Source: Gammaproteobacteria bacterium
GTDB lineage: Bacteria > Pseudomonadota > Gammaproteobacteria > Xanthomonadales > Wenzhouxiangellaceae
Length of the DNA: 61,046 bases
Assembly: GCA_009908385.1 (NCBI GenBank)
Contig: JAAAPE010000087.1
Location: 1 to 61,046 of the forward strand
Direction of reading: 5' to 3'
The notes beneath the pieces are model-generated. The model was not told the origin of the DNA and ran no database searches. It saw only the letters and a program-made list of their open reading frames with translations. Positions within the stretch are counted from its first letter, which is position 1; each line of letters begins with the position of its first letter. The position numbers and the translations under genes are program-made. Below, piece after piece: positions 1-61,046 of the stretch.

Positions 1-648
1 CTTCTCGCCGTCGCGCTCGACCAGCCGTTCGGCCAGTTCACTCTTGACGGCGATCATCGACAGCGTGTGCCCGAGCACATCGTGCAGGTCGCGCGCGATG
101 CGTTCGCGTTCGGCTACCCGCGCCAGTCGCCTGACCTCGGCCTGGCTCAGCCTGAGTTCGGCGTTCTTGCGCTGCTGCTCGCCGAAGAAGATGTTGGCCA
201 GGCCGATGATGATGCTGACGAACACGCCCGGCATCCAGTAGTAGGGCTCCGGCCGTGCCAGGGGCGAGATCACCGCGGCGCTGGCCGCGATGCCCAGCAC
301 CACCCAGACCGCGCGGCGCGGGGGTCCGACCTGGTGAGCGATGGCCGCTGCGTAGATGAACAGCACGCTCGCGCCCGCGTTGACCGTACTCCATGCGGCG
401 CCGAGTGCGAACAGGGCAATGACATGCCCCAGCGCGGCGCGACCGCGCCGGCGGTAGGCACTGAAGTACAGCACCAGGAACGCGGCCAGTGTCAGCAGGC
501 CGAGGACGAGCTCGACCATACCGACCGGTCGGAAGTACCATTCGATGAAGAAGAAACCGAAATAGACCAGCCACAGGTAGGCCGTCCATCCCTGGTCGCT
601 CTCGGGCGGAACCAGGAACTCGTGGAGCTTCTCGAGCCTTCGGACCAT
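1..648 (-). CDS. Sensor histidine kinase, NarL/DesK type (3' part cut by window edge)
   Basis: The reading frame runs off the left edge, so only the N-terminal 216 residues are present. The protein starts at ATG 648, has several hydrophobic stretches (for example WLVYFGFFFIEW and a later LGIAASAAVI), then a short coiled segment and the dimerisation/phospho-acceptor box RIARDLHDVLGHTLSMIAVK, whose His is the predicted phosphorylation site (HisKA_3). The ATPase domain lies outside the window. The family senses membrane or envelope state and phosphorylates a LuxR-type regulator. It follows an ABC-2 exporter and an amidohydrolase on the same strand, a common arrangement for kinase-controlled exporters; the response regulator would be expected just to the left. 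Assignment as a kinase is firm; the signal is unknown. Confidence 0.88.
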   Translation of the reverse strand, partial: MVRRLEKLHEFLVPPESDQGWTAYLWLVYFGFFFIEWYFRPVGMVELVLGLLTLAAFLVLYFSAYRRRGRAALGHVIALFALGAAWSTVNAGASVLFIYAAAIAHQVGPPRRAVWVVLGIAASAAVISPLARPEPYYWMPGVFVSIIIGLANIFFGEQQRKNAELRLSQAEVRRLARVAERERIARDLHDVLGHTLSMIAVKSELAERLVERDGEK

Positions 649-744
649 CGTCACTGCCTGTCTTTCGTGGCCTTGTTCGTTGCGGGTGGAACGGGAGAAT
701 TGTAGCGCCGAACCGGACGCGTCCTCCTCACCGCCGGGTTTTCG

Positions 745-2034
745 TCAGGACGCATCTCCCGCCTCGTCTCTTCGTTCCGTCCTCGCGCCGTTCTTCCACA
801 CCGCGTCGATGCGGACGCTCTGGCGAATGTCCTCGAGCGGGTTGCCGTCGACCAGGACCAGGTCGGCCCGGCAGCCCGGCTGCAGGCAGCCGCGGCCCTC
901 GAGCCCGAATGCCCGCGCGGGCAGGGTGGTCGCCGCCCGCAGCGCTTCGACCGGCGTCAGGCCGGCTTCCACCAGCAGGGCCAGCTCGTGGTGCAGGCTG
1001 GGCCCGTGCGCGGTGCCGGGGTTGCCGGCGTCGCTGCCGGCGAGCAGGGTCACGCCGGCTTCGTGCAGCCTACGGACGTTTTCGAGCACCAGGGGCCAGC
1101 GCGCGCTGCGCATCTGCGAGCCCGGGAAGGACTGCGAGAGCATCGTTCGCTGCTGCTGGCTGATGCGTGTTTCGGCGTGTTCCCCGCCGGTCAGCCAGTC
1201 GGGGACGGACTGGCCGTGACTCGCCGCGAGTACCGGGGTCGTGGGCACGATCCAGACGCCGGAATCCCGCGCCATCGCGATGAAGGCGTCATCGACGGGG
1301 GCATCTGCGAACAGGTGAACGAGGCCGTCCACGCCGGACCGGACGGCCATCTTCGCGGCCGGCTGCGTCGAGACATGGGCAACGGCCAGCACGCCGCGTT
1401 CGTGGGCGGCCTCGACCAGCGCCTCGACCATCGCCGCATCCAGGGTGGGCAGGGTCCGGCCCCAGCCGCTGCCGTCCTCGATGATGATCTTGATGTAGTC
1501 CGATCCCTCATCCAGCCGTTGCGCCACCCATTCGTCGGCCGTTTCCGGCGATTCCGGGATCGGTACGGGCAGGCCGTACTGCGTGCCGTGGCCGCCCTCG
1601 GCCGTGGCCAGGAAACCGGCCGAGAACAGGTCGGCCTGGTTGGTCGGATCCAGTGACTGGCGCTGCCGGATGACCATCGGCTGGTCGGCGGGCGAGCGGA
1701 ACATGTCGAGCAAGGTCGTCACGCCCATGCGCAGTGCGTCGGTTCGGGCGCTGCCGTAGGCGTGGACGTGGGCGTCGATCAGCCCCGGCAACAGCGTCCG
1801 GCCCTCGCCATCGATCGTCTCGGCCCCGTCCGGGACGGAGAGGTCGGCGCCGACCCCGGTGATCCGGCCTTCGGCGATGAGCACGGTTGCGTCCTCGATC
1901 ACCCGTTCACCGTCGAACACCCGCACGCCCTCGATGGCCGTCACGCCCCGGTGGCCCTCCAGCGGACCGGGCAGCAGCAGGAGGGTGGCGATCGCGCCCA
2001 GCAGAACGAGGGAAATTCCGATCAGGCTCTTCAT
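745..2034 (-). CDS. Exported or membrane-anchored amidohydrolase-family metal hydrolase
   Basis: 429 residues. An N-terminal hydrophobic segment (residues 4-22) suggests export or anchoring. A small beta-sandwich precedes the barrel. Metal-site features of the amidohydrolase superfamily are visible: H89-x-H91 in IDAHVHAYG, a Lys (K182, DYIKII) positioned as the bridging carboxylated lysine, H220 in VAHVS, H240 in GLVHLF and a late Asp in LLAGSDAG. The C-terminal segment (PGCRADLVLVDGNPLEDI) is typical of imidazolonepropionase/prolidase-like members. The substrate cannot be read from sequence; dipeptide, cyclic amide or lactone hydrolysis are all possible. It sits 10 bases after the ABC permease gene and 96 bases before the kinase gene, so it is probably co-transcribed. 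Confidence 0.9.
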   Translation of the reverse strand: MKSLIGISLVLLGAIATLLLLPGPLEGHRGVTAIEGVRVFDGERVIEDATVLIAEGRITGVGADLSVPDGAETIDGEGRTLLPGLIDAHVHAYGSARTDALRMGVTTLLDMFRSPADQPMVIRQRQSLDPTNQADLFSAGFLATAEGGHGTQYGLPVPIPESPETADEWVAQRLDEGSDYIKIIIEDGSGWGRTLPTLDAAMVEALVEAAHERGVLAVAHVSTQPAAKMAVRSGVDGLVHLFADAPVDDAFIAMARDSGVWIVPTTPVLAASHGQSVPDWLTGGEHAETRISQQQRTMLSQSFPGSQMRSARWPLVLENVRRLHEAGVTLLAGSDAGNPGTAHGPSLHHELALLVEAGLTPVEALRAATTLPARAFGLEGRGCLQPGCRADLVLVDGNPLEDIRQSVRIDAVWKNGARTERRDEAGDAS

Positions 2035-2044
2035 GACGCGCGCC

Positions 2045-2779
2045 TCAGGAAACGCCGCTCAGACGCCGCCAGCCAAGCGCGGTCATCACGGCAAAGACCA
2101 GGCCGAACAGGCCCAGCACGGTCAGGGAGTGCCCCCAGTCGGCCGACCGGGCGCCGGCGATGTCGAGCGCCAGCGCGGCCAGGTGGTAGGGCGGCAGCCA
2201 TTCGGCCACCGACTGGAGCCAGCCCGGGAAAACCGTCGAGGGAATCCACAGGCCCGACAGGAAGCCCAGCGGCAGGTAGACGAGATTGAGCACGGCCGGG
2301 GCCGCGTTGGGGCTCAGCCACAGGCCCAGCGCGAGCCCCATCAGGCAGAACGGAATCGCGCCGAGCGACAGGATGCCGGCCAGGCCGAACCACTGGGCGG
2401 TCTCCAGCCGGACATCGCCGAAGGCGGCGGCCAGGGCGCTCATCATGACGACGATGATGATCGCGAACAGCAGGGCGCCGAAGGCCTTGCCGGCGATGAC
2501 CGCCCCGACCGGCGCCGGCGAGGCGCGCAGGAGCAGCAGCCAGCCCTGGGCGCGCTCGGTGGCGACGCTCACGCCGAACGAGAACAGCGCCGCGCCCATC
2601 ACGCCGAAGGTGGCGAAGGTGCAAAGCAGCCAGAGCGCCTGGCCGCGGAGCATCATCAGGCCGAAGAAGACGTAGAACATCACCGGGAAGAGCAGCGTGG
2701 GCAGGGTGTAGGCGGGCGTGCGCAGCAGGTTGAGCCACTGGGCGCGCACGAGCTGGATGGACGGGTTGGCGGCGATCAT
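2045..2779 (-). CDS. ABC-2 type transporter permease
   Basis: 244 residues with about six hydrophobic segments (for example TLLFPVMFYVFFGLMML, FAIIIVVMMSALAAAF, LTVLGLFGLVFAVMTAL) and the ABC-2 signature region PLGFLSGLWIPSTVFPGWL. Start chosen at ATG 2779, whose first four bases overlap the stop of the ATPase gene (ATGA, 2776-2779), indicating translational coupling. With the ATPase it would form an exporter for a drug, lipid or antimicrobial-peptide-type substrate; the downstream sensor kinase hints at stress-induced export. Confidence 0.93.
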   Translation of the reverse strand: MIAANPSIQLVRAQWLNLLRTPAYTLPTLLFPVMFYVFFGLMMLRGQALWLLCTFATFGVMGAALFSFGVSVATERAQGWLLLLRASPAPVGAVIAGKAFGALLFAIIIVVMMSALAAAFGDVRLETAQWFGLAGILSLGAIPFCLMGLALGLWLSPNAAPAVLNLVYLPLGFLSGLWIPSTVFPGWLQSVAEWLPPYHLAALALDIAGARSADWGHSLTVLGLFGLVFAVMTALGWRRLSGVS

Positions 2780-3687
2780 GCGGCCTCCTGTTCGGTCTGG
2801 GCGGAATCGGTCAGGGCGAGAAAAGCGGTTTCCAGGTCGGCGCCGGCGACTTCGAGATCCTCGATGGCATCGTCGGCGGCCAGCAGCGCGCGGACGGTGT
2901 CGACGCCGCGGCGGCTGAGGATTTCGGTGAACGCCTCGCCGGCTTGAACGGACTGGACGCCCGGCAGGGTTCTGAGTTTCGCGCTCGGGAGCGCCGTGCG
3001 GACCCGGATCCGGTCGCTCGGCACGCGGCGGCGAATGGCGTCGGGTGATCCCTGCTCGAGGATGCGTCCGCGGTCGAGCACGACGACGTGGTCGGCGAGC
3101 TTCTGCGCCTCGTCCATGAAATGCGTGCACAGCAGGATCGACACGCCGGCCTGGCGGCGCGCCTCGATGGCGCGCCAGAGGATGCGGCGGGCGGCGGGGT
3201 CGAGGCCGGTGGTCGGCTCGTCGAGGATCAGCCAGTCCGGGCGACCGACCACGGCCAGCGCGAACAGGACGCGCTGCTTCTGGCCGCCGGAGAGCCGGTC
3301 GAAGCGGCGGTCGGCGAGTTCGATCAGCTCGAGTTCGTCGAGCAGTCCGATCTGCGAGTCGGGCTGCGGGTAGAAGCTGGCGAACAGGCCCAGCAGCTCG
3401 GCGACGGTCAGGTTGTCCTGGACGCCGCTGGCCTGGAGCATGACGCCGATCCGTTCCTGCGCCTCGCGACTGCCCGGCTTGAGGCCGCCGAACAGTTCGA
3501 GCCGGCCGCGCTGCACCGACAGCACGCCGAGCAGCAGGTGGATGAGCGTGGTCTTGCCCGCGCCGTTGGGGCCGAGCAGGGCGGTGACGCGCCCGGCATG
3601 AAGATCCAGGTCGATGCCGGCCAGGGCCGCCGTCGATCCGTAGTGGTGTTGCAGCGCCGAGCACTCGGCGACGATTGGCTGATCCAT
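2776..3687 (-). CDS. ABC-2 transporter ATP-binding protein
   Basis: 303 residues with a complete nucleotide-binding domain: Walker A GPNGAGKTT near residue 40, signature LSGGQKQR, Walker B WLILDEPTTGLD and the switch His in LLCTHFMDEA. The C-terminal ~80 residues form the extra domain of CcmA/NodI/DrrA-type exporters. ATG 3687 is preceded by GGGAG nine bases upstream. First gene of a minus-strand unit: ATPase, permease, amidohydrolase, histidine kinase. It powers the permease encoded by the overlapping next gene. Confidence 0.95.
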   Translation of the reverse strand: MDQPIVAECSALQHHYGSTAALAGIDLDLHAGRVTALLGPNGAGKTTLIHLLLGVLSVQRGRLELFGGLKPGSREAQERIGVMLQASGVQDNLTVAELLGLFASFYPQPDSQIGLLDELELIELADRRFDRLSGGQKQRVLFALAVVGRPDWLILDEPTTGLDPAARRILWRAIEARRQAGVSILLCTHFMDEAQKLADHVVVLDRGRILEQGSPDAIRRRVPSDRIRVRTALPSAKLRTLPGVQSVQAGEAFTEILSRRGVDTVRALLAADDAIEDLEVAGADLETAFLALTDSAQTEQEAA

Positions 3688-3780
3688 GGTTCATCGCTCC
3701 CGATCAATGGACGGGAACAGTCTGGACCAGCGCCGGGAATCGTCCTAGTGACGGCCCTCAGCAATCGGCCATGACATTTG

Positions 3781-4410
3781 TCACGACCGTTCGGCCCGTT
3801 CCATTGCCTCGCGCATGAAGCGATCGGCGGCCAGCCGCGCCGGGCGATCCTTGAGCCCGTTCCAGTAGTCCACGAACTCGGGGCGTTCGTCGATCGTTCC
3901 GAACTGCATGCCCCAGCCGATGTGCGAGCCGGCATAGACGTCGGCGGCGCTGAAGCGGTCCCCGGCGATGTAGCGGCGCCCGCGCACTGCCCCGGCCAGG
4001 GTGTCGAGCGTGGTTTCCAGGGTACCGAAACCGAGCATGCGCTGGTTCTCCTCGCTGGGCTCGAAACCGCAGGCGCGCGTGCTCACCGCGGCCTCCACCG
4101 GGCCGGCCGCGAAGAACAGCCAGCGGTAGTAGTCGGCGCGGTCGGCCGGAGCGGGCGCAAGCCCCGCCTCGGGAAAGGCGTCGGCCAGGTAGGCGCAGAT
4201 GGCGGCCACCTCGGTGACGATCCGGCCGTCGTGCACGATCGCCGGCACCTTGCCCATCGGGTTGATGGCCCGGTAGTCGTCCGACTTCATCGGCTCGCCG
4301 TATTCGACGACCCGGATGTCGTAGGGCTCGCCCACTTCCTCGAGCATCCATTGGGCGATGCCGCCGCGCGACATCGGGTTGGTGTAGAAAACAAGGCTTT
4401 GCTCGGACAT
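3781..4410 (-). CDS. Glutathione S-transferase family protein
   Basis: 209 residues. N-terminal thioredoxin-like domain with FYTNPMSRG, where Ser14 is the likely glutathione-activating residue as in bacterial GSTs carrying an SRG motif; MGKVPAIV contains the cis-proline; the helical C-terminal domain carries RYIAGDRFSAADVY, the conserved N-capping region. ATG 4410 is preceded by GGGAACG. A soluble cytosolic detoxification or glutathione-conjugation enzyme; the substrate is unknown. Longer open frames reading through from 6.6 kb are not supported, because the region upstream is coded by another gene in a different frame. Confidence 0.93.
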   Translation of the reverse strand: MSEQSLVFYTNPMSRGGIAQWMLEEVGEPYDIRVVEYGEPMKSDDYRAINPMGKVPAIVHDGRIVTEVAAICAYLADAFPEAGLAPAPADRADYYRWLFFAAGPVEAAVSTRACGFEPSEENQRMLGFGTLETTLDTLAGAVRGRRYIAGDRFSAADVYAGSHIGWGMQFGTIDERPEFVDYWNGLKDRPARLAADRFMREAMERAERS

Positions 4411-4520
4411 GCGTTCGTTCCCGCCAGTGGATTCACCCGGCACTGTAATGCACGGCTGATCGCGGCGACAGTGACGACAGTCATGTCCGGCGCGCCCGCG
4501 CCGACCTGTTGGGGGGGTCC

Positions 4521-6689
4521 CTATGGCACGGTTTCGGCGAAGCGGTCGGCAAAGATCGCGTCCAGCGCCAGGTCGACGACCTGAAGGTCCGCGACCACGT
4601 CCTCGGTGCCCATCTCGACGAGCCGGCCTTCGGGTACGCCGCCGCGCGCGGCCGGTGCGGGTCCCGTCGAAGCGATCGAGACGGTGCCGTAGGCCGGGGA
4701 GACGACCGGCACCACCGTGTACACGCCCGGGGGCAGGGCGGTGGTCCGGTAGGTCGCGTCGAAGAAGCCGAGCTTGTAGCGACCGACCAGGTCGCCGCCG
4801 CTGGTGTAGACCTCGACCTGCCCGCGCGGGATCACGAAGCCGGTGGACGCGTCGAGGATCCTGCCCGAGATCACCGGCCCGCTGTCGACGGCCATGTCGG
4901 CCAGCGAGACATCCGAACTGCCGTCCAGGACCACGGGCGTGCCGCTGGCCGGACTGCACAGACGCTCGGAGCAGTTGCCGGTTGCCCCGTAGACCTTGTC
5001 GAAGTAGCCCAGTTGGACGGCGCCGGTGCCGGGCCCGAGATGGCCCGACATACTGGTGCGGACGTAGTAGCTGCCCGCGGGGAAGCCGCCCATCAGGTAT
5101 TCGCCGCTGGCGTCGGTCAGGGTGTTGGCCAGGATGTCCCCCGCGGCGTCGACCAGGCGCACGATCGCGCCTTCGATCGGGTCGCTGCTGGCAGCGTCGA
5201 TCACGCGTCCGCTGATCGAACTGCCCGGCGAGATACCGATCGTGATCGACGTCGTGGCGCCGCTGGTCACGGTCACCGGCGTGGCCGCGGCCAGGTCGCA
5301 GTCGATGCCGGCACAGGGGAGGTCGGGGAAGACGGCGTCGGCGTAGCCCGTGATGGCCGATGTCCCGCCGAGCGACACGAAGCCGATGCCGTCGCCGAAG
5401 AACTCGGAGTAGGTGCGAACGTAGTAGCTGCCGGCGGGTACGGCGGCCGAGGTCTGCAGCAAGACGTCGCCGCCGCTTTCGACGATCTGGCCGCCGCCCA
5501 CGACCGTGCCGCTCGCGTCCACGATGTCGTAGTTGCCCAGCGCGGCGCCCGCCGGGATGCCCGTGGGTGCCAGGCCGGTGCCGGCATCGACGATATTGCC
5601 CGCCAGTCGCCCGCCCTCGGCGAGCGTGTCGGGCGGCAGGGTCAGGCTTGCGCCGGCAGGGATCGTTATGGCGCTTCCGCGTGCCCTTTCGCAGCCGCTG
5701 AACGGACAGAGCAGGCCGTTGTGGAGCTTTCTCAGGAAGTCGCTCTGGCCGGATGGCGGGCCCAGCTGCAGGTAGTAGCTGCCGCCGGCGAGGCCGTTGA
5801 AGGCCCAGGCGGTGGCCGGCAGGTCGGCGGTGGAAATGAAGTTGAAATCCAGGTTCTGGCCGGCGGCGTTGTAGAGGTAGACGAGCTTCTGGATGCTGTC
5901 GGGCTGCAAGTTGCCGCTGAGGCTGGCGCCGGGATCGAGGGCGAAATCGATGCCCGGGGTCACCGTCCCGCCGGTGATGGCGACCGCGTCGGTGTTGCCG
6001 ATCGGGCAGGTCTTGAACTCGCAGCGCCGGTCGTTCCAGGCCTCGGCGATGTAGTTGTCCAGGAAGAGGGGATAGTTGGCCGGGTCGCGGGCGGGCGCGG
6101 CCAGCACGTGATAGTCGCCGGGGGGCAGCGCCAGCGTGGTCTCGTAGCTGCCGTCGGGCGCCGCGGTGGCGTTGAACTGGGGCGAGAAGGTGCGCAACTC
6201 GGCCGCGTCGACCAACTCGACGGTGGCGCTCGGCAGGCCGGCCGCCGTGTCGCTTGCGGTGATCGTGCCGGAGATGCGGCCGCCGGCCGAGAGCGAGAAG
6301 TCGATACCGGTGACGGTCGCGCCGGCGCCCACGGTGACTTCCCCGCCCGTCCCGCAGTTGAAGAAGCAGGGCAGCGGATCGCTCCAGTCGTAGCGGGCGG
6401 GGGCATGAGCAGGCCCTGCGGCTTCGACGACCACATCCCGGCTGCCGCCGGATCCGACGTCGAAGGTGATCGAATAGGCGCCGCTGCCGTCCGTGGTGGC
6501 GGAGGCCAGCACGCTCTTCCAGGCCTGCGTCGGGTCGCCGACGATGACGGTCACGCCGCTCAGCGGCGTAACGCCGTCGCTGATCGTGCCCTCGATCGTG
6601 CCCGACTGGGCCCAGCCAGCCTGGCACGCCACGAGCAGGAGGGCGACCGTGGCGAACCGGTGCGAAGGCTTACAGGAGTGGGTCTTCAT
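4521..6689 (-). CDS. Secreted protein of repeated carboxypeptidase-regulatory-like domains
   Basis: 722 residues with a signal peptide (cleavage probably after ..AGWAQ). The rest is a string of roughly six beta-sandwich repeats of the carboxypeptidase regulatory-like/SdrB-like type, each opening with a G-x-I-x-G-x-[IV] strand: GTIEGTISDG, GRISGTITASD, ASLSGNLQPD, GRLAGNIVDA, SSISGRVIDA and PVISGRILDA; several continue with GGFPAGSYYVRT-type strands. Paired cysteines (CFFNC, CEFKTCP, CPFSGC) suggest disulphides and a periplasmic or extracellular location. There is no catalytic domain; a structural or adhesive role is likely but not shown. The C-terminus LDAIFADRFAETVP resembles the tails of two other exported proteins in this window. 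Confidence 0.85.
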   Translation of the reverse strand: MKTHSCKPSHRFATVALLLVACQAGWAQSGTIEGTISDGVTPLSGVTVIVGDPTQAWKSVLASATTDGSGAYSITFDVGSGGSRDVVVEAAGPAHAPARYDWSDPLPCFFNCGTGGEVTVGAGATVTGIDFSLSAGGRISGTITASDTAAGLPSATVELVDAAELRTFSPQFNATAAPDGSYETTLALPPGDYHVLAAPARDPANYPLFLDNYIAEAWNDRRCEFKTCPIGNTDAVAITGGTVTPGIDFALDPGASLSGNLQPDSIQKLVYLYNAAGQNLDFNFISTADLPATAWAFNGLAGGSYYLQLGPPSGQSDFLRKLHNGLLCPFSGCERARGSAITIPAGASLTLPPDTLAEGGRLAGNIVDAGTGLAPTGIPAGAALGNYDIVDASGTVVGGGQIVESGGDVLLQTSAAVPAGSYYVRTYSEFFGDGIGFVSLGGTSAITGYADAVFPDLPCAGIDCDLAAATPVTVTSGATTSITIGISPGSSISGRVIDAASSDPIEGAIVRLVDAAGDILANTLTDASGEYLMGGFPAGSYYVRTSMSGHLGPGTGAVQLGYFDKVYGATGNCSERLCSPASGTPVVLDGSSDVSLADMAVDSGPVISGRILDASTGFVIPRGQVEVYTSGGDLVGRYKLGFFDATYRTTALPPGVYTVVPVVSPAYGTVSIASTGPAPAARGGVPEGRLVEMGTEDVVADLQVVDLALDAIFADRFAETVP

Positions 6690-6861
6690 GACTTGCCGGG
6701 TTCCTCAGAATTGCTGAATGATCGTCCCTGGGGTGAACAAGGCCATCGCACGGCGGTCTCTAGCTGTGTGCGATGCTGTTATTCGAGGTAATCGGAATTG
6801 CCGGCCGGATTCTGCCAGGCAATCGCGTCGTCGACCCGTTGGAGACAGGAGGTCGGGATTG

Positions 6862-7737
6862 ATGGAACTTGTTGAACGGAAGGCGGGCCGGCAGGCCCCG
6901 GTGATGCCGCGGGTTGTCTTCATGCTGCTCGGCCTGGTGCTGTTCGCCGGCGCGCATGCCGGCGAGCCGGAACACTTCATGCGCCTGGTCGAGGGCGAGG
7001 ACGGCCGGCCCGATGCGCTCCAGGTGGCGGTGGCGGCCTATCGCGACGGGCAGGGCCGCCGGGTCGACCTGGTGGGCGCCGTGCACGTGGCCGACCGGGC
7101 CTATTTCCACGCACTGCAGGATCGCTTCGACGATTACGAGTCGGTGCTCTACGAACTGGTCGGCGACCCGGAAGGCTCTGAGCGTCCGGCCGGAGTCGGC
7201 CTGAACCTGGTCGGTCTGCTGCAGGGCGGCATGAAGGATGCGCTCGGCCTGGCATTCCAGCTCGAGGAGATCGATTACGGCCGGCCCAACTTCGTGCATG
7301 CGGACATGACGGCCACCGAGTTCTCCGAGGCCATGAAGCAGCGCGAGGAAACCTGGCTCGGCACCTTCATGGAACTCTATGCCGCCTCGGCCGTGGCGCA
7401 GTCCAGCGCCTCTCAGTCTCCGGAAGCGGCCTTGCTGGAGGTGCTGTTCGCCAGCGATCGCCGGGAGGCGTTCAAGCGGATGATGGCCCGATCGCTCGTC
7501 GATCAGCAGCAGGTGCTCGAGGTGCTGGGCGGTGAGGAGGGCTCCACGCTGATCACCGAGCGAAACCGCAAGGCCCTGTCCGTGCTGGAGCGAGAGCTCG
7601 ATGGCGGCGCCCGCCACCTGGCCCTGTTCTACGGCGCCGGGCATCTGCCCGACTTTCACCGCCGGCTGGTCGGAGAGCTCGGCTTCGAGCTCGAGTCCGT
7701 CGAATGGCTGGATGCCTGGGTGCTCGACGGCGGCTGA
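6862..7737 (+). CDS. TraB/GumN family exported protein
   Basis: 291 residues from ATG 6862, chosen because AGGAGG lies nine bases upstream and it leads directly into a basic/hydrophobic signal peptide ending near AGAHAGEP; the frame is open further upstream without a ribosome site. Family motifs: VGAVHVADRAYF near the N-terminus, YELVG, and LFYGAGHLPDFHRRL near the C-terminus, matching the conserved G-x-x-H and GxGHL segments of TraB/GumN proteins, whose fold resembles Tiki-type metalloproteases. Probably periplasmic or inner-membrane attached; activity unproven. Divergent from the secreted repeat protein. Confidence 0.85.
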   Translation: MELVERKAGRQAPVMPRVVFMLLGLVLFAGAHAGEPEHFMRLVEGEDGRPDALQVAVAAYRDGQGRRVDLVGAVHVADRAYFHALQDRFDDYESVLYELVGDPEGSERPAGVGLNLVGLLQGGMKDALGLAFQLEEIDYGRPNFVHADMTATEFSEAMKQREETWLGTFMELYAASAVAQSSASQSPEAALLEVLFASDRREAFKRMMARSLVDQQQVLEVLGGEEGSTLITERNRKALSVLERELDGGARHLALFYGAGHLPDFHRRLVGELGFELESVEWLDAWVLDGG

Positions 7738-7771
7738 CGGGTCCGTGCAGTCGATCGCGGTAGTCAGACAG

Positions 7772-8050
7772 TCAGGAACAGGCGACGTGGTCCGTTTCCT
7801 GCGCCCGGCGAGTGGCGAATGCCGCGCGCGGCGCCGGGATGGATTCACCGGTCTGGGTTGACGCGCCCGGATCGAGCAGGCGCAGGCCGTGGCCTCCCAG
7901 CCAAGCCGACACCGTCCTGGCTGGATCGCTGATCTGCCGCAGTGCGATTTCGATGCGTTGGTCGATGGCCCGGGGCGGCCAGACGCCGTCGACCCGGATG
8001 GTTGCGGCCATGCAGAGAAGGACCAGGCAGATGAGGGTTACGGTTCGCAT
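7772..8050 (-). CDS. Small exported protein of unknown function
   Basis: 92 residues. N-terminal signal sequence (MRTVTLICLVLLCMAATIR) followed by a short region rich in charged and polar residues with no domain I recognise. ATG 8050 is preceded by GAGGAGTGAG with correct spacing, which is the best evidence that this is real. It converges on the TraB/GumN gene and could be co-transcribed with the deiminase-like gene 140 bases upstream. Confidence 0.6.
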   Translation of the reverse strand: MRTVTLICLVLLCMAATIRVDGVWPPRAIDQRIEIALRQISDPARTVSAWLGGHGLRLLDPGASTQTGESIPAPRAAFATRRAQETDHVACS

Positions 8051-8191
8051 GGCTCACTCCTCGGCCGTTCTGGCCGTGTCTTCAGTAATACCTGAGACGT
8101 CTGGAGGCGGCAAAAGGTTGCATGGGCCTCGCGGCCACGGAGGGATCCGGACCTGGCACAGGGCCGGCGGTCGGATCCGGTTCCGACTCGA

Positions 8192-9385
8192 TCAGGGTAA
8201 AGCGGACTGGAATCGATCCCTGAACAGGGCGTCTGGCTTGGCGGCGTAATGCATCACGATGCAGTGAATGGCGCCGGCGAAGTCGATGATGTCCGAGCAG
8301 TCGATCTCGATGATCGTCTTGTCCGGGAATGCCTGGTCGAAGACGGTGACTGCCTGCGCGTTTTCGGTGGGGTAGCCATCGAACTGGCACAGCAGGACGG
8401 CCTCGTTGATGATCACCGAGTTGGTGTAGGTGTAGTGCGTTCCGAATGAACGCCAGCCGGGCGTGCGCAGCACCGTGTATCCGCGGTTTTCCATCAGGGT
8501 GACTGCGTCTTCGCTGACCGTGTACGGAATACCGCTGGCTTCCATGGGATCGTACTCGCCGATGACGACCGTCTGGTCGTCGGCCGGGAGAAACCACATG
8601 TCCAGATGCTGGGTCGAATCGTAGCTCGACGGCAGCGGATCGAGCACTGTCAGGTCGAGATCGTGATAGTCGACGTAGTACTGCTCGATGACCTGCTTAC
8701 TCAGGCTCGGGTTCTCTTCGACGATCAATTCCGACATGAAGGCGTCACCGTTGTCGAACAGGTGGAAGTTGCCGCCGCCGTGCACCAGTGGAAGTTCGTA
8801 CAGGGTCTCCCCGGTGATGCCGGCGATGCCGGCGGGCACCTGGTCGTCGTTCGGGCGCGGGCGGTTGTAGCTGTGATCCATCAACGAGCGCTGTTCATCC
8901 ACGAATAGCGAGCGCGGTCCATAGTCGCGAATCCAGACCGAATCGCTGGGCAGCTGAAGAAAGGTCACGCGCGACAGGTCGGCGCCGGCGCCAGTCAGCA
9001 CGCTGGCGGCCGAAGCCTCTTGCGAGGCACCGCTGACGATCAGGAAGATGTCGGCCGCTTCGGTCATCGTCGTGACCGCGACGGTGATCTCGGTGACCAC
9101 CGAATTGAACGAACCCCAGCGCAGGAAGAGCCCCTGGTTGTCTGCGTACTCGGAGGGTGTTTCGATGGTGCCCGTCGGCGCGACGCCCCGGCCTCGCAGG
9201 TCGGGTTGCACCCAGCGCTGACTTTCCGCCGAGGTCATCGAGCGCGGCAGCGGCGGCTCGTCGTCGACGATGGCGTCGAGCACATGCGGCGGCACGACCT
9301 TCAGCTGCGCGGCGGCGGTGGCCGCGAGACCCAGGAAGACAATGGCGAGGCAGGTTTTCGCAAGCGGGCGGGCGATTCGTTTCAT
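8192..9385 (-). CDS. Exported agmatine deiminase / peptidyl-arginine deiminase family protein
   Basis: 397 residues with a signal peptide (cleavage near ATAAAQ). Guanidino-modifying-enzyme active-site residues are all visible: WIRDYGP with Asp154, HGGGN at 202-206, QHLDMW with His260 and Asp262, and the nucleophile Cys375 in GAIHCIVMH. The fold is the Porphyromonas-type PAD/agmatine deiminase pentein propeller, which hydrolyses a guanidinium group to a ureido group plus ammonia. Export suggests action on extracellular agmatine or on peptidyl-arginine rather than cytosolic polyamine synthesis. The tail DALFRDRFQSALP extends past the catalytic domain and resembles the tails of the proteins at 4521 and 18953. 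Confidence 0.88.
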   Translation of the reverse strand: MKRIARPLAKTCLAIVFLGLAATAAAQLKVVPPHVLDAIVDDEPPLPRSMTSAESQRWVQPDLRGRGVAPTGTIETPSEYADNQGLFLRWGSFNSVVTEITVAVTTMTEAADIFLIVSGASQEASAASVLTGAGADLSRVTFLQLPSDSVWIRDYGPRSLFVDEQRSLMDHSYNRPRPNDDQVPAGIAGITGETLYELPLVHGGGNFHLFDNGDAFMSELIVEENPSLSKQVIEQYYVDYHDLDLTVLDPLPSSYDSTQHLDMWFLPADDQTVVIGEYDPMEASGIPYTVSEDAVTLMENRGYTVLRTPGWRSFGTHYTYTNSVIINEAVLLCQFDGYPTENAQAVTVFDQAFPDKTIIEIDCSDIIDFAGAIHCIVMHYAAKPDALFRDRFQSALP

Positions 9386-9519
9386 GGCGACAGGTCGGAC
9401 TGGGTTGGCCGAAGTGTATCAGGCGGTCTGCGAGCGTGCTTGCGATCCGCCCGAGCAATACGCCGCAGTATGGTGATTCGTCACGGGTTTCCTGGCCGGA
9501 CACGTGCCCGGGCAGTCGG

Positions 9520-9525
9520 TACAAT
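9520..9525 (+). promoter_or_regulatory. Candidate -10 element for aceE
   Basis: TACAAT matches the sigma-70 -10 consensus at five of six positions and would give a leader of about 35 bases before the aceE start. No good -35 hexamer is visible at 16-18 bases, so the call is weak. Confidence 0.35.
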
Positions 9526-9566
9526 ACCTGGCCCGGACAAATATAAAGCCCCTCGAGAGGACTGGC

Positions 9567-12242
9567 ATGGTGCAACAGTATCCCCACCCCGACGACATCG
9601 ATTCACAGGAGACCCAGGAGTGGCTCGAGTCGCTGGCCGCGGTGGTAGACCGTGACGGCCCCGAGCGGGCGCATTTCATTCTCGAGCGACTGGTCGAACT
9701 GGCTCGCCGCTCCGGCGCGCATCTGCCTTTCGACCTGACCACCGCCTACATCAACACCATTCCGCCGCACCGCCAGCCGAGCATGCCCGGCGACGGTGCG
9801 CTGGAGCGGCGCATCCGCTCGATCATCCGCTGGAACGCCATGGCCATGGTCGTTCGCGCCGCGCGCCGCGGCGGCGAGCTGGGCGGGCACATCGCCAGCT
9901 TCGCCTCGGCGGCCACGCTCTACGACGTGGGCTTCAACCACTTCTTCAAGGGGCCGGATCACGAGGACGGCGGTGACCTGGTCTACATCCAGGGCCATTC
10001 CTCGCCCGGTATCTACGCCCGCGCCTTTCTCGAGGGCCGGCTGAGCGAGGAGCAGCTCGACGGCTTTCGCCAGGAGGTCGACGGCGAGGGCATCAGTTCC
10101 TATCCGCATCCCTGGCTGATGCCGGACTTCTGGCAGTTCCCGACCGTGTCGATGGGCCTGGGCCCCATCATGTCGATCTACCAGGCGCGTTTCCTGAAGT
10201 ACCTGACCAACCGCGGCATCGCCGATGCCAGCCAGCGCAAGGTCTGGAGTTTCCTCGGCGACGGCGAAATGGACGAGCCCGAATCCCTCGGCGCGATTTC
10301 CCTGGCCGGCCGCGAGAAGCTCGACAACCTGGTGTTCGTGGTGAACTGCAATCTCCAGCGACTCGACGGGCCGGTCCGCGGCAACGGCAAGATCATCCAG
10401 GAGCTCGAAGGCTTCTTCCGCGGCGCGGGCTGGAACGTGATCAAGGTGGTCTGGGGCTCCTACTGGGATCCGCTGCTGGCGCGCGACCACAAGGGCCTGC
10501 TGCGCCGCCGCATGGAAGAGGCGCTCGACGGCGACTACCAGAAGTACAAGGCCAACGACGGCGCCTACGTGCGCGAGCATTTCTTCGGCGCCTACGACGA
10601 ACTCAAGGAGATGGTCGCCGACATGTCCGACGAGGACATCTGGCGGCTCAACCGGGGCGGCCACGATCCGCACAAGATCCACGCCGCCTACCAGGCCGCC
10701 ACCCACCACGAGGGCCGGCCGACCGTCATCCTGGCCAAGACCATCAAGGGCTACGGCCTGGGCCAGTCGGGCGAGGGGCAGAATATCTCGCACCAGCAGA
10801 AGAAGCTCGACGACGAGGGCGTGAAGTATTTCCGCGACCGCTTCAACGTGCCGGTCTCCGACGACAAGCTCGCGGACGTGCCCTACTACCATCCGGGCGA
10901 GGACTCCGAGGAAGTCCGCTACATGAAGAAACGCCGCGAAGAACTCGGCGGCTTCGTGCCACAGCGCAAGGTCAGCGAACAGAAGCTCGAAGTGCCCGGA
11001 CTGGAAGCCTTCTCCAAGGTGATGGAAGCGAGCGGGGATCGCGAGATCTCGACCACCATGGCCTTCGTGCGCTGCCTGACGGTGATGCTGCGCGACAAGA
11101 CCATCAAGAAACACATCGTGCCCATCATCTGCGACGAGGCGCGCACCTTCGGCATGGAAGGCCTGTTCCGCCAGATCGGCATCTACGCACCCTTCGGGCA
11201 GCTCTACGAGCCGGTCGACTCCGACCAGCTCGCCTACTACAAGGAAGCGAAGGAAGGCCAGGTGCTGCAGGAAGGCATCACCGAGGCCGGCTCGATGAGC
11301 TCCTGGATCGCCGCGGCCACGAGCTATGCCTCGACCGGCGTGCCGATGATTCCCTTCTACGCCTTCTATTCGATGTTCGGCTTCCAGCGTATCCAGGACC
11401 TGGCCTGGGCGGCCGGCGACATGCGCGCACGGGGTTTCCTCATCGGCGGTACGTCGGGCCGGACCACGCTCAACGGCGAAGGGCTGCAGCACGAGGACGG
11501 TCACAGCCAGGTACAGGCCGGCCTGATTCCAAACTGCGTGTCCTACGACCCGACCTTTGCCTATGAACTGGCGGTGATCCTGCAGGACGGCCTCAGGCGC
11601 ATGTACGGCGAGGGTGAGGACGTCTACTACTACATCACCGTGCTCAACGAGAACTATCCCCAGCCGGAGATGCCCGAGGGCGCCGAGGATGGCATCCGGA
11701 AGGGTATGTACCTGTTCCGCAAGGGCGGAGACGACAAGGATCGGCCGCGCGTCCAGTTGATGGGCTCCGGATCGATCCTGCGCGAGGTGATCGCGGCGGC
11801 GGATATCCTCAAGGACGACTACGGCGTTGAATCCGACATCTGGTCGGTGACCAGCTTCAACGAGGTTCGAAAGGAAGGCTACGCAGTGAGTCGGCGCAAC
11901 CGGCTCAACCCGGACGAGTCCCCGAAGACGCCGTACATCACCGGCCTGCTCCAGGATCGCGCCGGCCCGGCCGTGGCGGCGACCGACTACGTCCGCGCCT
12001 TTGCCGACCAGGTGCGCGAGTTCGTGCCGCAGGACGAGTACCTCGTTCTGGGCACCGACGGCTACGGTCGTTCGGACACGCGCGAGAACCTGCGCCGGTT
12101 CTTCGAGGTCGATCGCTACCAGGTGGCCTGGGCCGCGCTGGTCGGTCTGAATCGGGAAGGCAAGTTCGACGAAGACAAGCTGGTCAAGGCGCGAAGCGCA
12201 CTCAATATCGATCCCGACAAGCCGTTGCCGACGGCGGTATGA
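9567..12242 (+). CDS. aceE: Pyruvate dehydrogenase E1 component (homodimeric)
   Basis: 891 residues from ATG 9567 (GAGAGG six bases upstream). Decarboxylates pyruvate with thiamine diphosphate and acetylates the lipoyl group of E2. The sequence closely follows the gammaproteobacterial AceE type: thiamine-diphosphate/metal region GDGEMDEPESLG through VNCNLQRLDGPV, GAGWNVIKV, and the C-terminal segments GTSGRTTLNGEGLQHEDGHS and LGTDGYGRSDTR. Length is normal for the family. First gene of the PDH operon; a 210-base gap filled with repeat words separates it from aceF. Confidence 0.98.
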   Translation: MVQQYPHPDDIDSQETQEWLESLAAVVDRDGPERAHFILERLVELARRSGAHLPFDLTTAYINTIPPHRQPSMPGDGALERRIRSIIRWNAMAMVVRAARRGGELGGHIASFASAATLYDVGFNHFFKGPDHEDGGDLVYIQGHSSPGIYARAFLEGRLSEEQLDGFRQEVDGEGISSYPHPWLMPDFWQFPTVSMGLGPIMSIYQARFLKYLTNRGIADASQRKVWSFLGDGEMDEPESLGAISLAGREKLDNLVFVVNCNLQRLDGPVRGNGKIIQELEGFFRGAGWNVIKVVWGSYWDPLLARDHKGLLRRRMEEALDGDYQKYKANDGAYVREHFFGAYDELKEMVADMSDEDIWRLNRGGHDPHKIHAAYQAATHHEGRPTVILAKTIKGYGLGQSGEGQNISHQQKKLDDEGVKYFRDRFNVPVSDDKLADVPYYHPGEDSEEVRYMKKRREELGGFVPQRKVSEQKLEVPGLEAFSKVMEASGDREISTTMAFVRCLTVMLRDKTIKKHIVPIICDEARTFGMEGLFRQIGIYAPFGQLYEPVDSDQLAYYKEAKEGQVLQEGITEAGSMSSWIAAATSYASTGVPMIPFYAFYSMFGFQRIQDLAWAAGDMRARGFLIGGTSGRTTLNGEGLQHEDGHSQVQAGLIPNCVSYDPTFAYELAVILQDGLRRMYGEGEDVYYYITVLNENYPQPEMPEGAEDGIRKGMYLFRKGGDDKDRPRVQLMGSGSILREVIAAADILKDDYGVESDIWSVTSFNEVRKEGYAVSRRNRLNPDESPKTPYITGLLQDRAGPAVAATDYVRAFADQVREFVPQDEYLVLGTDGYGRSDTRENLRRFFEVDRYQVAWAALVGLNREGKFDEDKLVKARSALNIDPDKPLPTAV

Positions 12243-12270
12243 CGGAGTGATGCGTTTGGGTGCCGACATC

Positions 12271-12420
12271 GTGGGTCGGGGTTTCATCCCCGGCGGTCCG
12301 CGCTCGTAGGTCGCGGTCGCATCCGCGACGGGCAACATATCGGACCGGAACACGCATAGCTTAGCGCTAAGCGTGAACCCAGCTTGACCCTCGTCCGTCG
12401 GGGATGCGACCCCGACCTAC
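12271..12420. repeat. GTAGGTCGGGGTCGCATC-type repeat words (two direct, one inverted)
   Basis: Three variants of a ~26-base self-complementary word lie between aceE and aceF: 12271-12296, 12306-12331 (both plus) and 12396-12420 (minus). Each can fold on its own (GGTCGGGG..CCCCGAC). Between the second and third is a perfect 14-base palindrome GCTTAGCGCTAAGC (12359-12372). A fourth copy lies at 14368-14393. This looks like a dispersed hairpin repeat; it could act as an attenuator or processing site within the operon. Confidence 0.8.
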
Positions 12421-12452
12421 GCGGGCAGCGGATACACAACGAGACGAATGAC

Positions 12453-13871
12453 ATGAGCAATAGACAGGAAATCAAGGTTCCCGACATCGGCGATTTCGAC
12501 AAGGTGCCCATCATCGAGGTGCTGGTCTCGAAAGGCGACGAGATCGAAGAGGAGCAGTCGCTGGTCACGCTCGAATCCGACAAGGCAACGATGGAGGTGC
12601 CGTCGCCGGCGGCCGGCAAGCTGGTCGAGCTGAAGGTTTCCGAGGGCGATGAAGTCGGGGAGGGGGACGTCATCGGCGTCGTTGAAGTCTCCGACGACGC
12701 TGACGGAGGCTCGGATGAAGATGACTCCGATGAAGAGAAGGGTTCAGGGTTCAGGGTTCAGGGTTCAGGGGCGTCTTCGGATGACACTGAGGAGGCTGAT
12801 GGATCCGGCAAGGACGACAAAGCCCGCCCTGAAACCCGAAACCTGAAACCTGAAACCTCATCAGGCGAAGGCGACAAGCAATCTGCCGGCGATGGGTCGT
12901 CCAGCGGCGACGATCTTCCCGCGCCGCCGGTGCCTTTCGAGGAGATGGACCAGGATCCTTCGAAGCTGCCGCACGCCTCGCCGGCGATGCGCAAGCTCGC
13001 GCGCGAGCTGGGTGTCGACCTGACCGGGGTTTCCGGCTCGGGGCGCAAGGGTCGCATCACCGAGGAAGACCTCAAGGGTCACGTCAAGCAGGCGATGGAA
13101 TCCGGCGGTGGCTCGGCAGCAGGCGGTACCGGACTGAACATCGCCGAGCCGCCGCGGGTGGATTTCTCGAAGTTCGGCGAGGTCGAGGAAGAAAAGCTCT
13201 CGCGGATCAAGCAGATTTCGGGGCCCAACCTGCATCGCAACTGGGTGTCGATTCCGCACGTCACGCAGTTCGACGAGGCCGACATCACCGAGATGGAAGC
13301 CTTCCGCAAGGCCAACAAGCGGGCTGCCGAGGAGGCCGGCACAAAGATGACGCCGCTGGTCTTCCTGATCAAGGCGGTGGTCGCCGCGCTGAATGCTTTT
13401 CCCCACTTCAACGCCTCGCTGTCGAACGACGGCAAGTCGCTCATCAGGAAGAAGTACTTCCACATCGGCGTGGCCGTCGACACGCCGAACGGCCTGGTCG
13501 TGCCCGTGATTCGCGACGCCGACCGGAAGGGCCTGATCGAGCTGGCACAGGAGCTGACCGATCTGTCCACCCGGGCGCGCGACGGCAAGCTCAAGGGCGA
13601 CGAGATGAAAGGCGGCTGTTTCTCCATCTCGAGCCTGGGCGGCATCGGCGGAACCGCGTTCACGCCGATCATCAACGCGCCCGAGCTGGCCATCCTGGGC
13701 GTGTCGCGCTCGGAGACCAAGCCGGTATGGGACGGTGAGCAGTTCCAGCCGCGGTTGATGCTGCCGCTGTCGCTGTCCTACGACCATCGGGTCATCGATG
13801 GCGCCGACGCCGCCCGGTTCACGCGTTACCTGGCCGAGCAGCTCGAGGACCTCAGGCGGCTGCTGCTTTGA
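12453..13871 (+). CDS. aceF: Pyruvate dehydrogenase E2, dihydrolipoyllysine acetyltransferase
   Basis: 472 residues from ATG 12453. Domain order: one lipoyl domain (1-80, lipoylated Lys44 in ESDKATMEV), a long acidic linker (81-170), peripheral-subunit-binding domain (about 173-212, LPHASPAMRKLARELGVDL), and the catalytic acetyltransferase domain (about 235-472) with the HRVIDGADA motif (His445, Asp449). It has a single lipoyl domain, whereas E. coli E2 has three. The linker is unusual: residues 97-106 (GSGFRVQGSG) are the translation of a four-fold GGGTTCA heptamer, and the reverse-complement word is read as ARPETRNLKPET. The second lipoyl carrier of the complex is on E3. Confidence 0.97.
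   Translation: MSNRQEIKVPDIGDFDKVPIIEVLVSKGDEIEEEQSLVTLESDKATMEVPSPAAGKLVELKVSEGDEVGEGDVIGVVEVSDDADGGSDEDDSDEEKGSGFRVQGSGASSDDTEEADGSGKDDKARPETRNLKPETSSGEGDKQSAGDGSSSGDDLPAPPVPFEEMDQDPSKLPHASPAMRKLARELGVDLTGVSGSGRKGRITEEDLKGHVKQAMESGGGSAAGGTGLNIAEPPRVDFSKFGEVEEEKLSRIKQISGPNLHRNWVSIPHVTQFDEADITEMEAFRKANKRAAEEAGTKMTPLVFLIKAVVAALNAFPHFNASLSNDGKSLIRKKYFHIGVAVDTPNGLVVPVIRDADRKGLIELAQELTDLSTRARDGKLKGDEMKGGCFSISSLGGIGGTAFTPIINAPELAILGVSRSETKPVWDGEQFQPRLMLPLSLSYDHRVIDGADAARFTRYLAEQLEDLRRLLL
12740..12858. repeat. GGGTTCA word hairpin embedded in the aceF linker
   Basis: Left arm 12740-12771 is four tandem GGGTTCA heptamers; right arm 12827-12858 is tandem CCTGAAACC words, the degenerate reverse complement. 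The 55-base interval encodes ordinary acidic linker. It is read entirely in frame. The matching structure occurs in lpdA (14838-14965), and the right-arm word recurs between genes at 49412-49434. Confidence 0.85.
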
Positions 13872-14371
13872 GCCAGCACCGGACCGGTTTCGGCATGATG
13901 CTGGCCGCCGCGGTCGGCTTCCTGCTGCTCCTGACCTTCGTGTTCTCCGGCCTGATCGAGGACCGGCGCAATCCCAACCAGCAGGTGCAGAGCCAGCGTG
14001 TGGGCGACGGCGTGGAGGTCGTCCTGGATTCCGACGGGCAGGGCCACTTCATCGCCAGCGGTGCGATCAACGGCCGGGAGGTCACCTTCCTGGTCGATAC
14101 CGGTGCGACGCTTGTTTCCGTGCCGGAGCCCCTTGCCGACGATCTCGGCCTGGAGCGCATGGCGCGCATCGGACTGGAAACCGCGGCCGGCCCGGTCACC
14201 GGCTGGATGACGCGCATCGACGAGGTGCGCCTGGGCGAGATCGTCCAGCGCGACGTTCGGGCCGCGATCAGTCCCGGGCGCAGCGACACGGTTCTGCTCG
14301 GCATGAGCTTTCTCCGCGACCTGGAGATGAACCAGTCCGATGGGCGGTTAACATTGGTAGCTACGAGGTAG
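13868..14371 (+). CDS. Membrane-anchored retropepsin-like aspartic protease (TIGR02281-type)
   Basis: 167 residues. One N-terminal transmembrane segment (about 10-28), then a single aspartic-protease lobe with the flap and catalytic motif FLVDTGATLVSV (Asp-Thr-Gly) and the later LLGMSFLRDL strand, as in clan AA retropepsin-like bacterial proteins. These act as dimers, probably in the periplasm here. Start is TTG 13868, overlapping the aceF stop (TTGA), with AGGCGG upstream; the first ATG is nine residues in and would leave the anchor without its polar N-terminus. The stop codon falls inside a dispersed repeat word. Placement inside the PDH operon is odd and may be only co-transcription. Confidence 0.82.
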   Translation: MSQHRTGFGMMLAAAVGFLLLLTFVFSGLIEDRRNPNQQVQSQRVGDGVEVVLDSDGQGHFIASGAINGREVTFLVDTGATLVSVPEPLADDLGLERMARIGLETAAGPVTGWMTRIDEVRLGEIVQRDVRAAISPGRSDTVLLGMSFLRDLEMNQSDGRLTLVATR

Positions 14372-14393
14372 GTCGGGGTGACATCCCCGACCG
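14368..14393 (+). repeat. Fourth copy of the GTAGGTCGGGGT hairpin word
   Basis: GTAGGTCGGGGTGACATC followed by CCCGACCG folds into a seven-base-pair stem with a six-base loop. It supplies the TAG stop (14369-14371) of the protease gene and belongs to the same word family as 12271-12420. Confidence 0.75.
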
Positions 14394-14410
14394 AACCCCT
14401 TGGACACTTT

Positions 14411-14503
14411 CGTAAATCGTGAATGGTAAATCGTGAATCGAGGAAGGCTCTGTGCCGTCTTCAGATTCAGTCGATTCACGATTTACGATTGACGCTTCAC
14501 GAA
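14411..14503. repeat. GTAAATCGTGAATC word hairpin before lpdA
   Basis: Left arm 14411-14440 is two tandem GTAAATCGTGAATSG words; right arm 14472-14503 is their reverse complement with degeneracy (CGATTCACGATTTACGATT..). The innermost 18 bases pair almost perfectly around a 31-base loop. It occupies half of the 179-base gap upstream of lpdA, so it may set relative expression of lpdA. Confidence 0.85.
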
Positions 14504-14550
14504 GCATCGGGAGAGACCACCCGATCGAGACGAACACCTGAGAGTTTGCT

Positions 14551-16395
14551 ATGAGCAACACGAAAGAGATGAAGGTCCCCGACATCGGCGATTTTGACAA
14601 GGTGCCAATCATCGAGGTGCTGGTGTCGGAAGGCGACGAGATCGAGAAGGAACAGTCCCTGGTCACGCTCGAATCGGACAAGGCGACGATGGAGGTGCCG
14701 GCCTCTCACGCGGGCAAGCTGGTCGAGTTGAACGTGTCCGAAGGCGACGAGGTTGGCGAAGGAGACGTGATCGGGGTGTTGGAGGTTTCCGGAGATGCCG
14801 GGGAAGCGTCCACAGGGAACGACTCCGAAGATGAAAAGGGTTCAGGGTTCAGGGTTCAGGGTTCAGGGGAGTCTTCGGACGGCTCTGGAGCAGGCCGCGA
14901 TGCTGACGACTCCGATGGCGGAGACGAAGCCCGCCCGGAAACCGGAAAACGGAAATCGGAAACCTCGGTCGATCCGACCGGTCACGATCATGAATTCGAC
15001 CTGGCCGTGCTGGGTTCGGGGCCTGCCGGCTACACGGCCGCTTTCCGGGCCGCGGACCTGGGGCTGAAGGTGGCGCTGATCGAGCGTTACGACTCGATCG
15101 GCGGTGTGTGCCTGAACGTCGGTTGCATTCCTTCGAAGGCGTTGTTGCACGTCGGGCAGGTAATCGATTCCGCTGCCCGCCTGGGCGAGCACGGGGTGTC
15201 CTTCGGCGAGCCCGAGATCGACCTCGACAAGCTGCGCGACTTCAAGGATTCGGTCGTGGGCAAGCTCACCGGCGGACTGGCCGGCATGGCGAAGAAGCGC
15301 AAGGTGGAGATCGTGCAGGGCATGGCCCAGTTCAGCGGCGAGCACGAGCTCGTCGTCGAGCAAGAGGGCGAGGAGCGCACCATCGATTTCAACCAGTGCA
15401 TCATCGCCGCCGGTTCGCGCGTGATCGAGATTCCCGCCGTGCCCTGGGACGACGAGCGTGTGATGGATTCGACCGGCGCGCTGGAGCTGGCCGACGTGCC
15501 CGAGCGGCTGCTGGTCATCGGCGGCGGCATCATCGGCCTGGAGATGGCCTGCGTCTATCGTGCGCTGGGCTCCAAGGTCACGGTCGTCGAAATGATGAAG
15601 CAGCTGATGACCGGTGCCGACGCCGACCTGGTCAAGCCACTGCAGCAGCACCTCGAGAAGCTCGGCGTCGAGTTCCACCTCGATACGAAGGTCGAGCAGG
15701 TCGAGGCCGGCGACGACGCCCTGATCGCTCGTCTGGACGGCAAGGACGCGCCGGAGACCGCCGATTTCGACCGCGTGCTGGTGTGCGTGGGCCGGCGCCC
15801 CAACGGCGACCAGCTCAACGCCGAAGCCGCCGGGGTGGCGGTCGACGACAAGGGCTTCATCAAGGTCGACGGCCAGATGCGCACCGACGTCGCGCATATC
15901 TTCGCCGTCGGCGACATCGTCGGCCAGCCGATGCTGGCGCACAAGGGCTCCTACGAAGGCAAGGTGGCTGCAGAAGTCGCCGCCGGCCACAAGCGCGCGG
16001 CCGATGCGCGGGTCATTCCCTCGGTCGCCTACACCGATCCGGAAGTCGCCTGGGTCGGCCTGACCGAGGCCCAGTGCAAGGCCGGCGACGTCGACTACGG
16101 CGTGGGCAAGTTTCCCTGGGCCGCCTCCGGCCGGGCCCTGGGCATGGACCGCAGCGAAGGCTTCACCAAGCTGATCTTCGAGCGCAGGAGCGATCGCCTC
16201 ATCGGCGCTGGCGTCGTGGGCCTGCATGCCGGCGACCTGATCGCCGAGCTGGCCCTGGCCATCGAAATGGGCTGCACTGCCGCCGACATCGGCCTGACCA
16301 TCCACCCGCATCCGACGCTGTCGGAGTCGGTCATGATGGCCGCCGAGGCTTACGAAGGCACCATCACCGATCTCTACATGCCCAAGCGGAAATAG
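14551..16395 (+). CDS. lpdA: Dihydrolipoamide dehydrogenase (E3) with N-terminal lipoyl domain
   Basis: 614 residues. An N-terminal lipoyl domain (1-80, Lys44 in ESDKATMEV) is joined by an acidic linker (81-145) to a full flavoprotein disulphide reductase: FAD-binding LAVLGSGPAGYTAA, redox pair Cys187/Cys192 in GVCLNVGCIPSK, NAD-binding VIGGGIIGLEMA, FAD-binding IFAVGDIVGQPMLAHK and catalytic HPHPTLSE near the C-terminus. Lipoyl-bearing E3 is known from Neisseria and related PDH systems. The first ~75 residues are nearly identical to AceF, and the linkers share EKGSGFRVQGSG and ARPET, pointing to duplication or gene conversion. It reoxidises dihydrolipoyl groups and passes electrons to NAD. 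Confidence 0.98.
   Translation: MSNTKEMKVPDIGDFDKVPIIEVLVSEGDEIEKEQSLVTLESDKATMEVPASHAGKLVELNVSEGDEVGEGDVIGVLEVSGDAGEASTGNDSEDEKGSGFRVQGSGESSDGSGAGRDADDSDGGDEARPETGKRKSETSVDPTGHDHEFDLAVLGSGPAGYTAAFRAADLGLKVALIERYDSIGGVCLNVGCIPSKALLHVGQVIDSAARLGEHGVSFGEPEIDLDKLRDFKDSVVGKLTGGLAGMAKKRKVEIVQGMAQFSGEHELVVEQEGEERTIDFNQCIIAAGSRVIEIPAVPWDDERVMDSTGALELADVPERLLVIGGGIIGLEMACVYRALGSKVTVVEMMKQLMTGADADLVKPLQQHLEKLGVEFHLDTKVEQVEAGDDALIARLDGKDAPETADFDRVLVCVGRRPNGDQLNAEAAGVAVDDKGFIKVDGQMRTDVAHIFAVGDIVGQPMLAHKGSYEGKVAAEVAAGHKRAADARVIPSVAYTDPEVAWVGLTEAQCKAGDVDYGVGKFPWAASGRALGMDRSEGFTKLIFERRSDRLIGAGVVGLHAGDLIAELALAIEMGCTAADIGLTIHPHPTLSESVMMAAEAYEGTITDLYMPKRK
14838..14965. repeat. GGGTTCA word repeat embedded in the lpdA linker
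   Basis: The left arm (14838-14869) is four GGGTTCA heptamers identical to those in aceF and read in the same frame (GSGFRVQGSG). The right side (14931-14965) is a tandem but different word, CGGAAA/CCGGAAAC, so the inverted pairing seen in aceF is largely lost or replaced. Confidence 0.8.
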
Positions 16396-16439
16396 AAGCG
16401 GGGCCCCGGCGAGTGTCGTCACGGTTTCATGGGGGCCCG

Positions 16440-16445
16440 TATAAT
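16440..16445 (+). promoter_or_regulatory. -10 element (TATAAT) for the TPR membrane protein gene
   Basis: A perfect TATAAT sits 30 bases before ATG 16476 in the lpdA downstream gap. The -35 region (around TCGTCA at 16416) is poor. It supports an own promoter for the following gene. Confidence 0.5.
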
Positions 16446-16475
16446 CGCGGTGTTACCGACCGCAGGGCGCGCCGA

Positions 16476-18863
16476 ATGGCCGACCGAGACACGTTCTTCC
16501 AGCAGTTGCTGACCCGCCGGGTTCCGCAGATTCTCGGTCTCTACATCGCCGCTGCCTGGCTGACCGTCGAGATGGGTCAGTGGATTACCGGCCTGCTCGA
16601 CTGGCCCGACCAGCTGCTCGTGTACGTCTTCGTGCTGCTGGCGACCATGCTGCCCAGTGTCGTCATGCTGGCCTGGAATCACGGCGCGCCCGGGCGCGAC
16701 CGCTGGCCGCGCGCGGAGAAGATCGCCGTACCGCTGAACGCCTTGCTCGCCATCGGCGCGGTGGCGGCGGTCGTGGTCTCCGTCCCCCCGACCGAACCCG
16801 GAGAGACGACCGTTTACGCCGGCTCGGCGGTGGCCGAGCGCACCCTGATCGACGAAACCGGCACCGAGCAGGTCTTCACCGTGGCCCGGGAAGGGTTCCA
16901 CAAGCGTGTGGCCGCGTTCTTCTGGACCCCCGCGGAATCCGCCGGGCTGCCCGAGGGCCACTGGCACGGCTACGCCATCGCATGGCTTCTGTCGGTCGAT
17001 CTCGGTCGCGATCCGCTACTGACGGTATTCACGCCCTATAGCCGCAACCTGATTGAAGACCTTCGTGCGGCGGGTTTCGAGCGCGCAGTCGGTGAGCCGC
17101 TCTCGCTCGATCTGAGGCTGGCGGGCGACAACGACGCAGAGTTCCTGATCCGCGGCCGTTACGAGACGCTCGACGATGGCATGGCGCTGACCGCCTCGGT
17201 CGTGGATGTCGACAGCGGGCAGGTGGTGTCCGAGCACCGGGTCGAGGCAGGCTCGCTGGTCGCCGCCGTCGACGGGCTTGCCGAGCAGCTCGCCCCCGAC
17301 CTGTACGGCGATGTCGAGCCCGACCCGGACGCCTTCGTCGATATCCGGCTCGAGGAGGCGGCGACCGGTTCGACCGAAGCGCTCGAGGCCCTCGTGCTGG
17401 GTCTCAACGCCTTGCAATTCGGGCGCGACATGGGCGCCGCCGTGGATGCATTGCAGCGCGCCGTGCAGATCGACCCGGAATTCGCGCTCGCATACTCCTT
17501 GATGTCGAATTTCCATCGATCCCGGGGTGATATGCAGGCATCGGCCGCCGCCATCCAGCAGGCGCTCGCCCTCGACTACAAGCTCGACTCCCAGACGATC
17601 TTCGGACTCAAGGCCAACCGTTACGCCGTGATGGGTGATTACGACAAGGCGGTGCGGGTGCTGGAGATGTGGACCGAGGTCCACCCGGGAAGCTTCCACG
17701 CGCACATCACCCTGGCGCGCAACATGATCATGATGGGCCGCGTGGACGACGCGCGCGACGCGCTGGACGCCGCCGCCGAACTCGATCCCGACAACGCCGA
17801 GATCGATCGACTGCTCTTCAACGTCGAGAAGCTGTCGGGGGACCTGGACGAAGCCGCCGAGCGGCTGCGGGCCTATATCCAGAGCGAACCGCAGGACGCC
17901 CAGGCGCGCATCGACCTCGGTAACCTGCATCTCCTGCGCGGCGAGTTCGAGCGCGCCCGCGAGGTGCTCGAAGCGGCCGAGCTGATCGCCGCCGACCCGT
18001 TCGAGGCCGAACTGGCGCTGATGGTCGTGGACGCTCGTGCCGGACGGCTCGAGGAAGCGCTCGCGGCGATGGATTCGGCCATGCAGCGATATGATCGGCC
18101 GGACAAGCTCGGCCAACTGATCATGAGCCGGTATCGCGCGCTCTCGATGGCCGGGCGGTTCCGGGACATCATCGACATGGTCGAGGGCAATCGCGAAGCC
18201 CTGCGGAGTGCCTACCCGCCCGCGAACTACTGGCTGGTCGTGGCCGAAACGCTGTCCCAGGCGCATGCCCACCTCGGCGAGGTCGATGCCGCGCTGGCGT
18301 TTCTCGACGAGGCAATCGAGGCGATCGGCGACCCCATGGGTCGCTACCTCTCGATCAATCGAGTGCTCGTTCTGCACCGCACGGGCGACAATGTTGGCGC
18401 GATGGAGCGAGATCTCGAGCGCTTCCGGTTCTTCGAAGAGAACTTCTCTTTCTCGGGTACCGAGGCCTATGTGCATCTCGGTGCCGCGCTGGTCGCCGAC
18501 CAGCGCGGAGAAACGGCCGAGGCAGTCGATCGCATGCGGTTGGCGGTCGAGGCCATTCAGGCGTCCTCGATCGCACTCGATCTGTTCGTGCTCGATTACT
18601 TCGACTACTTGCTCGGGGCGGTCCTGCGCGCCGACGGCCGGCTGGCCGAAGCCCGGACGGTGCTCGAACCCCTGCTCGAGCGCCACCCTGCCTACGGTCC
18701 CGCGCGCCTCGAACTGGCGCGGGTCGAGCTCGCGGAAGGCGGGAACGAGGCAGCTCGCGGCCATCTCGAGCAGCTCATGGATCAGTGGCGGGATGCCGAC
18801 GAGTCGTACATCAACTACCGGAACGCAAGCCAGCTGCTGCAAGAACTGAACGAAGGACAGTGA
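16476..18863 (+). CDS. Membrane-anchored TPR protein
   Basis: 795 residues from ATG 16476. The N-terminus has three hydrophobic segments within ~110 residues (VPQILGLYIAAAWLTVEM, LLVYVFVLLATMLPSVVML, LNALLAIGAVAAVVVSV), resembling the membrane module common before TPR domains in proteobacterial signalling proteins (the LAWNHG turn is typical). A soluble alpha/beta region (about 120-300) follows, then at least ten TPR-like helical pairs to the C-terminus. No enzymatic motif is seen. Probably a scaffold on the periplasmic face; the partner is unknown. Family assignment good, function unknown. Confidence 0.85.
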   Translation: MADRDTFFQQLLTRRVPQILGLYIAAAWLTVEMGQWITGLLDWPDQLLVYVFVLLATMLPSVVMLAWNHGAPGRDRWPRAEKIAVPLNALLAIGAVAAVVVSVPPTEPGETTVYAGSAVAERTLIDETGTEQVFTVAREGFHKRVAAFFWTPAESAGLPEGHWHGYAIAWLLSVDLGRDPLLTVFTPYSRNLIEDLRAAGFERAVGEPLSLDLRLAGDNDAEFLIRGRYETLDDGMALTASVVDVDSGQVVSEHRVEAGSLVAAVDGLAEQLAPDLYGDVEPDPDAFVDIRLEEAATGSTEALEALVLGLNALQFGRDMGAAVDALQRAVQIDPEFALAYSLMSNFHRSRGDMQASAAAIQQALALDYKLDSQTIFGLKANRYAVMGDYDKAVRVLEMWTEVHPGSFHAHITLARNMIMMGRVDDARDALDAAAELDPDNAEIDRLLFNVEKLSGDLDEAAERLRAYIQSEPQDAQARIDLGNLHLLRGEFERAREVLEAAELIAADPFEAELALMVVDARAGRLEEALAAMDSAMQRYDRPDKLGQLIMSRYRALSMAGRFRDIIDMVEGNREALRSAYPPANYWLVVAETLSQAHAHLGEVDAALAFLDEAIEAIGDPMGRYLSINRVLVLHRTGDNVGAMERDLERFRFFEENFSFSGTEAYVHLGAALVADQRGETAEAVDRMRLAVEAIQASSIALDLFVLDYFDYLLGAVLRADGRLAEARTVLEPLLERHPAYGPARLELARVELAEGGNEAARGHLEQLMDQWRDADESYINYRNASQLLQELNEGQ

Positions 18864-18889
18864 GTTCCCGAGGTCGCGCCGTTCGCCGC

Positions 18890-18917
18890 TTGCGGCCGAA
18901 AGCCGAAGCGGTATAGT
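18890..18917 (+). promoter_or_regulatory. Candidate sigma-70 promoter for the five-haem cytochrome gene
   Basis: TTGCGG (18890-18895) and TATAGT (18912-18917) are separated by 16 bases. Transcription would start about 29 bases before ATG 18953. It lies in the short gap after the TPR gene. Confidence 0.5.
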
Positions 18918-18952
18918 GACCGGCGATATTCGTTGAAGAAGCCGGCTACAAG

Positions 18953-20689
18953 ATGAACTCCAGCACGATCGGCGACCCCCGCCCTCGATGCCCCCGGTGC
19001 TCGCGGGGTGTCGGCCGTTTGCTACTGGCGCTGCTCTTCGTTCTCGGCCCGGCGCCGTGCATTCTCGCGCAGGACATCACGGGCACGGTGCTCGACGCCG
19101 AGACCGGACAACCCGTCCCGGGTGCCCGCGTCCGCCAGCAGGCCCGGCCCGATCTCGAGTTCGACACCACCAACCTTTTCGGCCGCTTCGTGCTGCCGGT
19201 TCCCGCCGGCGCGACCGGGGTGCCGGTTGCCGCCGCCCGGGTCTACGATGCCGAGTTGTCGGTCAACTACGAAACCGAGGTGGTCTTCGCCGACGAGGGA
19301 GACGACATCGTGATCGAGCTCAGGCGGATCCCGGAGGCGGATAACACCGCCTACCTGCCGATCGCCGGCGCACCGCCGGACGGCTGCGGCCTGTGCCACA
19401 CCGAGCAGTACGCCCAGTGGCAGGAAAGCAATCATTCGCGCGCGGCGGTGAACGTGCGCTTGCGCGACCTGTACTCGGGCGACGGCACCGGGGACGGCAG
19501 CGGGCCCGAAGGCGACGGCTACGTGTTCACCGAGCTGCACGATCCGGAAGACACGGGCTTCTGCGCCACCTGCCATTCACCCAACGAGAACCCGGCCGAT
19601 CCCGGCAGCGTCAAGTACAGCGAAGTGTCCAGCGCGGCCGGGCTCGAGGGCGTGACCTGCACCAGCTGCCACCAGCTGCACACGGTCAACGAGAACGTCG
19701 ATGCCATCCACCTGCTCGGCAACGCGGAATTCCGCTTTCCGCTGGCGATCGAGGGCAGCGATGCGGTGACGCACCAGCACGTCTGGGGGCCGCTCGACGA
19801 TGTCGGCTTCAGCCAGATGCGCGCCGCCTACCAGCCGCTGTTTTCGAGTTCCCGCCTGTGCGCCAGTTGTCACGAGTACGTCAACCCCGACACCGGCGCG
19901 CCGGGGCAGGAGACCTTCAGCGAATGGCAGGGATCGCCCGCCGCGGCCGCCGGGCAGCAATGCCAGGACTGCCATATGCCGGAAGCGGATTCCCCCGGAC
20001 CGATCGCGGCCATCGGGGCGGCGCCGGTCCGGCCGCCCGAGCAGCGCCATCACCACGGTTTTCCGGGCGTGTACTCGGGCATGCTGCCCGACCCGATCGA
20101 CATTGACGTCGAGGTCCGGCCTTTCGCGGAGCGCCTCGAGATCCGGACCAGTGTCCTCAACCGCGTCACCGGTCACGACTGGCCGACCGGTGTGGCGTTT
20201 CGCAATGCCATGCTGGTGGTGGAGGTCTGGGTCGAGGGCCAGCCGCTGGTGCAGCTGTCCGGCGACCAGGTGCCCGACTGGGGCAGCGACGATGAGCCGG
20301 GCACGCAGCCGGGCGATTTCGGCGGCCTGGCGGGCCGCGGCTATGCCAAGGTGCTCGAGGGCCGCATCAACGGCGAGGGCCCCGTCGTCAGCCCGGTGAA
20401 TTTCTTCGACGCCGAATCGCTGCTGGCCAAGACGACAATCCCGCCGGGGCAGACGGATCAGGGCCGTTTCGTTTTCGAGCTTCCCATGGGCACGCTGCCC
20501 GGCGACGAGATCGAGGTGCGCGCGCGCGTCGTCTATCGGCGCCTGTGGCGCGCCGTCGCGGTGACCAAGGGCTGGACCGAAATCGAGCTCGACGAACCCT
20601 GGGAGCGCGTGGTCGAGGACCTCACGCTGACCCGGACGCTGACCGAGGCCGACCTCGACCGTATCTTCTTCAGCGATTTCGCGTTCTGA
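18953..20689 (+). CDS. Exported five-haem c-type cytochrome with N-terminal carboxypeptidase-regulatory-like domain
   Basis: 578 residues. Signal peptide (hydrophobic core LLLALLFVLGPAPCILA, cleavage near Gln40), then a beta-sandwich (41-125, DITGTVLDAETGQPVPGARV). Five haem attachment motifs follow: CGLCH 145-149, CATCH 204-208, CTSCH 236-240, CASCH 303-307 and CQDCH 337-341, with spacing like the cytochrome c554/multihaem family. HHHGF near 365 could give distal ligands. Residues 370-560 are a beta-rich domain also seen in the cytochrome at 25838. Located in the periplasm or outside the cell, acting in electron transfer or as an oxidoreductase of unknown substrate. The C-terminus DLDRIFFSDFAF resembles two other exported proteins here. 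Confidence 0.9.
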   Translation: MNSSTIGDPRPRCPRCSRGVGRLLLALLFVLGPAPCILAQDITGTVLDAETGQPVPGARVRQQARPDLEFDTTNLFGRFVLPVPAGATGVPVAAARVYDAELSVNYETEVVFADEGDDIVIELRRIPEADNTAYLPIAGAPPDGCGLCHTEQYAQWQESNHSRAAVNVRLRDLYSGDGTGDGSGPEGDGYVFTELHDPEDTGFCATCHSPNENPADPGSVKYSEVSSAAGLEGVTCTSCHQLHTVNENVDAIHLLGNAEFRFPLAIEGSDAVTHQHVWGPLDDVGFSQMRAAYQPLFSSSRLCASCHEYVNPDTGAPGQETFSEWQGSPAAAAGQQCQDCHMPEADSPGPIAAIGAAPVRPPEQRHHHGFPGVYSGMLPDPIDIDVEVRPFAERLEIRTSVLNRVTGHDWPTGVAFRNAMLVVEVWVEGQPLVQLSGDQVPDWGSDDEPGTQPGDFGGLAGRGYAKVLEGRINGEGPVVSPVNFFDAESLLAKTTIPPGQTDQGRFVFELPMGTLPGDEIEVRARVVYRRLWRAVAVTKGWTEIELDEPWERVVEDLTLTRTLTEADLDRIFFSDFAF

Positions 20690-20694
20690 CGATC

Positions 20695-21261
20695 ATGGCC
20701 GACCTGCGTCCCCGTCGCCCCTGGCACCAGCATTTCGAAACCGTCGGTTCGATCACGGCCATCGTCGTGGGCGTCGCCGCGCTGTTCGTCAGCTTTGATC
20801 AGAGCCGGGTGATGCGCGAGGAGATCCGCGCCTCGATCTGGCCGGCGCTGCAGGTCGACGGTTTTGCCTCGCTCGAGGACGAAGTCCTGGCCATCGGGCT
20901 CAACGTCGAGAATGCCGGCGTGGGGCCGGCGCTGATCCAGCGCGTGACGATCCGGCACGAAGGAACGCTGGTCAACGACCTCGATGAACTGCTGGCCCTG
21001 ATGCCGCCGGATGCCGACGTGTCGCGAATGACTCTGACTGGCCGGGTGCTGGCCGCGGGTGCCTCCGCACGAGCCTTCGAACTGCGCTACCCGGCGCAGG
21101 AAACCGATGATGCGCTCGATGTCCTCGGCGGGCTCCTGGCCGGCTGGTCGACGGAGGTCTGCTACTGCTCGACCCTCGATCAGTGCTGGGTGGCCGGCAG
21201 CGATCGCTCGTCACCGTCGATGGTGGAACGCTGCGACGATCAGCCTGCCGGTTCGTTCTGA
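20695..21261 (+). CDS. Single-pass membrane protein of unknown function
   Basis: 188 residues starting five bases after the cytochrome stop, so it is almost certainly co-transcribed. One transmembrane segment (ITAIVVGVAALFVSF, about 19-35), then a soluble beta-rich domain (IWPALQVDGF.., LNVENAGVGPALIQRVTI) resembling generic membrane-proximal domains for which I know no function. The C-terminal CYCSTLDQCW and ERCDD cysteines could form disulphides. No strong ribosome site. It may assist or anchor the neighbouring cytochrome; that is a guess. Confidence 0.75.
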   Translation: MADLRPRRPWHQHFETVGSITAIVVGVAALFVSFDQSRVMREEIRASIWPALQVDGFASLEDEVLAIGLNVENAGVGPALIQRVTIRHEGTLVNDLDELLALMPPDADVSRMTLTGRVLAAGASARAFELRYPAQETDDALDVLGGLLAGWSTEVCYCSTLDQCWVAGSDRSSPSMVERCDDQPAGSF

Positions 21262-21416
21262 GCGCGCCGCGCCCGGCGCTTCATGCGCCTGGCTTCACCG
21301 CCGCAGCGCTTCGAACAGTAGCGCACCTCGTCCCAGCAGTCGCGCCACTTGCGGCGCCAGGCGAAGGGGCGCCGGCAGACGGGGCAGGTCTTGGTCGGCA
21401 GCTCGGACTTTTTCAC
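21240..21416 (-). CDS. DUF2256 small zinc-ribbon-like protein
   Basis: 58 residues from GTG 21416 (KKSELPTKTCPVC...). Matches the DUF2256 pattern: KTCPVCRRPFAWRRKW, CWDEVRYCSKRC, with two CxxC/CxxxC pairs likely binding one zinc ion. Family members normally start with [MV]KKS, so the GTG is preferred over ATG 21479, which would add 21 residues. Its 3' end overlaps the convergent membrane-protein gene by 22 bases. Function unknown. Confidence 0.82.
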   Translation of the reverse strand: MKKSELPTKTCPVCRRPFAWRRKWRDCWDEVRYCSKRCGGEARRMKRRARRAQNEPAG

Positions 21417-21541
21417 GGGCCCGAGCAGACCACGCGCAGGGTCAGCCTTGCGTGAAATCGTGCAGGCCCGCTGCGGCACGGTGCATCGACCGGTGCCGGC
21501 CGACCCGGTGATATCCTTGGCGCTCCGTCCCCGCCAGCGGA

Positions 21542-22528
21542 ATGCCGACCTTGTATTACGCCGCCGCCTGCCAGACCAATTTTCCCGCGCCCGCCCACCG
21601 CGACGAGATCGGCGAGCGCGTGCGCCGCATGGGCCAGATCGTCGACCAGACCGTGATCGGCTACGAGCCGTTCTTCGACGTGCGCCTGCTGGTCTTCCCC
21701 GAGTTCGCGCACGCCGTACCGGTGCACGACGACCCGAAGAAGCTGCTCGAGACCGTGGCGGTGGAGCTGCCCAACGAGCACACCATCTTCTACGAGAACC
21801 TGGCGCGCAAGCACGGCTGCTACATCCAGACCGGCACCTTCCTCGAGCGCGACGACGACTGGCCGGGGGTGGTGTTCAACAGCACCCTCCTGATCGGGCC
21901 CGACGGCATCCTGTCGAAGTACCGCAAGGTCAACACCTGGATCCCCTGGGAAGTGCACGCCAGTCCGCACGACCTGCCGGGCTACGCGGACGATCCCTTC
22001 CCGGTCGTCGACACCGAGATCGGCCGGCTGGGCGTGGCGATCTGCTACGACTGGCTGTTTCCCGAAACGATCCGCGAGATCGCCTTCCGCGGCGCGGAGG
22101 TGCTGTTGCGTGTCTCGGCCTACATGGACCCCTGGGGCACGCAGCAACCGACCGACTGGTGGACCCTGGTCAACCGCACCCGCGCGCTCGAGAACACCGC
22201 CTACGTGGTCGCCGCCAACCAGGGCGCGGAGATGCATCACTACCCGCCGTTTTCCTGGCCCGGCGGCTCCATGGCCGTCGACTACGACGGGCGCATCCTG
22301 GCACAGGCCGATCCCGGTCCGGGCGAGAAGGTCGTGGTCGCCCCGATCGACATCGAGACCCTGCGCGCCGAGCGCGCCCGGCGGCGCGGCCACGACACCC
22401 GGGCCCATTTCCGCGCCGAAATCCATGACTACGCGCGCCTGAAGCGACTCGAACCCGCCGGCGCCGACGGCCTCGGCATCGAACAGACCAACCGCCGGAT
22501 CGCGGCGGCCAAGAAACGCCTGCCCTGA
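21542..22528 (+). CDS. Nitrilase-superfamily carbon-nitrogen hydrolase
   Basis: 328 residues. The Glu-Lys-Cys triad is present: Glu in LVFPEFAH, Lys in SKYRKVN, Cys in VAICYDWLFPE. The C-terminal half keeps ENTAYVVAANQG and PGGSMAVDYDGRIL, as in aliphatic amidases and N-carbamoyl amidases. It hydrolyses a nitrile or amide to acid plus ammonia; the exact substrate is not readable. Cytosolic, no signal peptide. Only 13 bases separate it from the following lipoprotein gene, so it may head that operon. Confidence 0.9.
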   Translation: MPTLYYAAACQTNFPAPAHRDEIGERVRRMGQIVDQTVIGYEPFFDVRLLVFPEFAHAVPVHDDPKKLLETVAVELPNEHTIFYENLARKHGCYIQTGTFLERDDDWPGVVFNSTLLIGPDGILSKYRKVNTWIPWEVHASPHDLPGYADDPFPVVDTEIGRLGVAICYDWLFPETIREIAFRGAEVLLRVSAYMDPWGTQQPTDWWTLVNRTRALENTAYVVAANQGAEMHHYPPFSWPGGSMAVDYDGRILAQADPGPGEKVVVAPIDIETLRAERARRRGHDTRAHFRAEIHDYARLKRLEPAGADGLGIEQTNRRIAAAKKRLP

Positions 22529-22541
22529 CAGAACCAACGCC

Positions 22542-25500
22542 ATGACACGAATCGCGATTCTCCTGCCCCTCGCCCTCCTGCTGGCCCTGGCCGTCGGCGG
22601 CTGCCAGTCCCGGGATGCGTCGCTGCCGCCCGAAGCCATCGAGCGCAACAATCACGGCGTCGGCCTGATGGGCCAGTACAAGAACGAGGAGGCCCGGCAG
22701 GTCTTTGCCGCGCTGAGCGAAGCGCATCCCGACTGGCTGGCGGTGCGCGTCAACGAGGCCATCGCCACGCTCAATCGCCAGCGCGAAGGCGACGAGCGGC
22801 GGGCCCTGGCGATGGTCGAGGACATCCTGGAAGTCGATCCCGCCAACGTCCGGGCGCGCTACGTGGCCGGCCTGATGCGCTACTACCTCGGCGAGAGCGA
22901 GGCCGCGCTGGCGCATTTCGAGCAGGTACTGGACGCCGCGCCGGGCGAGGCCCACGTCGCCTATTTCACCGCCCAGACGCTGGCCCAGCTCGGCCGCGAC
23001 GAGGACGCCCTGTCGCTCTACGAGCGGGCGATCGAGCTCGACCCCTACCTGCGAAGCGCCTACTACGGGGCGGCCCTGGTGCTCAGGCAGACAGGCGAGC
23101 GTAACGAGGCCCGCGAAATGCTGGCGGCCTACCAGCGCTTCGCCGACAATCCGCGCGCCCATCTGGCCGAGTTCCGCTATACCCGGATGGGCCCGCTGGC
23201 CGAGGCGCAGGCCGTGTCCGGCGACGCGGCGCCGGCGTCGGAGTTCGAGCCCGGCGGTCCGGTGCTGCAGGCGGCCCGCGACCTGGCCGGCCTGCCCGTC
23301 GGTGCCGGCCCGTCATCCCTGACCACCGCCGACATCGACGGCGACGGGCGGCAGGACCTGTTCCTCGCCGATCCCGGCGGCACGCTCGTCTTCTTGCAGC
23401 AGGACGACGGCTTCGCCGCCCGGCCGGACCATCCGCTGTCCGGGATCGAGGACGTCGTGGCCGCCGCCTGGGGCGATATCGACAACGACGGCGTGCTCGA
23501 TGTCTACCTCTGCCGCCGCGGCGCGAACCGCCTGCTGTCGGCCGGCGCGAACTGGCAGCCGGCGCCGGGAGCGGACGACGTGGCCGACGCCGGAGACTGC
23601 GCGGACGTCGGGATGTTCGATGCCGACCACGACGGCGACCTCGACCTGTTCGTGGTCAACGCCGACGCGCCCAACGAGCTTTACAGCAACAACCTCGACG
23701 GCAGCTGGCGCCGGCTGAGCGAGACGTCCGAAGCGAACCTGGCCGGGCACGGCCGCGGCCGGATGGTCCTGGCCGCCGACCTCGACGCCGACCGCGACGG
23801 CGACATCGTGGTGCTGCACGACGGCGGGCCGCAGCAGGTCCTGGTCAACGACCGCCTGTGGCGCTACCGGGAGCCGGCAGGATTCGAAGCGTTCCGCGGC
23901 GCGGCACCTCTCGCCGTCACGGCGGCGGATTTCCAAGCCACGGGCCGTCCGGCCCTGGTCACCATCGACGCATCGGGCAGGCTCGCGAGCTGGCGGCCGG
24001 ATGCCGGGGGCGGCTGGCGATCGAGCGAGCTCGGCGTCGTCGAACTGGAGCGGCCGGAATCGGTCGCCCTGGCGGCCGTCGATCTCAGCGGCAACGGCCG
24101 GCCGGAGATTCTCGTCCACCACGCCGGCGGCTTCGAGGTCCTGGCTTACCGGGACGGTGCCGCCGGCCTGGAATCCCTGGCCTCGGGCGAGGGCGAACTG
24201 CTTGCCCTCGCGCCGGTGCTGGTCGATCCCGAGCGCGGTCCGTCGCTGATCGGGCTGGTCGAAGGCGACGACGGGCGGCGGCTGCGCGAGTGGCCGCCCG
24301 GTGACGGTCGCGGCCGCTTCGCCGCGCTGGCGCCGACCGGACGTTCCGAGCAGGCCGACGGCATGCGGTCGAACGCATCGGGCATCGGCACCGGCATCGC
24401 CGCCCGCGTCGGCAGCCGCTGGAGCCTGGCCGATACCTACGACCGGCACTCGGCGCCGGGCCAGAGCCTGCAGCCGGTGGCCATCGGGCTCGGCGGGGGC
24501 GAGCGCATCGACTTCGTCCGCCTCTCCTGGACCGACGGCGTGCTGCAGACCGAGCTGGCCCTGCCGGCCGGCGAGGTGCACCGCATCGCCGAGACCCAGC
24601 GCCAGCTCGCCAGCTGCCCGGTGCTTTTCGCCTACAACGGCGAGCGCTTCGAGTTCGTTTCCGACCTGCTCGGCGTGGCCGGCATCGGCTTCCTGCACGC
24701 GCCGGGTGAGTATTCCGAGCCGCGACCCTGGGAGTTCTTCCGCTTTCCCGCCGGCAGCATCGCGCCGCGCGACGGCCGCTACGCGATCAAGATCGGCGAG
24801 CCGATGGAGGAAGTCGCCTACCTCGACGCGGCGCGACTGCACGTCCACGACCTGCCGCCGGGCTGGTCGCTGGTGCTCGACGAACGCATGCACACCGGCG
24901 GCGGGCCGGCGCCGACGGGCGCGCCCGTGTTCTATCGCGACGACACCCTCGCCACGCCGGTGCGCGCGCACAACGAGCGCGGCGAACGGGTCGAGCGCGC
25001 CCTGCGCTCCGTCGATTCCCAAGCGGCGCCCGTGGGCGAACGCGACCGGCGCTTCCTGGGCCGCCTGGCCGGCGAGCACGTGCTGACGCTGGAGTTCGAC
25101 CGGGTCGTCAACCCGGCCGGCAGCCGGCCGGTCCTGATCGTCGACGGCTGGGTCGAGTACCCCTACTCGCAGACGGTGTTCGCCGCGTGGCAGGCCGGCG
25201 CCGACTATGCTGCGCCCACGCTGGAGGCGCGCGCGGGCGGCCGCTGGCAGACCGTGCACGAGCACTTCGGCTACCCGGCGGGCATGCCGCGCGAGATGTC
25301 GCTGCCGCTCGACGCCCTGCCGTCCGGCACCACGGCGCTGCGGCTGCGCACCAACCTCGAAATCTACTTCGACCGCATCGCCGTGGCGCTCGCCGAAGCG
25401 CCGCCCGACACCGCCCGCCTGCGCACGCTCGAGGTCGACCTGGCCCGCCTGGCCCGGTCGGGCTTCGCGCGCCGGGACACCCTGGCGCAGCGCCGGCCCT

Positions 25501-25838
25501 ACTACGACTACGCCGATCGATCGGCCTTCTGGGACACCAAGGCGCCGACCGGTTTCTACACCGCCTTCGGTGCGGTGGACCGGCTTGTCGCCGAGGCCGA
25601 CGAGGCCTTCGCCGTCATCGGCCCGGGCGAGGAAGTGCACTTCGAATTCCCCGCGCCGGCCGCCCCGCCCGAGGGTTTCCGTCGCGAGGTGGTGCTGGAG
25701 GTGCGCGGCTACGCCAAGGACATGGATCTCTACACCCGCGACGGCGAAACCGTGGGGCCGCTGCCGGGACAGTCGGCCTCGCAGGTGCGTGAAGCGCTGC
25801 ACGAGACTACACTGACGCGTTTCCGCGGAGGGTATTGA
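22542..25838 (+). CDS. TPR / FG-GAP / UnbV-type surface lipoprotein
   Basis: 1098 residues. Lipoprotein signal (LALAVGGC, Cys21). Residues 30-220 hold TPR repeats (for example AHVAYFTAQTLAQLGRDEDALSLYERAIELDP). Residues 255-600 are FG-GAP/VCBS repeats with calcium-type loops: DIDGDGRQDLF, DIDNDGVLDVY, DADHDGDLDLF, DLDADRDGDIV. Around 620-690 is an ASPIC/UnbV-like segment (GLGGGERIDFVRLSWTDG). The last 400 residues are a distinct beta-rich domain beginning at SCPVLFAYNGERFEFVSD. Anchored at the outer membrane, possibly facing outwards. Stop and next start overlap as TGATG (25836-25840). A calcium-stabilised propeller scaffold is likely; role unknown. Confidence 0.88.
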   Translation: MTRIAILLPLALLLALAVGGCQSRDASLPPEAIERNNHGVGLMGQYKNEEARQVFAALSEAHPDWLAVRVNEAIATLNRQREGDERRALAMVEDILEVDPANVRARYVAGLMRYYLGESEAALAHFEQVLDAAPGEAHVAYFTAQTLAQLGRDEDALSLYERAIELDPYLRSAYYGAALVLRQTGERNEAREMLAAYQRFADNPRAHLAEFRYTRMGPLAEAQAVSGDAAPASEFEPGGPVLQAARDLAGLPVGAGPSSLTTADIDGDGRQDLFLADPGGTLVFLQQDDGFAARPDHPLSGIEDVVAAAWGDIDNDGVLDVYLCRRGANRLLSAGANWQPAPGADDVADAGDCADVGMFDADHDGDLDLFVVNADAPNELYSNNLDGSWRRLSETSEANLAGHGRGRMVLAADLDADRDGDIVVLHDGGPQQVLVNDRLWRYREPAGFEAFRGAAPLAVTAADFQATGRPALVTIDASGRLASWRPDAGGGWRSSELGVVELERPESVALAAVDLSGNGRPEILVHHAGGFEVLAYRDGAAGLESLASGEGELLALAPVLVDPERGPSLIGLVEGDDGRRLREWPPGDGRGRFAALAPTGRSEQADGMRSNASGIGTGIAARVGSRWSLADTYDRHSAPGQSLQPVAIGLGGGERIDFVRLSWTDGVLQTELALPAGEVHRIAETQRQLASCPVLFAYNGERFEFVSDLLGVAGIGFLHAPGEYSEPRPWEFFRFPAGSIAPRDGRYAIKIGEPMEEVAYLDAARLHVHDLPPGWSLVLDERMHTGGGPAPTGAPVFYRDDTLATPVRAHNERGERVERALRSVDSQAAPVGERDRRFLGRLAGEHVLTLEFDRVVNPAGSRPVLIVDGWVEYPYSQTVFAAWQAGADYAAPTLEARAGGRWQTVHEHFGYPAGMPREMSLPLDALPSGTTALRLRTNLEIYFDRIAVALAEAPPDTARLRTLEVDLARLARSGFARRDTLAQRRPYYDYADRSAFWDTKAPTGFYTAFGAVDRLVAEADEAFAVIGPGEEVHFEFPAPAAPPEGFRREVVLEVRGYAKDMDLYTRDGETVGPLPGQSASQVREALHETTLTRFRGGY

Positions 25839-28621
25839 TGGACACAAAGCGCAGGCGTCCGCGCAAGGCGGTCGGGCCGAAACTCAAGCGGCTCCTGGTC
25901 GTCGTGCTCGCGCTGTTCGCGCTGCTGCTGGTCAATTCCGTCTACCTGGGCGGCGTCACGCTGGCCGAGCATCTCAGCGGGGAGACCTTCCAGGACTACA
26001 CCTACCAGCTGATGTTCCTGTTCCACCTGGTGGTCGGCCTGCTGCTGGTCGTGCCCGCCCTGGCGTTCATCGGCTTTCACATGCGCAACACCTGGCGCCG
26101 CCCCAACCGGCGCGCGGTCTACGCCGGCCTCGGCCTGTTCGCGGCCGTGCTGCTTCTCTTGCTGAGCGGCATCGGGCTGGTGCGCTTCGATTTCTTCCAG
26201 ATCCGCAACGAGACCGCGCGGGGCGTGATCTACTGGCTGCACGTGATCGTGCCGCTGGCCTGCATCTGGCTGTTCGTGCTGCACCGCCTGGCCGGCCCCC
26301 GCATCCGCTGGAAGTCGGGACTGGTGGTGGCCGGCATCGGCGGCCTGTTCGCGCTCGGCCTGGTCGCGCTCGAAGCGCAGGATCCGCGGCAGTGGAATCG
26401 CCCCGGCCAGTACGGCGAAGCCGACTTCCGGCCCGCCCTGACGCGCTCGGCCACCGGCGACTACATTCCGGCCGAAACCCTGATGATGGACGGCTACTGC
26501 GCCGAATGCCACGCCGACGTCCACGACCAGTGGCAGAACAGCATGCATCGCTGGGCCTCGTTCAACAATCCGGTCTACCTGATGTCGGTGCGCAACACGC
26601 GCGAGTTCGCGCTCGAGCGCGACGGCAACGTCGATGCCGCTCGCTTCTGCGCCGCCTGTCACGACCTGGTGCCGCTGCTGTCGGGCGCCTTCGACGATCC
26701 GAATTACGACGACGTCAATCATCCGACCGCGCATGCCGGCATCACCTGCACGTCCTGTCATGCGATCACCAACGTCAACAGCCCGCGCGGCAACGGCGAC
26801 TTCACCGTCGAGGAACCCGTGCACTATCCCTTCGCCTTCAGCGACGAGCCCGCCTTGCAGTGGGTCAACGCGCAGCTGATCAAGGCCAAGCCGGCCTTCC
26901 ACAAGAAGACCTTCCTCAAGCCGCTGCACCAGGAGCCGGAATTCTGCGGCACCTGCCACAAGGTGCACCTGCCCGAGCACCTCAACGACTACAAGTGGCT
27001 CAGAGGCCAGAACCACTACGATTCCTTCCTGCTCAGCGGCGTGTCGGGCCACGGGGTCACCAGCTTCTACTATCCCGACCAGGCGCAGGAGAACTGCGCC
27101 GGTTGCCACATGCCGCCCGTGGCCTCCGACGATTTCGGGGCCCGCCTGCGCGAAGGCGAGGAAGGCTACACGGTGCGCGACCACATGTTCCCGGCCGCCA
27201 ACACCGCGATCCCGCGGCTGGTCGGCCTGCCCGAGTCGGTCGTGGACAAGCACCAGGCCTTCCTGCAGAACGCCCTGCGCGTCGACATCGTCGGGCTGCG
27301 CGAGTCCGGCCGCATCGACGGTGAGCTGATCGCGCCGATCCGGCCGGCGGTGCCGGCGCTGCGGCCCGGGCGCGAATACCTGCTGCAGACCGTGGTGCGG
27401 ACCACCGGCATGGGGCATCACTTCACCCAGGGCACGGCCGATTCCAACCAGGTCTGGGTCGAGGTCGAAGTCGAGCACGACGGCCGCGTCATCGCGCGAA
27501 GCGGCGGCATGGAAGACAGCGAGCATCGCGTCGATCCCTGGTCGCACTTCATCAATGCCTACGTGCTCGATCGCGAAGGCAACCGCATCGAGCGGCGCAA
27601 TCCCGAAGACATCTTCGTGCCGCTCTACAACCACCAGATCCCGCCGGGCGCGGCCGACGTGCTGCACTACCGCCTGGACGTGCCGGGGTCGATGGCCGGT
27701 GAACTGACGGTCCGTGCCCGCGTGCACTATCGCAAGTTCGACGTCGCCCTGATGAAGCACGTCGAGAATCCGCCGTTCGTCCGCAACGACCTGCCGATCA
27801 CGGTCCTGGCCACCGACGAGGTCACCTTCCCGGTCGGCCAAGGCGCCGAACCGCTCACGGTGGCCGATCGCGGCATTCCCGAGTGGCAGCGTTTCAACGA
27901 TTACGGCATCGGCGCGCTCAGGAAGCCAGAGCGCCGACAGCTGCGCCAGGCCGAAGAAGCGTTCCAGCGCGTCGAGGCCCTGGGCCACAGCGCCGGCGCG
28001 CTCAACCTGGCGCGCGTCTATCTCGAGGAAGGGCGCCTCGACGAGGCCGCCGCGGCACTACGGCGCGCGGCCGCGCACGAGGATCCGCCGCCGCCCTGGT
28101 CCATGGCCTGGTTCAGCGGCCTGCTGCTGTTCCAGGAAGGCCGTTTCGAGGAGGCCCTGCAGGCCTTCGAGGCCCTGGCCGAGACGCGGTTCAACGAAGC
28201 GCGGGCGCGCGGTTTCGACTTCTCGCGCGACTATCGACTGCTCAACCGCATCGGCCTGACCTGGCGCGAGCTGGCCAACGCCCGCAGCGGCGAGGCGAGG
28301 ACCACGGCGCTGCGCTCGGCGCGCGACTGGTTCGACCGGGCGCTCGTTCAGGACCCCGAAAACGCCGCCGCTCACTACAACCTGTCGCAGGTCGAGGCCG
28401 AACTGGGCGATGCCGAGGACGCAGCCTGGCACGCCTCGGAGTACCAGCGCTACCGCGTGGACGACAACGCCCGCGACCGGGCGGTCGCCGCCGCCCGGCG
28501 CCGCGACCCGGCCGCCGACCACGCGGCCGACCCAGTGGTCATCTACGACCTCCACCGCGACGGAGCGGACGCTTACGGACTGGCCGTTCCCCAGGTCATC
28601 GAACGCATCGAGAACCCATGA
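25838..28621 (+). CDS. Membrane-anchored five-haem cytochrome c with C-terminal TPR domain
   Basis: 927 residues from ATG 25838. About five transmembrane helices within 1-180 (LLVVVLALFALLLVNSVYL, LFHLVVGLLLVVPALAF, LGLFAAVLLLLLSGIGLV, VIYWLHVIVPLACIWLF, VVAGIGGLFALGLVAL); the conserved histidines there (H63, H135, H149) could ligate haem b. Five c-haem motifs: CAECH 221-225, CAACH 271-275, CTSCH 304-308, CGTCH 370-374, CAGCH 420-424. A beta-rich domain spans 470-680, then TPR repeats at 700-890. The layout suggests a quinone-linked or transmembrane redox protein passing electrons to periplasmic haems. Stop/start overlaps on both sides. Confidence 0.88.
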   Translation: MDTKRRRPRKAVGPKLKRLLVVVLALFALLLVNSVYLGGVTLAEHLSGETFQDYTYQLMFLFHLVVGLLLVVPALAFIGFHMRNTWRRPNRRAVYAGLGLFAAVLLLLLSGIGLVRFDFFQIRNETARGVIYWLHVIVPLACIWLFVLHRLAGPRIRWKSGLVVAGIGGLFALGLVALEAQDPRQWNRPGQYGEADFRPALTRSATGDYIPAETLMMDGYCAECHADVHDQWQNSMHRWASFNNPVYLMSVRNTREFALERDGNVDAARFCAACHDLVPLLSGAFDDPNYDDVNHPTAHAGITCTSCHAITNVNSPRGNGDFTVEEPVHYPFAFSDEPALQWVNAQLIKAKPAFHKKTFLKPLHQEPEFCGTCHKVHLPEHLNDYKWLRGQNHYDSFLLSGVSGHGVTSFYYPDQAQENCAGCHMPPVASDDFGARLREGEEGYTVRDHMFPAANTAIPRLVGLPESVVDKHQAFLQNALRVDIVGLRESGRIDGELIAPIRPAVPALRPGREYLLQTVVRTTGMGHHFTQGTADSNQVWVEVEVEHDGRVIARSGGMEDSEHRVDPWSHFINAYVLDREGNRIERRNPEDIFVPLYNHQIPPGAADVLHYRLDVPGSMAGELTVRARVHYRKFDVALMKHVENPPFVRNDLPITVLATDEVTFPVGQGAEPLTVADRGIPEWQRFNDYGIGALRKPERRQLRQAEEAFQRVEALGHSAGALNLARVYLEEGRLDEAAAALRRAAAHEDPPPPWSMAWFSGLLLFQEGRFEEALQAFEALAETRFNEARARGFDFSRDYRLLNRIGLTWRELANARSGEARTTALRSARDWFDRALVQDPENAAAHYNLSQVEAELGDAEDAAWHASEYQRYRVDDNARDRAVAAARRRDPAADHAADPVVIYDLHRDGADAYGLAVPQVIERIENP

Positions 28622-30498
28622 GCGAAAGCAGGCACGATCCCCGGCACGAGGCCGAATTCGAAGACGAGGCGCTCGAGCAGGACGACGCCATCATCGGCCG
28701 GGTGTTCCGCTGGTCGCTGGCGGTCATCGTCGGCGCGCTGCTGCTCGCCGGCGGCTGGTTCGGCCTGAGCTACTGGCTGGGCAGCGCGCCCGAGGCGCCG
28801 GTCGCCGAGACCGAGGTCGAGCTCGATTCCCTGCTTGAATCACCCGACATGCCCGAGCCGCCGTCGGGACGTTTCGTCGACGTCACGGAGTCGGCCGGCA
28901 TTGACTTCGTGCATTTCAACGGCGCGTACGGCGAGCGCATGCTGCCCGAGACCATGGGCGGCGGCGTGGCCTTCTTCGACTACGACGGCGACGGCGACCC
29001 CGATCTCCTGTTCGTCAACGGCGATCGCTGGGACTTCGCGCCCGAGGACGGGGGGCAGCGCCCCAACGCGCTGAGGCTCTACGAGAACGACGGGGCCGGG
29101 CAGTTTCGGGAGGTGACCGCCGAGGTCGGCCTCGACGGCGTGCATTTCCAGGGCATGGGCGTGGCCGTGGCCGACTACGACGGCGACGGGCGCATCGACA
29201 TCTTCGCCACTGCCGTCGGCCGCAACCGGCTGTTCCGGAACACGCCCGGGGGCTTCGTCGACGTGACCGAGGCCGCCGGCGTCGCCGGCGAGGCGGACCG
29301 CTGGAGCACCAGCGCGGGCTTCTTCGACGCCGACGGTGACGGCGACCTGGACCTGTTCGTCGTCAACTACGTCCAGTGGTCGCGCGAGATCGACATGGAA
29401 GTCGACTACCGGCTGACCGGCATCGGCCGCGCGTACGGGCCGCCGACGAACTTCGCCGGCACGCGCGACTACCTCTACCGCAACGACGGCGACGGCCGCT
29501 TCACCGAGGTCGGCGAGCAGGCGGGCATCGACGTGCGCAACCCGGCCACCGACGAGCCCATCGGCAAGGGCCTGGCCCTGGTGCCGGCCGACTTCGACGG
29601 CGACGGGCGCCTGGATGTCTTCGTCGCCAACGACACGGTGCAGAACTTTCTCTTCCACAACGAGGGCGAGGGCCGTTTCGTCGAAGTGGGGACCGAATGG
29701 GGACTGGGCTTCGACCGCAACGGCATGGCCACCGGCGCGATGGGCGTCGACGTGGCGCGTCACCGCAACGACGACGCGCTGGCGGTCGCCATCGGCAACT
29801 TCGCCAACGAGATGAGTTCCTTCTACGTCTCGAACTTCCGCCTGCCGCAGTTCGTCGACCAGACCATCGGCGAGGGACTCGGCCCGGCCACGCGCATGGC
29901 CCTGACCTTCGGCGTGTTCTTCTTCGACTATGACTTCGACGGCCGTCTCGACTACCTGCAGGCCAACGGCCACGTCGAGAACGAGATCAACCAGGTCCAG
30001 GCCAGCCAGTTCTACCGGCAGCCGGCGCAGCTTTTCTGGAACTGCGGCGGCGAGTGCCCGAGCACCTACCGTGTGGTTGCCCAGGACCGCATCGGTGACC
30101 TCTCGCGGCCGATCGTGGGCCGCGGCGCGGCCTACGCCGACATCGACGCCGACGGCGACCTGGACGTCGTGCTGACCCAGGTCGGCGGCGCGCCGCTGCT
30201 GCTGCGCAACGACCTCGACAATGCCCACCACTGGTTGCGCATCCGCCTCGCGGGCTCCGCCCCCAATCCCGATGCCATCGGCGCCGAGATCAAACTGGAA
30301 GCCGGCGGCTCCACCCAGTACCGAACCGTCATGCCCACGCGCAGCTACCTGTCCCAGGTCGAGCTGCCGGTCACCTTCGGCCTGGGCGGGACCGACCGCA
30401 TCGACCGGGTCACGATCACCTGGCCGGACGGCAGCGAGCAGGTGATCGCCCAAATGGCCGTCGACCGCTTGCACGTGACCGCTTACCCGGAAGACTGA
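28618..30498 (+). CDS. Membrane-anchored FG-GAP/UnbV (CRTAC1-like) protein
   Basis: 626 residues from ATG 28618, overlapping the previous stop (ATGA). Acidic cytosolic N-terminus, one transmembrane helix (about 29-52, WSLAVIVGALLLAGGWFGLSY), then FG-GAP/VCBS calcium-loop repeats (DYDGDGDPDLLF, DYDGDGRIDIF, DADGDGDLDLF, DFDGDGRLDVF, DYDFDGRLDYL, DIDADGDLDVV) and a C-terminal ASPIC/UnbV domain (LGGTDRIDRVTITWPDGSEQVI). Large periplasmic propeller. Last gene of the three-gene overlapping set; probably a structural partner of the membrane cytochrome. Confidence 0.9.
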   Translation: MSESRHDPRHEAEFEDEALEQDDAIIGRVFRWSLAVIVGALLLAGGWFGLSYWLGSAPEAPVAETEVELDSLLESPDMPEPPSGRFVDVTESAGIDFVHFNGAYGERMLPETMGGGVAFFDYDGDGDPDLLFVNGDRWDFAPEDGGQRPNALRLYENDGAGQFREVTAEVGLDGVHFQGMGVAVADYDGDGRIDIFATAVGRNRLFRNTPGGFVDVTEAAGVAGEADRWSTSAGFFDADGDGDLDLFVVNYVQWSREIDMEVDYRLTGIGRAYGPPTNFAGTRDYLYRNDGDGRFTEVGEQAGIDVRNPATDEPIGKGLALVPADFDGDGRLDVFVANDTVQNFLFHNEGEGRFVEVGTEWGLGFDRNGMATGAMGVDVARHRNDDALAVAIGNFANEMSSFYVSNFRLPQFVDQTIGEGLGPATRMALTFGVFFFDYDFDGRLDYLQANGHVENEINQVQASQFYRQPAQLFWNCGGECPSTYRVVAQDRIGDLSRPIVGRGAAYADIDADGDLDVVLTQVGGAPLLLRNDLDNAHHWLRIRLAGSAPNPDAIGAEIKLEAGGSTQYRTVMPTRSYLSQVELPVTFGLGGTDRIDRVTITWPDGSEQVIAQMAVDRLHVTAYPED

Positions 30499-30948
30499 GT
30501 CTGTCTTCGCAACTGAGTAGGAAATCTCCTACACCAAGGCGCTGCAATCCGTCATTTCGAGGCCGCTAACTTCTAGGTGTGACCTCTCAGCAGGTTGTCC
30601 ACACGGACTGCTCGAGACAGACTGATGGGTAACGAGTTCATCATTCAGTCAAGGATGTCCGTGCGGACAACCTGCTGAGAGATCACAGCCAGCCGATGAC
30701 GGTAAAGCTAAGGAATCCCAACAAAATTGTGAGAGCAGTTCAAGATACTTGATCCCCCAACTGCGACTAGGAACAAGGTCCGAATGTTGGGTTGACGTAT
30801 GCAATTGGCATTTGTTAGGTTCAATTTGGCGTAAGGTACAAAGAATGTTTGTCGCTTGCCATCCATTTGGGAAATTAGGCCTTAATAATTGGCTATAAGT
30901 CTTTGGTGGCTGACCAATTACGGCAGGGTTGCTACGCGGAACTCTAGG
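30499..30948. other. 450-base non-coding stretch, A/T-richer, with a 31-base inverted repeat
   Basis: No credible gene. Composition falls sharply after about 30500; for example the 60 bases from 30841 contain only 22 G+C in a window that is otherwise clearly GC-rich. The only structure I see is the inverted repeat at 30578-30688. The stretch precedes an orphan gene of similar composition, consistent with acquired DNA. Confidence 0.7.
30578..30688. repeat. 31-base imperfect inverted repeat, 111 bases in total
   Basis: The left arm begins TGTGACCTCTCAGCAGGTTG and ends TCCACACGGAC; the right arm is its reverse complement with two mismatches. The loop is about 48 bases. No transposase is nearby and no target duplication is obvious, so a MITE-like element, a recombination site or a strong RNA hairpin are all possible. 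Confidence 0.75.
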
Positions 30949-31671
30949 ATGAATCGAGTACTTGTCTTTGTAGTCGGCGCGGTCGCCCTATTCTTGGGCA
31001 ACCTGTCATCCGGCTTGCTGGCTGATGATGGCTTGGACATTCTTTCCGACTCCGAAGGGGCAGACGGCTCCCATTGTCCGATTCCTGCCAGCATAGATAT
31101 TAGTGACTGGAAGTTGGTGGCGGTGGATGTGCCGTCTAGCTACGCTGCGCTCAAGTCTCTCGCTCGTACTCGTCCTGATCATATGCTGTTGCTTCTTCAC
31201 CTCGCTTCAGTGGATGGTGAGGCTATTCCGATGGATTCGCGCTACATAAAGGTTCGCTCCCCAGTCACAGGAAATGATGACGTGTCCACGGCGACTGCCT
31301 TGGTCGACGATATCGTTGATGCGGTTGAGCGAGAGGGTGAGATGATTACCAGAGATCAGATCCTGATGATGGCGCAGCGCGCTTTCCCTGTCGATGAGTA
31401 TCAGTGGCAGAGTGTTTGTGCACAAGCGCATGACGCGGAGTTGTTCGATACCAGGCTTGTGATTGCCAGTGGTGTGGAGGTATGTAACCAGATGGCCTTG
31501 GCCTTTCCGGATGCCTCAAGTATGGGCGATAGCCACGCCTGGACTGAAGTGTCAATGAGCAGGATTCCAGAGCAAGTCGCGCGAGTGAGTTTTCCTGGTG
31601 GCATTGATGCGGAGGGGCAGCAGAGTGCACCCGTCTATGCGATAGGAGATATAGCGCACACTCCCAGATGA
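30949..31671 (+). CDS. Orphan exported protein of unknown function in A/T-rich island
   Basis: 240 residues from ATG 30949, chosen because it opens a clean signal peptide (MNRVLVFVVGAVALFLGNLS.., cleavage near LLADDG); 20 further upstream residues are open but unlikely. The mature part has few cysteines (SHCPIP, SVCAQA, EVCNQM) and no domain I recognise. Codon use is visibly less GC-biased than in neighbouring genes (many tat, gtt, att, ttg), and it is flanked by A/T-rich DNA, which suggests horizontal transfer. Ribosome site weak (GGA eight bases upstream). Confidence 0.7.
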   Translation: MNRVLVFVVGAVALFLGNLSSGLLADDGLDILSDSEGADGSHCPIPASIDISDWKLVAVDVPSSYAALKSLARTRPDHMLLLLHLASVDGEAIPMDSRYIKVRSPVTGNDDVSTATALVDDIVDAVEREGEMITRDQILMMAQRAFPVDEYQWQSVCAQAHDAELFDTRLVIASGVEVCNQMALAFPDASSMGDSHAWTEVSMSRIPEQVARVSFPGGIDAEGQQSAPVYAIGDIAHTPR

Positions 31672-31745
31672 GCAATCTTGCAAATTGGATGTAGGCGCTG
31701 CCCCGGGCTATCCATGATTGAGTTGGCGGCCTATTCGATGCTGGT

Positions 31746-31883
31746 TTATGTATCTGGATGTTGTTCGTAGAGCGTCCGGTCAGCGTTTATGCCGGCCCCG
31801 AAGGATTGCAGCCCGGGGCCGCGGCTGAGGGTGATGCTGACGGTCACCTTGCCTAGAGCTTCGACTTCCTCTTCGTCCGGCAA
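31746..31883 (-). CDS. Doubtful 45-residue frame after the epimerase gene; possible gene remnant
   Basis: Minus-strand frame from TTG 31883 to TAA 31746, preceded in frame by the TAA at about 31920. The peptide alternates like beta strands (GKVTVSITLSRGPGLQSFGAG, then INADRTLYEQHPDT), which reads more like the C-terminus of a real protein than random sequence. No ribosome site is visible. It may be the tail of a decayed gene, a small protein or chance. An 8-base-pair hairpin (31793-31821) overlaps it. Confidence 0.25.
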   Translation of the reverse strand: MPDEEEVEALGKVTVSITLSRGPGLQSFGAGINADRTLYEQHPDT

Positions 31884-31907
31884 GGATCGGCCCGGGGAGT
31901 GCGCTCG

Positions 31908-33128
31908 TTATTCACGTTGATCGAGGGCCGCATGAACGAACGCCGGGGTGTTGCCTGCGACCAGGGGCAGGGCACGGCGGATCTTCAGTGTTTCGTCGAG
32001 CGGGGTTTCTCGCAGGACGCGGGCGATCAGGCCCGCGGCATTGCCGTCGCCGTAGGGGTTGTTCATGCCCTCTAGAGAGTGCCGAAAGGTCTCGGAGCCG
32101 GCATTCTCCATGCCCGCGACGATGGCCCCGGGTTCGGCCGCGACGTCGATGACGTTGGCGGCGCGCTCGCGGCCGCGCTGGCGGATGCCGACGTTGACGA
32201 AGGGCAGGGCCAGCGAGGGGGTCTCCATGATGCCGCTCGATGAATTGCCGATGAGCATGCTCGCGTGGTGCAGCAGGCCCCAGTAGTCGAGCGTGCCCAG
32301 GTTGGTGAACAGTTGCGCGTCGTCGTGACCGCGGCAGTAGTCGCGCGCCATGTCGATGATGGGCCGGTGGCCGGCGTCGGCGTTGGGAAAGCAGAACACC
32401 GACGGCGAGGCTGTCTGCTCGAGCGCCGCGAACAGCTGCCGGGCTTCTTGGGCGGTGTCGTCGAGCCAGGTCGTGGGGTGCATGGCCACGATGCGCGGGG
32501 GCACGGCCAGGTCGAAACCCAGGCGCGCTTCCAGCTCGGCTCGCCCGGGTATCTCGCTGCGAGACAGGTGGTCGAGCGACGGCGCGCCGGCCCGGTGTAC
32601 GCGCCAGCCGGGCACGCCCATGGCCATGACGCGGCGCCGGGCCTCGCGCGTGGAAACGAAGTGCAGGTGGCTCATCTGGGTGAGCGCATTGCGCACGGCG
32701 TCGTCGATGGCGCCCTCGCTGACCTCACCGCCTTCGATATGGGCCAGCGGGATACGCAGGGCCAGCGCCGTGGCCGCCGGTGCCAGCATCTCGTAGCGGT
32801 CGGCGATGACCAGCATCAGGTCGGGGCGCAGTTGGCCGAGCAGGTCGGCCAGGCCGAGCGTGGTCAGGCCGATGGTCTTCGCCATGCCCACGTCGCTGTC
32901 GGCATCGACCAGGCTGTCGATGCAGGCCTCGACTTCGAAGCCGTCTTCGCGGATGCAGTCGACCGTGTGGCCGAACTCCGGCGAGAGGTGCGCTGCGGTG
33001 GCGATGATCCGCAGGTCGACGTCGTCGGCGGCCGCGAGCTCGCGCAGGATCCAGTAGAGATGGCTGTAGTCGGCCCGCGAGGAGCTGACCACCGCGATGC
33101 GGCGGAGGCTGGAAGTGTCTGATTGCAA
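31908..33128 (-). CDS. neuC: UDP-N-acetylglucosamine 2-epimerase, hydrolysing type (NeuC/NnaA-like)
   Basis: 406 residues from TTG 33128, chosen because GGAG lies seven bases upstream and the protein then opens directly with the first strand (RRIAVVSSSRADYSHLYW); an ATG at 33185 crowds the divergent gene. GT-B epimerase motifs: SRADYSHL, DLMLVIADRYEMLAPA, IPLAHIEGGEVSEGAIDDAVRNALTQMSHLHF, MHPTTW, NADAGH, IGNSSSGIMETPSL. The hydrolysing family yields ManNAc (or a 2,4-diamino analogue) plus UDP, the first step of sialic or related nonulosonic acid synthesis. No neuB, neuA or glycosyltransferase is nearby, so it is an orphan here. Confidence 0.88.
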   Translation of the reverse strand: MQSDTSSLRRIAVVSSSRADYSHLYWILRELAAADDVDLRIIATAAHLSPEFGHTVDCIREDGFEVEACIDSLVDADSDVGMAKTIGLTTLGLADLLGQLRPDLMLVIADRYEMLAPAATALALRIPLAHIEGGEVSEGAIDDAVRNALTQMSHLHFVSTREARRRVMAMGVPGWRVHRAGAPSLDHLSRSEIPGRAELEARLGFDLAVPPRIVAMHPTTWLDDTAQEARQLFAALEQTASPSVFCFPNADAGHRPIIDMARDYCRGHDDAQLFTNLGTLDYWGLLHHASMLIGNSSSGIMETPSLALPFVNVGIRQRGRERAANVIDVAAEPGAIVAGMENAGSETFRHSLEGMNNPYGDGNAAGLIARVLRETPLDETLKIRRALPLVAGNTPAFVHAALDQRE

Positions 33129-33208
33129 GCGATATCTCCGGATGGCAGAATGGCGCGACTCTCGCGCCCCGACCGGGCGCGGCACTGCTCACCGCGCCTG
33201 AACCGAAA

Positions 33209-34921
33209 ATGGTAACCCGCCTCCTTCGCCTGCTTGTCGAGATCGTCAGCTGCACCCTGCTGATCGGCCTGCTCACGCCCGTGCAGGCCGACTGGTTCGA
33301 GGACGTCGCCGAATCGGCCGGGGTGGACTTCCGCTACGACAGCGGCATGCAGGGCCAGTTCTTCTTTCCCGAGATCATGGGCGGCGGCGCGGCGCTGCTC
33401 GACTACGACCGCGACGGCCTGCTCGATCTCTACCTGGTGCAGGGCGGGGCGATCGGTCCGGGTATCGGCCCCGACGAGCGCCAACGCGGCGACCGGCTCT
33501 ATCGCAACGTCTCCCGGCAGGACGAGGACGGCCAGTGGCGACTCGCCTTCGAGGACGTCACCGAGGCGGCGGGCATCGACGCCCGCGGCTACGGCATGGG
33601 CGCGGCCGTGGGCGACTACGACGGCAACGGCTATCCCGACCTCTACATCCTGAATTTCGGCGACAACCAGCTGTGGCGCAACGACGGTGACGGGACCTTC
33701 ACCGACGTGACCGCCGAGGTCGGCGTCAACGATCCGCGCTGGAGCGTGAGCGGCTCCTTCGCCGACCACGACGGTGACGGTCTTCTGGACCTGATGGTCG
33801 TCAATTACGCCGACTACTCGGTCGAGGACAACAAGGTCTGTCGGGCATCCGGCACCAGCCGGCAGGACTACTGCTCGCCCTCGGCCTACCCGCCGGCCGG
33901 CGACAGCCTGTTCCGCAACCTCGGCCAGGGACGCTTCGAGGACGTGACCGCAAGCGCCGGCCTGGGTGACGACAAGGGGCACGGCCTCGGCGTGATCAGC
34001 GCCGACCTCGACGGCGACGGCCGCGTCGACATCTACGTGGCCAACGACGGCAGCCCCAACTACTTCTGGATCAACCGGGGCGAGGGCCGTTTCAGCGACG
34101 ACGCCATGCTGGCTGGCAACGCCGTGAACAGCGACGGCGCCAGCGAAGCCAGCATGGGGGTCGATGCCGGCGACTACGATGACGACGGCGACGAGGACAT
34201 CTTCCTCACCCACCTGCGCCGCGAAAGCAACACGCTCTACCGCAACGACGGCCAGGGCTGGTTCGACGACGTCAGCAATGCCTCGGGACTCGCGTCCCCG
34301 AGCCTGCCCATGACCGGTTTCGGCACGGCCTTCGTCGATGTCGATCTCGACGGCCGGCTCGACCTGCCGGTGGTCAACGGCGCCGTGACCGAAGAGCCGG
34401 AACTCGCCGCCAAGGACGACCCCTTCCCCTACCACCAGCCCAACCAGCTGTTCCTGGGCGGCGAGGGCGGTCGCTTCGCCGATCGCAGCGCCGATGCCGG
34501 CGCGGCCTTTTCGCGCTCCCGCTCCAGCCGCGGCGCCGCCTTCGGCGACCTCGACAACGACGGGCGCGTCGACATGGTCGTGGTCAACGTCAACGCCCCG
34601 GCCGAAGTCCTGCTCAACCGCATGTCGCCCGAGGCCCGATGGCTCGGGATCGAGCCGGTCGACGCCGAAGGGCGGATCGTGACCGGCACGCGCGCCTGGC
34701 TGGTCGACGGCGAGCGCCTGCGCCTGCTTCGGCGCAGCCGCCGGGACGGCTCCTACGCCTCGGCCAGCGATCCCCGCATCGTCCTGGGCCTGGGCGCGCG
34801 CTCCGACGCGGTCGAGGTGGAACTGCGCTGGCCCGACGGGCTGCGCGAACGCTTCGGCCCGCTCGATGTCGGACGCTATCATCGACTCACCCGCGCTACC
34901 GGAGAAGAATCGAATTTATGA
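33209..34921 (+). CDS. Exported FG-GAP/UnbV (CRTAC1-like) protein
   Basis: 570 residues with a signal peptide (cleavage near PVQADW). FG-GAP/VCBS repeats with acidic calcium loops: DYDRDGLLDLY, DYDGNGYPDLY, DHDGDGLLDLM, DLDGDGRVDIY, DYDDDGDEDIF, DVDLDGRLDLP, DLDNDGRVDMV; then an ASPIC/UnbV-type end (LGARSDAVEVELRWPDGLRERF). Secreted or periplasmic beta-propeller, function unknown. Overlaps the next start as ATGA (34918-34921), repeating the pairing of a TPR protein with an UnbV protein seen at 22.5-30.5 kb. Divergent from the epimerase with 80 bases between. Confidence 0.9.
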   Translation: MVTRLLRLLVEIVSCTLLIGLLTPVQADWFEDVAESAGVDFRYDSGMQGQFFFPEIMGGGAALLDYDRDGLLDLYLVQGGAIGPGIGPDERQRGDRLYRNVSRQDEDGQWRLAFEDVTEAAGIDARGYGMGAAVGDYDGNGYPDLYILNFGDNQLWRNDGDGTFTDVTAEVGVNDPRWSVSGSFADHDGDGLLDLMVVNYADYSVEDNKVCRASGTSRQDYCSPSAYPPAGDSLFRNLGQGRFEDVTASAGLGDDKGHGLGVISADLDGDGRVDIYVANDGSPNYFWINRGEGRFSDDAMLAGNAVNSDGASEASMGVDAGDYDDDGDEDIFLTHLRRESNTLYRNDGQGWFDDVSNASGLASPSLPMTGFGTAFVDVDLDGRLDLPVVNGAVTEEPELAAKDDPFPYHQPNQLFLGGEGGRFADRSADAGAAFSRSRSSRGAAFGDLDNDGRVDMVVVNVNAPAEVLLNRMSPEARWLGIEPVDAEGRIVTGTRAWLVDGERLRLLRRSRRDGSYASASDPRIVLGLGARSDAVEVELRWPDGLRERFGPLDVGRYHRLTRATGEESNL

Positions 34922-36507
34922 AGCATGCCCTGATCCTGCCGTTCGCCGTTCTCGCCCTGAGCCTTTCCGCGCAGGCGCGAGCCTTCGACGCCAACATGCC
35001 GGACCTGCCCCTCGACGAGGTGGCCGAGCCCGTCGCCGAGGTGCTCGGAGAAGCCCGGGACCGCGTTGTGCGAGCCGAGCGCGATGGCGCCGACGAGGTC
35101 GTTCGCGCCGAGGCCTGGGGCCATCTGGGTGACGTGGCGCTGGCCCACGACCTCGTCTCGGTGGCGCGGCATGCCTATACCAATGCGATCAGCCTGCGTG
35201 AATCGCGCCAGGAATGGCACTACCTGCTGGGGCTGATCGAGCTGGGCGAGGATCGTCCCGAGTCCGCCATCGAACGCTTTGGCTACGCGCTTGAGCTCTA
35301 CCCGGACGACTATGCGGCCCGGGTCCATCGGGGACGTGCCCACCTGGCGCTCGGGCAGCTCGACGCCGCCGCCCGGGATTTCGGCGTCGCCCGCGACCTG
35401 GCACCGCAGCACGCCGCGGCGCTGGCCGGCCTGGGCCGCGTGGCCCTGGAGAGAGAGGAATTCGAGCAGGCCGTATCGCTGTTCAACGCCGCGCTGGAGC
35501 GGGCCCCCGGTTCGAACCGGCTCTACTACCAGCTCGGGCGGGCCTTCCGCGGTCTGGGCGAAGTCGAGCAGGCCAGGCGGAGCATGGCGCGCAGCGGCGA
35601 CATCGAGGTGCCGGTGCCCGACCCGGTGCTCGGCCAGGTGCAGCTGCTCTCGCGCAGCGCCCAGTTCTACCACGAGCTGGCCCTGTCCGAGGCCGACCGG
35701 GGACGGCTGGATGCCGCGATCCCGCTGCTCGAGCGCGCGCTCGAGCTGGAGCCGGACAATCCGTCCTTCCTGCGCGATCTCGGCGATGCGCTGGCGCGGC
35801 AGGGCCGGATGGAGCCGGCCAGGCAGCGCTTCCAGCGCTGGGCCGAACTGGCCCCGGACGATCTCGAGCCCTGGTTCTATCTCGGCCAGCTCGGCGAGAT
35901 GCAGGGCGATCTCGGCCGGGCCACCGAGGCCTACGAGGCGGCACTCGAACGCGAGCCGGCCGACCTCGATGCGCGCGCCGCCCTGGCGCGGATTTCGCTG
36001 TTCCTCGGCGACGCCGGCTCGGCGGCCTCTTCGTTCGAGTCGCTGGTCTCCGAGGCGGCGTCGCCCGAGGCGTCGGCCCGATTCGAATACTGGCTGGGGC
36101 TGAGCCGCCTGCGCCAGGGAGAATGCGCGGCCGCCGCCGATGCCTTCGAGCAGGCGCGATCCCGTTTGGATTCGCCCGATGCGCGCGTGCTCGATGCCCT
36201 GGCGCGCCTGCGCTCGACCTGCCTGGAGGCCGACACGGCGGCGCTCGACCAGGCGCTTGCGTGGGCCGATCGCCTGTACCGGCGCTCGCCCGGTCTGTCG
36301 TCGGCCGAGACACTGGCCATGGTGCATGCCGCGCGCGGCGAGTTCGACGACGCGGTCGATTTCCAGGCGCAGGCCATGTTCGAGGCCGTCAAGCTCGGCG
36401 AGCTCGAAGGCCGTCCGTGGATGCAGGAAGACATGGCGCGCTATCGGGACGAACGGAAAGCCGCGGCGCCGTTTGCCGATGGTCACCCCGTGTATCAGGC
36501 CAACTGA
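34918..36507 (+). CDS. Exported TPR protein
   Basis: 529 residues from ATG 34918, with GGAGAAG upstream and a signal peptide (MKHALILPFAVLALSLSAQARA). Nearly the whole mature protein is TPR repeats (for example ALELEPDNPSFLRDLGDALA, then RQGRMEPARQRFQRWAEL, and YLGQLGEMQGDLGRATEAYE). No catalytic motif. Translationally coupled to the FG-GAP/UnbV gene, so the two probably form one periplasmic complex. Convergent with the NRAMP-like gene 10 bases away. Confidence 0.88.
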   Translation: MKHALILPFAVLALSLSAQARAFDANMPDLPLDEVAEPVAEVLGEARDRVVRAERDGADEVVRAEAWGHLGDVALAHDLVSVARHAYTNAISLRESRQEWHYLLGLIELGEDRPESAIERFGYALELYPDDYAARVHRGRAHLALGQLDAAARDFGVARDLAPQHAAALAGLGRVALEREEFEQAVSLFNAALERAPGSNRLYYQLGRAFRGLGEVEQARRSMARSGDIEVPVPDPVLGQVQLLSRSAQFYHELALSEADRGRLDAAIPLLERALELEPDNPSFLRDLGDALARQGRMEPARQRFQRWAELAPDDLEPWFYLGQLGEMQGDLGRATEAYEAALEREPADLDARAALARISLFLGDAGSAASSFESLVSEAASPEASARFEYWLGLSRLRQGECAAAADAFEQARSRLDSPDARVLDALARLRSTCLEADTAALDQALAWADRLYRRSPGLSSAETLAMVHAARGEFDDAVDFQAQAMFEAVKLGELEGRPWMQEDMARYRDERKAAAPFADGHPVYQAN

Positions 36508-36517
36508 TCGCGCCGGG

Positions 36518-37810
36518 TCAGGCCAGCCGCCAGCCGATCCAGATCGCGCAGAAGAGTACCAGGAACCAGAAGCCGGCCCAGGCCAGCGCCAGCAGGGCGC
36601 CGCTCGGCCGATGCGGGGCGGGCACGTGCTCGCTGGTGAGCAGCTTCAGGTTGAGCCAGGCGATGACCGGGGCGGCCAGGAAGGACACCGTGGTGGCGAA
36701 GTCGATCAGCGCGGTGAAGCGCTGGCCGAAGAAGTGGATCACGAACAGCGCGCCGGTGGCGGTCAGCAGCAGTGCGCCGACGTAGCGCGCCCGGTGCTTG
36801 TGTTCGACCGAACCCTCCTCGGTGGCGATGCCGCTCAGCTCGATCAGCGCGCGGAGCGCCCGCGGGTAGGCGTCGGTCACGGCCAGCGTGGTCGAGAACA
36901 TGGTGGTCAGCGCGGCGACCGCGATGATCGGTCGCGCCCAGTCGCCGAGCGTCTGCGCGTAGAGATCCACCAGGCGGCCCGAGAAGGCCACGCCGGACTG
37001 CGGCAGTGACTCGCCGCTGCCGTGCAGCATCAGCGCGCCGAGCAGCAGGAAGAGCACGGCCAGGATCGTTGCCCCGGCGTAGCCGATCTGGAAGTCCGCG
37101 ACGGCCTCGCGCACGCTCGGGCGGTAGCCCGTCTGTTCCGCGCGCTCGAGGGTCCAGAGCGAATGCCATGCGGCCACGTCGAGCGGAATCGGCATCCAGC
37201 CCAGCAGCGCCAGGACGAAGGCGAAGCCGGTTGCCGTCCAGATCGCTTCGAGATTGGCCGCGGGGTTGAGCGCCGACCAGTCCGGATCGGTGCCGAAGGC
37301 CAGCGCCACGGCCGCCAGGGTCGAGACCGCCAGGGCGGCCATGATGAGTTTCATCATCAGGTCGAGCCCGCGGAATCGACCGATCGCCAGGACCGCCAGG
37401 CAGCCGATCAGCACGCCCGCCGAAAGCTGTGTCATCGACGCCTCGAAGCCGAACACCACGCCGGCCAGCCCGGCCGTGACCACCGTGACGCCGGCCTGGA
37501 TGATGAGCATGGTGCCGAGCGTGATGAGCACGAACAGGCCCAGTGCCCAGCGCCCCAGGCGGCGGTAGCCGACGAGCAGGTTTTCTCCGGTCGCCGCCGC
37601 GTAGCGCGGGCCGAATTCGAGGAAGGGGTACTTGAGAATGCAGGCAATGATCACGAGGGCGAGAAGGCTGGTGCCGTACTCGGCTCCGGCCCGTGTGGAC
37701 TGTACCAGATGGGACACGCCGACGGCCGCGCCGGCCATCAGCAATCCGGGACCGAGGGCCTTGAGGAACTGCCCGCCGCTCTTGCTTGCAAAAGTAAAGA
37801 ACATGTTCAT
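36518..37810 (-). CDS. NRAMP-family transporter lacking the canonical metal motif
   Basis: 430 residues, about eleven transmembrane helices. The start GPGLLMAGAAVGVSHLVQS aligns with NRAMP helix 1, but the metal-binding DPGN motif is replaced by GVSH (31-34). In helix 6, GWMPIPLDVAAWHS keeps the MP pair but lacks the usual MPHN. The substrate is therefore probably not the usual Mn/Fe set; Mg or a non-metal solute are alternatives. Start ATG 37810; a second in-frame ATG is two codons later. It is divergent from the lipase gene over 87 bases that contain two palindromes. Confidence 0.85.
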   Translation of the reverse strand: MNMFFTFASKSGGQFLKALGPGLLMAGAAVGVSHLVQSTRAGAEYGTSLLALVIIACILKYPFLEFGPRYAAATGENLLVGYRRLGRWALGLFVLITLGTMLIIQAGVTVVTAGLAGVVFGFEASMTQLSAGVLIGCLAVLAIGRFRGLDLMMKLIMAALAVSTLAAVALAFGTDPDWSALNPAANLEAIWTATGFAFVLALLGWMPIPLDVAAWHSLWTLERAEQTGYRPSVREAVADFQIGYAGATILAVLFLLLGALMLHGSGESLPQSGVAFSGRLVDLYAQTLGDWARPIIAVAALTTMFSTTLAVTDAYPRALRALIELSGIATEEGSVEHKHRARYVGALLLTATGALFVIHFFGQRFTALIDFATTVSFLAAPVIAWLNLKLLTSEHVPAPHRPSGALLALAWAGFWFLVLFCAIWIGWRLA

Positions 37811-37842
37811 ATCATACAGGCGGACATAGTCGGTGCTGCGCC

Positions 37843-37865
37843 ATACTGGACAGTATTGACCAATA
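37843..37865. promoter_or_regulatory. Two overlapping palindromes, candidate operator
   Basis: ATACTG-GA-CAGTAT (37843-37856) overlaps TATTG-AC-CAATA (37854-37865). Both are perfect dyads with two-base centres in the 87-base divergent gap between the NRAMP-like and lipase genes. Size and symmetry suit a dimeric repressor such as a TetR or MarR type, which could control both directions. Confidence 0.45.
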
Positions 37866-37897
37866 CATAAAACATCTCTGCTTTGGGGAGAAATCTG

Positions 37898-40051
37898 ATG
37901 AAGTCATGCCGATTCCTGGCGCCCGCACTCGCGCTGTTGTGGCTGGTCGGCTGCGGCGGCAGTTCCAGTGTGGACCGTACCGAGCCGCAGAACCCGGCCA
38001 CCCAACCGGGCGGCGATCCCGTCACCGATGTCATCACCGCCGTGTTCGATCCGGCGGGCGGGAACATCCCGTTTCCGAACAGCTTGCTGCTGTCGGGGAC
38101 CGATGACCTGACGCTCAACATTCCGGTGGCCGACCCGACCGACTTCAGCGATCCGGCGGTCGCCATGAACGCGCTCGACGGATTCAGTACCGTTGCTCCC
38201 TGGACCTTCAGCTTCAGCGATCCGGTCGATCCCTCGACCGTCGTCGCCGGCAGCAGCGTGCGCTTCTACGAGGTCAGCTTCCAGCAGGGGTCGGCCGCGG
38301 TGACCGGCGTCAACCGGGAACTCGTACCGAACCAGGAGTACGTCGCCGTGGTCGCCGGCTCCGACCCGAGCGGGCAGACCGTCGCCATCGTGCCGCTGGT
38401 GCCGCTGCAGGAGATGACGGGCTACATGGCCGTGCTCACCGAGGGCATCACCGATACCGCCGGCAACCCGGCCACGCCGTCGCAGCCGTACTTCCTGGCC
38501 AAGCGGCCGGATCCGCTGGTCGAGGGCGGCGAGAGCACCGATCCCCTGCTCGATGATGGCACCGCGCAGGCGCTCGAGCCGCTGCGGCTGCTGATCAACA
38601 CGCACCTCGCGGCCGCCGGCTCGCAGGGGGTCATGCGCGAGAGCATCGTGCTTTCCTCGACCGCGACCACCCAGTCGGTCACCCCGGTGCTCGACGTGCT
38701 GCGGTCGGCCATCGGCCCGACCAGCACCCAGGTCGCCCAGGCCTGTCTGGCGCCGGGCAGCTGCCTGACTACGGCCGACGTCCTGCCGCCGGGGGCGTCG
38801 CCGGGCATCGCGGATGTCTACCTCGGCGTGGTCGAGCTGCCGTACTTCCTCGGCATGCCGAGCGCGGACAACCCGACCGCTCCCCTGACCGAGTTCTGGC
38901 AGGCGGCGCCTGGCAACTACGTGCCGCCCTTCGACCAGTTCGGTCTCAATCCCGAATCGACCAACGTAACGGTGGCCAACCCGATCCCGGTGGAGACCGC
39001 CCGTCCGATGGCGCCGATGATCCTGACCGTGCCCAACGAACTGTCGGGGCAGCCGCGCCCGGCGGCCGGCTGGCCGGTCGTGATCTTCCAGCACGGCATC
39101 ACCGGTAATCGTTCGCAGATGCTGGCACTCGCCGACACGATGGCTTCGCAGGGCTTCGCGGTGGTATCCATCGACATGCCCCTGCACGGCATCACCGACC
39201 AGACCAGCCCGCTCTACATCGACAACACGCCGTTCGCGCCGTTGTCGATGGAGCGGACCTTCGATCTCGACCTGCAGAACAACGAGACCGGTGCTCCGGG
39301 TCCGGACGGCATGATCGACTCCTCCGGTGCCTGGTTCATCAACCTGCAGAGCCTGCTGACCTCGCGCGACAACCTGCGCCAGGCACAGATCGACCTGTCG
39401 ACCCTGGCGCTGAACGTGCCGCAGATGGACATCGACGGTGACGGCGTCACCGACCTCGACGGATCCAACATCAACTTCGTCGGCATCTCGCTCGGCGCCA
39501 TGGTGGGCACGCCCTTCCTGGCCGTCGAGCCGACCGTCAACAACGGCGTGCTGTCGGTGCCGGGTGGCGGCATCGCCAACCTGCTTTCCGGATCGGAGAC
39601 CTTCGGCCCGGTGATCCGCGCCGGACTCCAGGCCGCCGGCGTTGAGCCCTTCTCGCCGGACTATTTCCAGTTCCTGCTTGCTGCCCAGACCGTCATCGAC
39701 GCGGCCGACCCCATCAACTGGGGCCAGGTGGCGACCGCGCAGAATTCCATTCTGCTGCAGCAGGTCGCCGGCGACTCGGTCGTACCCAACGCCGTACAGG
39801 GCGCGCCGCTTTCCGGCACCGAGCCCCTGATTCGCGTGATGGGACTGGATGCGATCACCCAGTCCACCGCGGATCCGATGGGCATCCGCGGGGCCGTCCG
39901 ATTGCTGCAAGGCGGTCACGGCTCGCTGCTCGACCCGAGCGTCAATCCGGCGGTTACGGCCGAGATGCAGGGTGAAGCAGCCAGTATGGTGGCTTCCGGT
40001 GGCGCAGCCGTCGTCATCGGCGATCCGTCACTCATCCAGACCGACGACTGA
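37898..40051 (+). CDS. Surface lipase/phospholipase lipoprotein (VolA / Pla-1 / cef family)
   Basis: 717 residues from ATG 37898 (GGGGAG upstream). Lipobox LVGC, Cys19. The N-terminal region (30-270, DPAGGNIPFPNSLLLSGTDD..) matches the bacterial virulence-factor lipase N-terminal domain; the C-terminal alpha/beta-hydrolase has VVIFQHGITGNRSQML near 398, nucleophile elbow GISLGAM (Ser about 531) and likely His in QGGHGSLLDP (about 675). The family includes Vibrio VolA, a surface-exposed lysophospholipase that feeds FadL with fatty acids. First gene of lipase-DUF1302-DUF1329-YCF48-RND, suggesting it releases acyl chains handled by the rest. Confidence 0.88.
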   Translation: MKSCRFLAPALALLWLVGCGGSSSVDRTEPQNPATQPGGDPVTDVITAVFDPAGGNIPFPNSLLLSGTDDLTLNIPVADPTDFSDPAVAMNALDGFSTVAPWTFSFSDPVDPSTVVAGSSVRFYEVSFQQGSAAVTGVNRELVPNQEYVAVVAGSDPSGQTVAIVPLVPLQEMTGYMAVLTEGITDTAGNPATPSQPYFLAKRPDPLVEGGESTDPLLDDGTAQALEPLRLLINTHLAAAGSQGVMRESIVLSSTATTQSVTPVLDVLRSAIGPTSTQVAQACLAPGSCLTTADVLPPGASPGIADVYLGVVELPYFLGMPSADNPTAPLTEFWQAAPGNYVPPFDQFGLNPESTNVTVANPIPVETARPMAPMILTVPNELSGQPRPAAGWPVVIFQHGITGNRSQMLALADTMASQGFAVVSIDMPLHGITDQTSPLYIDNTPFAPLSMERTFDLDLQNNETGAPGPDGMIDSSGAWFINLQSLLTSRDNLRQAQIDLSTLALNVPQMDIDGDGVTDLDGSNINFVGISLGAMVGTPFLAVEPTVNNGVLSVPGGGIANLLSGSETFGPVIRAGLQAAGVEPFSPDYFQFLLAAQTVIDAADPINWGQVATAQNSILLQQVAGDSVVPNAVQGAPLSGTEPLIRVMGLDAITQSTADPMGIRGAVRLLQGGHGSLLDPSVNPAVTAEMQGEAASMVASGGAAVVIGDPSLIQTDD

Positions 40052-40067
40052 GAGGGAGAATCCGAAC

Positions 40068-41957
40068 ATGAAACGCCAAGAACTTCACACGAGTCGGCGC
40101 GGTCTCGGGCTTCGTCCCGGCATCCTGGCCGGCGCCATCGGTCTGGCCCTGGCGGCCCAGCAGGCTCAGGCCATCGATCTGAGCACCGATGAAGTCGAGA
40201 TTCGTCTCGACTCGACCATCAGCTACGGCATCGGGGTGCGCGCCGAAGAGCGCGATCCCGACCTGGTCGCCAAGTCGCATTTCAATCCGACCATCTTCCA
40301 GGCGCCGCTCGACCAGCAGATCGCCGCACAGGGCCGCTTCTCGGCCAACTCCGACGACGGGAACCTGAACTTCGACCAGTGGGATCCGATCTTCAACCAG
40401 GCCCGCATTACCTCCGAGCTGGCGATCAACTTCGACAACTTCGGGGCCTTCGTCCGTGGCAACTACTTCTACGACTTCACGCTGACCGGCCTGGACGATC
40501 TGCCGGACGGTGCCAAGGACCAGGCCGCCGAGCGCGCTCGCTTGCTCGACGCCTACATCTACGGCGATTTCGAGCTCGGCGAACGGCTACTGTCCGTCCG
40601 CCTCGGTCGCCAGGTGGTCAGCTGGGGCGAAAGCACGTTCCTGGCCGGCGGTATCAACACGATCAATCCGGTCGACGTCACCGCGCTGCGTACCGCAGGC
40701 GCCGAGCTCAAGGACGCCTTCCTGCCGCAGAACATGCTGTGGGGCAGCCTGGACCTCACCCCCAACCTGGCGGTGGAAGCGGTCGTGCTGGGCGAGTGGG
40801 GCGAAGTCGAGGCCGAGCCTTCGGGCACCTTCTTCGCCACCAACGACTTCGGGACGGCCGGCGGCCGCTACGCCATGCTCAACTTCGGCCTGGTGCCGCA
40901 GCCGGTTAACAACCCGGACCTTTACGAAACGGTCTGCCGCAACGGCAACCTCGGCGTCAGTGATCGCAACCTGCCCATCGCCCTAGTCGGAGCGGGTTGT
41001 GCCGCTTCGTTCCCGCGGGCCCGGGATAACCGGCCCGACGAGCACGGCCAGTATGGTGTGGCGCTCCGCTACTTCGCGCCGAATCTGATCAACGGCACTG
41101 AGTTCGGTTTTTACCACCTGCGCTATCACAGCCGTCTGCCGGTCCTTTCGGGTCGTGCCGTTACCAATTCGGCGCCGTCCTCCGGCGCGGTCATCGTGGA
41201 GTATCCCGAGGACATCGACCTCTGGGGCGTGAGCTTCAATACCAACATCGGCACCTGGTCGCTGGGCGGCGAAGTCAGCTACCGCGAAAACCTGCCGATC
41301 CAGATCGACGACGTCGAGCTGCTCTACGCCGGCCTGTCCCCGCTGAACGCGGCCATTCCCGAGCCTTACAACCGCTTTGTCAGCCAGCTCGGCGAATACG
41401 AGCCCGGCGAGTTCATCCAGGGCTACGAGCGTCGAGAGGTTTCACAGGGCCAGTTCACGCTGACCAAGCTGTTCGGTCCGGGCAACTGGCTCGGCGCCAA
41501 CCAGGTTGCCGTGGTCGGTGAATTCGGCGTGACCCACGTTTGGGACCTGCCGGATGAAAGCGAGCTGCGGTTCGAAGGGCCGGGCACCGATACCGCCGGT
41601 GGTCCTTCTCGCCAGACCGGCGGCAACTCGCGCAGCCCGGTGACGACCACCGACGGTTACGTGACCGACACGAGCTGGGGTTATCGCATCATCGTGGCGC
41701 CCACCTACAACAACGTGTTCGGGACGGCCTGGAACATGACGCCGCGCCTGGCATTCAATCATGATGTCGGCGGTGTCGCGCCCGGCCCGGGCGGCAACTT
41801 CGTCGAAGGCCGCAAGCAGGCCACCCTGGGCGTGACGTTCAGCTACCTGTCGCGCTGGCAGGCGGGGCTGTCGTACACGAACTTCTTCGGAGCCGGACAG
41901 AACAACCTGCTGAGCGATCGCGATTTCATCGCGGCTTCGCTGAGCTACTCATTCTAG
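40068..41957 (+). CDS. DUF1302 outer-membrane beta-barrel protein
   Basis: 629 residues from ATG 40068 (GAGAGGGAGAA upstream). Signal peptide ending near QQAQA, then IDLSTDEVEIRLDSTISYGI, a region rich in alternating strands, LLSVRLGRQVVSWGES (a DUF1302 hallmark), and a C-terminus ending LSYSF with terminal Phe as expected for BAM-dependent barrels. Family function is not established; genes are almost always paired with DUF1329, as here. By context it may be the outer-membrane pore of a lipid or hydrophobic-compound route. Confidence 0.92.
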   Translation: MKRQELHTSRRGLGLRPGILAGAIGLALAAQQAQAIDLSTDEVEIRLDSTISYGIGVRAEERDPDLVAKSHFNPTIFQAPLDQQIAAQGRFSANSDDGNLNFDQWDPIFNQARITSELAINFDNFGAFVRGNYFYDFTLTGLDDLPDGAKDQAAERARLLDAYIYGDFELGERLLSVRLGRQVVSWGESTFLAGGINTINPVDVTALRTAGAELKDAFLPQNMLWGSLDLTPNLAVEAVVLGEWGEVEAEPSGTFFATNDFGTAGGRYAMLNFGLVPQPVNNPDLYETVCRNGNLGVSDRNLPIALVGAGCAASFPRARDNRPDEHGQYGVALRYFAPNLINGTEFGFYHLRYHSRLPVLSGRAVTNSAPSSGAVIVEYPEDIDLWGVSFNTNIGTWSLGGEVSYRENLPIQIDDVELLYAGLSPLNAAIPEPYNRFVSQLGEYEPGEFIQGYERREVSQGQFTLTKLFGPGNWLGANQVAVVGEFGVTHVWDLPDESELRFEGPGTDTAGGPSRQTGGNSRSPVTTTDGYVTDTSWGYRIIVAPTYNNVFGTAWNMTPRLAFNHDVGGVAPGPGGNFVEGRKQATLGVTFSYLSRWQAGLSYTNFFGAGQNNLLSDRDFIAASLSYSF

Positions 41958-41971
41958 AGCGGAGGTCAGCA

Positions 41972-43987
41972 ATGACAGATAACTACATCAAATCCGGACT
42001 GTCGGCCCTGGTGGTCGTCCTGGCCGGCGGGGTACTGGTCGGCTGCGGTACGACCCCGGTCACCGAGGAAGAACGGACGTCGACCGAAGAGGCCGCGATG
42101 TCGGATCGCTTCGAGTCCGAGCAACAGGCTCGGGCCGAACGCGAGGCGGCCGAATCCGAGCGCATGGCAGCCGAGGAGGAAGCGGAGCGTCAGGCCGAAG
42201 CCGAGCGCATGGCAGCCGAGGAAGAAGCGGAACGCCAGGCCGAAGCCGAGCGCATGGCGGCCGAGGAAGAAGCGGAACGCCAGGCCGAAGCCGAGCGCAT
42301 GGCGGCCGAGGAAGAAGCACGTCGCCAGGCCGAAGCCGAGCGCATGGCGGCCGAGGAAGAAGCGGAACGCCAGGCCGAAGCCGAGCGCATGGCAGCCGAG
42401 GAAGAGGCGCGTCGCCAGGCCGAAGCCGAGCGCATGGCGGCCGAGGAAGAGGCGCGTCGCCAGGCCGAGGCCGAGCGCATGGCGGCCGAAGAAGCGGCGG
42501 CCGACGCCGGGGTCATGGCCGCCGACGAACAGGGCGCCATGCAGTCCGGCGGCGAGGCCATGGCCGACGAGGACGAACCGGCTCTGGCCGACGAAGCCAA
42601 CCAGGAAATGGCCGACTCCGATTCCGGTGAAGTCGTCGAAGCGGCCGAGAATCCGATCATTGCCCAGGCCGACATGGACGTCATCATGCCGCGAACGGAA
42701 GACAACATCGCGCGGCTCGGAAACGACCTGACGCCGATGGGCTCGATCCGGGCGGGCAATGCCGAAGGTACCATTCCGGCTTGGGACGGCGGGCTCACGC
42801 AGGACGACTGGCCCGCCGGTTACCAGCCGGGTGACCGCCATCCGGATCCGTTTGCCGACGACGAGCCACTGTTCACGATTACCGGCGAGAACTACCAGGA
42901 GTATTCCGACCGGCTCTCGGCCGGGCAGATTGCGCTGTTCGAGCGGTATCCGGACACCTACTACATGAAAGTGTATCCGACCCGCCGCAGCGCGTCCTTC
43001 CCGGAACGAATCTACGAGGCGACCATCGACAACGCCGCGACCGGCCGCCTGGTGGCCAACGGCGAGGGCGTCGAGGACGTCTACGAGGGCTTTCCATTCC
43101 CGCTGCCGCAGAACGCCTACCACCTGATCTGGAACCACAAGCTGAAATTCAAGGGCATCGGCGGCGCGCGCTACAACAACCAGGTCGTGCCCACGACCAG
43201 CGGCGCCTACCAGCTCATCAAGCTGCGCGAGGAACTGCTCGGTCTGTACTACCAGGAAGGCATGACCATCGAGGACACCGGGAACATCCTGCTCTACTTC
43301 TTCCAGGAAGTGGAATCGCCGGCTCGCCTGGCGGGCAATATCCTGCTGGTGCACGAGACGCTCAACCAGGTGGTCCAGCCGCGCCAGGCCTGGATCTACA
43401 ACCCGGGCCAGCGGCGCGTGCGCCGTGCGCCGAACGTTGCCTACGATAACCCGGGCACGGCCTCGGACGGCCTGCGCACCAATGACATGACCGACATGTT
43501 CAATGGTGCCATGGACCGCTACAACTGGCAGATCGTGGGCAAGAAGGAAGTGTACATCCCGTACAACTCCTATGGCGCCCACAGCGGCGACATCACCCCG
43601 GACGACCTGGTTCGCCCCGGTCATCTCAATCCGGAGTACATGCGCTACGAGCTGCACCGTGTCTGGATCGTGGATGCCACCCTCAAGGAAGGCACCCGCC
43701 ACATCCATCCGCGTCGGACCTTCTACCTTGACGAGGACAGCTACCAGATCGCCCTGACCGATCACTACGACCAGCAGGGCAACCTGTGGCGCGTCTCCGA
43801 GGCGCATACCATCAATTACTATGATTTGCCGACCTATTGGTCGAGCATCCTGTCGCACATGGACCTGCAGTCGGGTCGCTATGTGGCGACGGGCCTGGAC
43901 AACCAGGATCCGGTGCCGAGCTTCAACGTCGAACTCCAGCCCAGCAACTACACGCCACAAGCGCTGCGGACCCGGGGTCGACGCTGA
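41972..43987 (+). CDS. DUF1329 lipoprotein with N-terminal 15-residue coiled-coil repeat
   Basis: 671 residues. Lipobox VLVGC, Cys25. Residues 62-166 are seven near-perfect copies of a 15-residue unit (AERMAAEEEAERQAE), with an eighth partial copy, predicted to form a long charged alpha-helix like TolA domain II. An acidic low-complexity spacer follows, then the DUF1329 domain (about 225-671: LTPMGSIRAGNAEGTIPAWD, LIWNHKLKFKG, YNPGQRRVRRAP, GKKEVYIPYNSY, RRTFYLDEDSYQI). DUF1329 is related to LolA/LolB-type lipid carriers. Typical members lack the repeat, which may let the carrier reach across the periplasm. Confidence 0.92.
   Translation: MTDNYIKSGLSALVVVLAGGVLVGCGTTPVTEEERTSTEEAAMSDRFESEQQARAEREAAESERMAAEEEAERQAEAERMAAEEEAERQAEAERMAAEEEAERQAEAERMAAEEEARRQAEAERMAAEEEAERQAEAERMAAEEEARRQAEAERMAAEEEARRQAEAERMAAEEAAADAGVMAADEQGAMQSGGEAMADEDEPALADEANQEMADSDSGEVVEAAENPIIAQADMDVIMPRTEDNIARLGNDLTPMGSIRAGNAEGTIPAWDGGLTQDDWPAGYQPGDRHPDPFADDEPLFTITGENYQEYSDRLSAGQIALFERYPDTYYMKVYPTRRSASFPERIYEATIDNAATGRLVANGEGVEDVYEGFPFPLPQNAYHLIWNHKLKFKGIGGARYNNQVVPTTSGAYQLIKLREELLGLYYQEGMTIEDTGNILLYFFQEVESPARLAGNILLVHETLNQVVQPRQAWIYNPGQRRVRRAPNVAYDNPGTASDGLRTNDMTDMFNGAMDRYNWQIVGKKEVYIPYNSYGAHSGDITPDDLVRPGHLNPEYMRYELHRVWIVDATLKEGTRHIHPRRTFYLDEDSYQIALTDHYDQQGNLWRVSEAHTINYYDLPTYWSSILSHMDLQSGRYVATGLDNQDPVPSFNVELQPSNYTPQALRTRGRR
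42155..42493 (+). repeat. 45-base in-frame tandem repeat (seven copies plus a partial)
   Basis: Unit length 45 bases starting at 42155, seven full units to 42469 and about 24 bases of an eighth. Copies differ mainly at silent sites and at one codon (gaa/cgt giving ERQ or RRQ). Such near-identity predicts copy-number variation between strains. Confidence 0.9.
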
Positions 43988-44012
43988 GTCGAAAGTCCTA
44001 TAAAAAACCAGC

Positions 44013-44039
44013 AGGGCCGGCCGCTTGGCCGGCCCTTTC
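44013..44039 (+). terminator. Strong hairpin after the DUF1329 gene, likely terminator or attenuator
   Basis: AGGGCCGGCC-GCTT-GGCCGGCCCT is a perfect ten-base-pair stem with a tetraloop, followed by TTTCG. The T-run is short, so termination may be partial, separating high lipase/DUF1302/DUF1329 expression from the downstream YCF48 and RND genes. Confidence 0.7.
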
Positions 44040-44056
44040 GTCTCGGAGTACCGACC

Positions 44057-45130
44057 ATGAGTCAACTCAAGCTGTTCTTGATTGGCCTGGCCTTCCTGCC
44101 GGCCCTGTTGCAAGCCCAGGATCAGGCCCAGTCCATCGAGCCCGTTCCAGCCGAGCGCGTGCCGCTGGCCGACGAATCGCTGATTCTCGACGTCACGCGT
44201 GCCGGTGAGCGTTTCGTCGCCGTCGGCGCTCGTGGCCATGTGCTGGTCTCGATCGACGGCAGTGAGTGGGAGCAGGCCGAATCGGTACCGGTTCGAGCCA
44301 CCCTCACGCGGGTGGAATTCGTCGGCGGCCGCCTCTGGGCCGTGGGGCACGACACCACGATCATCCACAGCACGGACCTGGGGCGAACCTGGTCCCTGCA
44401 GTATTTCAAGCCGCTGTGGGACGGACCGATCTCGGAACGTCCGCTGCTCGACGTGCATTTCTTCGACGCCAATCGTGGCGTCGCGGTGGGCGCCTATGGA
44501 CTGATCATGCACACCGATGACGCCGGCCGGACCTGGACGACAGAGAACATGGAAGACCAGATGACCTCCGAGGCCATCGAGTGGGAACAGCCCGAGGAAA
44601 GCGACGAGGAAACCGGCGATGATCCGGCCAACGAGTTCTACGATGCTTCGCAGGATTTCGACCGGGGCTGCTATGAGTTCATGGAATGTCATCTCAACGC
44701 CGTCCTCGCGCTCGACGACCAGCGCGTGATGCTGGCCGCCGAAGGCGGTTACGGCTTTCGCAGCCGCGATGGCGGGCAGACCTGGGAAAGCTTCCGTTTT
44801 CCGTATCCCGGCTCGATGTTCGGCCTGGTGCCCGTTTCCGGCGGCGTCATGGCCTTCGGTCTTCGGGGCCATGTGCAGCTGAGCCGCGATTTCGGCGACA
44901 GCTGGGAAGAGCTGGACACCGGCGTGACCTCGACGCTGCTCGGTGGCGGTATCGATCCTCAGGGGTATCCGGTCATGGTCGGCGCCGGTGCGACGGTGTT
45001 GACCTACAACCCGATCTCGAGTGATTTTCAGGTTCAGCAGGACCGTCTCGGCAGCGACTATGCCGCCGTGGCCTTCGATGAGAACGGCACGATGATTCTG
45101 GCCGGAGAGAATGGACTGAGCAATGAATGA
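44057..45130 (+). CDS. YCF48/BNR-type beta-propeller exported protein
   Basis: 357 residues with a signal peptide (cleavage near LLQAQD). Repeated propeller blades with sialidase-like Asp-box signatures: STDLGRTWSLQ, TDDAGRTWTTE, SRDGGQTWESF, SRDFGDSWEEL. Similar to photosystem-II assembly factor YCF48-like proteins that accompany RND/MMPL genes in non-photosynthetic proteobacteria. An acidic insertion (EQPEESDEETGDDPANEF) interrupts the propeller. Its last eight bases overlap the RND gene start, implying tight coupling and probably a periplasmic cofactor of that pump. Confidence 0.9.
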   Translation: MSQLKLFLIGLAFLPALLQAQDQAQSIEPVPAERVPLADESLILDVTRAGERFVAVGARGHVLVSIDGSEWEQAESVPVRATLTRVEFVGGRLWAVGHDTTIIHSTDLGRTWSLQYFKPLWDGPISERPLLDVHFFDANRGVAVGAYGLIMHTDDAGRTWTTENMEDQMTSEAIEWEQPEESDEETGDDPANEFYDASQDFDRGCYEFMECHLNAVLALDDQRVMLAAEGGYGFRSRDGGQTWESFRFPYPGSMFGLVPVSGGVMAFGLRGHVQLSRDFGDSWEELDTGVTSTLLGGGIDPQGYPVMVGAGATVLTYNPISSDFQVQQDRLGSDYAAVAFDENGTMILAGENGLSNE

Positions 45131-47588
45131 TCAAAGCAGCATGACCCGCCGTATCGCGGACGTCGTCTTCAGTGTGCGGCCGCTGATCCTGCTCGTGTTT
45201 CTGCTGGGAACGGCGGCCATGGTCTATTACAGCCTCCAGCTGCGTGTCGACGCGGGCTTCAAGAAGCAATTGCCGCTCGAACACGAGTACATGCAGACCT
45301 TCCTCGATTACGAGAAGAACTTCGGCGGGGCGAACCGGGTGATGGTTGCGCTCACCGCACGCGACGGCGAAATGTTCGATGCCGAGTTCTTCGGAGCCTT
45401 CGAGGAGCTCAGCGAGGACGTCCTCTACGTCACGGGCGTGGACCGATCGACCGGTCGCTCAATCTTCACGCCCAACGTGCGGTTCGTCGAAGTCGTCGAA
45501 GACGGGTTCGCCGGCGGCAATGTCATTCCCGCGGATTTTTCGCCCACGCCGGAAATGCTGGAGACCGTCCGCTCGAACATCATCAAGTCCGGCGAGGTCG
45601 GCCGTTTGGTTGCCGAGGATTTCTCCGGCGCCATGGTGTGGGTAAATCTGCTCGAGGAGGACCCCGAGACCGGCGAGAAGCTCGACTACCAACAGGTAGC
45701 AGCTGAACTGGAAGAGATACGTTCGACTTTCGAAGACGAAGAGCATGTCGTCCGGATCATCGGCTTTGCCAAGATTGTCGGCGATGTCGCCGATGGCGCC
45801 CGTGGTGTGGTCATGTACTTCGGCGTGGCCTTCCTGATTACGGCCGTTATCCTGCTGCTCTACTCGCATTCTATCTGGCTGACTGTCCTGCCCCTGATCT
45901 GCTCGGTCACGGCGGTTGTCTGGCAGTTGGGTCTGCTCAGCCTGCTGGGCTTTGGAATCGACCCGATGAATATCCTCACGCCGTTTTTGATATTCGCCAT
46001 CGGGGTCAGTCACGGGGTGCAGATGATCAGCGGCTGGAATGCCGAGAAGCTGTTCGGCGGCTCCTCGCCGATCGGGCTGGTGCAGGAAGGCATTCCGCTC
46101 GAACAGGTCGAGACCGTTTCCAGCCTCGAGGCCTCGAAGGCGGTGTTCGCGCGCCTGCTGGCCCCCGGCGCCATCGCGTTGCTTAGCGACACCATCGGTT
46201 TTCTGACCATCCTGCTGATCAACATCCAGATCATCCAGGAACTGGCCATCACCGCCAGTATCGGCGTTGCCGTGATCATCCTGACCAACCTGGTGCTGCT
46301 GCCAATACTGCTTTCCTACATCAAGCTCCGTAACGAGGACAAGAAGCGGCAGAAGCAGTACGAGCATAGCCAGAAGCCGAGCATTATCTGGGATTTCATG
46401 GCCAAGTTCACGAATCGCGGCGTGGCCGTGGCCGCCGTTGTCGTGGGCATCGCGCTGTTCGCCGGTGCCTGGGTGAAGTCCCAGGACATGCAGATCGGCG
46501 ACTCCGAGCCCGGCGTGCCCGAGCTGCGTGAGGATGCGCGCTACAACCGCGATGCTCGTGCCATCCAGGAGCGCTTCTCCCTGGGTACGGACGTCATCAG
46601 CATCATCGCCCAGACGGAAGCGAGCGCCTGTACCGAGTCGCATCAGATCATGGAGTCGATCGACCGGTTCGCGTGGCACATGCGCAATGTCGAAGGCGTC
46701 CAGCGGGTCATCACGATGCCCATGGTCGCCAAGCAGGTCAACGCCGGCTGGAACGAAGGCAACCTGCGCTGGCAGATTCTGCCGCGGGACAGTTTTGCGC
46801 TGGCGCTGACCACGCAGAACATTCCAACCGACAGCGGCCTGCTCAATCGCGACTGCAGTGCCATGCCGATCATGGTCTTCACCGAGGACCACAAGGCCGA
46901 GACCATCAACCGGGTGGTCGGCCGCGCCCATGAGCTGCAGGAGGAGGTCCAGGTCGAGTCACTGGGCTATACCCCCAGCGGGGAGCCTGCTCACGGCAAC
47001 TGGCCCGAGGAGGGTGATCATCCACCGCTGATCTTCCGCCTGGCAACCGGCAACGTCGGCGTGATGGCCGCCACCAACCAGGAAGTCGAAGCGGCCCAGA
47101 CACCGATGCTGCTGTATGTCTACAGTGCCATCGTGGTTCTGTGCCTGGTTACTTTCCGGACCGTGCTCGGCACCCTTTGCATCGTTCTGCCGCTGGTTCT
47201 GGTCAGCTACCTGGCCTACTCGCTGATGGCTTTCATGGGTATCGGGTTGAAGGTCAACACCCTGCCGGTGGTTGCGCTGGGCGTGGGGATCGGCGTTGAT
47301 TACGGTATCTATATCTTCAGTCGAATGAAGAGTTTCATGGATGCCGGTGTCAGTCTCGACGACGCCTACTACCGCACCCTGCGCCTGACCGGGCGCGCGG
47401 TGTTCTATACCGCCGTGACCCTGGCCGTGGGTGTGGGCACCTGGCTGTTCTCGGAACTGCAGTTCCAGGCCGACATGGGCCTGCTGCTGGCCTTCATGTT
47501 CATCTTCAACATGATCGGCGCCATGCTCCTGCTTCCGGCGCTGGCCCGAGTGCTGCTCGGCTGGCGCGAGAAGCGCAAGGCCGCCTGA
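45123..47588 (+). CDS. RND/MMPL-family transporter
   Basis: 821 residues. Two similar halves, each with one N-terminal helix, a periplasmic domain and five helices (first-half start LILLVFLLGTAAMVYYSL; second-half start GVAVAAVVVGIALFAGAW). The proton-relay region of the second half is seen in VVALGVGIGVDYGIYIFSRM. The MMPL-type subfamily moves hydrophobic molecules such as lipids, hopanoids or mycolates between inner membrane and periplasm. It ends the lipase/DUF1302/DUF1329/YCF48 set. A word hairpin begins two bases after its stop. Confidence 0.93.
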   Translation: MNDQSSMTRRIADVVFSVRPLILLVFLLGTAAMVYYSLQLRVDAGFKKQLPLEHEYMQTFLDYEKNFGGANRVMVALTARDGEMFDAEFFGAFEELSEDVLYVTGVDRSTGRSIFTPNVRFVEVVEDGFAGGNVIPADFSPTPEMLETVRSNIIKSGEVGRLVAEDFSGAMVWVNLLEEDPETGEKLDYQQVAAELEEIRSTFEDEEHVVRIIGFAKIVGDVADGARGVVMYFGVAFLITAVILLLYSHSIWLTVLPLICSVTAVVWQLGLLSLLGFGIDPMNILTPFLIFAIGVSHGVQMISGWNAEKLFGGSSPIGLVQEGIPLEQVETVSSLEASKAVFARLLAPGAIALLSDTIGFLTILLINIQIIQELAITASIGVAVIILTNLVLLPILLSYIKLRNEDKKRQKQYEHSQKPSIIWDFMAKFTNRGVAVAAVVVGIALFAGAWVKSQDMQIGDSEPGVPELREDARYNRDARAIQERFSLGTDVISIIAQTEASACTESHQIMESIDRFAWHMRNVEGVQRVITMPMVAKQVNAGWNEGNLRWQILPRDSFALALTTQNIPTDSGLLNRDCSAMPIMVFTEDHKAETINRVVGRAHELQEEVQVESLGYTPSGEPAHGNWPEEGDHPPLIFRLATGNVGVMAATNQEVEAAQTPMLLYVYSAIVVLCLVTFRTVLGTLCIVLPLVLVSYLAYSLMAFMGIGLKVNTLPVVALGVGIGVDYGIYIFSRMKSFMDAGVSLDDAYYRTLRLTGRAVFYTAVTLAVGVGTWLFSELQFQADMGLLLAFMFIFNMIGAMLLLPALARVLLGWREKRKAA

Positions 47589-47589
47589 G

Positions 47590-47784
47590 GGGGGTCCGTG
47601 GTCGGTGGTCCGTGCGTCAGTGGTCAGTAGTCAGTGCGTCAGTAGTCAGTGCGTCAGTAGTCAGTGCGTCAGTAGTCAGTAGTCTCTGACCACCGACGCA
47701 CCGACGCACGGACCGCTGACGCACGGACCATCGGCCACTGACGCACTGACGCACGGACCACCAACGCACCGACCACGGACCCCG
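47590..47784. repeat. GTCAGTGCGTCAGTAGTC word hairpin (long, ~95-base arms)
   Basis: Left arm 47590-47683 strings together GGTCCGTG, GCGTCAGTGGTCAGTAGTC and GTCAGTGCGTCAGTAGTCA words; right arm 47686-47784 consists of the complementary words ACCACCGACGCACC, GACGCACGGACC, CTGACGCACTGACGC. The arms meet almost without a loop. It fills the 209-base gap between the RND and PP-loop genes and shares its words with 53424-53531. Confidence 0.88.
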
Positions 47785-47797
47785 ATTCGCGAAGCCA

Positions 47798-48490
47798 ATG
47801 AGCGAGGCCACCCCCATCGTCGTCCTGTCCTCCGGCGGGAAGGACAGCCTGTTCATGCTGGATCGCCTCCGGCATGATCCGTCCTGGTGCGTCGAGGCCC
47901 TGGTCACGACGGTCAACGAGACGAACGGCCGGGTCGCCATGCACGGTACCTCCGGGGCGCTGCTGCGTGCACAGGCCGACGCGCTGGGCCTGGCGCTGAG
48001 GATCGTCGGCCTGCCCGAGAACTGCGACAACCGGGAATACGAAAGCAGGCTGGCCGAGGGCCTGCGGCCATTCAGGGAGCGCGGGATCGACACGATCGCC
48101 AGCGGCGACCTGTTCGTCGAGGACATCCGGCAGTGGCGCGAGGAGAGTTTCCGCGGCATGGGCTGGAAGGTCGTCTTCCCCATCTGGCAGACACCCACCG
48201 CCGACCTGGCCCGGCAGCTGACGCGCGATCCCTGGCGGGTCGTGATTACCTGCGTCGACACGCAGGTCCTGCCCGAATCGCTGCTCGGCAGGACGCTGGA
48301 TTCGGGGCTGCTCGACGGACTGCCCGAAGGCGTCGATCCCTGCGGCGAGAACGGCGAATTCCATACCTTTGTCTGCAGCGGTCCGGGCTTCGGTCGCACG
48401 ATCGGGGTCACCCGAGGCTTGACGTGCCTGCACCACGAGCGCTATCTGATGCTCGATCTCGAATCAGCCTGTTCGGCGCCCGGGGGGTGA
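47798..48490 (+). CDS. Dph6-related PP-loop ATP pyrophosphatase
   Basis: 230 residues. The PP-loop SSGGKDS near residue 12 binds ATP; the C-terminal GENGEFHTFVCSGPGF is the hallmark of the Dph6/MJ0570-related family, whose archaeal and eukaryal members amidate diphthine. Bacteria lack diphthamide, so the substrate differs; some bacterial homologues sit in cobalamin-salvage regions, and a BtuF-like gene is the next, convergent gene here. ATP-dependent amide formation through an adenylated carboxylate is the likely chemistry. Confidence 0.88.
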   Translation: MSEATPIVVLSSGGKDSLFMLDRLRHDPSWCVEALVTTVNETNGRVAMHGTSGALLRAQADALGLALRIVGLPENCDNREYESRLAEGLRPFRERGIDTIASGDLFVEDIRQWREESFRGMGWKVVFPIWQTPTADLARQLTRDPWRVVITCVDTQVLPESLLGRTLDSGLLDGLPEGVDPCGENGEFHTFVCSGPGFGRTIGVTRGLTCLHHERYLMLDLESACSAPGG

Positions 48491-48509
48491 TCGAGCCGAA
48501 GGGGCAGCG

Positions 48510-49352
48510 TCAGCCGCCGGCCGATGGGCCGACGCCCCCGGATTCTCCCACCAGCCGGCAGACGAACTCGATGCCCTCGACGATTCGAGGCGTCGGGCGC
48601 ACTAGGCGCTCCGCGTCGACGGTCTCCAGGCGCGTACGACCCGTCTCGACCATCCGGGTTCCCCGCCACATTTTGAGCGGATCCTCACCGGGCTCGTTCA
48701 TGCCGGCGATGATCAGGTCGGGGGTGCGGGCGATGACCGCTTCACGGTCGATGGAAGCGGCTTCGATCTCGAGGTCGTCGAACACGTTGCGGGCGCCGCA
48801 GACGTCGAAAACCTCGGTGATTACGTGTGGCGCACCCAGGGTGAAGAGGGGACGCGTGGTGACCTGGTAGAAGATGGAGACGCCCGAGTCCCCGCCGTGG
48901 CGCTCGCGCAGGGCTTCGATCGATCGCCGGTAGGCCGCCGCGGCCTGTTCCGCCCGCTCCGCCGTGCCGAGCCGCTCTCCGATGTGTTCGAGTGCCTCGG
49001 CGATGCCGGGCAATGTCCGGGTCTCGACCCACAGGACCTCGATACCCAGTTCTTCCAGACGGCCGGCGACGGCTTTTGGCGTTCCGCCGGCCCAGGCCAG
49101 CGCCAGGTCGGCCTCGAGACCGAGGATGGCTTCCAGGTCGAATCGAAAGGCGTCCCCGATTCGCGGCAGTTCCTTCGCCGCCTCCGGCCAGTCGCTGTAG
49201 GCCACCGCACCCACCAGGGTATCGCCCGCCCCCGCCGTATAGGCCAGCTCCGTCAAGTGCGGTGCCAGGCTCACGACCCGCAGCTCTTCTTCAGCAGATG
49301 CAACGCCCCAGGCAAACGGCAGCACGCCCATGAGCAGCGCACACATTGCCAT
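48510..49352 (-). CDS. BtuF-like periplasmic cobalamin/metal-chelate-binding protein
   Basis: 280 residues from ATG 49352, chosen for AGGGG seven bases upstream and an immediate signal peptide (MAMCALLMGVLPFAWGVASA); the open frame continues upstream only through repeat DNA. Class III substrate-binding fold: RVVSLAPHLTELAYTAGAG at the N-terminus, then VGAVAYSDWPEAAKELPRIG and the long backbone helix. BtuF binds vitamin B12 in the periplasm for BtuCD; siderophore or corrinoid precursors are alternatives. No permease or ATPase gene is adjacent. Follows the SLC13 gene after 88 bases of repeat words. Confidence 0.85.
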   Translation of the reverse strand: MAMCALLMGVLPFAWGVASAEEELRVVSLAPHLTELAYTAGAGDTLVGAVAYSDWPEAAKELPRIGDAFRFDLEAILGLEADLALAWAGGTPKAVAGRLEELGIEVLWVETRTLPGIAEALEHIGERLGTAERAEQAAAAYRRSIEALRERHGGDSGVSIFYQVTTRPLFTLGAPHVITEVFDVCGARNVFDDLEIEAASIDREAVIARTPDLIIAGMNEPGEDPLKMWRGTRMVETGRTRLETVDAERLVRPTPRIVEGIEFVCRLVGESGGVGPSAGG

Positions 49353-49384
49353 TGCACGCCCCTGAAACTGGCGCGAAGCGCCAT

Positions 49385-49434
49385 CCCGGACCCGATCCGG
49401 GACCTTCTCGATGAACCCTGAAACCTGAAACCTC
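49385..49434. repeat. Dispersed repeat words between the SLC13 and BtuF-like genes
   Basis: Contains CCCGGACCCGATCCGGG (short hairpin) and tandem CCTGAAACC words (49412-49434). GATCCGGGACCTTCT (49394-49408) is repeated exactly at 60694-60708, and the CCTGAAACC words match the right arm inside aceF. Confidence 0.75.
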
Positions 49435-49440
49435 AAAACG

Positions 49441-51270
49441 CTAAATCTGATAGGCATAAGCTAACGTCAGCGTCAGCACAACCCAGAGCACCAGCATCAA
49501 CGGCAATCCAACCCGAACGAAGTCGTTGAACTTGTAGCCCCCGGCGTTCATCACCAGCAGATTGGTCTGATAGGCCATGGGCGTGGCGAAACTCAGGTTC
49601 GAGCCGAAAAGCACGGCCAGAACGAAGGGCTCGGCCGGTAGCATCAGCTGCTGCGCCAGGCTGATCGCGATCGGTGTGCCGATGACAGCCGCGGCGTTGT
49701 TGGACACAACATTGGTCAGCGCCGCCATGGCCAGCATCAGCAGCCCCAGGATCGCCCACGACGGAATCCCGAAGCTGACCGACAAGAAGATCTGCGCAAT
49801 CCAGTCCGAGCCCCCGGTGCGCATCAACGCCGCGCCCATGGCCAGGGAAGCGACGATGATCATCACCACCTGGATCGACAGGGCGTTCATCGCCTCTTTC
49901 CAGTTCAGGCAGCGAGTGAGCAGCATGGCCAGAACCCCGGCTACCGCACTGATGGCGATCGGAAGAATGCCGAGCGCGGCCACGGCGACCACGGCCGCCA
50001 TGATGATCAGCGCGATCGGCGCCTTGGATGTCTTGGGCAGGTTGACCGAGCCGTCGAGCACCAGCAGGTCGCCGCCTTCCTTGAGCTGGTTGAGCCGCGA
50101 GCTGGGCGATTGAACCAGCAGCACGTCGCCCGAGCGCAGTACCGTGTTGTCCAGCCCCGTCGAGCGAGTCTGGTCCTCTCGGTTGTAGCGGTGCAGGGCC
50201 AGCAGCCGCAGCCCGTAGCGTGACAGTAGCCGCGCCTCGCTGATGCGCGAACCCACCAGCCTCGATTGCGGGGTGACGGCCACCTCGGCGACTTTCTGAT
50301 CGCCTGGACCCAGCGGATGGGCGTCGTCGACCTCGACATCGCCGGAGAACAGTCGGCCACCCAGCAGGTGCGCAAACTCGCGCAGATTGTCGCGCGTGGC
50401 GGTCGTGGTGATGCGGTCGCCGGCCTTGAGCACCACGTCCGGCAGCGGTGTGACGAACACGCCGGGGCCGCGCTGGATCTTTTCCACCTTCATGCTGCCT
50501 CCGGAGCGCTCGATGGCCTCGGCCAGGGTCTTGCCGACCACATCGCTCGACTTGCCCAGGCGGATCTGCGCGGTGTAGAGGCGCTTGACCGTTGACTGCA
50601 TCGGCACCTGACGCTCCGGGATAAGTCGCGGGGCGATCAACCACAAATAGAGCACGGACACGGCCCCGGCGATCGCCGCCGGCACGATGAAATCGAACAT
50701 TCGAAAAGGCGCTACGCCCATATCGGCCGCCACGGAGACCACCAGCAGGTTGGTCGACGTGCCGATCGTTGTCGACATGCCGCCGACGATGCTGATCAGG
50801 CCCACCGGCAGCAGCATGCTCGACGGTGACTGCCCGGTACGCATGGCCACGCCGATAAGAATGGGCAGCAGCATGACCACGATCGGCGTGTTGTTGATGA
50901 AGGCGCTCAGGATCGCGCAGACCAGCAGCGTGGCCAGCATCGACAACGCCGGCGCCTTGCGCCAGGAGATCGCCAGGCCGCGGCCGACCGGTTCGAGTGC
51001 GCCGGAGCGGATCAGGCCGTGGCCGAGGATCATCAGCGAACAGACGGCGATCAGGGCCTGGTGACCGAAGCCGGCGTAGAAGTCCGTGGGGCTGAGCTCG
51101 CGCCCGTCCGGGGCGACGTAGGGAAAGATCTGGAAGCCGATCGTCAGGATGGCCAGCACCACCAGTGAGCTGGTCTCGAGCGGAATGCGGTCGCGCGAGA
51201 ACAGCACCAGTGCAAGCAATACCAGCAGCAGCACGCCAAGGGCGTGGTAATTGGGCAGGGTGAGGCTCAT
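49441..51270 (-). CDS. SLC13/DASS-family permease with two cytosolic RCK-C (TrkA-C) domains
   Basis: 609 residues. Two membrane halves flank a soluble middle. First half carries FINNTPIVVMLLPI and GGMSTTIGTSTNLLV; second half carries LTNVVSNNAAAVIGTPIAI, the paired re-entrant SNT-like loops of sodium/dicarboxylate or sulphate symporters. Residues ~230-420 hold two TrkA-C-type regulatory domains (IRLGKSSDVVGKTLAEA; VTPQSRLVGSRISEARLL). Family members with this insert include sulphate and dicarboxylate importers; substrate not assigned. Confidence 0.92.
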   Translation of the reverse strand: MSLTLPNYHALGVLLLVLLALVLFSRDRIPLETSSLVVLAILTIGFQIFPYVAPDGRELSPTDFYAGFGHQALIAVCSLMILGHGLIRSGALEPVGRGLAISWRKAPALSMLATLLVCAILSAFINNTPIVVMLLPILIGVAMRTGQSPSSMLLPVGLISIVGGMSTTIGTSTNLLVVSVAADMGVAPFRMFDFIVPAAIAGAVSVLYLWLIAPRLIPERQVPMQSTVKRLYTAQIRLGKSSDVVGKTLAEAIERSGGSMKVEKIQRGPGVFVTPLPDVVLKAGDRITTTATRDNLREFAHLLGGRLFSGDVEVDDAHPLGPGDQKVAEVAVTPQSRLVGSRISEARLLSRYGLRLLALHRYNREDQTRSTGLDNTVLRSGDVLLVQSPSSRLNQLKEGGDLLVLDGSVNLPKTSKAPIALIIMAAVVAVAALGILPIAISAVAGVLAMLLTRCLNWKEAMNALSIQVVMIIVASLAMGAALMRTGGSDWIAQIFLSVSFGIPSWAILGLLMLAMAALTNVVSNNAAAVIGTPIAISLAQQLMLPAEPFVLAVLFGSNLSFATPMAYQTNLLVMNAGGYKFNDFVRVGLPLMLVLWVVLTLTLAYAYQI

Positions 51271-51337
51271 AGGGTGCCGATTTTACGCACAATCGCCGCC
51301 GAGGGCGTCGTGGTGTTGCGGTGCGGTCGCCGGGCGT

Positions 51338-53386
<2,049 letters not shown>

Positions 53387-53423
53387 CGGGTCATGATAAA
53401 GGGTGCCGGGGGCGCGGGTCAGG

Positions 53424-53531
53424 GCGTCGGTGTGTCAGTGCGTCGGTGGTCTGTGCGTCTGTGCGTCAGTGGTCCGTGCGTCCGTGCCACTGACGTACTG
53501 ACGCACCGACGCACAGACGCACCGACCACGG
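53424..53531. repeat. GTCGGTGCGTCAGTGGTC word hairpin between yyaL-type gene and lgt
   Basis: Left arm 53424-53480 (GCGTCGGTG, GTGCGTCTGTGCGTCAGTGG words) and right arm 53487-53531 (CCACTGACGTACTGACGCAC, CGACGCACAGACGCACCGAC) are complementary around a six-base loop. Same words as 47590-47784. It lies in a divergent gap, so it cannot simply be a terminator. Confidence 0.88.
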
Positions 53532-53584
53532 CCCGCGCCCACCCGGGGCTTCTGCCCGGCGGCTGATCTGCGATAATCCGGGGC

Positions 53585-54439
53585 ATGAATCAGTCCGACT
53601 TCTTACTGCATCGCATCGATCCGGTGGCCATCGAGATCGGCGGCTTCGCCATCTACTGGTACAGCCTGATGTACCTGGTCGCCTTCGGCGCCTTCTGGCT
53701 GCTGGGCCGCGTCCGGGCCCGGCGCGAGGACACGCCGCTGAAGCCCGAGCAGGTCGGCGACCTGCTGTTCTGGGGCGTCATCGGCGTGATCGTCGGCGGC
53801 CGCCTCGGCTACGTGCTGTTCTACGGCTTCGACCAGCTCATCGACGACCCGGTCTTCCTGTTCCGGATCCGCGATGGCGGCATGAGCTTCCACGGCGGCC
53901 TGATCGGCGTGCTGGTGGCGATCTGGGCCTACGGCCGTCATCTCGGCTGCGGGTTTCTCCGGCTGGGCGATTTCGTGGCGCCGCTGGTGCCGCTCGGACT
54001 GGCCGCAGGGCGTATCGGCAATTTCATCGGCGGCGAGCTCTGGGGCCGCAGGACCGACGTTCCCTGGGGCACGATCTTTCCCCAGTCGCTGCCGGGCGGC
54101 GCCACCTCGCCCGATGCGATCCAGTCGCAGTATCTCTCCGGCGCGCTCGACGAGTTCGCGCGTCATCCTTCGCAGATCTACCAGGCCGCGCTCGAGGGCC
54201 TCGCCCTGTTCCTGATCCTGTGGTTGTACTCGGCGCGACCGAGGCCGACCGGCGCGGTCGGCGGCGCGTTCCTGGCCGGCTACGGCGTCTTCCGCTTCGT
54301 CGCGGAGTTCTTCCGCGAACCTGACGCGCACCTGGGCTACGTCGCGCTCGACTGGATGACGATGGGCCAGATTCTGTCGCTTCCGATGTTCATTGTCGGC
54401 GTGGCCTTGATGGCCTGGGCCTACCGGAGTCGCGCATGA
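53585..54439 (+). CDS. lgt: Prolipoprotein diacylglyceryl transferase
   Basis: 284 residues, seven transmembrane helices. Transfers diacylglyceryl from phosphatidylglycerol to the lipobox Cys of prolipoproteins. Signature features: [21 protein letters not shown], and [14 protein letters not shown] followed by the C-terminal [17 protein letters not shown] ending seven bases before the ATG and the lack of a spaced ribosome site raise the possibility of an almost leaderless transcript. Overlaps thyA by four bases (ATGA), a conserved proteobacterial pairing. Confidence 0.97.
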
Positions 54440-55269
54440 ACAACTATCTCGACCTGCTGCGGCACGTGCGCGAGAACGGTACGCGCAAGGACGATCGCAC
54501 CGGCACCGGGACGCTGAGCGTGTTCGGTCACCAGCTGCGCTTCGACCTGTCGGACTCCTTCCCGCTGGTCACGACCAAGAAGCTGCACCTGAAGTCGATC
54601 ATCCACGAGCTGCTGTGGTTCCTGCGAGGCGATACGAACATCGCCTACCTCAAGGAGCACGGCGTGAAGATCTGGGACGAATGGGCCGACGAGGACGGCA
54701 GCCTGGGTCCCATCTACGGCGCGCAGTGGCGTTCGTGGCCGGCGCCGGACGGACGGACCGTCGACCAGCTCGATGAAGTGGTCGAACAGATCAGGCAGCG
54801 TCCCGATTCGCGCCGACACGTGGTGTCGGCCTGGAACCCGGTCGACCTGCCCGACGAATCCGTGTCTCCGCAGGAGAACGTCCGGGCCGGACGCATGGCC
54901 CTGGCGCCCTGCCACTGCCTGTTCCAGTTCCACGTTGCCGACGGCCGCCTGAGCTGCCAGCTCTACCAGCGCTCGGCCGACTGTTTCCTGGGCGTGCCCT
55001 TCAACATCGCCAGCTACTCGCTGCTGACGCTGATGGTCGCCCGGGTGACCGGCCTCGAAGCCGGCGAGTTCATCCACACCTTCGGCGACGCGCACATCTA
55101 CCTGAATCATCTCGAACAGGTCGACGAGCAGCTCACGCGCGAGCCGTATCCGCCGCCGCGCATGCACCTGCTCGCCGGGCGCGAGCGCCTCGGGGACTTT
55201 GTCTACGAAGACTTCAGGCTGGAAGGTTACCGCTCGCATCCGGCCATCCGGGCGCCGATCGCTGTGTGA
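54436..55269 (+). CDS. thyA: Thymidylate synthase
   Basis: 277 residues. Methylates dUMP to dTMP using 5,10-methylene-tetrahydrofolate. Key segments: [18 protein letters not shown], nucleophile Cys in [31 protein letters not shown], and [12 protein letters not shown]. The length fits the standard ThyA family with a modest insertion. Translation coupled to lgt; converges on the MHYT gene. DHFR (folA), which regenerates tetrahydrofolate after this reaction, is about 950 bases downstream. Confidence 0.98.
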
Positions 55270-55288
55270 CGCCGTTCAAATCGTCCGA

Positions 55289-56053
55289 TCAATCAGCGGC
55301 GGCGAACGCATCCGGCCCGTCCACGTCGGCCAGTTTGCGGAACACGGTCAGCGCGGCTCCCACGAATAGCGTCATCGTGACCCAGAGTCCTGAAAGGAAG
55401 CCGACCGTGCCTTCCGTCCAGGCGCCTTCGAAGTAGTCGACACCGAGTCGAACTTCTTCGGAGGCCGAGAGAGTCATTCCGTACATCGCGGTGTAGTGCA
55501 TGCCGCAGACGGCAAGCCCCATCAGCAGCGGACTGATCAGTCGCGCCACGCCGCGCCAGTGGACGATGATGCGCAGCGCGGCCGTGGCTGCGACGATGGC
55601 GATGGCGATCGAAACCCCGGTGATGACGGTGTCGTGGGCCATCGACATGGACATGCGCATCGCCGTCATGCCGACGTAGTGCATCGCGGCGACGCCGAGC
55701 CCGAAGACCACGCCCGCCGCCAGCCAGGCCAGTACGCTCTCGCGCCAGCGATACGCCACGAACAAGCCGACACCCGATAGCAGGATCGGCAGGGCCAGTG
55801 ACAAAAGGGTGGTCCCGACATCGTAGGTGACCGGACCCTCCATGCGAAACGCCAGCATGCCCGTGAAGTGCATGGCCCAGATCGCGCAGCCCCCGAAGAT
55901 CACCGCGGCGAGTGTGAGCCACCCCGGGTTGATGCTTCCATCGCGCTCGACGATGAACTCTGCGAGGTAGAGGCTGATCAGGGCTCCGATCACCGAAATC
56001 GCGTAGGACAGGCCTACAAGCGCCAGATCGTGGCTGGCGAAGAATGACTGCAT
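55289..56053 (-). CDS. MHYT-domain integral membrane sensor (stand-alone)
   Basis: 254 residues, about seven transmembrane helices. Three MHYT motifs: AIWAMHFTGM, AAMHYVGMTAM and CGMHYTAMYGM, thought to bind a metal (copper was proposed) and sense a gas such as O2, CO or NO. Most MHYT proteins carry GGDEF/EAL or kinase domains; this one ends shortly after the last helix, so it has no output domain. ATG 56053 has AAGGGG upstream. It sits between thyA and folA on the opposite strand. Confidence 0.92.
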   Translation of the reverse strand: MQSFFASHDLALVGLSYAISVIGALISLYLAEFIVERDGSINPGWLTLAAVIFGGCAIWAMHFTGMLAFRMEGPVTYDVGTTLLSLALPILLSGVGLFVAYRWRESVLAWLAAGVVFGLGVAAMHYVGMTAMRMSMSMAHDTVITGVSIAIAIVAATAALRIIVHWRGVARLISPLLMGLAVCGMHYTAMYGMTLSASEEVRLGVDYFEGAWTEGTVGFLSGLWVTMTLFVGAALTVFRKLADVDGPDAFAAAD

Positions 56054-56213
56054 GCTTTTCCCCTTGGCTTAAACGTGACGGTGCGGCTCGTGCCGCTCGT
56101 GCGGCGCATACTCGTCGATCGGGGTCCATGTCGCGTGAAGATGAACCCGGATTGGCTGCTCCCCAACGTCTTGGCGCTATGATGTCGGTCCCATCGAATC
56201 GAGGATCGAAGCC

Positions 56214-56711
56214 TTGACGGAAATCATCATGGTGGCCGCGATGGCGAGAAACCGCGTGATCGGGAACCGGGGCGGCATGCCCTGGCACCTGCCAGCCGAC
56301 CTCAAGCACTTCAAGTCGGTCACCAGCGGTCACCCGATCGTGATGGGGCGGCGCACCTACGAGTCGATCGGGCGGCCGCTGCCCGGGCGCCTGAACATCG
56401 TGATCAGCCGATCCGCCCCGTCGATGCCCGAGGGCGTAATCGTGGCAGGCAGCCTGGACGAGGCGATCGATAGGGCCGATGCCGACCGGGTCATGCTCAT
56501 CGGCGGCGGACAGATCTACCGTGAGGCGCTGCCGCGGGCCGATCGCATGGAACTGACGCTGATCGACGCGGTGGTCGACGGCGACACGCGCTTTCCGGCG
56601 TGGGACGCGAACGAATGGCGGCTCGCCGCCATGGTGTCGCGACCGGCAGACGCGGACAATCCGAGCAACCTGGTGTTCGCGACCTTCGTACGACTGCCCA
56701 CGGGCAATTGA
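56214..56711 (+). CDS. folA: Dihydrofolate reductase
   Basis: 165 residues. Start is TTG 56214, with GAGG nine bases upstream; the next Met is five codons later and would cut the first strand. Core motifs: MVAAMARNRVIGNRGGMPWHLPADLKHFK (written as MARNRVIG, MPWHLPADLKHF), VMGRRTYESIGRPLPGR and IGGGQIYREALP. Reduces dihydrofolate with NADPH, completing the thymidylate cycle with the nearby thyA. Confidence 0.97.
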   Translation: MTEIIMVAAMARNRVIGNRGGMPWHLPADLKHFKSVTSGHPIVMGRRTYESIGRPLPGRLNIVISRSAPSMPEGVIVAGSLDEAIDRADADRVMLIGGGQIYREALPRADRMELTLIDAVVDGDTRFPAWDANEWRLAAMVSRPADADNPSNLVFATFVRLPTGN

Positions 56712-56758
56712 TGCCCTCGGGCGGTACAATACTCGGCCCGCCAAGGCTTTCCTGACGC

Positions 56759-57685
56759 ATGGCCGCCGCTTTACGCACCAACGCAAACCTGGACCAGTAC
56801 TGGCCCGACAAACGGCGTGTGACGATTGTCGGGGCGATCTGGAACCTCATCCTCGCGGTCGGCAAGATCGCGGCGGGGATCGTCGGCCAGTCGCAGGCCC
56901 TGATCGTCGACGGCATCCACTCGCTCTCCGACATGGTCAGCGACGCGGTGGTGCTGGTAGCCGCGCGCTGGAGCGCCATCGAAGCCGACCACAACCATCC
57001 CTACGGTCACGGCCGGATCGAAACCGTGGCCACGGCCATCGTCGGCGTCCTGCTGCTGGCCGTGGCCATCGGCTTCATCGTGGATGCGGTGCTGCGCCTG
57101 CTCGAGCCCGAGCGCCTGATGCGACCCAGCTGGCTGGCGCTGTGGGCCGCCGCCGTCTCGGTCGGCATCAAGGAAATCCTGTTCTGGTACACGCGCCGCG
57201 TGGCGCAGCACGCCCGGTCCAACCTGATCATGGCCAACGCCTGGCACCATCGTTCCGACGCCCTGTCCTCGGTGGTCGTGATCGCCGGGGTCGTCGGGGC
57301 GATGGGCGGGCTGCTGTGGCTGGACGCCATCGCCGCCATCCTGGTTGCCGGCACAGTGGCCGTGATGGGTGGCCGTTTCGCCTTCAACTCCCTGGTCGAG
57401 CTGGTCGACACGGCCGTGCCGCCGCGCCGCCAGAAGGAGCTGGCCGGCATCATCATGGCCGTCGACGGCGTCCACGATTTCCGCAACCTGCGCACCCGGA
57501 TGATGGGCGGGCAGGTGGTCATGGACGTCTGCGTGCTGCTCGACCCGCAGCTGTCGCTCGCCGAAGCCGACCGCCTGGCCGCCGAGGTTCGCCGCGGCCT
57601 GCTCGACGGGTCGACCGAAGTGTCGGATGCCGTGGTCAGCGTGGCACCGGCCTGGTCGGGCATGCGGCGCCGCCGAAGCGCCTGA
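56759..57685 (+). CDS. Cation diffusion facilitator (Zn/Fe efflux) family transporter
   Basis: 308 residues, six helices plus a cytosolic domain. Metal-site motifs: HSLSD (His54, Asp58) in helix 2 and HHRSD in helix 5, plus the NHPYGHGRIE loop. Exports divalent cations by proton antiport. The C-terminal domain (MAVDGVHDFRNLRTRMMGGQ) matches the dimerising metal sensor. Stop overlaps the apaH start (TGATG, 57683-57687). FieF-like, but the substrate is not certain. Confidence 0.94.
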   Translation: MAAALRTNANLDQYWPDKRRVTIVGAIWNLILAVGKIAAGIVGQSQALIVDGIHSLSDMVSDAVVLVAARWSAIEADHNHPYGHGRIETVATAIVGVLLLAVAIGFIVDAVLRLLEPERLMRPSWLALWAAAVSVGIKEILFWYTRRVAQHARSNLIMANAWHHRSDALSSVVVIAGVVGAMGGLLWLDAIAAILVAGTVAVMGGRFAFNSLVELVDTAVPPRRQKELAGIIMAVDGVHDFRNLRTRMMGGQVVMDVCVLLDPQLSLAEADRLAAEVRRGLLDGSTEVSDAVVSVAPAWSGMRRRRSA

Positions 57686-58500
57686 TGCGGCGGCGGATCT
57701 TCATCGGCGACCTGCAGGGATGCTGCGCGCCGCTGGAGCGGCTGCTGGAGAAGCTGCGATTCGACAGCGCCGAAGATGAGCTCTACCTGGCCGGCGATCT
57801 CGTCAACCGGGGCGGAGAATCACTGGACACCCTGCGCCTCGTGTATTCCCTGCGCGAGGCCGCGACCACGGTGCTCGGCAACCACGACTTGCACCTGCTG
57901 GCCTACGCCCACGGGCAACTCGGCAAGGCCAATGCAGAGTTCGAGGCCATCCTGGACGACGAGCGCGGTGATGAGCTGCTGGCCTGGCTGATCCGCTGCC
58001 CGCTGGCCTGGCTCGACGAGCAGGCCGGCCTGGCCATGGTGCACGCCGGCGTCGATCCGCGCTGGGGGCCGGGGCAGGCGAGCGCACGCGCCGCCGAACT
58101 CGAGCGGGCGCTGAGCGAAGCGCCGGAGCGATTCTTCGCAAACATGTACGGCGACGAGCCCGATCGCTGGCAGTATGACCTGCCGGAGACCGAGCGCCTG
58201 CGGACCATCACCAACGTGATGACGCGCATGCGTTTCTGTAGCGCCGACGGCCGGCTCGAATTGGCCACGAAAGGCGGGGCCGGAAACGCCCCGCCGGGAT
58301 TTGCCCCCTGGTTCAAGCACCTGCACCCCGACTGGCAGGGCTGGACGCTGGTGTTCGGTCACTGGTCGCAGCTTGGCCTCTACCAGGGCGATGGCGTGGT
58401 CTGCCTCGACAGTGGCTGCGTCTGGGGCGGTTTCCTGTCGGCGCTCGTCGTCGAGGGCGATGAGCGGCGTATCGAGACGGTCGACTGCGCGGGCCGATGA
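57685..58500 (+). CDS. apaH: Symmetrical bis(5'-nucleosyl)-tetraphosphatase
   Basis: 271 residues from ATG 57685. Calcineurin-like phosphoesterase with FIGDLQGC, AGDLVNRGGESLDTL, LGNHDLHLLA, MVHAGVDPRW and VFGHWSQLGL. Hydrolyses Ap4A to two ADP, and in many bacteria also removes Np4 caps from RNA. In enterobacteria apaH lies near folA as well, which fits this placement. Converges on aroE. Confidence 0.96.
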   Translation: MRRRIFIGDLQGCCAPLERLLEKLRFDSAEDELYLAGDLVNRGGESLDTLRLVYSLREAATTVLGNHDLHLLAYAHGQLGKANAEFEAILDDERGDELLAWLIRCPLAWLDEQAGLAMVHAGVDPRWGPGQASARAAELERALSEAPERFFANMYGDEPDRWQYDLPETERLRTITNVMTRMRFCSADGRLELATKGGAGNAPPGFAPWFKHLHPDWQGWTLVFGHWSQLGLYQGDGVVCLDSGCVWGGFLSALVVEGDERRIETVDCAGR

Positions 58501-58509
58501 ATCGGCGGC

Positions 58510-59328
58510 TCAGGCCCGTGCCAGGGCCGTCATCACCGGTGTAATCCGGGGCTGCCGTCCGGTCCAGATTTCGAAGGCCTGCGCGGCCTGTCCGACGAGC
58601 ATCCCCAGTCCGTCGTGGACCGAGACCCCGTTGTTCCGGCACCAGTTCGCGAAAGGTTCGTGCGCCGCGCCGTAGTTGAGATCGTAGGCGATTGCCGTTT
58701 CCGTCAGCCATTCCCGCCGCAGCGGGGGCCGCTCGCTGGCATGTCCGGCGCTGGTCGACTGGATCACCAGATCGAAACGCTCCCCCGGGCCGAAGTCGAA
58801 GCCGCCGCCGTCGATCGAACCGAGGTGGGCGAACTTATCGGTCAGGCGTCGTGCGCGATCGGCCGTGCGATTGACCAGGTGGACGCAGTCGGGCTCGCGC
58901 GCGAGCAGCGGCCCGAGAATCCCGGCGACCGCGCCGCCGGCACCGACGATCAGGATGCGGCGTCCGGCCGGGTCGATGCCGAGTCGGTCGAGATCCAGCA
59001 ACAGGCCGGCGCCGTCGGTGTTGTAGCCGTGCCAGCCGTCGGCGGCGAGCTTGAGCGTGTTGACGGCATGCGCCTGCCGCGCCGGCCGGTCGACGCGCGC
59101 GCAGAGCTTCAGCCCCGCCGGCTTGAGCGGCACCGTCAGGTTGGCGCCGGTGCCGCCTTCGCTCCGAAATGACGCCAGGCGCTCGGGCAGCTCGTCGATG
59201 CCCGACTCGATCGCTGCGTAGTCGACATCGATGCCGAGCTGCTCGCCGAACAGGCGATGAATGCGCGGCGACAGGCTGTGCGCCACGGGTTGCCCGAATA
59301 CCGCCAGCTTGTAGTCCTGAGCATTCAT
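58510..59328 (-). CDS. aroE: Shikimate dehydrogenase
   Basis: 272 residues from ATG 59328; a longer open frame begins 13 codons earlier inside repeat DNA and lacks family similarity. Motifs: AVFGQPVAHSLSPRIHRLF (shikimate binding), GANLTVPLKP with the catalytic Lys, GYNTDGAGLL with the catalytic Asp, and the NADP-binding ILIVGAGGAVAGIL. Reduces 3-dehydroshikimate in aromatic amino-acid synthesis. Downstream of hemB on the same strand, separated by a word repeat. Confidence 0.97.
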   Translation of the reverse strand: MNAQDYKLAVFGQPVAHSLSPRIHRLFGEQLGIDVDYAAIESGIDELPERLASFRSEGGTGANLTVPLKPAGLKLCARVDRPARQAHAVNTLKLAADGWHGYNTDGAGLLLDLDRLGIDPAGRRILIVGAGGAVAGILGPLLAREPDCVHLVNRTADRARRLTDKFAHLGSIDGGGFDFGPGERFDLVIQSTSAGHASERPPLRREWLTETAIAYDLNYGAAHEPFANWCRNNGVSVHDGLGMLVGQAAQAFEIWTGRQPRITPVMTALARA

Positions 59329-59353
59329 CAATGACGGAAAGAAAGAAATATGT

Positions 59354-59485
59354 CCACAGATGAACACGGATGAACACGGATGAAAGAAAGAAATACAGCG
59401 GTTGCCAGGTCAAGCCCTGACATGTGCCCATGAATCTCGAAAGCTGTACTTTGTCTTTTCAATATCTGTGTTTATCTGTGGACAA
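59354..59485. repeat. ATGAACACGGATGAACACGG word repeat between hemB and aroE
   Basis: Left arm 59354-59387 is CCACAGATGAACACGG followed by tandem ATGAACACGG words; right part 59464-59485 is TATCTGTGTTTATCTGTGGAC, its degenerate complement. The interval is A/T-rich and non-coding. Confidence 0.8.
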
Positions 59486-59500
59486 ATAAATCTTGATTAT

Positions 59501-60525
<1,025 letters not shown>

Positions 60526-60838
60526 AAGGGCGGGGGCGGCAGGCTGCCGTGTGGTGCTTGGTTCCTTCGTTTTTTCGTTCTTTGGTTTTTTGGTTCGGCA
60601 TCGGCGGGGGATGGTGGGCGGCTGCGCCGCGGGTCCTATGGCGCTTTCGGCACCCGCCACCCGGCACTGTAGTCCCGGACGGAGCACAGCGGAGATCCGG
60701 GACCTTCTTGCCGAATGGCAGTGTGTCGGGTTGTGGTTCCCTGACGTGGATTAGAGGCTTGCGCCACCGGCCGCTGTTGCGCCCTCGACCAGTCAACTGC
60801 GGTTTCGCCCGGGCCCGCTTCGCGGGGTCTTGCGGCGA

Positions 60839-60868
60839 CTTACTTTTTTCAGTTACCAAAAAAGTAAG
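60839..60868. repeat. CTTACTTTTTT / AAAAAAGTAAG hairpin
   Basis: Perfect eleven-base-pair stem with an eight-base loop. It could be a terminator for a gene to the right on the minus strand, but similar ACTTACTTTT hairpins are common dispersed sequences in proteobacteria (from memory, unchecked), so it is listed as a repeat. Confidence 0.55.
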
Positions 60869-61046
60869 CAAAAGGGCTCTTAAAAGATGCCGGAGGGTCC
60901 GCAGGAGTCGCGCTCGCGGTGGCTCCAGAATTCCGACTGCGGCGTTGCTCGAAACCGGTCTGATTCTCGGGTGGCACTAGCAAGACCCTGGCGTAAACCG
61001 CACGAGAACGGCACGACCTCGATGACCCCGGCTTCGGTTGGCGAAG

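Follow-up and report, generated by a model that had tools for sequence, protein, structure and literature searches.

Heptamer words shared between intergenic arrays and the translated linkers of pyruvate dehydrogenase E2 and E3 in Wenzhouxiangellaceae

The aceF and lpdA genes of a Wenzhouxiangellaceae bacterium raise the question of how tandem DNA words, which in this genome reside mostly between genes, came to be read as protein in two different enzymes. Both genes are located in the window, i.e. the whole stretch of 61,046 nt that was analysed (Table 1). Each contains four exact copies of GGGTTCA, at positions 12740-12767 in aceF and 14838-14865 in lpdA, and both runs are translated as GSGFRVQGSG, in agreement with the coordinates and translations of an initial, sequence-only reading of this DNA. 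The window reaches a period-7 score of up to 25, and 100 dinucleotide shuffles reach at most 15. In both genes the word arms lie in an open coding context between folded domains; in E2 they cover residues 96-135 within a region (residues 82-169) for which AlphaFold gives pLDDT values below 50. The same reading had noted that the right arm of lpdA carries a different word than that of aceF, which is correct, but had given it as CGGAAA; the word is the heptamer CCGGAAA, which 29 of the 43 family genomes contain as a tandem.

Table 1. Positions of the genes, word arms and related segments in the window
Feature	Position	Strand	Details
aceF, pyruvate dehydrogenase E2	12453..13871	+	lipoyl residues 6-75, E3-binding 173-207, catalytic 243-472
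lipoyl-plus-linker segment, 300 nt	12453..12752	+	repeated at 14551-14850, 79% identity
left (G-type) word arm, aceF linker	12738..12770	+	four GGGTTCA, translation KGSGFRVQGSG
right (C-type) word arm, aceF linker	12828..12857	+	CCTGAAACCCGAAACCTGAAACCTGAAACC; TGAAACC words, would-be in-frame TGA is CGA; translation PETRNLKPET
lpdA, dihydrolipoamide dehydrogenase E3	14551..16395	+	N-terminal lipoyl domain residues 5-76, oxidoreductase from 149
second copy of the 300-nt lipoyl-plus-linker segment	14551..14850	+	
left (G-type) word arm, lpdA linker	14836..14868	+	four GGGTTCA, translation KGSGFRVQGSG
right (C-type) word arm, lpdA linker	14935..14964	+	CCGGAAA-type words, translation PETGKRKSET
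intergenic composite	49362..49404	+	CTGAAACTGGCGCGAAGCGCCATCCCGGACCCGATCCGGGACC; near-identical composite in relatives' linkers
intergenic C-type arm	49412..49432	+	TGAACCCTGAAACCTGAAACC; between called genes 48510-49346 and 49441-51270

The heptamer is by no means confined to these linkers. Tandem GGGTTCA occupies 221 14-mer positions of the organism's own draft genome (overlaps counted), and the reversed-pattern control yields 0. With arrays sampled by word and gene calls taken from our own gene caller, 68 of 75 distinct period-7 arrays of this genome are intergenic (64 of 67 without the window), as are 50 of 55 in W. sediminis, its own aceF/lpdA locus counted in; one array (L127) was classed as coding, though it is sited at a doubtful gene start. 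The C-type words that had been noticed between genes at 49412-49434 were borne out as an intergenic array, and a composite lies next to it (Table 1). Near-identical composites are nested in-frame in linker right arms of two relatives, namely in E2 and E3 of G042 and in E3 of G043. Paired intergenic elements consist mainly of the units GGTTTCA (157) and GGGTTCA (79), and other family genomes use GGGGTCA, GACGGGA, GGGACTC or CCGGAAA.

These arrays share a common layout. An arm is usually 24 or 31 nt long and most frequently contains four units, both in each of two genomes (27/63 and 20/47 intergenic arrays) and in a set of 99 intergenic arrays from two genomes (42). Four G3 tracts, which both left arms in the window possess, are found in 4 of these 99 arrays, and quadruplex formation is therefore ruled out as the cause of the four-unit preference in the two genomes sampled. 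Neighbouring intergenic arms are convergent in 38 of 39 pairs and divergent in none, and the order G-type then C-type is kept in 21/21 linkers, for which the word lists were entered by hand. The two arms of an element are built as inverted repeats from a single word family, but unit variants and lengths vary independently between them: 46 of 104 units match between the two arms of one element, compared with a shuffled mean of 0.467, and the arms show no correlation in length (r -0.08). These figures lend no support to a hairpin mechanism in which one arm serves as template for the other, and the four-unit preference and the convergent layout must, in these genomes at least, be explained by something other than quadruplexes or hairpin copying.

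The sequence-only reading had considered that a whole intergenic-type hairpin became coding sequence and that disordered linkers are tolerated landing sites for it. The first idea survives in part, because word arms that are mostly intergenic are indeed translated here, but the arms of one element match no better than arms across elements, which speaks against the whole hairpin as the unit. The same observation makes it improbable that the linkers took up an entire mobile palindrome of RPE-, REP- or MITE-like type, as in Rickettsia, which decayed afterwards. Such an element would agree with the pairing of the same arms around loops in intergenic DNA, with REP/RPE elements that occur in frame within ORFs (in the portion of PMC3733652 available) and with a CGTC-REP-like palindrome that sits inside linkers in two relatives; it does not explain why the left arms of relatives vary by units at one site and not by presence of the whole element. 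Landing in disordered linkers in general is weakened by the surroundings of other family genes of E2 type: none of 14 such regions carries an array (a number that excludes the PDH locus of G042), and seeding must therefore be rare. Likewise, 34 E2 linkers extracted by pattern from 67 other loci, with no family filter, contain no period-7 run. The eight other-E2 linkers displayed, also found by pattern, are likewise acidic and of low complexity.

Simple-sequence contingency loci are known to vary in unit number between relatives. The linker arrays resemble them in this respect but differ in that the single clear change in unit number leaves the frame intact. The closest counterparts in layout are the heptameric G-rich repeats of Xanthomonas and Nostoc (unit GGGNATC or GGGGA(C/T)T), which, according to the accessible text of Rehm et al. 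2015 (PMC4692102), are tandem heptamers with a preference for four units, are mostly intergenic near gene ends with an intragenic minority, often form convergent inverted pairs in Xanthomonas and fold into quadruplexes in vitro. The family arrays share the tandem heptamers, the four-unit preference, the intergenic bias and the convergent inverted pairs. In contrast, their words differ from GGGNATC and vary between related genomes, most lack four G3 tracts, and the arms are translated in enzyme linkers with the in-frame stop altered, of which the accessible text of PMC4692102 makes no mention. REP/RPE elements form stem-loops that bear a GTAG or CGTC tag and follow a family consensus; they are mostly intergenic palindromes, and some copies encode segments of known proteins (PMC3733652, available portion). 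The arrays are similarly mostly intergenic with in-frame copies within protein genes, but have tandem-word arms, a sequence that varies by genome and no consistent tag: in the 12 nt that flank 55 G-type arms on the outside, CGTC was found 0 times and GTAG 4 times. The literature searched, which was covered in part, yielded no description of PDH linkers with word repeats.

Within the family, the left arm changes by whole units. A comparison of relatives' linkers, which the sequence-only reading had proposed, revealed that W. sediminis aceF lacks the extra units and has one word in place of the four in the window (21 nt), followed by 36 identical nucleotides. Among the linkers listed, a single-unit left arm occurs in several species, and left arms have one or four units at one site. 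Presence of the arms in both genes might suggest landing in aceF as well as in lpdA. The lipoyl DNA is, however, mixed across the two genes: aceF and lpdA lipoyl segments do not group by gene on a weakly resolved tree (18 label changes, against a mean of 16.8 after shuffling), and the repeated 300-nt segment (Table 1) has the look of a unit exchanged between aceF and lpdA by conversion. As the two genes appear interconverted, two independent landings are not supported.

Selection on the linker peptide, e.g. on PET-x-N-x-K-PET, could in principle drive the DNA resemblance, and PETGNRKPET/PETRNLKPET does recur behind the E2 and E3 lipoyl domains of several genera among the linkers listed. We regard this as quite unlikely, because silent positions of the left arm are more alike across species than lipoyl third positions (in six genomes, the left lpdA arms are 91-100% identical and their lipoyl third positions 54-68%), identical words are present in intergenic DNA, and some family members among the linkers listed do not have the peptide. 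It is very unlikely, too, that the aceF and lpdA messages contain an RNA or DNA structure with a function, such as a hairpin or G-quadruplex that pauses ribosomes at the domain boundary. The aceF linker RNA folds as a hairpin with z -5.28, and the left arms contain G3 tracts, as do the Xanthomonas repeats for which quadruplex formation in vitro is described (PMC4692102, accessible text). Nevertheless, the lpdA linker RNA gives z +0.84 and no hairpin, z ≤ -3 is reached in 6 of 60 linkers, so that a conserved RNA hairpin is rejected, the left arm is reduced to one unit in several of the species listed, and four units are commonest between genes although four G3 tracts are rare there.

A connection between linker and genome is seen at the level of the words. 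Linker words tend to equal the words of their own genome across 60 linkers, which come from 35 of the 43 family genomes (G021, G038, G039, G041, G046, G049, G054 and G055 were left out), and this association is statistically supported in the 35 genomes after subtraction of linker hits (three words; one-sided Mann-Whitney p 7.5e-4, 1.8e-4 and 5.4e-4). Two predictions made from linkers held. GGGGTCA occurs in 9 and 48 tandems in the two predicted genomes (one each being the linker) and in 0-1 in the remaining 12 of 14 genomes; GGGACTC is highest among 43 genomes in the predicted one, with 53 tandems (3 in the linker), and is less specific, as it is also common in G047, G051 and G053. Phylogeny-aware pair tests were underpowered (1-6 pairs) and none was significant, with an outcome that varies between quick-tree runs; pairs in the same versus the opposite direction ranged over these runs from 1.0-2.2 versus 0-0.5 for word A, 0.7-4.0 versus 0 for word B and 2.4-4.4 versus 0-0.5 for word C. 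Ordinary local slippage of a Gly/Ser-rich linker, independent of the rest of the genome, would fit the three-heptamer change and the simple-repeat nature of the arrays, but is hardly plausible in view of this association, of the E2 linkers at other loci that lack a period-7 run, and of the array-free regions around other E2-type genes.

The reading frame seems visible as a filter on these words. In linker arms of the TGAA[AC]CC type, the unit that would place TGA in frame is altered in 11/11 cases (9 CGA, 2 TTA), and CG or TT at that position is found in 5 of 375 intergenic units. This change is expected, because the linker of an intact gene cannot hold a stop. No E2 match among those listed contains an internal stop. 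Of 177 intergenic frames, 3 are open on the C-rich strand. The informative part is that the remaining units of these 11 arms are mostly left alone, with 3 of 33 altered. Unit number modulo three was dropped as proof of the frame, because four units are also commonest between genes.

On balance, these data are probably best explained by arms of a genome-wide heptamer-word repeat that became established in the linkers and were exchanged, rewritten and filtered by frame. The repeat would consist of a G-type arm, a spacer and a C-type arm and be mostly intergenic; its arms would have been set, presumably early, behind the E2 and E3 lipoyl domains in part of the Wenzhouxiangellaceae and translated there. 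Conversion of the common lipoyl-linker segment would exchange them between aceF and lpdA, and the linker word would occasionally be replaced by a word now in use in the genome, the likeliest route being short ectopic conversion or copying from the many other copies, together with gain and loss of units. Selection would retain open frames: the left arm would keep G-type words in the sense orientation, and the right arm would keep words free of stops or else TGAAACC words with an altered in-frame TGA. No special nucleic-acid or peptide function would be needed. It is a long shot that the arms are written by adding a genome-specific heptamer from a template to the 3' ends of broken DNA before rejoining, in a telomere-like manner. 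If true, this would give inward G-rich strands, non-copying arms of about four units and a vocabulary for each genome, and the in-frame E2 and E3 linker products would be survivors of writing inside genes. The system looks like a natural case of a non-coding repeat vocabulary and a protein sequence evolving together. Should the word tracking survive a larger, phylogeny-corrected test, enzyme linkers would be writable by a genome-wide repeat process, and the variety of words in one family makes the origin of heptamer repeats testable.

The tracking of words is one-way. Among the genomes that lack an exact GGKTTCA tandem in their linkers, 24 in all, seven have at least 32 elsewhere (G053 119, G018 117, G045 105, G035 86, G044 42, G030 37 and G052 32). 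The family members g3, g4, g5, G022, G054 and G056-G058 contain no GGKTTCA tandem. GACGGGA is a frequent word in G053, G028 and G037, as is CCGGAAA in G053, G047, G018, G043 and G031, with no exact tandem in the linker. Some linker arms may be relics, because G051, G000 and G050 carry a CCGGAAA tandem in the linker and just 0-2 copies elsewhere.

The linkers that follow the lipoyl domains of aceF (pyruvate dehydrogenase E2) and lpdA (dihydrolipoamide dehydrogenase E3) contain arms of tandem heptamer words, and we favour the view that the evolution of these linkers is driven by repeats and filtered by the reading frame, without a special role. The four GGGTTCA units, translated as GSGFRVQGSG, that had been proposed from the sequence alone were found to be exact in both linkers, after the lipoyl domain. 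The downstream C-type arm (right-hand words such as TGAAACC or CCGGAAA) is translated as PETRNLKPET in aceF and as PETGKRKSET in lpdA. In E2, the word arms comprise residues 96-135, within a stretch (residues 82-169) that is modelled with a pLDDT below 50. The maximal period-7 score in the window is 25, and 100 shuffles gave at most 15. The genome containing the window is a draft of 2.94 Mb in 155 contigs with a completeness of 85.2%; its nearest named relatives over E2 belong to Wenzhouxiangella (W. sediminis 87% and strain 15190 84% in the best segment). Repeats of other types in the window are listed in the table.

Genes, repeats and translated arrays in the window and in fetched stretches (L numbers, with coordinates within the stretch)
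Feature	Location	Position	Observation
aceF	window	12453-13871	expected Pfam domains present
lpdA, with N-terminal lipoyl domain	window	14551-16395	expected Pfam domains present
word hairpin of other type	window, upstream of lpdA	14409-14503	GTAAATCGTGAAT words, 33-nt arms, 88% complementary
period-8 arrays	window	47691-47758; 53449-53526	CACCGACG type, strands apparently opposite between the two
period-10 array	window	59355-59384	CACGGATGAA units
CGTC-REP-like palindrome	L206; L216 (two relatives)	2085-2107; 45-67 and 2280-2302	in frame inside right linker arm (PETDAKRHPG.DPGP.PET)
long arrays at contig ends	L254; L259 (W. sediminis)	1-101; 2104-2188	word switch CCCGGAA to CCTGAAA inside one array
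LipB-like protein	L151; L261 (two genomes)	1987-2739; 1508-2272	begins with translated arm GSGFR[VF]QGSG
COQ7-family protein	L113	293-1051	C-terminal extension is translated word array
dehydrogenase E1/transketolase-type protein	L220 (W. sediminis)	3-1517	C-terminus ANLKPET

The expectation that the heptamer would also occur elsewhere in the genome was borne out: the tandem 14-mer GGKTTCAGGKTTCA is present at 221 positions (overlaps counted), 7 of which fall in the two linkers, and the reversed control gave 0. By a gene caller trained on eight window genes, 68 of the 75 distinct period-7 arrays in the window and 40 fetched stretches are intergenic (64/67 without the window), as are 50 of 55 in W. 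sediminis. G-type intergenic arrays (left-hand words such as GGGTTCA) begin within 10 nt of an upstream gene in 19 of the 26 cases with such a gene call, and 14 of the 32 C-type arrays for which a downstream gene is called finish within 10 nt of that gene. Neighbouring arrays are convergent in 38 of 39 pairs (both genomes pooled), with loops of 20-213 nt between paired arms. The arms of one element did not behave as copies of each other (46/104 units matching, shuffled mean 0.467), and their lengths were uncorrelated (-0.08). Loops of about 100-160 nt in eight stretches (L122, L138, L140, L142, L143, L144, L145 and L149) carry a variable nested second palindrome of the GGGCGGCTTCGCCGCG / CGCGGCGAAGCCGCCC type; several of these loops measure about 120 nt.

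A pure TGAAACC array contains one TGA per 21 nt in every sense frame. Across the 59 intergenic arrays with a length of 28 nt or more, open frames number just 3 out of 177 on the C-rich strand and 166 out of 177 on the G-rich one. In all 11 TGAA[AC]CC-type linker arms, the unit that would supply the in-frame TGA is altered, to CGA in nine and to TTA in two (G033 and G048, genomes of the Wenzhouxiangellaceae set), while the same letters are altered in 3 of the 33 remaining units and CG or TT occupies them in 5 of 375 intergenic units. The altered stop unit is required because the linker genes are intact, and the 11 arms are not independent because several are orthologues; the point is that little besides the stop unit is altered, and by two distinct alterations. 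The right-arm words CCGGAAA and TCCCGTC are stop-free in sense, as are GGGTTCA, GGTTTCA, GGGGTCA, GACGGGA and GGGACTC.

Linkers of E2 or E3, 60 in total, were obtained for 35 of the 43 family genomes. A period-7 run is present in 33 of them, and no such run was found in 34 E2 linkers extracted from 67 other loci of the E2 search. Scored by eye, the left word, where recognisable, is present once or four times. In aceF it occurs four times in the window, G036 and G052 (GGGTTCC), and once in G032, G033 (GGATTCA), G051 and G042 (GGGACTC). In lpdA, four copies are found in the window, G028, G032, G033, G034, G040, G043, G051, G035 and G045 (GGGGTCA) and G042 (GGGACTC), and one in G029, G047, G048, G052 (GGGTTCC) and G053 (GGGACTC). 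W. sediminis is a relative that lacks the extra units: its aceF differs from that of the window by 21 nt at the left arm, and the 36 nt that follow are the same in both. Across six genomes, the left arms of lpdA share 91-100% identity, compared with 54-68% for the lipoyl third positions.

Linker words tend to follow the words of their genome. From the GGGGTCA-type lpdA linkers of G035 and G045, abundance of this word was predicted, and 9 and 48 tandems were found (one each being the linker), against 0-1 in each of the remaining 12 of 14 genomes compared. In G042, where E3 carries GGGACTC in four copies and E2 in one, the tandem of this word reaches its maximum (53, of which 3 in the linker), followed by G047 (41), G051 (31), G053 (29), G045 (17), G049 (11), G035 (7) and G022 (1). 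GGKTTCA, GACGGGA and CCGGAAA tandems occur in 33, 8 and 29 of the 43 genomes, and each word is more abundant elsewhere when it is in the linker (linker hits subtracted; one-sided p = 7.5e-4, 1.8e-4 and 5.4e-4). However, an exact GGKTTCA tandem is missing from the linkers of 24 genomes, 7 of which carry 32-119 elsewhere; tandems that are likewise common without an exact counterpart in the linker are GACGGGA in G053, G028 and G037 (22-42) and CCGGAAA in G053, G047, G018, G043 and G031 (13-29). In G051, G000 and G050, a linker contains a CCGGAAA tandem but 0-2 are found elsewhere. A phylogeny-aware test gave mostly same-direction pairs of linker and genome word, too few for significance with any word and varying between tree runs (same versus opposite for words A, B and C: 1.0-2.2 vs 0-0.5, 0.7-4.0 vs 0 and 2.4-4.4 vs 0-0.5).

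Within one genome, E2 and E3 are 66-94% identical (18 genomes), and a quick tree mixes the lipoyl DNA of the two genes (18 label changes against a shuffled mean of 16.8), with strong support for only 6 of its 47 inner branches. Conversion between the neighbouring aceF and lpdA is the simplest reading. Fourteen regions that surround further E2-type genes, detected as matches of 30-39% identity, contain no array. Homogenisation of words within a genome probably proceeds via ectopic conversion; convergent, non-copying arms would also be compatible with a putative templated repeat addition at break ends. As for function, RNA structure is not conserved (z ≤ -3 in 6 of 60 linkers), and quadruplex capacity is uncommon (4/99 arrays).

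GGGNATC-type heptamers of Xanthomonas and Nostoc are described with four preferred units and convergent pairs (Rehm et al. 2015, PMC4692102), 11% and 7% of the copies in two Xanthomonas genomes lying inside genes, and GTAG/CGTC REP elements, including rickettsial RPEs, are described in frame within ORFs (PMC3733652). The present repeat shares some features with both, but differs from the former in word and quadruplex capacity and from the latter in lacking a consistent GTAG/CGTC tag.

Translated arms are also found in other proteins. A LipB-like protein (Pfam LplA-B_cat), probably a lipoyl-attaching enzyme, has the N-terminus MSEEKGSGFRVQGSG in the genome of the window, and the related protein of W. 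sediminis has MTENKGSGFRFQGSG; a functional link between this arm and the lipoyl proteins may be coincidental. The COQ7-family protein is extended by a word array, and the E1/transketolase-type protein takes its last residues and stop codon from one.
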